From: Deltaproteobacteria bacterium
GTDB taxonomy: Bacteria > Desulfobacterota > Binatia > UBA12015
Direction of reading: 5' to 3'
Assembly (NCBI GenBank): GCA_016874795.1
Contig: VGTG01000054.1
Span: 1-33,480 of the forward strand
DNA: 33,480 bases
Both the position numbers and the translations under genes were made by a program. Positions 1-33,480 of this stretch are shown piece by piece (position 1 is the first letter of the stretch; every line of letters begins with the position of its first letter). A model generated the notes under the pieces. It saw nothing but the letters and a program-made list of their open reading frames with translations. It did no database searches and was not told the DNA's origin.

Positions 1-127
1 CGGAGAGAGGGGCGCCGCCCCTCTCCTCCACGCGGCAAAGCCGCGCGGAGCCTTCTCTCCCCGCTCGCTCGCGCTCGGCCGCGCGCTGCGCGCGCGGAGA
101 ATCCCTTTCGAGAATCACGCCGTCGTC
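1..127 (-). repeat. Three-hairpin REP-like element, copy A
   Basis: First copy of a GC-rich mosaic element, identical over 127 bp to 149-275. As written it holds three inverted repeats: a 9-bp stem at 5-13/17-25, a 6-bp stem at 31-36/40-45 with an AAA loop, and an 8-bp stem at 79-86/90-97. The linker between the second and third hairpins is rich in GCTCG motifs. It may extend left of the window. The same architecture recurs at about 10200 and 31989. Reading on the minus strand, it lies downstream of the minus-strand radical SAM gene. Confidence 0.8.
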
Positions 128-148
128 GAGGGTGAACGGCATGTCAAT

Positions 149-275
149 CGGAGAGAGGGGCGCCGCCCCTCTCCTCCACGCGGCAAAGCCGCGCGGAGCC
201 TTCTCTCCCCGCTCGCTCGCGCTCGGCCGCGCGCTGCGCGCGCGGAGAATCCCTTTCGAGAATCACGCCGTCGTC
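149..275 (-). repeat. Three-hairpin REP-like element, copy B (tandem duplicate)
   Basis: Exact copy of bases 1-127 at an offset of 148 bp, with a 21-bp spacer (128-148) between copies. The identity breaks at 128 versus 276. The TGA stop of the radical SAM gene (263-265) and its last codons lie inside this copy, so the 3' end of that gene is supplied by the element. A 148-bp tandem duplication (127-bp element plus 21-bp spacer) is the simplest reading. Confidence 0.85.
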
Positions 276-2152
276 TGCTCGGCTCGCGGCTCGACGCGGC
301 CGCGGATCCACGCGCCGCCGTCGGGGTCGCGGAGGATCTCCCCGAGCCCGCCCGGGTGGCGGAGCTCGAGCTCCGTCGCGCAGTCGTCGTCGAGGAGCGC
401 GTCCTCGGGCGACTCCATGCGTCCGAGGACCTCGAGCGCGCGATCGGCGGCGAACTCGAACTCGTGCACGGCACGGCTTGCGGGCCCGACGCGCGGGCAG
501 AGCGCCTGGTCGAGCTCGAGGACTCGCAGCACGCGCGGCGCGAGCTCGGCGGCGTCCTGCGCCTCGAGCCAGCGCTCGATCGCCGCGCGGATCACCGCGT
601 AGGTGCGCTCGGGGCTCGCGAGGAAGCAGAGATAGAGGTCGGACCGTCGCTCGTACGCCGCGATGCGGTCGCGCACGACCTCCTCGGGAAGCGCGTCGCG
701 GTACTCGTCGAGGAGCGCGCGCAGGATCGCACGCAGCATCGAGGCGACGGGCACGCGGCGGCCGAGCGCCAGGTGCTGCGCCGCGAGCGGCACGAGCTGT
801 CCGCGCGCGAGGATGATGTACGCGGTGATGAGGAAGTAGCCTTCCTCGCCCTCCTCGCGCCCATACGTGTGGCAGCCGACCACGTACTCGCCCTTCGCCT
901 TGCCGTATCCCGCGACGGGGACCGTCTCGAGGCGGTACTCCTCGCGGCGATCGTAGAACTCGGTCCCGGGGAGGAGCGTGTACCCGAAGATGTTGATGTT
1001 CGGGAACACCGTCAGCAGGTGATCGAGGTTCCCCTCGAAGTCGGCGAGCGTGTCGCCCGGCAGTCCCCAGATCAGCTCGGCCGCGACCGGGATTCCCTCT
1101 CCCACGAGGCTTCGCACGACCGGCTCGTAGTCGTTCGCGCGCATGTTCGTACGGTGCGAGAGCTCGAGCGCCTTCGGCGTCAGCGTCTGCAGGGCGAGGT
1201 GGTAGTGCGACAGGAGGTCGTTCTGGTGGAGCAAGCGCACGATCTCGTGCACGCGCTTGTTGTGGTTCTTGGACCACGAGGTCGCGAACGTGCGCGGCAG
1301 GCCGGTCGCGTTGCGGAGCTCGACGACCATCTCCGCCTTCGCGAGGTCCTCGCGCAGCGCGCCGAAGTTCGAGTCGCAGAGCCACACGTCCTTGATTCCG
1401 CCCGCGACGACCTTCTCGAGATCGCTCCGGATCCGGTCGAGCGAGAGCTGGTACATCTTCGTGCCGATCGCGCCGGTGCCCCACTCGCAGAAGGCGCAGC
1501 GATAGGGACAGCCACGGCTCGTCTCGTACGCGACCTGACGGTAGCGTGGCTCGCCGTCGGCGTCGCGAAGCTCGATCCAGTCGAGCGCCGACGGAAAGCG
1601 GTCGAGCTCCGTCGAGCGGCGGCGCGGCGCCGTACGTCGCGGTGCGCCGTCGACGCAGAAGGCGAGGCCGTCGATCGCGTCCCACGCGGCGAGATCCGCT
1701 GAACCGGCTTCGATCGCGTCGAGGAGCTGGGTGAAGGTCTCCTCGGCTTCGCCGAGTGCCACGACGTCGATCGCCTCGTCGCGCAGGAAGTCCTCGGCGC
1801 GCTGCACGTGCGGTCCGCCCGCGACGACGAGCGTCTCGGGCACGTCCGCCTTCACGCGGCGCGCGACGTCGAGGAACTCGGCGACGTTCCACGTGTAGCA
1901 GCTGATGCCGAGCACCGGCCGGACGCCGCTTCGCGCGGCCGCTCGTGCGCGCTCGCGCAGCTCGCTCGCCCATGTGTCCGCGAGCCACGCGGAGACCTCC
2001 TCACGAGTGAGGAAGTGGACGAGCTCGACGTCCGTCGTCTCCGAGGTCCGTCCGAACGCGCGGAAGTGCGCGAGGAGAGCGCCCGTCGTCAGCGGCGGAG
2101 CGCAGAACTGCTCGCTGTCCATGCTGAGGAGCCAGACGGGGCGCCGCGTCAT
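263..2152 (-). CDS. B12-binding domain radical SAM protein
   Basis: About 629 residues. The N-terminal 150 residues look like a cobalamin-binding Rossmann domain (a segment reading LVVAGGPH, then VVALGEAEETF). The radical SAM core follows, with the cluster motif C-x3-C-x2-C in GCPYRCAFCEWG (residues about 215-222). Later come LIWGLPGDT and a C-terminal helical region of about 200 residues. The family uses a [4Fe-4S] cluster and SAM, often with cobalamin, for radical methylations or rearrangements; the substrate cannot be read here. I chose the ATG at 2152 because the longer frame (GTG at 2197) starts inside the 17-bp minisatellite; no strong Shine-Dalgarno is visible. The C-terminal codons lie in a REP-like element. 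It follows the DUF4185-like lipoprotein gene on the same strand. Function beyond the superfamily is unknown. Confidence 0.88.
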   Translation of the reverse strand: MTRRPVWLLSMDSEQFCAPPLTTGALLAHFRAFGRTSETTDVELVHFLTREEVSAWLADTWASELRERARAAARSGVRPVLGISCYTWNVAEFLDVARRVKADVPETLVVAGGPHVQRAEDFLRDEAIDVVALGEAEETFTQLLDAIEAGSADLAAWDAIDGLAFCVDGAPRRTAPRRRSTELDRFPSALDWIELRDADGEPRYRQVAYETSRGCPYRCAFCEWGTGAIGTKMYQLSLDRIRSDLEKVVAGGIKDVWLCDSNFGALREDLAKAEMVVELRNATGLPRTFATSWSKNHNKRVHEIVRLLHQNDLLSHYHLALQTLTPKALELSHRTNMRANDYEPVVRSLVGEGIPVAAELIWGLPGDTLADFEGNLDHLLTVFPNINIFGYTLLPGTEFYDRREEYRLETVPVAGYGKAKGEYVVGCHTYGREEGEEGYFLITAYIILARGQLVPLAAQHLALGRRVPVASMLRAILRALLDEYRDALPEEVVRDRIAAYERRSDLYLCFLASPERTYAVIRAAIERWLEAQDAAELAPRVLRVLELDQALCPRVGPASRAVHEFEFAADRALEVLGRMESPEDALLDDDCATELELRHPGGLGEILRDPDGGAWIRGRVEPRAEQTTA

Positions 2153-2184
2153 CCGGATGGACGTGCCAAACCGTCCCCCGCGGC

Positions 2185-2319
2185 GCAACGTGGGCACGGG
2201 CGCAACGTGGCTACGGGCGCGACGTGGCTACGGGCGCGACGTGGTCACGGGCGCGACGTGGGCACGGGCGCGACGTGGTCACGGGCGCGACGTGGCTACG
2301 GCGCGACGTGGCTACGGGC
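2185..2319. repeat. 17-bp minisatellite, eight units
   Basis: Eight head-to-tail units of the form GCRACGTGGNNACGGGC start at 2185, 2202, 2219, 2236, 2253, 2270, 2287 and 2303. Units vary mainly at positions 3 and 10-11 (GC, CT or TC). Unit seven lacks one G and is 16 bp. The array contains the TAG stop of the DUF4185-like gene (2312-2314) and ends about 30 bp before the radical SAM start. A single degenerate unit is seen near 6541-6558, also between two minus-strand genes. Confidence 0.9.
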
Positions 2320-3595
2320 GCTGGGAGAGAGGCTTCTTCGCCGGTCCAATCAGGAGCTGGGGCACGTAGAAGCCGGGCGACTCCTCGGCGGCGGCTTCGG
2401 CTTCCGCGAAGCTCCCCGAAGCGATGTTGACGTTGTACGAGAGCACGCGCGCGCCCTTGGGTGCGAGCTCGGGATGGGCCTTGACCGCGTACGCGATGTA
2501 GCGCGGGCAGGGCGCTTGCTCCGGCGGACAGTCCGAGCGCTGCGCGGTGCTCCACGGCGCGGGGAGCCGGTAGACGGCGCCCTCGTCGCGCCACGGACCT
2601 CTCAGGTCGCCCGCCGTGTAGAGACGGACGTCGAACTCGAGCGGCGGGATGCGGTAGCTGTACCAGCCGACGTCCGGATCCCAGTCGACCGTCGCCTCCG
2701 ACGTGCCGGGAAGGCCGCCCACGCGGTGCAGGCGCTCGAGATCGAACGCGCCGAAGCGGCGACGTCCCGTGCGCTCGTCGGTCAGGAGGTAGTCGGCCTT
2801 CGGCGGCCACGTCGCGGCGGCCATCTCGGTCACCGGGAAGCGCGCGAGCACGGTGCTCGAACCGGTCGCCTCGCCGAGCTGGCCGAGGAGGTAGACGTAC
2901 TTCCCCGCGGGAACGATCGCCGTCGTCCAGACGAGGTTCGGCAGCGGTCCGTCGTAGGCGCGGAAGTGCGGCAGGTCCCAGCGCCGGATGCTCCACTCCT
3001 CCGGCGAGTCGTCCGGATTGTCGATGCGCAGGAGGACGTTGCCGACCGGCGCGAGCCCGCTCTCGGGCGTGTTCCGGTTCGCCGTGACGTAGAGGTAGGG
3101 CCCGACGCGCGCGCCGGCGAGCGGCCAGAGGAACGTCCCGTCGTCCGACGGGAACATGTCCCTCGGCTCGCCGCCCGACGTGGGCCAATACTTGACGACG
3201 CGCCGGAAGGCGCCGTCCGAAGCGCGCGCGGAGATGCCGACCGAGTTGCGGATCATCGCGCGCTCCGGCTCGGGCTCGACGCGGCGGTCGCAGTACTCCT
3301 CGCCGCCCGGGCAATCGTCGCGGACGCTGCCGAGCAGCGTGTCGCCGAAGAGCCATGCGTAGCGGTCCTGGCCGAGCCGGATCGAGCTCGCGACGTCGGC
3401 GCCGAGCCAGCTCGGTCCGCACTCCTCGGGATACGGATCGACGAGGAACTGCAGCGGCGGCGCGGGCGTGAACTGCGCGGACGGCACTGCGGGCGGAGGT
3501 CCGGCCCAGAGCGGGGCGCTCTCGGGGCGCCGCAGCGGCGCGCACGCCGCGACGAAGAGGAGAAGGACGAGTCCGAGCGTTCGCGAAGCGCGCAA
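2312..3595 (-). CDS. Lipoprotein with DUF4185-like propeller domain
   Basis: About 427 residues. The N terminus is a lipoprotein signal peptide: a hydrophobic LGLVLLLF run, then lipobox VAAC. The mature part carries a segment reading RYAWLFGDTLLG and later blocks of beta-strand type with Trp/Tyr/Gly, which resembles DUF4185, a family related to five-bladed glycosidase-like propellers. Start choice: a strong GGGAGG sits 5 nt before a TTG at 3595. A GTG at 3601 would instead give a GTGA overlap with the upstream aminotransferase stop (3598-3600), but the ribosome site would touch it. Either way the two genes are translationally linked. The stop falls inside the 17-bp minisatellite. Probable role: anchored in the envelope, perhaps binding or cleaving a glycan; this is inference. 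Confidence 0.75.
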   Translation of the reverse strand: MRASRTLGLVLLLFVAACAPLRRPESAPLWAGPPPAVPSAQFTPAPPLQFLVDPYPEECGPSWLGADVASSIRLGQDRYAWLFGDTLLGSVRDDCPGGEEYCDRRVEPEPERAMIRNSVGISARASDGAFRRVVKYWPTSGGEPRDMFPSDDGTFLWPLAGARVGPYLYVTANRNTPESGLAPVGNVLLRIDNPDDSPEEWSIRRWDLPHFRAYDGPLPNLVWTTAIVPAGKYVYLLGQLGEATGSSTVLARFPVTEMAAATWPPKADYLLTDERTGRRRFGAFDLERLHRVGGLPGTSEATVDWDPDVGWYSYRIPPLEFDVRLYTAGDLRGPWRDEGAVYRLPAPWSTAQRSDCPPEQAPCPRYIAYAVKAHPELAPKGARVLSYNVNIASGSFAEAEAAAEESPGFYVPQLLIGPAKKPLSQRP

Positions 3596-3597
3596 CT

Positions 3598-4806
3598 TCA
3601 CCTCCCGCCTCGCGCGGACCGAAGCCGCCGCGTCACCTCGTCGAGGACCGGCTCGTCGACCGCGAAGTGGAAGCGCAGGAGCGTCGGCGAAGCGTCCGCA
3701 TGGAAGATCTCGCCGGGGATCGCCGCGAGATGCAGCTCGTCGAGGAGGCGGAAGCTCGCCTGCGACGTCGGGATCTCGCCCCATCGCTCGCGGTAGTCGG
3801 CGAGCATGTAGTAGGCGCCGGCGGGAACGCTCGGCGTGAAGCCGCCCGCGCGAAGCGCCTCCGCGAGGCGATCGCGCCGCCGCGCGTAGCCGTCGCGCTG
3901 CTTCCCGTAGTAGCTCTCCGGGAGCGCTTCGAGCGCCGCTGCGGCGCCTTCCTGCAGCGGGCGCGGCGCGCAGACGCAGAGCGTGTCGAACACGGGACCG
4001 ATCGCCGCGGCGAGCGGCTGCGGCGCCGCGAGCCAGCCGAGCCGCCAACCCGTGATCGAGTACGCCTTGCCGAGGCCCGAGACGGTGATCGTTCGGTCGT
4101 AGAGCTCCGGGACCGCCGCGGGCGGGACGTGCACGCGTCCGTCGTAGACGAGGTCCTCGTAGATCTCGTCGCTGACGACGCGGACGTCCGTCCCGTCGAG
4201 GAGCGTACCGAGGCGCGACAGGTCCTCGCGGCGCCACACGCGACCGCTCGGGTTCGCCGGCGTGTTCACGACGACGAGCTTCGTCCGCGCCGAGAGCGCG
4301 CGTGCGAGCGCTTCCCAGTCCGGCTTCCACTCCGGACCGCTCGAGGGCACCGCGACGACGCGTGCGCCCGCGAGGAGCGCGGCGCTCCGGTGATAGGGAT
4401 AGAACGGCTCGAAGAGGATCACCTCGTCGCCCGGCTCGAGCAGCGTCAAGAACGTGGAGGAGAGCGCGCCCGAGGCGCCGACGGTGACGACGATCTCGTC
4501 CTCCGCGTAGCGAAGGCCGTAGCGACGCTCCATCCGCTCGACGATCTGGCGGCGGAGGGACGGGAGGCCCTGATACGGCGTGTAGGTGGCGCGGCTCGAC
4601 TCGATCGCGCGGATCGTCGCGCTGCGGAGCACGTCCGGGATGTCGAGGTCGCAGACCCCCTGGCCGAGGTTGATGCCGTCCGGGAGCGCGTCGACGCGCT
4701 CGGTCAGGGTGCGGAGAACGCTCGCCTGGCGGAGGTGTGCCGTCCTCGCCGAGAGCCCGCGGATCTCGGCCGCGGGAGCGGTGCTCCTGTCGTCCCTCGA
4801 CGCCAT
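3598..4806 (-). CDS. Class I/II PLP-dependent aminotransferase
   Basis: About 402 residues, normal for fold-type I aminotransferases. Visible landmarks are INLGQGVCDLDIP near the N terminus, NTPANPSG (cofactor-contact Asn at about 185), SDEIYEDLVYDG (Asp 213, Tyr 216), the PLP lysine in SGLGKAYSITGWRLGW (Lys about 247) and a C-terminal LLRFHFAVDE. These match aspartate/aromatic/kynurenine-type aminotransferases; the amino donor cannot be assigned. I chose the ATG at 4806 over the upstream alternative at 4848 because the family begins near this point. It is the first gene of a pair with the DUF4185 lipoprotein, whose start overlaps or abuts its stop. Confidence 0.9.
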   Translation of the reverse strand: MASRDDRSTAPAAEIRGLSARTAHLRQASVLRTLTERVDALPDGINLGQGVCDLDIPDVLRSATIRAIESSRATYTPYQGLPSLRRQIVERMERRYGLRYAEDEIVVTVGASGALSSTFLTLLEPGDEVILFEPFYPYHRSAALLAGARVVAVPSSGPEWKPDWEALARALSARTKLVVVNTPANPSGRVWRREDLSRLGTLLDGTDVRVVSDEIYEDLVYDGRVHVPPAAVPELYDRTITVSGLGKAYSITGWRLGWLAAPQPLAAAIGPVFDTLCVCAPRPLQEGAAAALEALPESYYGKQRDGYARRRDRLAEALRAGGFTPSVPAGAYYMLADYRERWGEIPTSQASFRLLDELHLAAIPGEIFHADASPTLLRFHFAVDEPVLDEVTRRLRSARGGR

Positions 4807-4867
4807 GCGCGGAGGATCATGGAGACGCGCGCGGCCCTCGGCAAGCACAGGGCTTTCGGTGCCGCCG

Positions 4868-6424
4868 CTACGGGTCCGGAGCGTTCTCGCGCGGCGGCGC
4901 GTCGTCGCGGGATCGGCGCGAGGACGCTCGACGCGGCTCCGCTGCGGCAGGCTCGCCCACCGCGGTCGATCCTCCGTTCGCCTCGGGACGCTCGTTCTCC
5001 GCTTCGAGGCCGCCGCCGACGCGCGCCACGAGCGCTGCGAACGAGGCGGTGATCGCGCTCACGAGCCGGTCGAGATCCGGCAGGAGGTCCCAGTCGCCGT
5101 TCAGCCCGAACGAGAGCCGGTCCTCGTAGCTGAAGAGCGCGACCGCGAGCCCCTGTCCCTCGAAGAGCGGCAGGTGCGGATGCGCTTCGAGGAGCCGCGA
5201 GCCGAGAAGGTAGAGAGGCACGCCCGGTCCGGGCACGTTCGTCACGATCAAATTGTACGGACGCGCGCGGGAGATCAGGCGGACCGCGACGCGCATCGCG
5301 CCGCTCGTCGCCCACTCCGCGGCGTCGGTGAGGAGCTCGATCCCCTTCGCGGCGCCCGCGCGCTTCAGCGCCGCAGTCTCGTCGTGGATCCGGAGCGCGC
5401 AACGCACGACGTCCGGCTCGTCGAGCGGCAGTGCGAGGAGCCACGCGGAAGCGTGGTTGCCGATGTGCCGCTTCGTCTCCGCGGTGCGCACGTTGACGGG
5501 GACCGCGATCCGGAGCTCGTCGAATCCGGTGAGCTGGCCGCGCTCCTGGAGGAACCGGCGCAGGCTCGTCGCGAGAAGCGCCAGGACGAGATCGTTCAGC
5601 GAGACGCCGAGGCTACGCGCGAGCGTCTTGGTGCGCGCGAGGTCGACCGTGACCCAGTCGACGCGCCGATGATGCCCGACGGGCTGGTTGAACGGCGTCG
5701 CGGGCGGCCGTCGAAGCCCTCCGCTTGCGAGCGCCGCGGTCGCGGTCAGGCTCTCGCCGACGCGGCGTCCGAGCGAGCGCGGCTCGGCGAGCGCGCGGCC
5801 GATGTCGCGGCCGAGGCCGAGAAGCGAACGCGTCCGACGCGCGACCTCCTCGCGCAGGAGGTCTCCGTTCTCGGGCGCCCTCGGCGATCGCGCGACGGCA
5901 GTGACGTCCGCGATCTCTCCGGAGAACGGCTCGAGACCGAGAAGCAGCGCCAGGATCTCGACGCCGCCGAGGCCGTCGACCATGCAATGGTGGACCTTCG
6001 CGACCATCGCGAAGCGGTCCTCGCCGACGCCTTCGACGATCCAGAGCTCCCAGAGCGGCCGCGCGCGATCGAGCGGACGCTCGAGGATCTCCGCGCAGCG
6101 ATTCTTGAGCTGCTGCGCCGTGCCGGGCCGCGGCAATCGCGCGTGGCGCACGTGGTAGTGGAGCTCGAATCGCTCGTCGGGGACCCAGACGCGATCCCCG
6201 AACACCGGCACGGTGTGCAGTCGCTGCGTGTAGCGCGGGATCGCGGGCAGCCGAGAAGCGACCCAGTGCCGGATGCGCTCGATGTCGACGCCGCCCTCCT
6301 TCGTCGCGAGCGGTGCTCGCTCGAAGGTCCCGACGAGCGCGACGTGCATCGGCGTCGTCGCGGTCTCGAACTCGAGAAAACCCTCGTCCAGTCTCGAAAG
6401 ACGCTCGTATGACGTTGAACCCAC
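4868..6424 (-). CDS. WS/DGAT-family wax ester synthase / diacylglycerol acyltransferase
   Basis: About 518 residues. It opens with LSRLDEGFLEFETATTPMHV, the typical start of the family. The catalytic HHxxxDG motif is present as HHCMVDG (residues about 145-151). Later motifs include NDLVLALLA, PVNVR, a conserved-type NVPGP and a C-terminal segment resembling the usual GLN..GD..LPD. Known members esterify acyl-CoA with diacylglycerol or long-chain alcohols to make storage lipid. The GTG at 6424 is preferred because GGAGGAGG lies just upstream; a TTG at 6436 is possible but would include that site. The C-terminal 40 residues are charged, low-complexity tail. It follows a GT39-like gene on the same strand with about 140 bp between. 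Confidence 0.9.
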   Translation of the reverse strand: MGSTSYERLSRLDEGFLEFETATTPMHVALVGTFERAPLATKEGGVDIERIRHWVASRLPAIPRYTQRLHTVPVFGDRVWVPDERFELHYHVRHARLPRPGTAQQLKNRCAEILERPLDRARPLWELWIVEGVGEDRFAMVAKVHHCMVDGLGGVEILALLLGLEPFSGEIADVTAVARSPRAPENGDLLREEVARRTRSLLGLGRDIGRALAEPRSLGRRVGESLTATAALASGGLRRPPATPFNQPVGHHRRVDWVTVDLARTKTLARSLGVSLNDLVLALLATSLRRFLQERGQLTGFDELRIAVPVNVRTAETKRHIGNHASAWLLALPLDEPDVVRCALRIHDETAALKRAGAAKGIELLTDAAEWATSGAMRVAVRLISRARPYNLIVTNVPGPGVPLYLLGSRLLEAHPHLPLFEGQGLAVALFSYEDRLSFGLNGDWDLLPDLDRLVSAITASFAALVARVGGGLEAENERPEANGGSTAVGEPAAAEPRRASSRRSRDDAPPRENAPDP

Positions 6425-6534
6425 GGCCTCCTCCAACCGACCCGGAAGGAAGCAACCGTGGCGCCAGCCGCGCGGACGGTGCCGTGCAGCCCATTTCGCA
6501 GGGAGGGACCGACGCGTGATCGCTCCGTGGGCAG

Positions 6535-6555
6535 CGTGCCCAACGTGCGGGCACG
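6535..6555 (-). terminator. GC hairpin between GT39-like and WS/DGAT genes
   Basis: A 7-bp inverted repeat (CGTGCCC / GGGCACG) with a 7-nt loop lies just past the stop of the glycosyltransferase gene. There is no T-tract, so termination is uncertain. The loop and right arm resemble a degenerate unit of the 2185-2319 minisatellite. Confidence 0.35.
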
Positions 6556-6562
6556 GCGAGCT

Positions 6563-8119
6563 TCAGCCGGAGCGGAGGCGATAGATGCGGATCACCGGAC
6601 CGCGCCGCTCCGTTCCCGGCGCGAACTGCTCGACGAGCTGCCCCTTTCGAAAGAGCTTCCGGTAGAACGCGACCTCGCGCGGGTAGCGAGCCGGCTCCGA
6701 GAGATAGCGGCCGTAGACGGAGCTCGAGACCATCGCGATCTCGAAGCCCGCCTGCTGCAGCGCTTCGGGAGTCTCGGCCATCTCCGTCAGCGAGAACGCG
6801 TACCGCGGCGCGAGCGGCGTGTCCTGCAGCGGCGCGCTGTAGAGCTCGGCCGCGATGGGCTCCGAAGGATCGAGGTTCTCGCGCGCCCAATCGCGTGCGA
6901 TCTGCTTCGTGCTCGGTGCTCCCTGCAGGAGCGCGAAGTCGAGGTAGCGGAGTGCAGGCATCGTGCTCACGGCTGCGACTGCGGCAGCGACGGCGAGTCC
7001 TCTGGCTCTCCCGTCCGCGAGACCGAGTCGCAGGGCGACCGCGTTCACGACGGCGACGAGAGCCGCCGCTCCGAGCAGCGCGATCAGCGGCAGGATCTGG
7101 ATCAGCCAGCGGGCCCAGTGGAGCGGAGAGATGCTGATCCCGATCAGGAAGATCGCGACGAACTCGAGGAGCAGGAGAGCGCCGAGGTTCCGCCGCCAAG
7201 CGGAGAGGAGCGCGCAGCCCGCGGCGAGCACGAGCACGACCGGCGACAGGGCGCGCGGCATCGCGTAGCCGAAGTACCAGGCGAGGTTCCCGAAGAACCC
7301 GAAGCCGTCCGCGCCGGGATGCGACGTGCGCGCTTCGTGCGCGAGGTCGGCCTGGACGCGTGCGATGTCCGTCACGAGGTAGGGAGCGGCGAGAAGGAAC
7401 CCGATCGGAATCGCGACGAGACCGAGGAGGAGCGCGCTCGGCCGTTCGCCTTCCGCGCGGCTCGTGTCCGTCGAGCGCCGGCGCAGCAGGAGAGCGGCGT
7501 CGACCGTCAAGAGCACCGGCACGAGCGCCACGAGGAAGTACCGCGTCGCGACCCCGAAGCCGATGACGAGTCCCGCAACGGCGTGCGCCGCACGGGTCGG
7601 CCGGTCGAGAAGCCGCACGCACGCCCAGAGGCCGAGGACGCCGAAGAAGAGCCCCGCCGTGTCGGTCCGCACCATCATCGCGTGGTCGAGAGCGAGGGGA
7701 GAGAGGAGCGACAGCCACGCGCCGACGAGCCCGACCGGCGGCCCGAACACGCGATCGCCGATCGCGCACACCACGACGAGCGAGAGCAGCGCGTACGCGA
7801 TCGAGAGCACGCGCCCGACGACGAACGGCGCGGTCGGGCTCTGCGCGAAGCGGTCGGCGAGCGCCGGATCGGCGCTGAGCCACGAGCCGCTCTCCGTCGC
7901 GCCGAGCGCGTGCAGCCCGAGGGCGTACGGGTAGAGGAGCGTCGAGCCCGGATGGCCGAACCAGTGCGGATCCGGATCGCCGGCCGTCGCCATCTGTGCG
8001 GCGATCAGGAAAAAGCGCACCTCGTCGCTGTGCGGGGCGTGCGGAAGATCGCGGCGGACGCCCCAGAGATGGGTGAACGCCGCGAAGGCGAGGAGCGCGG
8101 CGAGAAGCAGGCGTCGCAT
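6563..8119 (-). CDS. GT39/PMT-like membrane glycosyltransferase
   Basis: About 518 residues with a hydrophobic N-terminal helix and some ten predicted membrane segments. After the first helix comes HAPHSDEVRFF, with the acidic residue that GT-C enzymes of the ArnT/PMT (GT39) group carry in the first extracytoplasmic loop. Next come HPGSTLLYPYALGLH and LDHAMMVRTDTAGLFF. A soluble C-terminal domain of about 120 residues closes the protein. Such enzymes transfer sugars from polyprenyl-phosphate donors to protein or lipid outside the membrane; donor and acceptor are not deducible. The ATG at 8119 opens directly on the first helix. It sits 47 bp after the PlsC-like gene and may be co-transcribed with it. 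A second protein of the same type lies at 22107-23639. Confidence 0.85.
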   Translation of the reverse strand: MRRLLLAALLAFAAFTHLWGVRRDLPHAPHSDEVRFFLIAAQMATAGDPDPHWFGHPGSTLLYPYALGLHALGATESGSWLSADPALADRFAQSPTAPFVVGRVLSIAYALLSLVVVCAIGDRVFGPPVGLVGAWLSLLSPLALDHAMMVRTDTAGLFFGVLGLWACVRLLDRPTRAAHAVAGLVIGFGVATRYFLVALVPVLLTVDAALLLRRRSTDTSRAEGERPSALLLGLVAIPIGFLLAAPYLVTDIARVQADLAHEARTSHPGADGFGFFGNLAWYFGYAMPRALSPVVLVLAAGCALLSAWRRNLGALLLLEFVAIFLIGISISPLHWARWLIQILPLIALLGAAALVAVVNAVALRLGLADGRARGLAVAAAVAAVSTMPALRYLDFALLQGAPSTKQIARDWARENLDPSEPIAAELYSAPLQDTPLAPRYAFSLTEMAETPEALQQAGFEIAMVSSSVYGRYLSEPARYPREVAFYRKLFRKGQLVEQFAPGTERRGPVIRIYRLRSG

Positions 8120-8166
8120 GGAGGCGTTCTAACTCTCGGTGCGCAGAGGGTTCGGCCTGGTGCGCA

Positions 8167-9264
8167 TCAGAGGAACACGCCCTTCCGGCGCGCGAGGCCG
8201 TCGGCCATCATCCGGCGGATCCGACTCTTCACCTTTTCCACCATCTCGCCGATGACGCGGTCCTCGTCGTGCGGATTTCCCTCGAACGTCATCGGGGCCC
8301 CGAACTCGATGTGATACTTGACGGGCAGTGGTACGGGCGCTAGGACGAGGGGGAACGCCGGCATGCCGAGGAGCCTCGCGAGCGTCTTCCAGTTCCCGAG
8401 CGACGGCGCCTGCTCCTCCGATCCGACGACCGCGACCGGCACGATCGGCGTCTTCGTCTCGAGCGCGAGGCGAAGGAAGCCGAGGCCGAACTCTTGCAGC
8501 ACGTAGCGCTCGGTGAAGCTCTTGTTCATCCCGCGGACGCCCTCCGGGAAGGCGATCACCGCTTCGCCGTGGTCGAGGAGGTCGACGCAGTTCTTCGGCG
8601 TCCCGACGACGCTCCCCGCGCGCACCATCAGCACGTTGAGGAACGGCAGACGCGGCAGCCAGTACTCTCCCATCCCGCGGACGATGCGCGGCGGGTCCGC
8701 CTCGAGGAAGGCCGCCGCAGCGATCATCGCCGCGTCGAGCGCGATTTGCCCGGCGTGGTTGCCGATCAGGAGCACGCGGCCGCTCGGGAGGTTCTCGGCG
8801 CCGCGCGTCTCGACGCGGAAGTAGTAGCGGTAGACGAGCGTCGAGATCACCATGCTGCGGCGTACGACGTCCGCCTGCAGGCCCCACGGATCGTAGCCGT
8901 ACGCGTTGAGGTCCATCGGCGCGCGCGCGAGCTTCGCGGCGACCTCGTCCTCGATCCGGCGCAGGAACGCGGGCGAGAACGCGTCGAGGCCGAGGATCGC
9001 GTCGCCGGCGGCGTCGCGGAGTCGGTTCAGGAGCGAGAGCGGCGGCGGCTCGATCGCGCGCTTCGCGGGTGCGGCTGCGGCCGCGCGTGGCGGCGTCTCC
9101 GCGGCCGACTTCGCGCGCGCGCTCGGCTTCGCGTTCGCAGTCGGCTTCGCGTTCGCGTTCGTCCCGACCGGAGGTGTCGCGGTGACGGTGGTCAAGCGTC
9201 GCGAGCGCTTGCGTGGCCGTCCGTTTCCGGATCCTCGCCCCACGTCCTCCTTGGTCGTGCTCAC
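8167..9264 (-). CDS. PlsC-like lysophospholipid acyltransferase
   Basis: About 365 residues. The first 75 residues are an Ala/Lys/Pro-rich low-complexity tail with repeated NAKP-type units, poorly conserved by appearance. The acyltransferase domain follows: GNHAGQIALD (catalytic His about 170; the Asp is seven residues on, as in the NHSGGLPFDG subgroup rather than canonical NHx4D) and FPEGVRGMNKSF (about 239-250), then PIVPVAVVGSEE. It should acylate a glycerolipid or similar acceptor at the inner membrane. The start is GTG at 9264, 13 bp after the stop of the upstream SDR gene, which indicates one operon. The SDR-PlsC pairing resembles mycobacterial Rv0501 (galE2)-Rv0502; this is from memory and not searched. 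Confidence 0.85.
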   Translation of the reverse strand: MSTTKEDVGRGSGNGRPRKRSRRLTTVTATPPVGTNANAKPTANAKPSARAKSAAETPPRAAAAAPAKRAIEPPPLSLLNRLRDAAGDAILGLDAFSPAFLRRIEDEVAAKLARAPMDLNAYGYDPWGLQADVVRRSMVISTLVYRYYFRVETRGAENLPSGRVLLIGNHAGQIALDAAMIAAAAFLEADPPRIVRGMGEYWLPRLPFLNVLMVRAGSVVGTPKNCVDLLDHGEAVIAFPEGVRGMNKSFTERYVLQEFGLGFLRLALETKTPIVPVAVVGSEEQAPSLGNWKTLARLLGMPAFPLVLAPVPLPVKYHIEFGAPMTFEGNPHDEDRVIGEMVEKVKSRIRRMMADGLARRKGVFL

Positions 9265-9277
9265 GGTCGCGGTCCCC

Positions 9278-10192
9278 TCAGATCCGGACGCTCTGCAGCG
9301 TCTCCTCGAGGGAAAGGAGCGGCGTGAAGCCGGTTGCCTCGCGGAAGCGACGGCCGTCGATCGTGCACGGATACTTGACGAAGTCGGCTGCGTCCGCCGG
9401 CACGGGGAACCAGCCGTAGCGGAAGAGGCGATCGAGGAGGAACAGGGCGAGCGGCTCGGGAAGCGAGACCGCGGTCCCGCCCGCCTCGCGGATCGCGACG
9501 CCGAGCGGCACGGCGCCCGGTCCGACGACGTTGAAGACGCCGCGTGCGCCTCGCTCGAGGGCCGCGACCATCGCCTCCGCGAGATCGCTCTCGTGGATGA
9601 ACTGCATCAGCGGATCGAAGCCGAGGATCGTCGGGACGTAGGGAAGCTTGAAGTAGGCTCCGATCGAGCTCTGCACGTTGCTTCCGAGCGTGCTCACGGG
9701 GCGAAGGATCGCCGTCGCGATGTTCGGGTAGCGCCAGAGGAACGCGGTCGCGAGCGTATCGACCTCGGCGAGGTCGCGGATCTCCGGATAGTGGCGGCTG
9801 ACGTTCAGGGCCGTATCCTCGTCCATGTAGAACGGGTTCTCCGGAAGCGCGCCGTAGACGTACGAGCTCGTGGAGACGACGACCTTCTCGACGCCGTAGT
9901 CCGCGCAGTACTGGAGGAGCCGCTTCGTGGCGACGACGTTCACGTCGTGGCGCAGGATCGCGTCGAAATCGTGACGGATGAGGCCCAGGTGGACGACGGC
10001 GTCGGGGCGCTCTCGCCGGAAGAGGTCCTCGACGCGGTGGCTGCGCAGGTCCGCGAGGTGGACCGTGATGTCCTTCGGCCGTCCTTCCCACGGCGTCCGG
10101 TCGACCCCGACGATCTCGCACGAGCCGCGCAGGCGCTGGGCGAGAAGCCGTCCGTGGCCGCCCGAGATCCCGGTGATGAGGAGCCGTTGCAA
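9278..10192 (-). CDS. NAD-dependent epimerase/dehydratase (extended SDR)
   Basis: About 304 residues. The Rossmann motif is TGISGGHGR (GxxGxxG at residues 8-14), followed by DRTPW at the end of the second strand and VVHLG. The STSSYVYG strand supplies the Ser of extended SDRs. The active-site YxxxK is degenerate: the tyrosine is in HYPEIRD, with Arg where Lys is expected. This suggests altered or lost catalysis, or a subfamily difference. C-terminal segments QFIHESDLAEA and GVFNVVGPG are typical. Start is TTG at 10192 directly next to a REP-like element, with no clear Shine-Dalgarno, so insertion of the element may have replaced the native leader. It is followed after 13 bp by the PlsC-like gene. 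Confidence 0.85.
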   Translation of the reverse strand: MQRLLITGISGGHGRLLAQRLRGSCEIVGVDRTPWEGRPKDITVHLADLRSHRVEDLFRRERPDAVVHLGLIRHDFDAILRHDVNVVATKRLLQYCADYGVEKVVVSTSSYVYGALPENPFYMDEDTALNVSRHYPEIRDLAEVDTLATAFLWRYPNIATAILRPVSTLGSNVQSSIGAYFKLPYVPTILGFDPLMQFIHESDLAEAMVAALERGARGVFNVVGPGAVPLGVAIREAGGTAVSLPEPLALFLLDRLFRYGWFPVPADAADFVKYPCTIDGRRFREATGFTPLLSLEETLQSVRI

Positions 10193-10199
10193 CTATTCG

Positions 10200-10300
10200 A
10201 GAGAGGGGCGCCGCCCCTCTCCCCCCCCCGCCGAAGCCCGACGGGGCCCCCTCTCCCCGCTCGCTTCGGTCGGGCACGCGCTTCGCGCGCGGATGCTCGT
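10200..10300 (-). repeat. Three-hairpin REP-like element, copy C
   Basis: Same architecture as 1-127. The first hairpin is identical: 9-bp stem at 10201-10209/10213-10221. A diverged middle hairpin lies in a C-rich run near 10222-10245. The linker is CTCTCCCCGCTCGCTTCGG, and the last hairpin is CGCGC/GCGCG at 10277-10281/10285-10289. On the minus strand it follows the stop (10318) of the ParB-like gene and precedes the TTG of the SDR gene. Confidence 0.8.
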
Positions 10301-10317
10301 ATCCGGACGCATGCGAT

Positions 10318-11226
10318 TTACTCTGGTGCGACCACGGCGGCGCGCTGCACGTCCTCGTAGCGAATCTTGCCTAGATCGGCCGATTCGATGTTTTCCTTGA
10401 GGCGGGTGAAGGTCTGCTCGAAGGAGGGGAGCGTCTTCCGGGCGCGCGTCAATGGCGTCGTCCGCGCGAGGAGGAAGTTCTTGACGTACGGGTGATTGAG
10501 CCCGCGGCGCTTCAGCTTCTCGACGGCCTTCCCGAGCGCGTCGTCGGCTGCCTTGACCAGTGCCGCCCGCTCCTCGCGCTCCGGCAGCGTCTTCGAGAAC
10601 TTGCCGGCGAGAAACTGGTCGACTCGCTTCAGCATCGGAGCGAAGGCGCCTCCGGCGAACCGCTTGTTCTGCTCGTAGAGGATGCCGAGGGTGATCAGGT
10701 GCGGCGACTCGAACTGGAACGCGAAGTCGGACTCGCCGCTGTCGGGAGCGTCCTCGGCGAGGACGCGCACCATCCGGATCACCTCGAGCGACTTCTCCTT
10801 CAGGTTGTGCGCCTTCTCCGTGTTGAGAGCGAGGATCTGGAAGGAGACCTCGGAGTCCGGGATGAGGATCGCGGGGACGAGCTTCGCCTTGAGCTTCTGC
10901 AGCACGGTGCGGCGATGATTGCCGTTCGGCGTCCAGTAGACACCCGCGCGCGGGCTCGTGACGACGACGGGATCGACGAACCGCTCGAGCTTCTTGACGA
11001 CCTCCTGCAGGCGCTTGACGTGCGTCGGGGAGAGGTCGCGCTGATAGGGCGTCGCGTCGACCTGGTCGATCGGGAGCAGGCAGAAGATCTGCCAGTGGTC
11101 TCCGACGGGCTCCTGATAGACCGCGAGGACGTGCCCGCCGTCCTCCGTCACACGGTCGGCCAGGGCGCGGACTTCGGCCGGCGGCGACCCCGCCGGATGG
11201 ACGGCGTATTCCCGTGTGGTGGCCAT
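10318..11226 (-). CDS. ParB N-terminal-domain protein (orphan)
   Basis: About 302 residues. The ParB/Srx-type N domain is at about 50-120: LPIDQVDATPYQRDLSPTHV, then the nucleotide-binding box in NGNHRRTVLQ (about 101-110). ParB boxes of this kind bind CTP or ATP. The rest is alpha-helical, with no obvious helix-turn-helix or nuclease motif. There is no ParA partner and no parS-like site nearby, so chromosome partition is unlikely; a stand-alone ParB-fold regulator is the best guess. The ATG at 11226 is chosen because frame sequence upstream of it overlaps the divergent gene's leader. It is divergent from the VTT gene, leaving a 67-bp shared promoter region. A REP-like element follows its stop. 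Confidence 0.75.
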   Translation of the reverse strand: MATTREYAVHPAGSPPAEVRALADRVTEDGGHVLAVYQEPVGDHWQIFCLLPIDQVDATPYQRDLSPTHVKRLQEVVKKLERFVDPVVVTSPRAGVYWTPNGNHRRTVLQKLKAKLVPAILIPDSEVSFQILALNTEKAHNLKEKSLEVIRMVRVLAEDAPDSGESDFAFQFESPHLITLGILYEQNKRFAGGAFAPMLKRVDQFLAGKFSKTLPEREERAALVKAADDALGKAVEKLKRRGLNHPYVKNFLLARTTPLTRARKTLPSFEQTFTRLKENIESADLGKIRYEDVQRAAVVAPE

Positions 11227-11293
11227 GCGATCGTTGTACCTTGAGACGCCCCGAAACGGCCAATCGGGCGTGAGCCCCGCCGGAGGTGGACGG

Positions 11294-12031
11294 ATGCCAG
11301 AGCCGAAGAGCGAAACTGCACCGGAGAGCGCCGTCCAGCGGCGTTCCCTTCTCGTACCGATCGCGATCGGGCTCGCCGTCGTGATCGCACTCGCGGTCCT
11401 CTTCCGCACGCTGCCGGTCGCGGAGTGGCTCGCCCTCTTCCAGCAGTGGGTGCAGGGGCTCGGCGCCGCCGGCTGGCTGCTCTACGCGCTCGCCTACGCC
11501 GTCTGCGTCGTCGCCTTCGTGCCCGCTTCCGTCCTGACGCTCGGCGCGGGCGCGATCTACGGCCTCGGCGTCGGCGTCGGCGTCGTGCTCGTCGGGGCTT
11601 CGATCGGTGCGACGCTCTCGTTCCTCCTCGCGCGGACTCTCCTGCGGAGCCGCGTCGAGCAGTGGACGAGCGGGAACGAGCGCTTCCAGGCGCTCGACCG
11701 GGCGATCGCGAAGGAAGGAGCGAAGATCGTCTTTCTCGTCCGTCTCGCTCCGATCTTCCCGTTCACCTACATCAACTACGCGTTCGGCCTGACCGGAGTC
11801 GGGACCGCGCCGTACGTGCTCGCGACGATCATCGGGATGATCCCCGGGACGTTCGCGTACGTGTATCTCGGTGCGGCCGGCGCCGCCGCCGCGGAGGCCG
11901 CGGCCGCGGACGGAGCGGACGCGACGCGGACCTGGATCAACGTCATCGGCGCGATCGCGGCCGTCGTGGTGACCGTCTTCGTCGCGCGGATCGCGACGCG
12001 GGCGATCCGGACGGCCGGGGTGGAGGGCTGA
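11294..12031 (+). CDS. VTT-domain (TVP38/TMEM64, DedA-like) membrane protein
   Basis: About 245 residues. One helix sits at about 15-35, then the VTT/SNARE-associated core: FVPASVLTLGAGAIYG, ASIGATLSFLLAR, and VFLVRLAPIFPFTYINYAFGL, followed by YVLATIIGMIPGTFAYVYLG. The F/P-rich re-entrant motifs match the TVP38 family. DedA/VTT proteins are membrane proteins implicated in lipid scrambling or undecaprenyl-phosphate recycling; the substrate here is not known. The ATG at 11294 has a strong GGAGG 7 nt upstream. The tail has an Ala-rich stretch before a last helix. It is divergent from the ParB-like gene and upstream of the MDR gene. Confidence 0.88.
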   Translation: MPEPKSETAPESAVQRRSLLVPIAIGLAVVIALAVLFRTLPVAEWLALFQQWVQGLGAAGWLLYALAYAVCVVAFVPASVLTLGAGAIYGLGVGVGVVLVGASIGATLSFLLARTLLRSRVEQWTSGNERFQALDRAIAKEGAKIVFLVRLAPIFPFTYINYAFGLTGVGTAPYVLATIIGMIPGTFAYVYLGAAGAAAAEAAAADGADATRTWINVIGAIAAVVVTVFVARIATRAIRTAGVEG

Positions 12032-12053
12032 AAGCGCCGCGTTGAAGGTTCTC

Positions 12054-12078
12054 GCGGGGGGATGGTAGGGACCCCCGC
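12054..12078 (+). promoter_or_regulatory. Perfect hairpin touching the MDR start codon
   Basis: GCGGGGG (12054-12060) pairs with CCCCCGC (12072-12078), ending one base before the ATG at 12079. The 11-nt loop is purine-rich (GATGGTAGGGA) and holds the only ribosome-site-like sequence. It could terminate the VTT transcript or control translation of the next gene; the sequence cannot distinguish these. Confidence 0.45.
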
Positions 12079-13239
12079 ATGGTTCGAGCCTACGCCATCA
12101 CCGCCGATGCGGTCGCCGCCGAGCGCGCCCGCGTGAACGACGACCTGGATCAGGTCGACATTTCCCGCGTCGTCCAGCTCGATTCGCTGGAGCTCCCGAA
12201 GATGGGGCCGAACGACGTCCACCTGCGGATCCTCGCAGCCTCGGGCGAGCACAACGTCGACCACGCGGCTCTCGCGGACACGGTCAACATCGCGCAGCTC
12301 CGCGGCGGCAAGATGTACCCGGGAAACTCCGCGCTCGGCGAGGTCGTCTCGGTGGGCGAGAACGTGACCCGGTTGAAGCCGGGCGACATCGCGATCACGC
12401 ACTGCAACGGCGACCCGGACCGATTCGGGTTCCCGCTTCGCATCTGGGCGTACGACAAGCCGGATTCGATCGGTTGGTATGCGGAGGAGAGCGTCGTCGG
12501 CGAGTGGCAGCTCATCCCCGCGCCGCTCGATTGCGGGCTGAACCTCTGGGAGATCGCGGCGCTGCCGCTCCGCGCGCCGACGGCGTACCACCTGTGGCGC
12601 CGCGCTCTCGGGATCTTCCGCGTCAAGGTCTCTCGCGAGCACCTCTCCGAGATCAACGTCCTCGGCTTCGGCGGCGGCGTGTCCGAGCTCTTCCTGATGC
12701 TCGCGAAGCACGAGGGCCATCGCGCCTTCTTCTGCTCCGGCAGCCCGGAGCGTCGCGCGGCGCTCGAGAAGCTGGGCATCACCGGCATCGACCAGAAGAA
12801 GTACAACCGCTTCGCCGGCCGCGACGACATCAAGGGCTTCACGGCCGAGGTGAAGAAGCTGACGGGCGGCGAGGGCATGCACGTCGTGTGCGACATGCTG
12901 CGCGGACCGGTCTTCCCGGCGGGCATCGCGGCTTCGGCGCGCCAGGGCGTGAACGTCAGCGCGGGCTGGCAGCTTTCGAAGAGCATCACGTACGACTCGG
13001 CGGGCGCGTCGGTGAAGCAGCTGACGCTCGATCACACGCACTACGAGACGCTGGTCGGCTGCGCCGCGGCGACGGAGCTCTACGGCAAGGTGTTCAAGCC
13101 GACCGTGCACAAGGAGATCTATGCGTTCGAGGATCTCCCGCGCGCGATGGTCGAGATGCACAAGAACACGGTGACCGGCATTCCGATCATCCGCATCGCG
13201 AAGGACCTGCCGGCCTCGGTTCGCTCGATCGCTCCCTGA
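12079..13239 (+). CDS. MDR-family reductase, crotonyl-CoA carboxylase/reductase-like
   Basis: About 386 residues. It has a GroES-like N domain (PKMGPNDVHLRILAASGEHN, MYPGNSALGEVVSVGENV, LKPGDIAITHCNGD), then RIWAYDKPDSIGWYAE, which parallels the RIWG...GGLAE region of crotonyl-CoA reductases, then a Rossmann fold with VLGFGGGVSELFLMLA. KKLTGGEGMHVVCDM and a C-terminal VEMHKNTVTGIPIIRI agree with that subgroup. No structural-zinc Cys cluster is seen. It is some 60 residues shorter than classical CCRs, so it may reduce another enoyl-CoA or quinone-type substrate without carboxylation. The hairpin just before the ATG may affect expression. The family call is strong, the substrate is not. Confidence 0.75.
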   Translation: MVRAYAITADAVAAERARVNDDLDQVDISRVVQLDSLELPKMGPNDVHLRILAASGEHNVDHAALADTVNIAQLRGGKMYPGNSALGEVVSVGENVTRLKPGDIAITHCNGDPDRFGFPLRIWAYDKPDSIGWYAEESVVGEWQLIPAPLDCGLNLWEIAALPLRAPTAYHLWRRALGIFRVKVSREHLSEINVLGFGGGVSELFLMLAKHEGHRAFFCSGSPERRAALEKLGITGIDQKKYNRFAGRDDIKGFTAEVKKLTGGEGMHVVCDMLRGPVFPAGIAASARQGVNVSAGWQLSKSITYDSAGASVKQLTLDHTHYETLVGCAAATELYGKVFKPTVHKEIYAFEDLPRAMVEMHKNTVTGIPIIRIAKDLPASVRSIAP

Positions 13240-13271
13240 CGCGGGCAGCCGTGGGCGATCACGCGGGCGCC

Positions 13272-13673
13272 ATGAAGAGTCCGCTCCGTCTCGTCTTCGG
13301 CATCGTGGCCGGGTGCCTCGGTGCCGCCGTCGTCGCGGGCGTCGGATTCTTCGCGCTGCGCACCTTCTGGTCGGGCTACGCGGAAGCGGAGCCGGAGAAG
13401 GCGTACTCGCTCGGGATGCTGCTGGCGCGCCTCACCGTCGGTGCGCTCTGCGCGGCGGGCGTTGCGATCACCGCGACGATCGTCGCGCGCGATGGTGGCA
13501 GAGCGGCGTGGTGGTTCGGTGCGCTGTTCCTCCTGCTGTCGCTGCGACCGCACCTGTACACCGTCTGGGACGACTACCCGGTGTGGTACCACTTCGTCTA
13601 TCTCGGGTACCTCGTGCCGATCGCGGGCTTCACAGGGAGGTTCGCGGCGCGTAGGTTGTCCGTGGGCACATGA
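13272..13673 (+). CDS. Small four-helix membrane protein, unknown
   Basis: 133 residues with about four hydrophobic segments: LVFGIVAGCLGAAVVAGVGF at the start, LLARLTVGALCAAGVAITAT, WWFGALFLLLSL and FVYLGYLVPIAGFTG. Between the third and fourth lies HLYTVWDDYPVWYHF. No family is recognised. The ATG at 13272 was chosen because it opens directly on the first helix and the frame before it belongs to the MDR gene region. Its stop overlaps the start of the next gene in an ATGA, so it is probably translated together with the aspartic-protease-like protein. Confidence 0.7.
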   Translation: MKSPLRLVFGIVAGCLGAAVVAGVGFFALRTFWSGYAEAEPEKAYSLGMLLARLTVGALCAAGVAITATIVARDGGRAAWWFGALFLLLSLRPHLYTVWDDYPVWYHFVYLGYLVPIAGFTGRFAARRLSVGT

Positions 13674-14101
13674 AGAAAGGCGAAGCTTCTTCCGTGCGCG
13701 GGAGGCGACCGGTAGTGCGTCGCCGGATGGGCACGTTTCACGTGGGCTGCCGCGTCGAGAGCACGATCGAACGCCTCCGCGGAGAGAGGCTCGCGAGCCT
13801 CCTCGTCGATACGGGAAGCGAATACACCTGGGTTCCCAAGCGCGTCCTGGAACGAATCGGGGTGGCTCGGGAGAAGAAGGACGCGACGTTCGTGATGGCG
13901 AATGGTCAGCGGATCACTCGCGCCATCGGCTTCGCGATCGTTCGCGTGGGACGCTTCTTCACCGTGGACGAGGTCGTCTTCGCAGAGCCGGGCGATTTGC
14001 TCCTGCTCGGTGCGCGCACGCTCGAGGGTCTCGGTCTCGTAGTCGATCCGCGGCGCAAGAAGCTCGTCGCTGCAGGACCGCATCCCGCCGCCGCGGCTTG
14101 A
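13670..14101 (+). CDS. Retropepsin-like aspartic protease domain protein
   Basis: 143 residues. The signature is LLVDTGSEYTWVP (catalytic Asp about 47), followed by TFVMANGQRITRAIGFAIVRV and the second conserved block LLLGARTLEGLGLVVDP. This is the layout of single-domain retroviral-type aspartic proteases (clan AA), which act as homodimers. There is no signal peptide; the first 19 residues are very basic, and a second ATG at 13727 could be used instead. It overlaps the preceding small membrane protein by 4 bp, so a membrane partner or substrate is plausible. It ends in an Ala-rich tail. Role unknown. Confidence 0.75.
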   Translation: MKKGEASSVRGRRPVVRRRMGTFHVGCRVESTIERLRGERLASLLVDTGSEYTWVPKRVLERIGVAREKKDATFVMANGQRITRAIGFAIVRVGRFFTVDEVVFAEPGDLLLLGARTLEGLGLVVDPRRKKLVAAGPHPAAAA

Positions 14102-14123
14102 GCACCGCGGCCCGTCGCGGCTC

Positions 14124-14157
14124 AGCGGCGGAAGCCCGTGAGCGGCGGAGGCCTGTG
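14124..14157. repeat. 17-bp direct repeat, two units
   Basis: Units at 14124-14140 and 14141-14157 differ at two bases (AGCGGCGGAAGCCCGTG versus AGCGGCGGAGGCCTGTG). They lie in the gap after the aspartic-protease gene. No function is apparent. Confidence 0.5.
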
Positions 14158-14166
14158 AGCCCGAAG

Positions 14167-14347
14167 TCAGCGACGCTGGACCAGCACCCCGTACCACCCG
14201 AGCCCGCGGTAGGTCTCGTACCCCGGAGTCAGGGCGAACCCGACGACGGTACCGCTCGCGTCCATGGAGTGGCCGATCGTCTTTCCCTCCGTCTGAAGCG
14301 GGAAGATCTCGTCCAGCACGCCGACGCCGTCCGAGGCTGCGAGGCTC
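14167..14347 (-). pseudogene. Gene remnant: C-terminal piece of an unknown beta-rich protein
   Basis: The 353-bp gap 14102-14454 has no complete gene, but on the minus strand about 60 codons ending in TGA (14167-14169) read like real protein: LDEIFPLQTEGKTIGHSM, then GTVVGFALTPGYETY and GWYGVLVQRR. The frame is the same as the acyl-CoA ligase, separated by that gene's stop and about 35 less protein-like codons. No start codon with a ribosome site is visible, so I read it as the 3' remnant of a lost gene. Family not recognised. Confidence 0.4.
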
Positions 14348-14454
14348 TGTTGCCCCCGGGGTGGTCTCTCGCCCTTCAGGCGGGGAGCGCGGAGCGCAAG
14401 CTCTCGGGCGGATGCGCGGCTTTGCTCGCCGAAGCGGGGGCGACGATGCGCGCG

Positions 14455-16014
14455 TCAGCCGCGGAGCCCGATCTCCTTCAGCGCCCGCTTGTCGATCTTG
14501 AACATCGGGGTCGCCGGAAGCTCCGGCAGGAGCGTCAAGCGATCGGGACGCTTGAAGCTCGCGAGGGAATCGCCGACCCACGCGCGCAGCTCCGCGAGCG
14601 TCGGCGGATCGTCGGGCTTGCGCGGTACGACGAATGCGCAGCCGATCTCGCCGTGGACGTCGTCGGGGAGCCCGACGATCGCGGCGCGGGCGACCTTCGG
14701 GTGCTTGCCGAGGAGGTCCTCGATCTCCGACGGGTACACGTTGAAGCCGCCGCGGATGTACATCTCGCTCTGCCGGCCGCGGAGGTGCACGTAGCCGGCC
14801 TCGTCGACGGCGCCGACGTCGCCGGTGTGGATCCAGCCTGCCTCGTCGATCGTCTTCCGCGTCGCTTCCTCGTCGCGCCAGTAGCCGCGCATCGTGGCAC
14901 CCGAGCGCACGACGACGTTGCCGTACTCGCCGGTCGGAAGCGGGCGGTTCTCGTCGTCGACGATGCGGAGCTCGACGCCGCTCGTCGGCTTCCCGACGGT
15001 CGTCGCGAGGATCTCCGGTGGATCGTCGGGCAGCGAAGCGGAGCCGATGCCGATCTCCGTCGACGAGTAGCGCACGCTGACACGCGCCTTTAGCGTCTCC
15101 TGCACGCGGCGGATCAACGCCGGCGTCGACGGTGCGCCGCCGAGGAGCACCGTCTCGACGGAGCTCATGTCGCGCTTCGCGCAGTCGGGGTGATCGAGGA
15201 GGAGCACGACCTGCGTCGGGAAGCCGCCGATGTCGCTCAAGCGCTCTCGTTCGATCGTCTCGAGGACCGCGGCGGGATCGAACTCGTCGTGGATGATCGT
15301 GCACGTCTGGTGCGAGAGCCCGATTCCCGCGCGTGCCATGAAGCCGACATGCGCGAAGGAGACGCCGGTGACGAGGTGCGCCGCCGGCGGACGTCTACTT
15401 TTGTATCGACGCGTCTCGATCTCCGCGAGCGCCAGGACGTTCTCGTGCGCGTACCAGGCGCCCTTCGGGATGCCGGTCGTGCCGCTGGTGAAGACGATGG
15501 CTACCGGGTCGGAAGGCTGTACATCCGCGGGAGGAGGGGTCGCGAGGTCCCCAGCGAGCTTCTCGACGACGGCGGCCGTTCCGTCCGTGACCTCCTTCGC
15601 GTCGACCCAGAGCGTCTCGCGCAGCTCGGGAAGCTCCGGTCGGAGCGCCTCGATCATTCCGCGAAAGTCGGCTCCGTAGAAGGCGTCGACGCCGAAGACG
15701 AGACGCGCGCCGGAGCGCTGCAGGATGTGGCCGATCTCCGTGCGCCGATAGCGTACGTTGATCCCCGTCGTGATCGCGCCGAGGCGTGATGTCGCGAGAT
15801 AGGCGACCTGGTAGAGCGGCGTCGTCGGGAGAAGCAGCGTCACGACGTCGCCGCGGCCGACGCCGCGCGCCGCGAACACGGCCGACATCCGTTCGGCGAG
15901 ACGGCGCCAGTCGCCGTAGGTCAAGCGTTCGTTTCGGTAGCGGAACGCCGGAGCGTCGGGGTTCTCGGTCGCGCCCGCGTCGAGAAGCCCGTAGAGGTGC
16001 TTCGCCTGCAGCAT
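14455..16014 (-). CDS. AMP-dependent acyl-CoA synthetase/ligase (ANL family)
   Basis: About 519 residues from the ATG at 16014; a TTG at 16053 would add 13. Motifs in order: NPDAPAFRYRNERLTYGDW, the phosphate loop IVFTSGTTGIPKG (residues about 174-185), STEIGIG, then GWIHTGDVG (adenosine-binding Asp), RGRQSEMYIRGGFNVYPSEIE at the hinge, and a C-terminal lysine in FKIDKRALKE, where many relatives have PxGKxxK. It activates a carboxylic acid to its acyl-CoA through an acyl-adenylate; chain length is not deducible. The divergent P460-like gene starts at 16146, leaving a shared promoter region of about 130 bp. In-frame remnant sequence lies downstream. Confidence 0.9.
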   Translation of the reverse strand: MLQAKHLYGLLDAGATENPDAPAFRYRNERLTYGDWRRLAERMSAVFAARGVGRGDVVTLLLPTTPLYQVAYLATSRLGAITTGINVRYRRTEIGHILQRSGARLVFGVDAFYGADFRGMIEALRPELPELRETLWVDAKEVTDGTAAVVEKLAGDLATPPPADVQPSDPVAIVFTSGTTGIPKGAWYAHENVLALAEIETRRYKSRRPPAAHLVTGVSFAHVGFMARAGIGLSHQTCTIIHDEFDPAAVLETIERERLSDIGGFPTQVVLLLDHPDCAKRDMSSVETVLLGGAPSTPALIRRVQETLKARVSVRYSSTEIGIGSASLPDDPPEILATTVGKPTSGVELRIVDDENRPLPTGEYGNVVVRSGATMRGYWRDEEATRKTIDEAGWIHTGDVGAVDEAGYVHLRGRQSEMYIRGGFNVYPSEIEDLLGKHPKVARAAIVGLPDDVHGEIGCAFVVPRKPDDPPTLAELRAWVGDSLASFKRPDRLTLLPELPATPMFKIDKRALKEIGLRG

Positions 16015-16145
16015 GGTCGGGTCGTAGGTATCCGCCGCCGGTAGAACCGGCAAGCGACCGTTCAGGCCGAGGTGGACTCGTCGTCGAGCGATCGGGCTTG
16101 ACGCGCGCGGGCGGTGGAGGGATGCCGGTGGCGGAGGTGACGGCC

Positions 16146-16742
16146 ATGCCCGAGCGGATCGATCGAGGTAGGAGAGGCACGTACGGAGCGTTTGCGCTCG
16201 CGGTCGTCGTGGCTCTCTCGTCTGCGTCGTGGCTCGGGTGCGGCAGCTCGGATTCCGGCTCCGGCTCGGTCGAGCCGCCGCCGGCGCCGCCGGCGGACTT
16301 CGAGGCGACGGCGGCCGACTTCGACTGCATCCTGAGCTGGCCGCGCGTCCGGAACATCCGGATCACCAACAAGCTCAGTGCGGATGCGGAGGCCGAGGCG
16401 GTCGCTCTCGCGCAGAATCCCGAGCGCGGCAAGCAGTTCCCGGTCGGCACGATCGTGCAGCTCTTCCCTGGCGAGGCGATGGTGAAGCGCGGCCCGGACT
16501 ACGATCCCGACAACAACAACTGGGAGTACTTCGAGCTCCGCACGAGCGCCGCGGGCACGGAGATCAACGTCCGCGGCCGCGACGACGTCATCAACATGTT
16601 CGGCGCACAGTGCTTCGGCTGCCACGTCGCGGCGCGGGACTTCGACTTCTTGTGCGAGAAGAACCGCGGGTGCATCGGCCTGCCGGTGACGGACGAGGTG
16701 ATCACGGCGCTACAGAACGGCGATCCGCGCTGCGGGGGGTGA
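16146..16742 (+). CDS. Cytochrome P460-like c-type haem lipoprotein
   Basis: 198 residues. It has a signal peptide with hydrophobic segment AFALAVVVAL and lipobox-like WLGC (Cys 32), then a Ser/Gly/Pro-rich linker. Further on, NNNWEYFELRTSAAGTEI leads to the haem motif CFGCH (Cys 156, Cys 159, His 160), and two more Cys follow. Position and spacing resemble the P460 family, where a single c-type haem near the C terminus can oxidise hydroxylamine or NO-type substrates; many relatives are uncharacterised. The ATG at 16146 is preferred over 16122 because GGAGGTGA sits 8 nt upstream. Expected location: lipid-anchored in the periplasm. Confidence 0.8.
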   Translation: MPERIDRGRRGTYGAFALAVVVALSSASWLGCGSSDSGSGSVEPPPAPPADFEATAADFDCILSWPRVRNIRITNKLSADAEAEAVALAQNPERGKQFPVGTIVQLFPGEAMVKRGPDYDPDNNNWEYFELRTSAAGTEINVRGRDDVINMFGAQCFGCHVAARDFDFLCEKNRGCIGLPVTDEVITALQNGDPRCGG

Positions 16743-16912
16743 GGGCGATGATCGCGCGGGTGCAAAGTCCTTGGGACGCTGCGGATGAGGAGCAGCCGTC
16801 GGTCAGGCGTCACCCGATGCGACGGCTCTCGGAGCTCATTCTTCGCTCGCTGAATGTGTGCTGGTAGGTGTTGCTGCTGAGCGACGCCGCAAGCGCGCCG
16901 GCCGTCCTCCCG

Positions 16913-16936
16913 GCCCCCGACCGCGTGTGCGGGGGC
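16913..16936 (+). terminator. GC hairpin in the gap before the Yellow-like gene
   Basis: GCCCCCG (16913-16919) pairs with CGGGGGC (16930-16936) around a 10-nt loop, about 170 bp after the P460-like stop. No T-tract is present. It could be a terminator or a leader structure. Confidence 0.3.
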
Positions 16937-16984
16937 GAGTCGCCGCGAACCTGCATCCGAACGCTGGACACCACCACATCCCTA

Positions 16985-18145
16985 GTGCTCCGCTGGGCCG
17001 TGCGTCGTCGAGCGCCTCGGCCCTTCCTCATCGTCGCCGCAGCGATCGTCCTCCTCCTCGCCCTCGTGCGCCTGCGCTTCGGCGGCGGCGAGAGGCTCGA
17101 GGATCGCACGACCGATCCGGAGCTCCCGCCTTCGGCGCTCGAGGAGGTCGTCTCGCTCGGTCATCCGCCGGGGAACATCGCGGTCTCGCCCGACGGGCGG
17201 ATCTTCTTCACGCTCCATCCCGACGGCGATCCACCGACCGCAGTGCACGAGCTTCGCGACGGAAAGCCGGTCCCGTATCCCGACGCAAGCTTCCAGCCGG
17301 GCGGCGATGCCGAGCTCGCGTTCACGACGCCGCTCGCCGTTCGTGTCGACCGGCAGAATCGGCTCTGGGTGCTCGATCACGCCGGCTTCGCGCGCGAGCA
17401 GCCGCGGCTCGTCGCCTTCGATCTCGCGACGGGCGAGGTCGTCCACCGACACGACTTCCCGAGCGACGTCGCCGGCCTGCTCTCGATGGTGAACGACTTC
17501 CAGGTCGATCCCGCCGGCGAGACGATCTACATCGCCGAGGCGAGCCCGATCCTGCAGACGCCCGCGCTCCTAGTACACGACGTCGCGAGCAACACGACGC
17601 GCCGCGTTCTCGACGGGCACGACTCCGTGGAGGCACGCGACTTCCTCCTGCAGGCGCCGGGCCGCGACATGCAGCTCTTCGGCCTGTACTCGCTCCGCAT
17701 CCCGGTCGACTCGATCGCACTCGATCGCGAAGGCGAGTGGCTCTACTACGGTCCGCTGAAGGGCGATCGGCTCTCCCGCGTGCGCACGCGCGACCTCCGC
17801 GACGCCTCGCTCTCGCCGGAAGACCTCGCCGCTCGCGTCGAGGACTACGGACCGAAGACGATCAGCGACGGCATCACGACCGACGTCGAAGGCAACGTCT
17901 ACCTGAGCGACCCGGAGCACTCGGCGGTGCTGACGCTCGGCCCCGACCGGAAGCTCGTCACGCTCGTCAAGGACGAGCGGCTCCGCTGGCCCGACGGCTT
18001 CAGCTTCGGCCCCGACGGCTGGCTCTACGTGACCGCGAGCTCCCTCCAGCACGTCCTCTTCATGAGCGAGGCGCACCGCGACGCGCACGCGCCGTACCAC
18101 ATCTTTCGCTTCAAGCCGGGGCCCGCTGGGGTTCCCGGCCATTGA
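16985..18145 (+). CDS. Yellow/MRJP-like membrane-anchored propeller protein
   Basis: About 386 residues. It has an N-terminal membrane anchor (APRPFLIVAAAIVLLLALV), then a six-bladed propeller with the hallmarks of the Yellow/major royal jelly protein family: RLWVLDHAGF, PRLVAFDLATGEVV, SMVNDFQVD, LYYGPLKGDRLSRV, SDGITTDVEGNVYLSDPEHSA and RWPDGFSFGPDGWLYVTAS. Bacterial members are mostly uncharacterised, with possible small-molecule binding or lactonase-like activity by analogy with SMP-30. The start is uncertain: GTG at 16985 and GTG at 17000 both open on the anchor and neither has a clear ribosome site. Neighbouring it on the same strand is the P460-like lipoprotein. Confidence 0.75.
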   Translation: MLRWAVRRRAPRPFLIVAAAIVLLLALVRLRFGGGERLEDRTTDPELPPSALEEVVSLGHPPGNIAVSPDGRIFFTLHPDGDPPTAVHELRDGKPVPYPDASFQPGGDAELAFTTPLAVRVDRQNRLWVLDHAGFAREQPRLVAFDLATGEVVHRHDFPSDVAGLLSMVNDFQVDPAGETIYIAEASPILQTPALLVHDVASNTTRRVLDGHDSVEARDFLLQAPGRDMQLFGLYSLRIPVDSIALDREGEWLYYGPLKGDRLSRVRTRDLRDASLSPEDLAARVEDYGPKTISDGITTDVEGNVYLSDPEHSAVLTLGPDRKLVTLVKDERLRWPDGFSFGPDGWLYVTASSLQHVLFMSEAHRDAHAPYHIFRFKPGPAGVPGH

Positions 18146-18174
18146 AGGAACGAAGCTCAGTGCAGCGTCGGAGG

Positions 18175-18208
18175 AAACGCCGCCGAGGATCTCCGCGAAC
18201 GGCGTTTT
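18175..18208 (+). terminator. Intrinsic-terminator-like hairpin
   Basis: AAACGCCG (18175-18182) pairs with CGGCGTTT (18200-18207), and the T-run ends at 18208. The 17-nt loop can form a small inner GAG/CTC stem. It lies 30 bp after the Yellow-like stop, separating that gene from the next operon at 18304. Confidence 0.5.
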
Positions 18209-18303
18209 AGGATCTGCACGGAGTTCATTGTGTTCAACGGGTATCCCGCCGTGCCGTGACCGGTCTCTTGAGATGACCCTCTTCGCCTGCGAGGGTGCGT
18301 GCG

Positions 18304-19089
18304 ATGAACGACGAACCCGTCCAGGTCGGAAGCATGCTCTTGACCATCGTGGACCCCGAGAAGGGCCACGAGGTCGCGTACAATCGCTGGTACGAGCGCG
18401 ACCACTTCTACGCGGGCTGCATGATCGGCCCGTGGCTCTTCGCCGGAAGCCGCTGGGTCGCGACGCGCGCGCTGAAGGATCTGCGCTTCCCGGAGCCGAG
18501 CCCGCTCGCGCAGCCGACGGTGAAGGCGGGCTCGTACATGGCGATGTACTGGGTCCACGCCGGCCATCACGACGAGTGGAACCAGTGGGGCAACAAGCAG
18601 GCGCACGGGCTCTATCAGAACGGCCGAGGCTTCAATCAGAGGACGCACGTGCACACGCTCCTCTACACGCTCGACTGGGTCCACTACCGCGACGCCGACC
18701 CGGTGCCGCTCGCTCTCGCGCTCGACCACCGCTACCCGGGTCTCGTCACCGTCGCGACGGAGCGGGCCGAGGGCGTTCCGCAGGAGCGCTTCGACGCGTG
18801 GCTGCGCGACTACCTCGCGAAGTTCCTCGCGGGCTCGCCGGTCGCGAGCTGCTCCGTGTGGTCGGGGATCCCGCAGGGCAATGCGCCGATGGCGATCCCG
18901 AAGGTCGAGAACGTCGACCGGCTCGACCTGCAGCTCTACTTCGTCGATCGACCGGCGGCCGACACCTGGTCGAAGTTCCGCGACTTCGCGCGCGACGTCG
19001 AGGCGAGCGGCCTCGCTCGCGTGACCTTCGCCTCGCCGTGGCTGCCGACCGTCGTCGGCACCGACACGTACACCGATCAGCTCTGGTAG
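18304..19089 (+). CDS. Uncharacterised protein, possible dimeric alpha-beta barrel
   Basis: About 261 residues, soluble, no signal peptide. No family is recognised with certainty. The N-terminal segment EVAYNRWYERDHFYAGCM resembles the NxWYxxEH-type helix start of EthD-like or other dimeric alpha-beta-barrel domains, and a second half with DLQLYFVDRPAADTWSKFRD could be another such unit. Trp and Tyr are abundant in the middle (SYMAMYWVHAGHHDEWNQWG). The ATG at 18304 has GAGGG 8 nt upstream. The next gene, an FAH-family enzyme, starts 10 bp after the stop, and its ribosome site (TAGGAG) overlaps this stop codon, so the two are tightly coupled. A role in aromatic or terpenoid breakdown is inference from that partner. 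Confidence 0.7.
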   Translation: MNDEPVQVGSMLLTIVDPEKGHEVAYNRWYERDHFYAGCMIGPWLFAGSRWVATRALKDLRFPEPSPLAQPTVKAGSYMAMYWVHAGHHDEWNQWGNKQAHGLYQNGRGFNQRTHVHTLLYTLDWVHYRDADPVPLALALDHRYPGLVTVATERAEGVPQERFDAWLRDYLAKFLAGSPVASCSVWSGIPQGNAPMAIPKVENVDRLDLQLYFVDRPAADTWSKFRDFARDVEASGLARVTFASPWLPTVVGTDTYTDQLW

Positions 19090-19098
19090 GAGCAAGCG

Positions 19099-20061
19099 AT
19101 GCGGCTCTGCACCTTCACGACACGCGGCGAAGCGAGGCTCGGCGCCTTCCGCGGCGAGAGCGAGGTCGTCGATCTGAACCGCGCCTACCGCTCGCGGCTC
19201 GAGGAGCGCGGCGAGACGCGCGCCGCCGCACGCGCGGAACACGAGCTCCCGTCCGACATGCTCGCGTTCCTCACGGCCGGGCAGCCCGCGATGGACGCGG
19301 CGCGCCACGCGATCGCGCGCGCCGAGGAGGTGCTCGGCCGAGCGAAGGAGGAAGCGTTCGCGCGCGGACTCGTCGTCGACCGCGGTGAGCCGGGCTTCCG
19401 GCTCGAGGCGCCGGTACCGCGGCCCGGAACGGTCCTCGCGATCGGTGTCAACTACAAGGACCACGCCGCAGAGTCGAAGTTCGACCTGCCTTCCCGCCCG
19501 CTCGTCTTCAGCAAGGTGGCGACCTGCATCGTCGGACCGGGCACGCCCATCGTCCGGCCGCGCGTGAGCGAAGCCGTCGACTGGGAAGGGGAGCTCTGCT
19601 TCGTGATCGGGAAGCCCGCGAAGAACGTCCCGGCGAGCGAGGCGCTCTCGTACGTCGCGGGATTCACGATCGGCCACGACGTCTCGGTGCGCGACTGGCA
19701 GTTCCACACGCAGACGATGCTGATGGGGAAGGGCTTCGACACGCACGGGCCGATGGGTCCGGCCCTCGTCACGCGCGACGAGGTGCCGGACTACCGGAGC
19801 CTCGACCTGCGCACGCTGATCAACGGCGTCGTGAAGCAGGACTCGAACACGCGACACCTGATCTTCGGCGTCGAGGAGATCCTCGAGTACGTGACGCAGG
19901 CGTTCACGCTGCGTCCCGGGGACGTCGTCTTCACCGGCACGCCGAGCGGCGTCGGCGCGGCGCGCCAGCCGCCGGAGTTCCTCCGGGCGGGCGACGTCGC
20001 GCGGATCGAGATCAGCGGGCTCGGCGTGCTCGAGAACCCGGTGATCGACGCGCCGGCCTGA
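19099..20061 (+). CDS. Fumarylacetoacetate hydrolase (FAH) family protein
   Basis: 320 residues. The N-terminal half opens MRLCTFTTRGEARLGAF. The catalytic domain has VLAIGVNYKDHAAES, the metal-binding acid in AVDWEGELCFVIGK, then GFTIGHDVSVRDWQ, KGFDTHGPMGPALV and VVFTGTPSGVGAA. FAH-family enzymes cleave or hydrate 2,4-diketo or related acids using Mg2+, commonly late in aromatic catabolism. The exact substrate is open; acylpyruvate hydrolase or 2-hydroxyhepta-2,4-diene-1,7-dioate-type activity is possible. The ribosome site overlaps the stop of the preceding gene, and the two likely form one operon. Confidence 0.9.
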   Translation: MRLCTFTTRGEARLGAFRGESEVVDLNRAYRSRLEERGETRAAARAEHELPSDMLAFLTAGQPAMDAARHAIARAEEVLGRAKEEAFARGLVVDRGEPGFRLEAPVPRPGTVLAIGVNYKDHAAESKFDLPSRPLVFSKVATCIVGPGTPIVRPRVSEAVDWEGELCFVIGKPAKNVPASEALSYVAGFTIGHDVSVRDWQFHTQTMLMGKGFDTHGPMGPALVTRDEVPDYRSLDLRTLINGVVKQDSNTRHLIFGVEEILEYVTQAFTLRPGDVVFTGTPSGVGAARQPPEFLRAGDVARIEISGLGVLENPVIDAPA

Positions 20062-20091
20062 AGCGGCCCCGGCGCGGCGAGCGGCGTTCGG

Positions 20092-21297
20092 ATGTCGCGC
20101 CGTGTGGGCGTGCAGCGCGCGGTGCTGGTCGCCTTCGGACTCGTCGCAGCACTCGCCGTGCTCGAAGTTGCGGCGCGTCTCGCGACCGTGACGGAGGACG
20201 GCCGCGAGCACCTTTTCGGTACGGAGCTCCTGCCGCGCGTTCCTCTGACGGGCGAGCAGCGCACCTGGCTCTCGCTCGGAGCGGCGGACTTCCCGTACTA
20301 CGTGCCCGATCCCGAGCTCGGCTGGACGATCAAGCCGAACGGACGCATCTGGGACGACCGTCAGGTCGCGAACGCCGACGGCTTGCGTGCGCCACGCGAG
20401 CTTCCGGACGCGAAGCCCGCCGGGGTGCGGCGCGTGCTCCTCGCCGGAGACTCGTTCACGCACGGCGACGAGATCGCCTTCGAGGACACGTGGGGCAACC
20501 GTCTCGAGGAGGAGCTCGGCCCGGGGTGGGAAGTCTGGAACGGCGCGGTCTCCGGCTACGGCACGGACCAGGCGGTGCTGCGCTGGCGGAAGCTCGCGCC
20601 GCGCGTCGAGCCCGACGTCGCCGTGCTCGGGATCTACCGGGAGGATCTTCTCCGGAACCTCGGCATCTTCCGTCCCGTCAAGCATCCGGGGACCGGCTTT
20701 CCGTTCTCGAAGCCGCGGTTCGTGCGTGAAGGCGACGCCGACGGCGGTCGGCTGCGGCTCGCGAACTCCCCCGTCGTGCCGCCGGAGGAGGTGCCCGCGA
20801 CGCTCGAGCACTTCGCGGACTCCATGCTACGCGAGCTGGACGATCTCTGGCGGCCCGAGCTGTTCGCCAAGCCGTGGTGGTACGCCTCGCGGCTCGCGCG
20901 CTACTTCGCTTCGCGGGCGATGCTCGAGGACGAGCGCGCCCGGCGCGAAGCGCTGATCGCCGCCGGCGGCGAGGCGACGCGGACGACGGCCGCGATCGTG
21001 AAGCAGTTCGCCGCGGACGCGAACGTGTCGGGCGCGACGCCGCTCGTCGTCCTCCTTCCCGACACGAACGACCTCGAAGCGTATGGCTCGGGCGGTTCGC
21101 CGCCGCTCGCCCCACTCGCAGAGCTGCTCGCTGTAGCGGGCGTCCCGGTCATCGACGTCGGCCCCGCTCTCCGTGCTGAGCTCGAGCCGGACGAGCCGGC
21201 GAGCGCCCTCTTCACGCGCGTCGACGCGACGGGACACCCGAACGCGCGCGCTTCAGGCGTGATCGCGCGCGAAGTCGCGCGCGCGATCGCTCCGTGA
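20092..21297 (+). CDS. SGNH/GDSL-hydrolase-like protein with N-terminal anchor
   Basis: 401 residues. It has an N-terminal hydrophobic segment (VLVAFGLVAALAVLEVAA) acting as signal or anchor. The GDS of block I is in LLAGDSFTHGDEI (Ser about 121), with GAVSGYGTDQ as block II-like sequence. PLVVLLPDTND lies further on, and DATGHPNARA near the C terminus supplies the Asp-x3-His-like pair. Such proteins are esterases or O-acetyl transfer/removal enzymes acting outside the cytoplasm, often on polysaccharide. It starts 30 bp after the FAH gene with a weak ribosome site, so it could be an operon tail or independent. Confidence 0.75.
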   Translation: MSRRVGVQRAVLVAFGLVAALAVLEVAARLATVTEDGREHLFGTELLPRVPLTGEQRTWLSLGAADFPYYVPDPELGWTIKPNGRIWDDRQVANADGLRAPRELPDAKPAGVRRVLLAGDSFTHGDEIAFEDTWGNRLEEELGPGWEVWNGAVSGYGTDQAVLRWRKLAPRVEPDVAVLGIYREDLLRNLGIFRPVKHPGTGFPFSKPRFVREGDADGGRLRLANSPVVPPEEVPATLEHFADSMLRELDDLWRPELFAKPWWYASRLARYFASRAMLEDERARREALIAAGGEATRTTAAIVKQFAADANVSGATPLVVLLPDTNDLEAYGSGGSPPLAPLAELLAVAGVPVIDVGPALRAELEPDEPASALFTRVDATGHPNARASGVIAREVARAIAP

Positions 21298-21357
21298 ACC
21301 GGCGCAAGTCGGAGCATGAGCACCGCGTGGCCGGGTCCTTCTGGCGACTGCTGGAGA

Positions 21358-21744
21358 TTACCAGAGGGTCTCGACGCGACGCGAAGCTCGGATGCGCTGA
21401 TCTCGAGTCACGAGCGGCGCTCCGGCGTCCCTCGCCGTCGCGACGATGAGTCGATCGGTCGGATCGCCGTGGAAGTCGGCTCCCAGCAGGCCGGCCTCCG
21501 TCGCGACTTGCTCCGTCACGGGTAGGACGCGGAGCTTGGGCACCGCGCAGGCCTCGCGGATGCCCGTTCGCGCGTCGGGCGCGAGCTGCAGCCTGCCTCG
21601 TTCGATCAGCATCGCCGCTTCCCAGCAGCTGATGGCCGAGATCGCGATGACGGGAGCGTCGGCCAGACGGCGCCGGAGTCGCGCGGAGAGCTTGCTGTGA
21701 TCGCCTGCCCACCAGAGCCAGGCGTGGGTGTCGAGCACGATCAT
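21358..21744 (-). CDS. PIN-domain toxin, VapC family
   Basis: 128 residues. The acidic PIN residues are visible: Asp 5 in MIVLDTHAWLWW, Glu 42 in ISAISCWEAAML, Asp 97 in GDPTDRLIVATA and Asp 115 in LVTRDQRI. VapC toxins are Mg2+-dependent RNases that cut tRNA or rRNA. Its ATG overlaps the antitoxin stop in a 4-bp ATGA (21741-21744), the usual coupled arrangement. The SGNH-like gene ends 60 bp away on the other strand. Confidence 0.92.
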   Translation of the reverse strand: MIVLDTHAWLWWAGDHSKLSARLRRRLADAPVIAISAISCWEAAMLIERGRLQLAPDARTGIREACAVPKLRVLPVTEQVATEAGLLGADFHGDPTDRLIVATARDAGAPLVTRDQRIRASRRVETLW

Positions 21745-21971
21745 CGTTCGGCGTCCCAGTCTTCGCCGACCGGGGACACCAGATCGCCCTGCCAAACGAT
21801 CAGTCCCTCGATGGGAACGGCGCCGGTCGGCGCAATGGGAACGACCTTGGCGACCGGCTTGCCCCGCTTCGTCACGATCACCTCGTGCCGGGAAGCGGCT
21901 ACGTCGTCGAGGACACGCAGGCACTTCGCTTTGAACTCGCCGGCCGGCATCTGCCGCGGGGCTCGCTTCAT
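21741..21971 (-). CDS. Phd/YefM-type antitoxin
   Basis: 76 residues. The N-terminal half matches Phd/YefM: MPAGEFKAKCLRVLDDVAAS and EVIVTKRGKPVAKVVP. The C-terminal tail GEDWDAER is acidic and probably wraps the toxin. The ATG at 21971 lies inside the second of two 11-bp direct repeats (read on the minus strand) and about 7 nt downstream of a plausible -10 element, so the message may be leaderless; there is no ribosome site. Repression by the antitoxin-toxin complex through these repeats is likely by analogy. Confidence 0.9.
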   Translation of the reverse strand: MKRAPRQMPAGEFKAKCLRVLDDVAASRHEVIVTKRGKPVAKVVPIAPTGAVPIEGLIVWQGDLVSPVGEDWDAER

Positions 21972-21991
21972 GGTCACATATTCATGGTCAC
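21967..21991 (-). promoter_or_regulatory. Candidate antitoxin operator: two 11-bp direct repeats
   Basis: TTCATGGTCAC occurs at 21967-21977 and 21981-21991 (plus-strand reading), a 14-bp period. A perfect CGAC-TT-GTCG inverted repeat follows at 21991-22000. The repeats lie over the start codon and the predicted -10 element, a natural place for autorepression. Confidence 0.55.
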
Positions 21992-22006
21992 GACTTGTCG
22001 AGTCAA
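21978..22006 (-). promoter_or_regulatory. Promoter of the toxin-antitoxin pair
   Basis: On the minus strand, TTGACT (-35, bases 22006-22001) and GAATAT (-10, bases 21983-21978) are separated by 17 bp. The predicted transcription start is at or beside the antitoxin ATG. Confidence 0.45.
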
Positions 22007-22106
22007 GCCAGCCTCCGCTCCCAGGAGTGCCATCCGACACCGAGAGCGAGAGGACGACGCCGAGCACGCACGGGAGCCAGCGCCCGTACGCGCGCTCTCC
22101 TCGCGA

Positions 22107-23639
22107 TCACCCCGCGCGGCCCGGCGGACGCGGCTCGCGGATGTCCACCACACGGATCGTCGGGTTGCTGAACGCGAAGCTCGGCGTCTCCGGCCGGAAC
22201 TCGACGTACGGGTACGAGAACAGCTCCTGGTACTTTTCGTGCGTCGAGTAGACGTAGTCCTTCTGCCCGGCGAGCCGGCTGCCGCGCGCGAAGCGGTCGT
22301 ACAGGAAGCTCGAGGCCGCGACGTGCGTCGTGCCCGCGCGCCGTGCCGCTTCGACGTCGAGCGTCGTGAGCGACACGATGTCGTAGGATCGCCCCGAGGC
22401 GTAGAGCTCGACGATCGGCTTCTGCGCGTGCTCCTCGAGCCAGCGATCCGACAGGACGCGCGTGTCGTGCTGCAAGCCCTCGACGAGACGCCCCGACCGG
22501 AGCGCCGGCGGTACGAGCAACGCGACGACCGCGAGCGGTGCGATCCAGTGGAGCCGCGTGCCGCGCACCGCTCGCTCGAACGCGCGCACGGCGAGGCACG
22601 CCGCGAGTGCTATGGCCGGAACGGTCGGGACGACGTAGCGCGCGAAGCCGGGATACGGCTTCAGCGGGCTCAGCTCGACGGCGACGTAGCTGAGCCCCCC
22701 GAAGAGAAGAAGGATTCGCGCCGCGGTCTCCTGCGTCCGCCAGGTCGCGAGCGCCACGACGAACCCCGCGCCCGCGAAGAGCATCACCGGCACGGTCAGC
22801 CCGGGGATCAGGCTCTCGAAGAGATGGAACGTGAACCAGCTGTCGAGCGGACCGATGTAGACGTGGTGGCCCTCGACGGCGTGCCGCGCCTCGAAGAACA
22901 CGCCCTCGACGAACGCGAGCGGATCGAGAAGGAGCGGCGAGTTCACGAAGAGGAAGACGAGGACCGAAGTCCCGAGCGCCAGCACGATGCGCCGGTAGTA
23001 GGCGCGCACGTCGTACACGCTCGCGACGAGCGGCACGAGCGCGTACACGGCGACGAGGAGCCCGCCCTTGTAGTGCGACGAGACCGCGAGCCCCGTCGCG
23101 ATGCCGAGCGCGAAGGACGCGGGTACTTCGCCGCTCGTCCCCATCCGCTCGACGAGGCCGACGAGCGCCAGGAGGGAAGCGAGACAGCACGCGAGGAGCA
23201 GCACGTCCTCCTTCAGGTAGTGCGCGTGCACGACCAGGAGCGGTGCAAGCGCGACGAGCGCCGTCCCGACCATCGCGTAACCGGGCTCGAGCGCGCGGCG
23301 CAGGAGCGCCCACGTGAGCAGCACGCACACGACGCCGAGGACGCCGCTCACCGCTCTCCCGGCTTCGGCGACGTCCTGGTCCGTGCTCGCACCGGCGAGC
23401 GCCGCGGCGCCGCCGCCGAGTCTCAGGAGGAGGATCGGGTGCTTCCAGTCCTGCTCGCCGGACTGGATGAACTGGACCTTCTTCGTCTCGTCGGGATGGT
23501 AGGCGAGCGGGAAGTCGCGGTTCGCGAGGTTCAGCCCGAGCGAGACCGCCGCGAGCCCGAGCACGAGCACCCACTCGAGCACGGGCCAAGGGATCCGGCT
23601 CTCACGGCGCGCTCGTCCGCTCGTGGCACGTGAGGGCAA
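22107..23639 (-). CDS. GT39/PMT-like membrane glycosyltransferase
   Basis: About 510 residues with roughly ten membrane helices. After the first helix comes FPLAYHPDETKKVQF, with the Asp-Glu pair characteristic of the first extracytoplasmic loop of GT-C enzymes. VVHAHYLKEDVLLLACCL is a second conserved-type segment, and YPGFARYVVPTVPAIAL matches the arginine-containing motif of the group. A soluble C-terminal domain follows. Likely transfers a sugar from a polyprenyl-phosphate donor outside the inner membrane. The start is probably the TTG at 23639; no ATG precedes the first helix apart from later internal ones. Its stop is 14 bp from the window of shared sequence with the following FG-GAP gene's end, on the same strand. 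Confidence 0.83.
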   Translation of the reverse strand: MPSRATSGRARRESRIPWPVLEWVLVLGLAAVSLGLNLANRDFPLAYHPDETKKVQFIQSGEQDWKHPILLLRLGGGAAALAGASTDQDVAEAGRAVSGVLGVVCVLLTWALLRRALEPGYAMVGTALVALAPLLVVHAHYLKEDVLLLACCLASLLALVGLVERMGTSGEVPASFALGIATGLAVSSHYKGGLLVAVYALVPLVASVYDVRAYYRRIVLALGTSVLVFLFVNSPLLLDPLAFVEGVFFEARHAVEGHHVYIGPLDSWFTFHLFESLIPGLTVPVMLFAGAGFVVALATWRTQETAARILLLFGGLSYVAVELSPLKPYPGFARYVVPTVPAIALAACLAVRAFERAVRGTRLHWIAPLAVVALLVPPALRSGRLVEGLQHDTRVLSDRWLEEHAQKPIVELYASGRSYDIVSLTTLDVEAARRAGTTHVAASSFLYDRFARGSRLAGQKDYVYSTHEKYQELFSYPYVEFRPETPSFAFSNPTIRVVDIREPRPPGRAG

Positions 23640-23652
23640 GACCGTTCAGAAG

Positions 23653-24993
23653 TCAGAAGTTGCCTTCCTGGATGTTCCAGCTGATGTCGCCGTCGTCGAT
23701 CTCCGCGACGACGGTCTTCTCGAACTTCCCGTCCTTCCAACGGTAGCGCCGCACCTCGCCCTGGTCTTCCGAGACGACGTAGATCTCGAGCGCGCCGTCG
23801 TCGTCGAGATCGGCGAGGAGGACGGGGTGCTCGAAGCCGGACGAATTTTCCTCGATCACGGCCTTGGTCCAGCCGTCGTCGCCGTGCTCGATCAGCCAGA
23901 GGCCCGAGCCGAGCCCGGCGGCGACGATGTCGATCTTGCCGTCGCCGTTCACGTCGCCGGCTGCGGTCGCGCGCATCTGGCGATCGGGGACCGTCGTCAC
24001 CTCGGTGCTCTGCCAGGCGCCGTCCTTGCTGTGGTACTCCTTGATGCTGACCGGCTTCACGAGCTGGCGATTCGCGAACGCGCCTTCCCAGATGATGTAG
24101 AGCTCCTGCGGCGGCGTGCCGTCGGTCTCCGCGACGAGGATCTCCTTCGCGTGCGTGTCGCCCGGCGCGTCGACGATCGACTTCGTCCAGCCGCCTTCCT
24201 TCGTGCGGTGGTACATCGTCACCTCGCCCGGCTGCTCCTGGTCGAGCTTGTTCGGCTTCGACGGCGTCGCGAAGATCTCGACCGCGCCGTCGCCGTCGAC
24301 GTCGCCGACCTCGATCTCGTGCACGAAGGTGTTCGGCGTCTGATCGATCTGCTCGACGCGCCAGCTCTCGGACGGGTGCACGATCGCGATCACGCCCTGG
24401 TCGTGCGTCGCGACGACGAGCTCCGGCTGGCCGTCGGCGTCGACGTCGGCGACCTCGACGTCGCGCAGGCGGTCGAACTTGCCGCCGAACTTCGGGTTCC
24501 AGTGCGTCTGCTGCGTCCACTTGCCGTCGGCGAGCTTCCAGGTCTTCAGCATCGCCTTGTTGCCGCCGATCGTAAGGAGCTCGTCGCCGAACGGCATCGC
24601 CTTGTGGAAGACGTTGCTGTCGGGGTCCTCGAGGATCGAGGTGTCCCAACCGGTGGGCGTCTCGCGGATGATGGTGAGCTTCGCCGGTCCGGGCACGGGC
24701 AGGGTCGAGCCGTCGGGCTGCTTCTGGTCGACGAACTGCGCCTGCGCGACGAGGAGCGTCGGATATGGGCCACCCTCGAGCGGCTCCTGGCGCGGAGCTG
24801 CGGTCGCCACGGGCGCGGGAGCGGCCGCCGGCTTTTCCGCGGCCGCCGGAGCGGCGGGAGCGGGAGCCGCCGGAGCGGCGGCCGGTGCCTTCTCGGCTTG
24901 GGTTTCGGGCGCCGGAGTGCTTTCGCATCCACCGAGGACCAGCGAGGCGGCGGAGGCGAGGAACGTTGCGCGGAAAGGGGTCGCGATTCTCAT
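23653..24993 (-). CDS. FG-GAP/VCBS-repeat lipoprotein
   Basis: About 446 residues. It has a lipoprotein signal peptide (FLASAASLVLGGC, Cys 23), then a linker of about 55 residues dominated by Ala and Pro. The body is a beta-propeller of FG-GAP/VCBS repeats, each with a Ca2+-binding loop: DVDADGQPE, DVDGDGAVE, DVNGDGKID and DLDDDGALE. Such integrin-alpha-like propellers sit on the cell surface and bind ligands or stabilise complexes; the ligand is unknown. The ATG at 24993 is chosen because it opens on the signal peptide. It lies divergent from the ferredoxin gene across about 100 bp, and the GT39-like gene follows with only 13 bp between. Confidence 0.87.
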   Translation of the reverse strand: MRIATPFRATFLASAASLVLGGCESTPAPETQAEKAPAAAPAAPAPAAPAAAEKPAAAPAPVATAAPRQEPLEGGPYPTLLVAQAQFVDQKQPDGSTLPVPGPAKLTIIRETPTGWDTSILEDPDSNVFHKAMPFGDELLTIGGNKAMLKTWKLADGKWTQQTHWNPKFGGKFDRLRDVEVADVDADGQPELVVATHDQGVIAIVHPSESWRVEQIDQTPNTFVHEIEVGDVDGDGAVEIFATPSKPNKLDQEQPGEVTMYHRTKEGGWTKSIVDAPGDTHAKEILVAETDGTPPQELYIIWEGAFANRQLVKPVSIKEYHSKDGAWQSTEVTTVPDRQMRATAAGDVNGDGKIDIVAAGLGSGLWLIEHGDDGWTKAVIEENSSGFEHPVLLADLDDDGALEIYVVSEDQGEVRRYRWKDGKFEKTVVAEIDDGDISWNIQEGNF

Positions 24994-25095
24994 CCGACCA
25001 TGAGAAACAGAGGTCCGGAAATCCAGCAAGCGAATCGCCGATCGCCCGTCGCAGGGAAGTTGACACGCGCCGCGCGGCCGTCGAAAGGGAAGAGC

Positions 25096-25293
25096 ATGGG
25101 AATGAAGATCATCGTCGACTACGACCGCTGCGAGGCAAACGCGGTCTGCATGCAGGTTTGCCCCGAGGTGTTCGAGGTGAAGGAGGACGACAACCTGTAC
25201 CTCTCGACCGAGACGCCCGACGAAAGCCTCCGGAAGAAGGTCGAGGAGGCGGTCCGCCGCTGTCCGCGTCAGGCCCTCGCCCTAGAGGGGTGA
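25096..25293 (+). CDS. Small ferredoxin, 3Fe-4S type with Asn at the variable ligand
   Basis: 65 residues. Cluster residues are Cys 12, Cys 18, Cys 22 (followed by Pro) and Cys 56 is also followed by Pro. At position 15, where a 4Fe-4S ferredoxin has a second Cys, there is Asn: C-x2-N-x2-C-x3-CP. This pattern matches ferredoxins that accompany cytochromes P450 in actinobacteria, in which this position varies and tunes potential. One of the four Cys listed may be structural. No P450 or reductase gene lies in the window, so the partner is elsewhere. Start ATG at 25096; a second ATG two codons on is also possible. It converges with the M20 peptidase 21 bp downstream. Confidence 0.85.
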   Translation: MGMKIIVDYDRCEANAVCMQVCPEVFEVKEDDNLYLSTETPDESLRKKVEEAVRRCPRQALALEG

Positions 25294-25314
25294 ATGCCCG
25301 CGAGAACCGGCTCC

Positions 25315-26451
25315 TCAACGCCGCAGAAGCTGCGTGAAGAACTCGGTCGCCACGGCGACCTGCTCGAGCTCGACGAACTCGCGCGCCGTGTGAGCCTGCG
25401 CGATGTCGCCCGGGCCGATCACGACGCCCGGAAGGCCCTTTTCCGCGAAGACGCCCGCGTCGGTGCCGAACGCGGCGACGGTCGAGTCGACCGGTAGCCC
25501 GACGGCTTCGAGCGCCGCGCGGCAGGCGCGCGCGCCGCGCGTGTCGTCCTCGGTGAGAAGAGGCGGCTTCTCGACCGCGGTACGCGTGATCTCGACGTGC
25601 TCCGTTCCGGCGCGCCGCAAGCGCTCGCGGATCTCCGCGGTGATGCTCTCGGCGGTCTCGCCCGGCAGGAGGCGGCGATCCATCAGCAGCCACGCTTCCG
25701 CGGGAACGACGTTCGCCCCGACGCCGCCACCGACGACGCCGACCGAGAGCGTGGGCGGCCCGAGCCACGGATCGACCTTCCGGGCGAGCTCCTTCGCGAG
25801 CTCGTCGAGCGCGAGTACGGCGCGCGAGAGCTCGACGATCGCGTTCCGGCCGCGGCTCGGGTCCGAGCTGTGGCACGCGACACCGCTGGCGCGAAGCTCG
25901 AGGCGTGCGACGCCCTTGTGCCGCGTCACGAGGCGCATCATCGTCGGCTCCGTCGCGAGCACCCAGTCCGGGCGCTTCGTGCCGAGATGCTCGAGGACGT
26001 CGCGAACGCCGACGCTGCCGCACTCCTCGTCCGCTTCTCCGACCACGACGACGTTTCGCGTGAGCCGTCCCGAAGCGAGGACGCGCTCGAGAGCCGCGAC
26101 GAAAGCCGCCATGCCGCTCTTCGTGTCGCAGGAGCCGCGGCCGTAGAGCCGTCCGCCCTCGACCCGCGGATCGAACGGATCGATCTCCATCCCGTCGACC
26201 GGCACCGTGTCGAGATGCGAGGCGACGAGCACCGTGTCCGTCGCTCCCGCCGCCGTCGCCTGCGCGACGACGCTCGCGCGGTCGCCCTCGCCGACGACGA
26301 CCGCATCGAGGCCGATCCGCCGGAGCTGCGCCGCGACGTGCTCCGCGTAGCGCCGCTCGCCCTGGATCTCGGGAGCGGCACCTCCCGACTGCATCGGATT
26401 GACGGACGGGATCGCGACGTAGTCGCGGAGATGGCGCAGCCAGGCTTCCAT
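25315..26451 (-). CDS. M20-family metallopeptidase (ArgE/DapE/CPG2-like)
   Basis: 378 residues. Metal and catalytic residues are visible: SHLDTVP (His 79, Asp 81), GRGSCDTKSG (bridging Asp 109), GEADEECGS (Glu 142/143), an ATEPT block and the late His in IAQAHTAREF. A lid/dimerisation domain lies between about 180 and 290 with VARLELRASGVACHSSDPSRGRNAI, giving the usual layout for two-zinc deacylases. The substrate could be an N-acetyl or N-succinyl amino acid or a dipeptide. The start ATG (26449-26451) sits only 4 bp from a long palindrome, leaving no room for a recognisable ribosome site. Confidence 0.9.
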   Translation of the reverse strand: MEAWLRHLRDYVAIPSVNPMQSGGAAPEIQGERRYAEHVAAQLRRIGLDAVVVGEGDRASVVAQATAAGATDTVLVASHLDTVPVDGMEIDPFDPRVEGGRLYGRGSCDTKSGMAAFVAALERVLASGRLTRNVVVVGEADEECGSVGVRDVLEHLGTKRPDWVLATEPTMMRLVTRHKGVARLELRASGVACHSSDPSRGRNAIVELSRAVLALDELAKELARKVDPWLGPPTLSVGVVGGGVGANVVPAEAWLLMDRRLLPGETAESITAEIRERLRRAGTEHVEITRTAVEKPPLLTEDDTRGARACRAALEAVGLPVDSTVAAFGTDAGVFAEKGLPGVVIGPGDIAQAHTAREFVELEQVAVATEFFTQLLRR

Positions 26452-26455
26452 AAAT

Positions 26456-26536
26456 GGGGTCCGGTTCGTTATGGCGCATCTGCACCCAGGCTCGATTCGA
26501 GCCCGGGTGCAGATGCGCCGTAACGAACCGGACCCC
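26456..26536. repeat. Palindrome with 40-bp arms
   Basis: Left arm 26456-26495 and right arm 26497-26536 are reverse complements at 38 of 40 positions, around a single T. The arms end in GGGGTCCGGTTCGTTA and its complement. Both strands read open through it, so overlapping frames on each strand end in near-identical peptides. No transposase is encoded here. It resembles a paired REP or a short non-autonomous element. Confidence 0.9.
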
Positions 26537-26558
26537 CTTCGGTCAGACTGCCCGAGAA

Positions 26559-26574
26559 CTCGCGCAGACGCGAG
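26559..26574 (-). terminator. Hairpin after the TIMP-like gene
   Basis: CTCGCG / CGCGAG with a CAGA loop, between the TIMP-like stop (26609) and the palindrome. A second weaker inverted repeat (GCAGG/CCTGC, 26581-26597) adjoins the stop. No T-tract is seen. Confidence 0.35.
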
Positions 26575-26608
26575 AGTGATGCAGGAGTCCCCCCTGCCCC
26601 TAGCTTGG

Positions 26609-27493
26609 CTAGAGGGTGCAGGATCCCGGCAGGTCCGGGAGGCTCGGATTCGTCGGCTTGCAGACGAGCCCGGGCGCGCAGAGCTCGACCGTCCAGGGCG
26701 CCCGGAAGCCGGCGCACTCGGCGCCTTCGCCGACGAACGGGACGCACGCGGCTCCGCCGGCCTCCGTGGTCCGGCACCAGCGGTCGGGAGCGCAGTCGGA
26801 GTCGATGGTGCACTCCGTGCGCGCGACGCACTCGCCGGCGACGCACGCCTGCCCGATGCCGCAGTTGAAGTCGTTCTCGCACGGGCTGCACGCAGGCTGT
26901 CCGATCGGGTCGAAGAACTCCGCGCGGCAGCGGCCGCACGGGTTCGTCTCGCAGGCCGCGCCGTCGCAGGACTCGGCTTCGCACGGATCGTCCGGGCAGC
27001 TCGCCTGCGACGCTCGCGTGCACGCGCAGTCGTCGCCGCAGCAGCTGTAGCGCGTGCCGAGGAAGATCGCCTCGGCGTTCGTCAGCGTCTCGACCGGTCG
27101 GACGAAGCCGCACGAGTGGATCGCGAACGCTCGCTCGTCTCCGCCGTCGAGCGCGACGACGTACTCGTGGCGATGGTCGAGATGGACGCCGCACAGGCCC
27201 GGGTCCGTCGCCGTGTAGAGCTTGATCGTGCGACCGCGGCGGAGACAGCCCTTGAAGACTTCCTTCACCGTCGCGCGGTACACCCGGATCGTTCCATCGA
27301 GAGTGGGAACTCCGGGGATCTTGCGTATGCGCGTCACCTCGCGCTCGACCTTCACCCGGACGACGTTCTCCGCAGCGGCGTAGACGTGCGCGATGCTGGG
27401 ATCACCCGTGCAAGAGCAGGCGTCGGCGGAATCCGCCGACACGGACAACAGAATGGACGTGACGAAAGGGATGAACGGAGCGAACCTCCACAT
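26609..27493 (-). CDS. Secreted Cys-rich protein with TIMP/NTR-like N-terminal domain
   Basis: 294 residues. The signal peptide ends ...SADSADA, so cleavage would leave a mature protein beginning CSC (Cys 26, Cys 28). A Cys-x-Cys at the very N terminus is the inhibitory wedge of TIMP/NTR proteins. The next 115 residues (VVRVKVEREVTRI, TVKEVFKGCLRRG, YVVALDG, SCGFVRPVETL) fit an OB-like NTR domain. The C-terminal half is Cys-dense, with spacing like bacterial Dickkopf-type repeats (NDFNCGIGQACVAGECV, IDSDCAPDRWC). This points to an extracellular protein with many disulphides; metalloprotease inhibition is inference. The start is ATG at 27493 with a purine-rich AGGGGG upstream. It follows Coq4 on the same strand with a 186-bp gap. 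Confidence 0.8.
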   Translation of the reverse strand: MWRFAPFIPFVTSILLSVSADSADACSCTGDPSIAHVYAAAENVVRVKVEREVTRIRKIPGVPTLDGTIRVYRATVKEVFKGCLRRGRTIKLYTATDPGLCGVHLDHRHEYVVALDGGDERAFAIHSCGFVRPVETLTNAEAIFLGTRYSCCGDDCACTRASQASCPDDPCEAESCDGAACETNPCGRCRAEFFDPIGQPACSPCENDFNCGIGQACVAGECVARTECTIDSDCAPDRWCRTTEAGGAACVPFVGEGAECAGFRAPWTVELCAPGLVCKPTNPSLPDLPGSCTL

Positions 27494-27679
27494 GGGAGTC
27501 CCCCTCTCTCTTCGTGATGCGACCCCGTGCAGGGGCCTATGTCGAAGCGTTTCGGTCTAAAGACGGACGGTGCGGAAAAACGTGTCGGAAAAGGAGTCTC
27601 GTCTTAGCCGCGCCGCCTCGCACGCGTCAACGAAAAGAGTCATGGGGGAAACGCCTACTGCGAGTGAGGGAAAGCCCCG
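27494..27679. other. Gap between Coq4 and the TIMP-like gene
   Basis: 186 bp with no gene. It has A/T-richer patches near 27545-27600 and a short CCCC/GGGG inverted repeat near 27525-27537. It probably holds the promoter of the TIMP-like gene; I cannot place -35/-10 boxes with confidence. Confidence 0.4.
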
Positions 27680-28444
27680 TCAAGCAATTTGCCAGGCAAT
27701 CGACGGCTCGCCGCTCATCACGCTCGCGACGGCGATTCCGTTCGGATGCGCGACCGCGGCCGGCGGAATGCCGAGCTGCTCGCGCACGTCCTCGAGAGGA
27801 AGAGGAAGGAGCTCCTCGTAGGGCGCAACGGAGAGGAACGAAGCGCGCCGCCCGCGTCGCCAAGCGGCGAGCAGGTAGCGGGGCCAGGTGAGCCGCAGAT
27901 CCTTCGGACCGACGAGTGCCGCGGCAGCGACGATGAGCGACATGCCGAGGTTCGGGATCTGTCCGGCGCTGAACGCGAGGTTCGCGGCCTCGCCCGCTTC
28001 GTCCATCCCGTAGCCGGTGAGCACGTGCCAAAGATCGTGCATGTCGCGCACGCGGTCGCCGAGGTACTCGCGGTTCTCGCCGACCGGCGGTCGGTCCGGC
28101 TCGTTCCGCGCCGCGGCGTTGTCGGCTTCGACCAGTCCGCCGGCGGTGAGCCGGCCGCGCTCCATGATCTCGTGGTACGTGCGGCCGAACGAGCCTGCCG
28201 GCATCGCGGCGAGCGCCGCACGATCGGAGAGCGCCGCGAGGAGGGAGGGCTTCTCCGCGAGAAGCCGGCGCCCCGCCGGATCGCCGACGAAGCGCTGGAA
28301 CTGATCCTCGAAGGAGCTGCCCGCGAGGCCTTCGATCACCTCGAACGCCTGGACGGTGCTCTGCGGCTCGGCGATCAGCTTCCGGAGCGCTCGAAAGGCG
28401 CGCGGCCAGTCACGCTTGCGGCGGGGTGGCGTCTGCTCGTTCAT
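27680..28444 (-). CDS. Coq4-family ubiquinone biosynthesis protein
   Basis: 254 residues, the usual size. The zinc motif HDx2Hx11E is intact: HDLWHVLTGYGMDEAGE (His 136, Asp 137, His 140, Glu 152). GSFGRTYHEIME and FSAGQIPNLGM are also typical. Coq4 works in ubiquinone synthesis, in the C1 decarboxylation/hydroxylation step, and also supports assembly of the Coq complex in eukaryotes. Start ATG at 28444 with GGGAGG 6 nt upstream. No other quinone gene is nearby. It is divergent from the truncated LLM gene, with 183 bp between them. Confidence 0.88.
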   Translation of the reverse strand: MNEQTPPRRKRDWPRAFRALRKLIAEPQSTVQAFEVIEGLAGSSFEDQFQRFVGDPAGRRLLAEKPSLLAALSDRAALAAMPAGSFGRTYHEIMERGRLTAGGLVEADNAAARNEPDRPPVGENREYLGDRVRDMHDLWHVLTGYGMDEAGEAANLAFSAGQIPNLGMSLIVAAAALVGPKDLRLTWPRYLLAAWRRGRRASFLSVAPYEELLPLPLEDVREQLGIPPAAVAHPNGIAVASVMSGEPSIAWQIA

Positions 28445-28627
28445 CGTTCCCTCCCTTGTGCGGGATCCACCCAGCAGGCGCCATGCCACCGGAGCGTCCG
28501 GATTTCCCGCGTCTTCGCGGTCCCTCCGGGGTCGGATCGACATGTCGGCAAGGCACCTGGCGCACGAGCGGAGTTGCGGTATGGGAGGATTCTGCGGCCG
28601 CCGCCCGCGCAGGGAGGACGCGAAGCC

Positions 28628-29065
28628 GTGAAGCTCTGCTGGTTCCATCTCATGCCCTGGACCGAGCTTCCCGCCGACTTCCGGCAGAAGCACGCCTCGG
28701 TCTGGGTCGAGATCGACTCGCGGCTCTTCGATGCCGAGCGCGGCCATCGGCTCTACAACGAGTTCCTCGACGAGCTCGAGGACGCCGCCGCGGCGGGCTT
28801 CGACGGGATCTGCGTCAACGAGCATCACTCGAACGGCTACGGGATGATGCCGTCGCCGGACCTGATGGCGGCGGCGCTCGCGCGCCGCACGCGCGACGCG
28901 GCGCTGATCGTGATGGGCAACTCGCTCGCGCTCTACAATCCACCGGTGCGCGTCGCGGAGGAGTTCGCGATGCTCGACTGCCTCTCCGGCGGCCGTCTCG
29001 TCGCGGGCTTCCCGGTCGGGACGCCGGATGTCGTTGCGGAACGCGCGGGCGAGTTCTTGCGCTGA
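28628..29065 (+). pseudogene. LLM-class flavin-dependent oxidoreductase, 3'-truncated
   Basis: 145 residues where family members have about 350-420. The N-terminal part is a normal bacterial-luciferase-like (F420/FMN) fold: FDGICVNEHHSNGYGMMPSP, LIVMGNSLALYNPPVRVAEE and FAMLDCLSGGRLVAGFPVGT. Immediately after this last conserved block the frame runs into about 14 unrelated residues and a TGA. The remaining two-thirds of the barrel is absent, and the following 150 bp are visibly less GC-rich. The start is GTG at 28628 with GGGAGG about 10 nt upstream. It is almost certainly inactive as a full enzyme. Confidence 0.8.
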
Positions 29066-29279
29066 AGCTTGCCATGGCGCTTCATCGCGCAACTCATCGC
29101 GCATCTGCAAAGTCGGCGCGAAACTGCACTGCACGTTACTTGACGCTGCGCCAGACAAAAATCGAGAATAGCATCTTGTGCGCTGTTTGGAGGCGCATGC
29201 ATATTTGACGTCCTCCCTCCCGGCGGCTCCGACTTCCTCCCCACCTCCGCGGCTACCGCATCCAGAAAGAGGACGACTC
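29066..29279. other. Lower-GC junction segment
   Basis: No gene. It contains a 12-bp direct repeat (29082-29093 and 29094-29105), a lower-GC stretch to about 29215 (CAGACAAAAATCGAGAATAG), the promoter-like pair at 29140-29169 and the leader of the Cys-rich protein gene. It probably marks the deletion or insertion that removed the 3' part of the LLM gene. Confidence 0.5.
29140..29169 (+). promoter_or_regulatory. Candidate promoter of the Cys-rich repeat protein
   Basis: TTGACG (29140-29145) and GAGAAT (29164-29169) separated by 18 bp, in the lower-GC segment. The predicted leader is about 100 nt, ending with GAGGA about 7 nt before the ATG at 29280. Confidence 0.4.
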
Positions 29280-29906
29280 ATGAAGCTCCCGTGCAGGACT
29301 CCGCTCCGACGCGCCTCCACCGCTGCCGTTGCCGCGATCGCCGTCGCGGCCGCCTTCCTTGCGGCGCCGCTTCATGCGGAAGCGCAACCTTCGGACAAGT
29401 GGCGCGACTATCGGCTCATCGCCTTCGCCGAGCTGGTCCTCGGCGCACAGAACAACCTGCCGGGGAACTACGCCGTCCTGAACCCGGGCGGCACGCTGGA
29501 GGTGCAGAACAACGCGGTCCAGCTCTCCGCTTCCCCGGCGCCGTACGTGGTCGCGGACTCGATCACGATGGGAGCGTTCTCTTCCGTCGTCGACGCCTAC
29601 TTCGATACCGAGCTGGATCTCGCGCCGTCCGCGCAAGTGACCACGCAGCATCCGGGGCAGCCGTTTCCGCTCGTGCTGAGCGACCTGCCGGCGACGCCGC
29701 CGCAGGTGTTCGATCCGTGCACGCTCTCCGAGCCGAAGACCGTCGTGCCGACGAACGGCAACGCGGCCTTCACTCCGGGCTGCTACGGCATCCTCGAGGT
29801 GCGCCAGGAGGCGAACGTCACGTTCGCGGGCGGCGTCTACTACTTCCTTCGCTGGGACATCCGCGACCAGGTGAGCATCACCTTCTCGGGTCCGGCGATC
29901 GTCTAG
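29280..29906 (+). CDS. Secreted protein, N-terminal part of the interrupted DUF4215-repeat protein
   Basis: 208 residues ending at TAG. It has a signal peptide (ASTAAVAAIAVAAAFLAAPLHAEAQ), then a Gly/Ala/Val-rich region that looks like parallel beta-strands: LNPGGTLEVQNNAVQLS, FTPGCYGILEVRQEANV and FAGGVYYFLRWDIRDQVSI. The frame stays open past the TAG straight into the next entry, and the peptide just before the stop (FSGPAIV) continues naturally as VRQEVSTQQLTSITPSSGDP, so the two are one gene. Start ATG at 29280 with GAGGA upstream. The interruption may be a real nonsense mutation, a read-through codon or a sequencing error. Confidence 0.8.
   Translation: MKLPCRTPLRRASTAAVAAIAVAAAFLAAPLHAEAQPSDKWRDYRLIAFAELVLGAQNNLPGNYAVLNPGGTLEVQNNAVQLSASPAPYVVADSITMGAFSSVVDAYFDTELDLAPSAQVTTQHPGQPFPLVLSDLPATPPQVFDPCTLSEPKTVVPTNGNAAFTPGCYGILEVRQEANVTFAGGVYYFLRWDIRDQVSITFSGPAIV
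29904..29906 (+). other. In-frame amber codon splitting an 894-codon frame
   Basis: TAG lies between ATC GTC and GTC CGC in one frame that is otherwise open from 29280 to 31961. The flanking peptide is consistent with one domain. The base after the stop is G, and no hairpin or selenocysteine-type element is obvious downstream. Confidence 0.85.
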
Positions 29907-29918
29907 GTCCGCCAGGAG

Positions 29919-31961
29919 GTGAGCACCCAGCAGCTCACGAGCATCACGCCGTCCTCCGGCGATCCGGATGATCTCTCGTTCTTCGTCGGCGCGGACGCCG
30001 GGCGCCGCTCCACGTTGAACGGCTTCAACACCTTCATCGGGACGTTCGTCGATCGGAACAATCCCGAGCTGAACCTCCGCCGCCAGATCGACTTCGTCGG
30101 CACGGCCGTCGCGATCGGCATCAAGCTTCGCGGGTCTCACGACGACCGTGTGCCGGCCTGCGGCGACGCAATCCTCGACTCGGGCGAATCCTGCGACCCT
30201 CCGGGCGACGCGTTCCCGCCGACGAGCAACGTCTGCCGGAACGACTGCACGTGCTGCGGCGACGGCGACCAGCAGCCCGGCGAGCTCTGCGACGACGGCA
30301 ACGGCAACAACGCCGATTCCTGCCGCAACAGCTGCACGCGCTGCGGCGACGGCGTCGTGCAGGCGCAGTTCGGCGAGATCTGCGACGACGGCAACACGAA
30401 CGACGACGACAGCTGCGACAACACCTGCGCTCCGCCGGTCGAGGAGGAGTGCGGTAACGGCGTCGTCGAGGCGCCCGAGTTCTGCGACGACGGCAACCAG
30501 AACGACGACGACGCCTGCCGGAACGACTGCACCGCGTGCGGCGACGCCGTCCTGCAGTCGAGCGAGGGCGAGAGCTGCGACGACGGGAACCTGAACGACA
30601 ATGACGCGTGCCGCAACGACTGCACGCGCTGCGGCGACGGCGATCTCCAGGCCGGCGAGTTCTGCGACGACGGCAACGGCAACAACGCCGACGGCTGCCG
30701 GAACGACTGCTCCGCGTGCGGCGACGGCATCGTGCAGGGCGGCTTCGGCGAGATCTGCGACGACGGCAACCTGAACAACGCCGACGCTTGCCGGAACAAC
30801 TGCACGCCGTCCAACGACGAGGTGTGCGGCAACGGCATCGTCGACGACGACGAGTTCTGCGACGACGGAAACATCGTGAACACGGATTCCTGCCGCAACG
30901 ACTGCACCGCCTGCGGTGACGGCGCGCTGCAGGGTGCCGAGGCGTGCGATCCTCCGGGCAGCTCGGTCGACGGCGCGACCTGCCGCAGCGACTGCACCTA
31001 CTGCGGCGACGGCGTCTCGCAGCCGGGCGAGGCTTGCGAGCCGCCGGGCTCGCTCGCCGGTCCGAACCCGAGCGTCTGCCGCGACTCGTGCGATTTCTGC
31101 GGCGACGGCGTCGTGCAGCAGGAGTTCGGCGAGAACTGCGACGACGCGGACGGGATCGACGACGACACCTGCAGCAACCAGTGCCTGCCGAGCGTGGTCG
31201 TCGGCTGCGGCAACGGCGAGGTCGACCCGGGCGAGTTCTGCGACGACGGGAACACGAACGACGACGACGCGTGCCGTAACGATTGCACCGCGTGCGGCGA
31301 CGGCGAGAAGCAGCCGGGCGAGCAGTGCGACGACGGCAACGAGGTCGACGACGACGCCTGCTCGAACGAGTGCGTGCTCACGTCCTGCGGCGACGGCAAC
31401 GTCGACCCGGGCGAGTTCTGCGACGACGGGAATACGAACGACGACGACGCCTGCCGGAACGACTGCACCGCGTGCGGCGACGGCGAAGAGCAGCCGGGCG
31501 AGCAGTGCGACGACGGCAACTCCAACAACGGCGACTCGTGCCGGAACGACTGCACCTCGCCCCTCTGCGGCGACGGCAACGTCGACCCGGGTGAAGCGTG
31601 TGACGACGGCAACGAGGTGAACAGCGACTCGTGCCGGAACGACTGCACGTTCTGCGGTGACGGCGAGGAGCAGCCCGGCGAGTCGTGCGACGACGGGAAC
31701 CAGAGCAATCTGGATGACTGCCGGAACGACTGCACGTTCTGCGGCGATGGTGTCGTGCAGCAGCAGTTCGGTGAGGTCTGCGACGATGCGAACGACATCG
31801 AGACGGACCTGTGCTCGAACGTCTGCGCGATGATCAACCAGCCGCCGCCGCCCCCGAGCTTCTATCGAAAGAAGCCGTGGGGCCGGAAGTACTTCCTCGG
31901 CGACATGCCGCCGCGCGGCGGTGGACAGCCGACGATGCGGGTGCCGCTCCCGCGCGGGTAG
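29919..31961 (+). CDS. DUF4215-type Cys-rich repeat protein, C-terminal part
   Basis: 680 residues from GTG at 29919, in the same frame as the preceding entry; a GGAG touches that GTG, too close to be a good ribosome site. The first 75 residues finish the beta-rich domain (DDLSFFVGADAGRR, FIGTFVDRNNPELNLR). Then come 18 tandem repeats of about 28-37 residues with four Cys each, consensus CGDGxxQPGExCDDGNxxNxDxCRNDCT. This is the DUF4215/myxococcal Cys-rich repeat, thought to be extracellular and disulphide-bonded with acidic, possibly Ca2+-binding loops. The repeats end at about 31830, followed by a Pro-rich, basic tail (NQPPPPPSFYRKKPWGRK) with no membrane helix. A REP-like element follows the stop. 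Confidence 0.85.
   Translation: MSTQQLTSITPSSGDPDDLSFFVGADAGRRSTLNGFNTFIGTFVDRNNPELNLRRQIDFVGTAVAIGIKLRGSHDDRVPACGDAILDSGESCDPPGDAFPPTSNVCRNDCTCCGDGDQQPGELCDDGNGNNADSCRNSCTRCGDGVVQAQFGEICDDGNTNDDDSCDNTCAPPVEEECGNGVVEAPEFCDDGNQNDDDACRNDCTACGDAVLQSSEGESCDDGNLNDNDACRNDCTRCGDGDLQAGEFCDDGNGNNADGCRNDCSACGDGIVQGGFGEICDDGNLNNADACRNNCTPSNDEVCGNGIVDDDEFCDDGNIVNTDSCRNDCTACGDGALQGAEACDPPGSSVDGATCRSDCTYCGDGVSQPGEACEPPGSLAGPNPSVCRDSCDFCGDGVVQQEFGENCDDADGIDDDTCSNQCLPSVVVGCGNGEVDPGEFCDDGNTNDDDACRNDCTACGDGEKQPGEQCDDGNEVDDDACSNECVLTSCGDGNVDPGEFCDDGNTNDDDACRNDCTACGDGEEQPGEQCDDGNSNNGDSCRNDCTSPLCGDGNVDPGEACDDGNEVNSDSCRNDCTFCGDGEEQPGESCDDGNQSNLDDCRNDCTFCGDGVVQQQFGEVCDDANDIETDLCSNVCAMINQPPPPPSFYRKKPWGRKYFLGDMPPRGGGQPTMRVPLPRG
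31206..31565 (+). repeat. Recent 180-bp duplication inside the Cys-rich array
   Basis: The DNA encoding repeats 12-13 (from 31206) and 14-15 (from 31386) is nearly identical over some 130 bp, with only scattered third-position changes, at a period of 180 bp (60 codons). Other repeats are more diverged, so this pair duplicated recently. Confidence 0.7.
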
Positions 31962-31988
31962 GGCGACCCGGATGCGACCTGAAAGCTT

Positions 31989-32078
31989 CCGCGCGCGTAG
32001 CGCGCGGCCGAGCGCAGCGAGCAGGGAAGTGGGGTCCCGTCGGGCTTTGCCCGACGGGGCGAGGGGACGGGTCCCCTC
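31989..32078 (+). repeat. Three-hairpin REP-like element, copy D
   Basis: Three perfect inverted repeats: 8 bp at 31989-31996/32000-32007 (loop GTA), 10 bp at 32036-32045/32049-32058 (loop TTT) and 8 bp at 32061-32068/32071-32078 (loop GG). The linker GGCCGAGCGCAGCGAGC matches the other copies read in the same direction. It lies 27 bp after the stop of the plus-strand Cys-rich gene and just before the convergent stop of the gene at 32085. Confidence 0.85.
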
Positions 32079-32084
32079 GTTCGA

Positions 32085-32537
32085 CTAGCCCCGGTACATC
32101 TTGGCGCGCCGGCGAACCGGATCGAGGAGCGTCAAGTCGTTCGGCGGCATCTCGTAGCCGAGCGGATGCGGCGGCCGCGGCTCGATGCCGAGCACCGCGA
32201 CGACGCGCTCGTCCTGGTAGTAGCCGACGTAGGCGTGGAACATCACGAGCCCGGTGAACGGCTGCTCCTCGAGGAGCGCGCGGCGCTCGGAAGCCGGGAC
32301 CTCCGCGAGGCTCGCTCCGTGCCGCACGCGGGCGGCCTTCTCCACGTCGGCGAGCCCCTGCGCGACCATCGCGTGCTGAAGGGGCTCCTTCTTCAGCGCC
32401 TCCTCGAGCCGGCTGCCGAGACCGAGCGCGCCCGCGCCGGAAAGGCGGCCGTCGGGCCGCGCGGGGAGGATCTCGTCGAGCACCGTCGCGAGGGTGCGAC
32501 GTGCTTCCTCGGAGAAGGGAGTGGGCTCGCTGCTCAT
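32085..32537 (-). CDS. Gluconate 2-dehydrogenase subunit 3-like protein
   Basis: 150 residues. LDEILPARPDGRLSGAGALGLG at about 20-42 and a C-terminal LGYEMPPNDLTLLDP fit the small subunit-3 family that accompanies membrane-linked GMC dehydrogenases. No twin-arginine signal is seen at the N terminus, which members of the family often have. It follows the GMC oxidoreductase on the same strand with about 38 bp between, so the two probably form one enzyme. Start ATG at 32537 with GAGGA about 10 nt upstream. Confidence 0.75.
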   Translation of the reverse strand: MSSEPTPFSEEARRTLATVLDEILPARPDGRLSGAGALGLGSRLEEALKKEPLQHAMVAQGLADVEKAARVRHGASLAEVPASERRALLEEQPFTGLVMFHAYVGYYQDERVVAVLGIEPRPPHPLGYEMPPNDLTLLDPVRRRAKMYRG

Positions 32538-32575
32538 GCGTGACGTCCTCTTCGCTCGGGCTCTCGTCTTTCGTT

Positions 32576-33480
32576 TCAATCGAGGAGGTTCGCGAGATTC
32601 CGCTTCATCTCGTCCGCGACGTGGAGAGCCAGCGCCTGGATCGTGTTCGTCGGGTTCACGGCCGCCGCGGTGACGAAGATGCTGCCGTCGACGATGAAGA
32701 GGTTCTTCACGTCGTGCGCGCGCCCCGACGGGTTCACGACGGAGCGCTCCGGATCCGTTCCCATGCGGGCCGTCCCCATCAGGTGCCAGCCGGCGAAGGG
32801 CAGGGGCGCCTGCACGACCGCGTCCTTCGCGCCCGCCGCCTCGAGCACCTCGCGCCCGCGCGCGACGGCGTGCGCGAGCATCTTCTCGCTGTTCTCGGAG
32901 AGGCGGTAGGTGATCTTCGGCGCCGGAATGCCGTCCGAGTCCTTCAGGTCCGGATCGAGCGTCACCCGATTGTGCTCCTCGGGCAGGTCCTCGCAGATCA
33001 CGACCATGCCGGCGTTTCGATCGAAGAGCTCCGCGTACGCGCGGTGATGATCGGCACCCCGCGGAATCTTTCCCCAGCCCATGCCGAGGAGCGCGGTCGA
33101 AAGCGGACCGAAGCCGCGCAGCATCTCGAACGAGTAGCCGCGCACGAAGCCGCGCGAGAGGTCCGTCTCGTAGAACTCGTGGCTCATGATCGAGCAGCCG
33201 GTCGGACCGCGGTAGCCCTCGAGCGGCTCGTCGAAGATGCCCGTCACCATGCCGTAGGGATGGAGCATCAAGTTCTTGCCGACGAGACCGCTCCGGTTCG
33301 CGAGGCCGTCGGGGAAGTGGCGCGAGCGCGAGTTCAGGAGGAGGCGCGGGGTGCCGATCCCGTTGCACGCGACGACGACGACGTGTGCGAGGATCCGCTG
33401 CTCCACGCCCTTCGCGTCGTAGTAGATCGCGCCGTCGACCATGCCGTCGTCGCCGACGGTGATCTCTCGCACGCGGCAGC
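32576..33480 (-). CDS. GMC oxidoreductase, C-terminal part (runs off the window)
   Basis: About 300 residues of the C-terminal portion; the frame stays open to the window edge, so the FAD-binding N terminus lies beyond 33480. Visible motifs are VVVVACNGIGTPRLLLNSRS, the active-site His region GWHLMGTARMGTDPERSVVN and the closing DGSIFVTAAAVNPTNTIQALAL with the conserved Asn-Pro-Thr-Asn. It oxidises an alcohol, polyol or sugar with FAD. The partner subunit-3-like gene follows directly, as in gluconate or sorbitol dehydrogenase complexes; substrate not assigned. Any ATG seen near 33472 is internal. Confidence 0.9.
   Translation of the reverse strand, partial: CRVREITVGDDGMVDGAIYYDAKGVEQRILAHVVVVACNGIGTPRLLLNSRSRHFPDGLANRSGLVGKNLMLHPYGMVTGIFDEPLEGYRGPTGCSIMSHEFYETDLSRGFVRGYSFEMLRGFGPLSTALLGMGWGKIPRGADHHRAYAELFDRNAGMVVICEDLPEEHNRVTLDPDLKDSDGIPAPKITYRLSENSEKMLAHAVARGREVLEAAGAKDAVVQAPLPFAGWHLMGTARMGTDPERSVVNPSGRAHDVKNLFIVDGSIFVTAAAVNPTNTIQALALHVADEMKRNLANLLD

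Follow-up and report, generated by a model that had tools for sequence, protein, structure and literature searches.

An in-frame TAG in a bacterial gene for a cysteine-rich repeat protein: most likely a recent nonsense change or a base error

The interrupted gene

We analyzed a stretch of 33,480 nucleotides (here referred to as the window) that constitutes all of contig C54 of its source genome, G000 (6.27 Mb in 360 contigs). A single reading frame at 29280-31961 encodes 208 residues, meets an in-frame TAG at 29904-29906, continues for another 684 residues, and closes with a terminal TAG at 31959-31961 (Table 1). The internal TAG is present in the G000 assembly, confirming the observation made in an initial annotation of the window. 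The start codon, ATG at 29280, is preceded by AGAGGA, a GAGG-type sequence. Judged by eye, the upstream part of the gene opens with a signal-peptide-like segment and passes into a beta-rich domain.

Table 1. Features of the interrupted gene, in window coordinates
Feature	Position	Strand	Remarks
Open part 5' of the stop (208 codons), with a signal-peptide-like start and the initial two thirds of the beta-rich N-domain	29280..29903	+	Signal-peptide-like start judged by eye
12-mer GCGATCGTCTAG, ending in the internal TAG	29895..29906	+	
In-frame TAG	29904..29906	+	Both orthologues (G001 and G002) have Tyr (TAC) at this position; three N-domain paralogues of G000 have Y, F, and N
Remainder of the N-domain, 3' of the stop	29907..30173	+	From alignment with relatives
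Cys-rich repeats (TIGR02232/DUF4215), about 18 units	30158..31840	+	Boundaries approximate, by eye
C-terminal tail, resembling that of both orthologues, and terminal TAG	31841..31961	+	Start approximate

The repeat part places the protein among the DUF4215/myxo_disulf_rpt repeat proteins. It matches TIGR02232 (myxo_disulf_rpt) with 262.9 bits (E = 5.4e-80; cut-off, 20.8) and PF13948 (DUF4215) with 168.6 bits (E = 3.2e-50; cut-off, 27), both far above the cut-offs. For the N-domain of this gene, Pfam gives no separate match. No paper in the literature collection searched names DUF4215. Across G000, the Cys-rich repeat has 88 matches on 23 contigs, and a stop lies inside 0 of the 88; the 14 control genomes contain no match.

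Among six aligned relatives of the N-domain, five show weak matches to DUF7305 (best E, 3.4e-7), and pAdhesive_15 is matched by one. An AlphaFold model built from a shallow set of three sequences, the gene and two relatives, is partly confident (mean pLDDT, 52.4), and a single-sequence fold of the protein reached a pLDDT of only 39.8. In the three-sequence model, the TAG position corresponds to residue 174, within a strand spanning residues 171 to 181, in a part with block means of 78 to 87. A Foldseek comparison of the model with the PDB returned nothing at E ≤ 0.001, and a sequence search of the PDB gave no match at E ≤ 1.

One gene and a private stop

Two genomes from the same genus as G000, namely G001 and G002, carry syntenic orthologues with stop-free open frames of 1,061 and 1,077 codons and N-part identities to the window gene of 56% and 55%, respectively. 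Because these orthologues are continuous across the site, their gene neighbors are conserved, and the C-terminal tail is similar too, the two halves of the window frame belong to one gene and do not adjoin by chance. The N-domain itself runs on past the stop, with residues 36 to 298 aligning with orthologues and paralogues. The initial annotation had described one gene with one in-frame TAG and no other damage, and the continuous orthologues and intact frame bear this out.

A division into two genes, with GTG 29919 as the start codon of the second, would draw on the placement of that codon four codons past the stop and on an AGGAGG that overlaps it. However, the AGGAGG leaves no spacer before the GTG, and such a division would break up a domain that runs uninterrupted in both orthologues. 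The downstream protein would, moreover, contain 73 cysteines and lack a signal peptide. Re-initiation at 29919 as a second gene was rejected on the evidence of the continuous G001 and G002 orthologues, and we consider a two-gene arrangement very unlikely.

The stop is private to this assembly. A model of the whole N-domain yielded 96 matches in 58 genomes, with a stop in two of them: the window TAG and one TGA in G001. This TGA is internal to an N-domain paralogue of the sister genome, at G001 C7:165197-165805 (minus strand). Conservation of the stop among relatives, expected of programmed read-through, was not seen among the 96 matches. The gene instead has the marks of a nonsense-interrupted gene, namely a continuous orthologue and a sense codon in the stop column, here Tyr in both G001 and G002.

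Preservation downstream of the stop

Cysteine is kept at 72 of 72 downstream columns in which both orthologues have Cys. Identity to the columns common to both orthologues is 77% downstream versus 62% upstream of the stop. If constraint had ended at the stop, the 72 kept Cys codons would cap the neutral divergence accumulated afterward at about 1.6% (95%); only 0.56 further downstream stops would be expected per 1% of such divergence. The initial annotation counted 18 repeats with a kept Cys pattern, and our motif count of 18 agrees. It went on to argue from this pattern for continued translation, yet a stop younger than about 1.6% neutral divergence would be expected to leave the same pattern; the pattern bounds the age of the stop and does not show translation. 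Given the lack of decay elsewhere in the gene, the change is either young or a base error in the assembly.

Other interrupted genes in the genome

The sampled part of G000 contains at least five interrupted genes, the window gene included, four with TAG and one with TGA. A paralogue of lnt on contig C17 (minus strand) has a TAG at 3397-3399 in place of the conserved Trp of WPES; the four other lnt copies above the cut-off in G000 are all stop-free. An NTP_transf_5 gene on C24 is interrupted by a TAG at 6601-6603 near the start of the domain match, which extends only ten residues upstream of it. In these two families, chosen for counting because a stop was already known there, a stop occurs in 1 of 44 lnt copies above the cut-off and in 1 of 12 NTP_transf_5 matches in 14 genomes. 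A sensor histidine kinase on C8 has a probable internal TAG at 12462-12464, in a column with no settled residue. Finally, a gene on C19 (minus strand) carries a TGA at 6513-6515 in place of the second Cys of a haem-type CxxCH motif; a homologue has Cys at this position.

These genes came from two kinds of scan. Homology scans, in which a listed row was kept only if homology and coding signal were present both before and after the stop, and was otherwise dropped, gave four interrupted genes in 1.59 Mb of G000 (three without the window gene) and two in 0.8 Mb of G001, both TAG and one of them weak, with only 42 open codons upstream of the stop (C88). A coding-potential scan of 793 kb with a composition filter gave 31 candidate stops, of which 30 (all except the window stop) were submitted to Pfam. 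A domain match spanned the stop in 2 of the 30 (lnt and NTP_transf_5); the other 28 had no spanning Pfam match and mostly resemble junctions between genes. Since Pfam was applied to roughly half of the 1.59-Mb sample, the counts of interrupted genes are lower bounds. The density, approximately 2.5 per Mb, is similar in the samples of G000 and its sister.

One-step nonsense paths, computed from G000 codon usage, end in TAG in 65.5% of cases, in TGA in 20.8%, and in TAA in 13.7%. On this basis, four TAGs among five interrupted genes are expected (P = 0.44), and the excess of TAG needs no special mechanism.

In-frame stops are described in PMC7918605 as widespread in bacterial genes and mostly persisting on the scale of population polymorphism, which fits the present case. 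The window gene resembles such young pseudogenes and nonsense polymorphisms in its single in-frame stop, the intact frame after it, its intact relatives, and its shallow age; it differs in that the window stop is known from one assembly only. The authors also argue that read-through occurs at many in-frame stops, a point that allows some room for this alternative here.

How UAG is read in G000

Natural UAG recoding, by pyrrolysine, amber suppressor tRNAs, or code changes in phages, is like the present case in joining an in-frame UAG to conserved coding sequence after it. It differs in that no matching tRNA, synthetase, or release-factor change was found here and UAG serves as a terminator. RF1 is intact in G000, and TAG ends 257 of the 1,065 genes predicted in the 1.59-Mb sample (TGA, 783; TAA, 25). 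No amber suppressor tRNA with a CUA anticodon is among the 44 tRNAs found (no CTA/CUA among the ARAGORN anticodons), a list that is not complete, since Ile-GAT and Ala-TGC tRNAs were not found. A pyrrolysine system was sought through PylS, for which G000 has a single match, of 26.5 bits, far below the cut-off of 178.15; sub-threshold matches alone were likewise obtained in 12 of 14 control genomes. The matches listed for the AMP-binding family (28 of 47) and the P450 family (26 of 32) have no internal stop, that is, 0 of 54 listed matches out of 79.

Genome-wide reassignment or efficient suppression of UAG, one of the options in the initial annotation, would account for the four internal TAGs in the G000 sample, but it is contradicted by the intact RF1, by TAG as a regular terminator, by the lack of CUA among the tRNAs found, and by the stop-free listed matches, and a dominance of TAG among nonsense changes is expected anyway. 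The pattern by which reassignment would be recognized (UAG unused as a terminator, RF1 lost or changed, and many in-frame UAGs) is not that of G000. Together with the PylS result, these findings led us to reject a changed code or a suppressor tRNA, and we regard this reading as extremely improbable.

Because RF1 is intact, TAG terminates genes, no CUA anticodon is among the tRNAs found, no PylS match passes the cut-off, and the listed AMP-binding and P450 matches are stop-free, UAG behaves as an ordinary stop in this organism, and we infer that it terminates at 29904-29906. RNA structure downstream of the TAG shows nothing unusual beyond chance (z = -0.78), and a downstream recoding structure was dropped as a candidate.

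A 12-mer shared by two internal TAGs

The 12-mer GCGATCGTCTAG has exactly two copies in the whole genome, one in the window gene (Table 1) and one at C17:3397-3408 (minus strand), and both sit at internal in-frame TAGs, the second in the lnt paralogue. The probability of finding the same three codons just ahead of the stop in two of five interrupted genes is about 7e-4, judged after the match had been seen. In the remaining three interrupted genes, the pre-stop context differs from GCGATCGTCTAG. The codon triple GCG-ATC-GTC is common, with 82 in-frame occurrences among 310,040 codons of a 1.19-Mb sample. The 9-mer GCGATCGTC is also frequent, occurring 192 times in 1.19 Mb of G000 versus 67 times in 0.8 Mb of G001. 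The coincidence of GCGATCGTCTAG could reflect a shared context for error or mutation, leaky reading at this context, or luck.

Leaky reading would make the TAG a site of gene-specific amber read-through, with UAG partly decoded to give a little full-length exported protein in addition to the short fragment. The downstream half without decay and the occurrence of GCGATCGTCTAG at internal TAGs of two otherwise intact frames (the latter with its post hoc probability) favor this reading, but the stop is conserved in no relative, the contexts of the three other interrupted genes differ, downstream RNA structure is ordinary, and a CUA anticodon is absent from the 44 tRNAs found. We consider it unlikely; apart from the context coincidence, noticed after the fact, the read-through proposed in the initial annotation gained no positive support. 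A more specific version, in which GCG-ATC-GTC-UAG is partly read through with no dedicated suppressor tRNA, so that both the window gene and the C17 lnt paralogue yield a truncated as well as a full-length protein, seems to us quite improbable.

Interpretation

The best explanation, to which we assign a probability of roughly 85% as a whole, is that either a nonsense substitution of recent origin or a base error accounts for the TAG at the conserved Tyr codon of one gene. It includes the views that the intact gene specifies an exported protein with a signal peptide (by eye), a beta-helix-like N-domain, and about 18 disulfide-rich repeats, and that the window gene is one of the nonsense-interrupted genes that make up an ordinary background in G000 and its sister. 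Recent nonsense mutation and sequencing error were both among the options of the initial annotation. The TAG is probably a real mutation, in which case the change appears to be recent; a base error in the assembly is a lesser, though appreciable, prospect. Weighing against this explanation are the well-kept downstream half, the recurrence of GCGATCGTCTAG, the incomplete tRNA list, and the reliance on one assembly.

Under the substitution-or-error explanation, a Tyr codon conserved in the orthologues would have become TAG in this one assembly. With UAG acting as a stop in this organism, translation would mainly yield a fragment, 208 residues long before processing, that is exported and has a broken N-domain. 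As modeled, the fragment would end within a strand of the beta-helix-like domain. The Cys-rich repeats would be lost or made in traces, and would not be exported.

If read-through were true, this would be a bacterial surface protein dosed by amber leakage with no suppressor tRNA. Finding the Cys pattern intact beyond a stop is weak evidence of translation, and most nonsense changes in the GC-rich genome studied here are expected to produce TAG. The window gene is most likely a case of ordinary recent mutation or sequencing error and not of a novel decoding of the genetic code.
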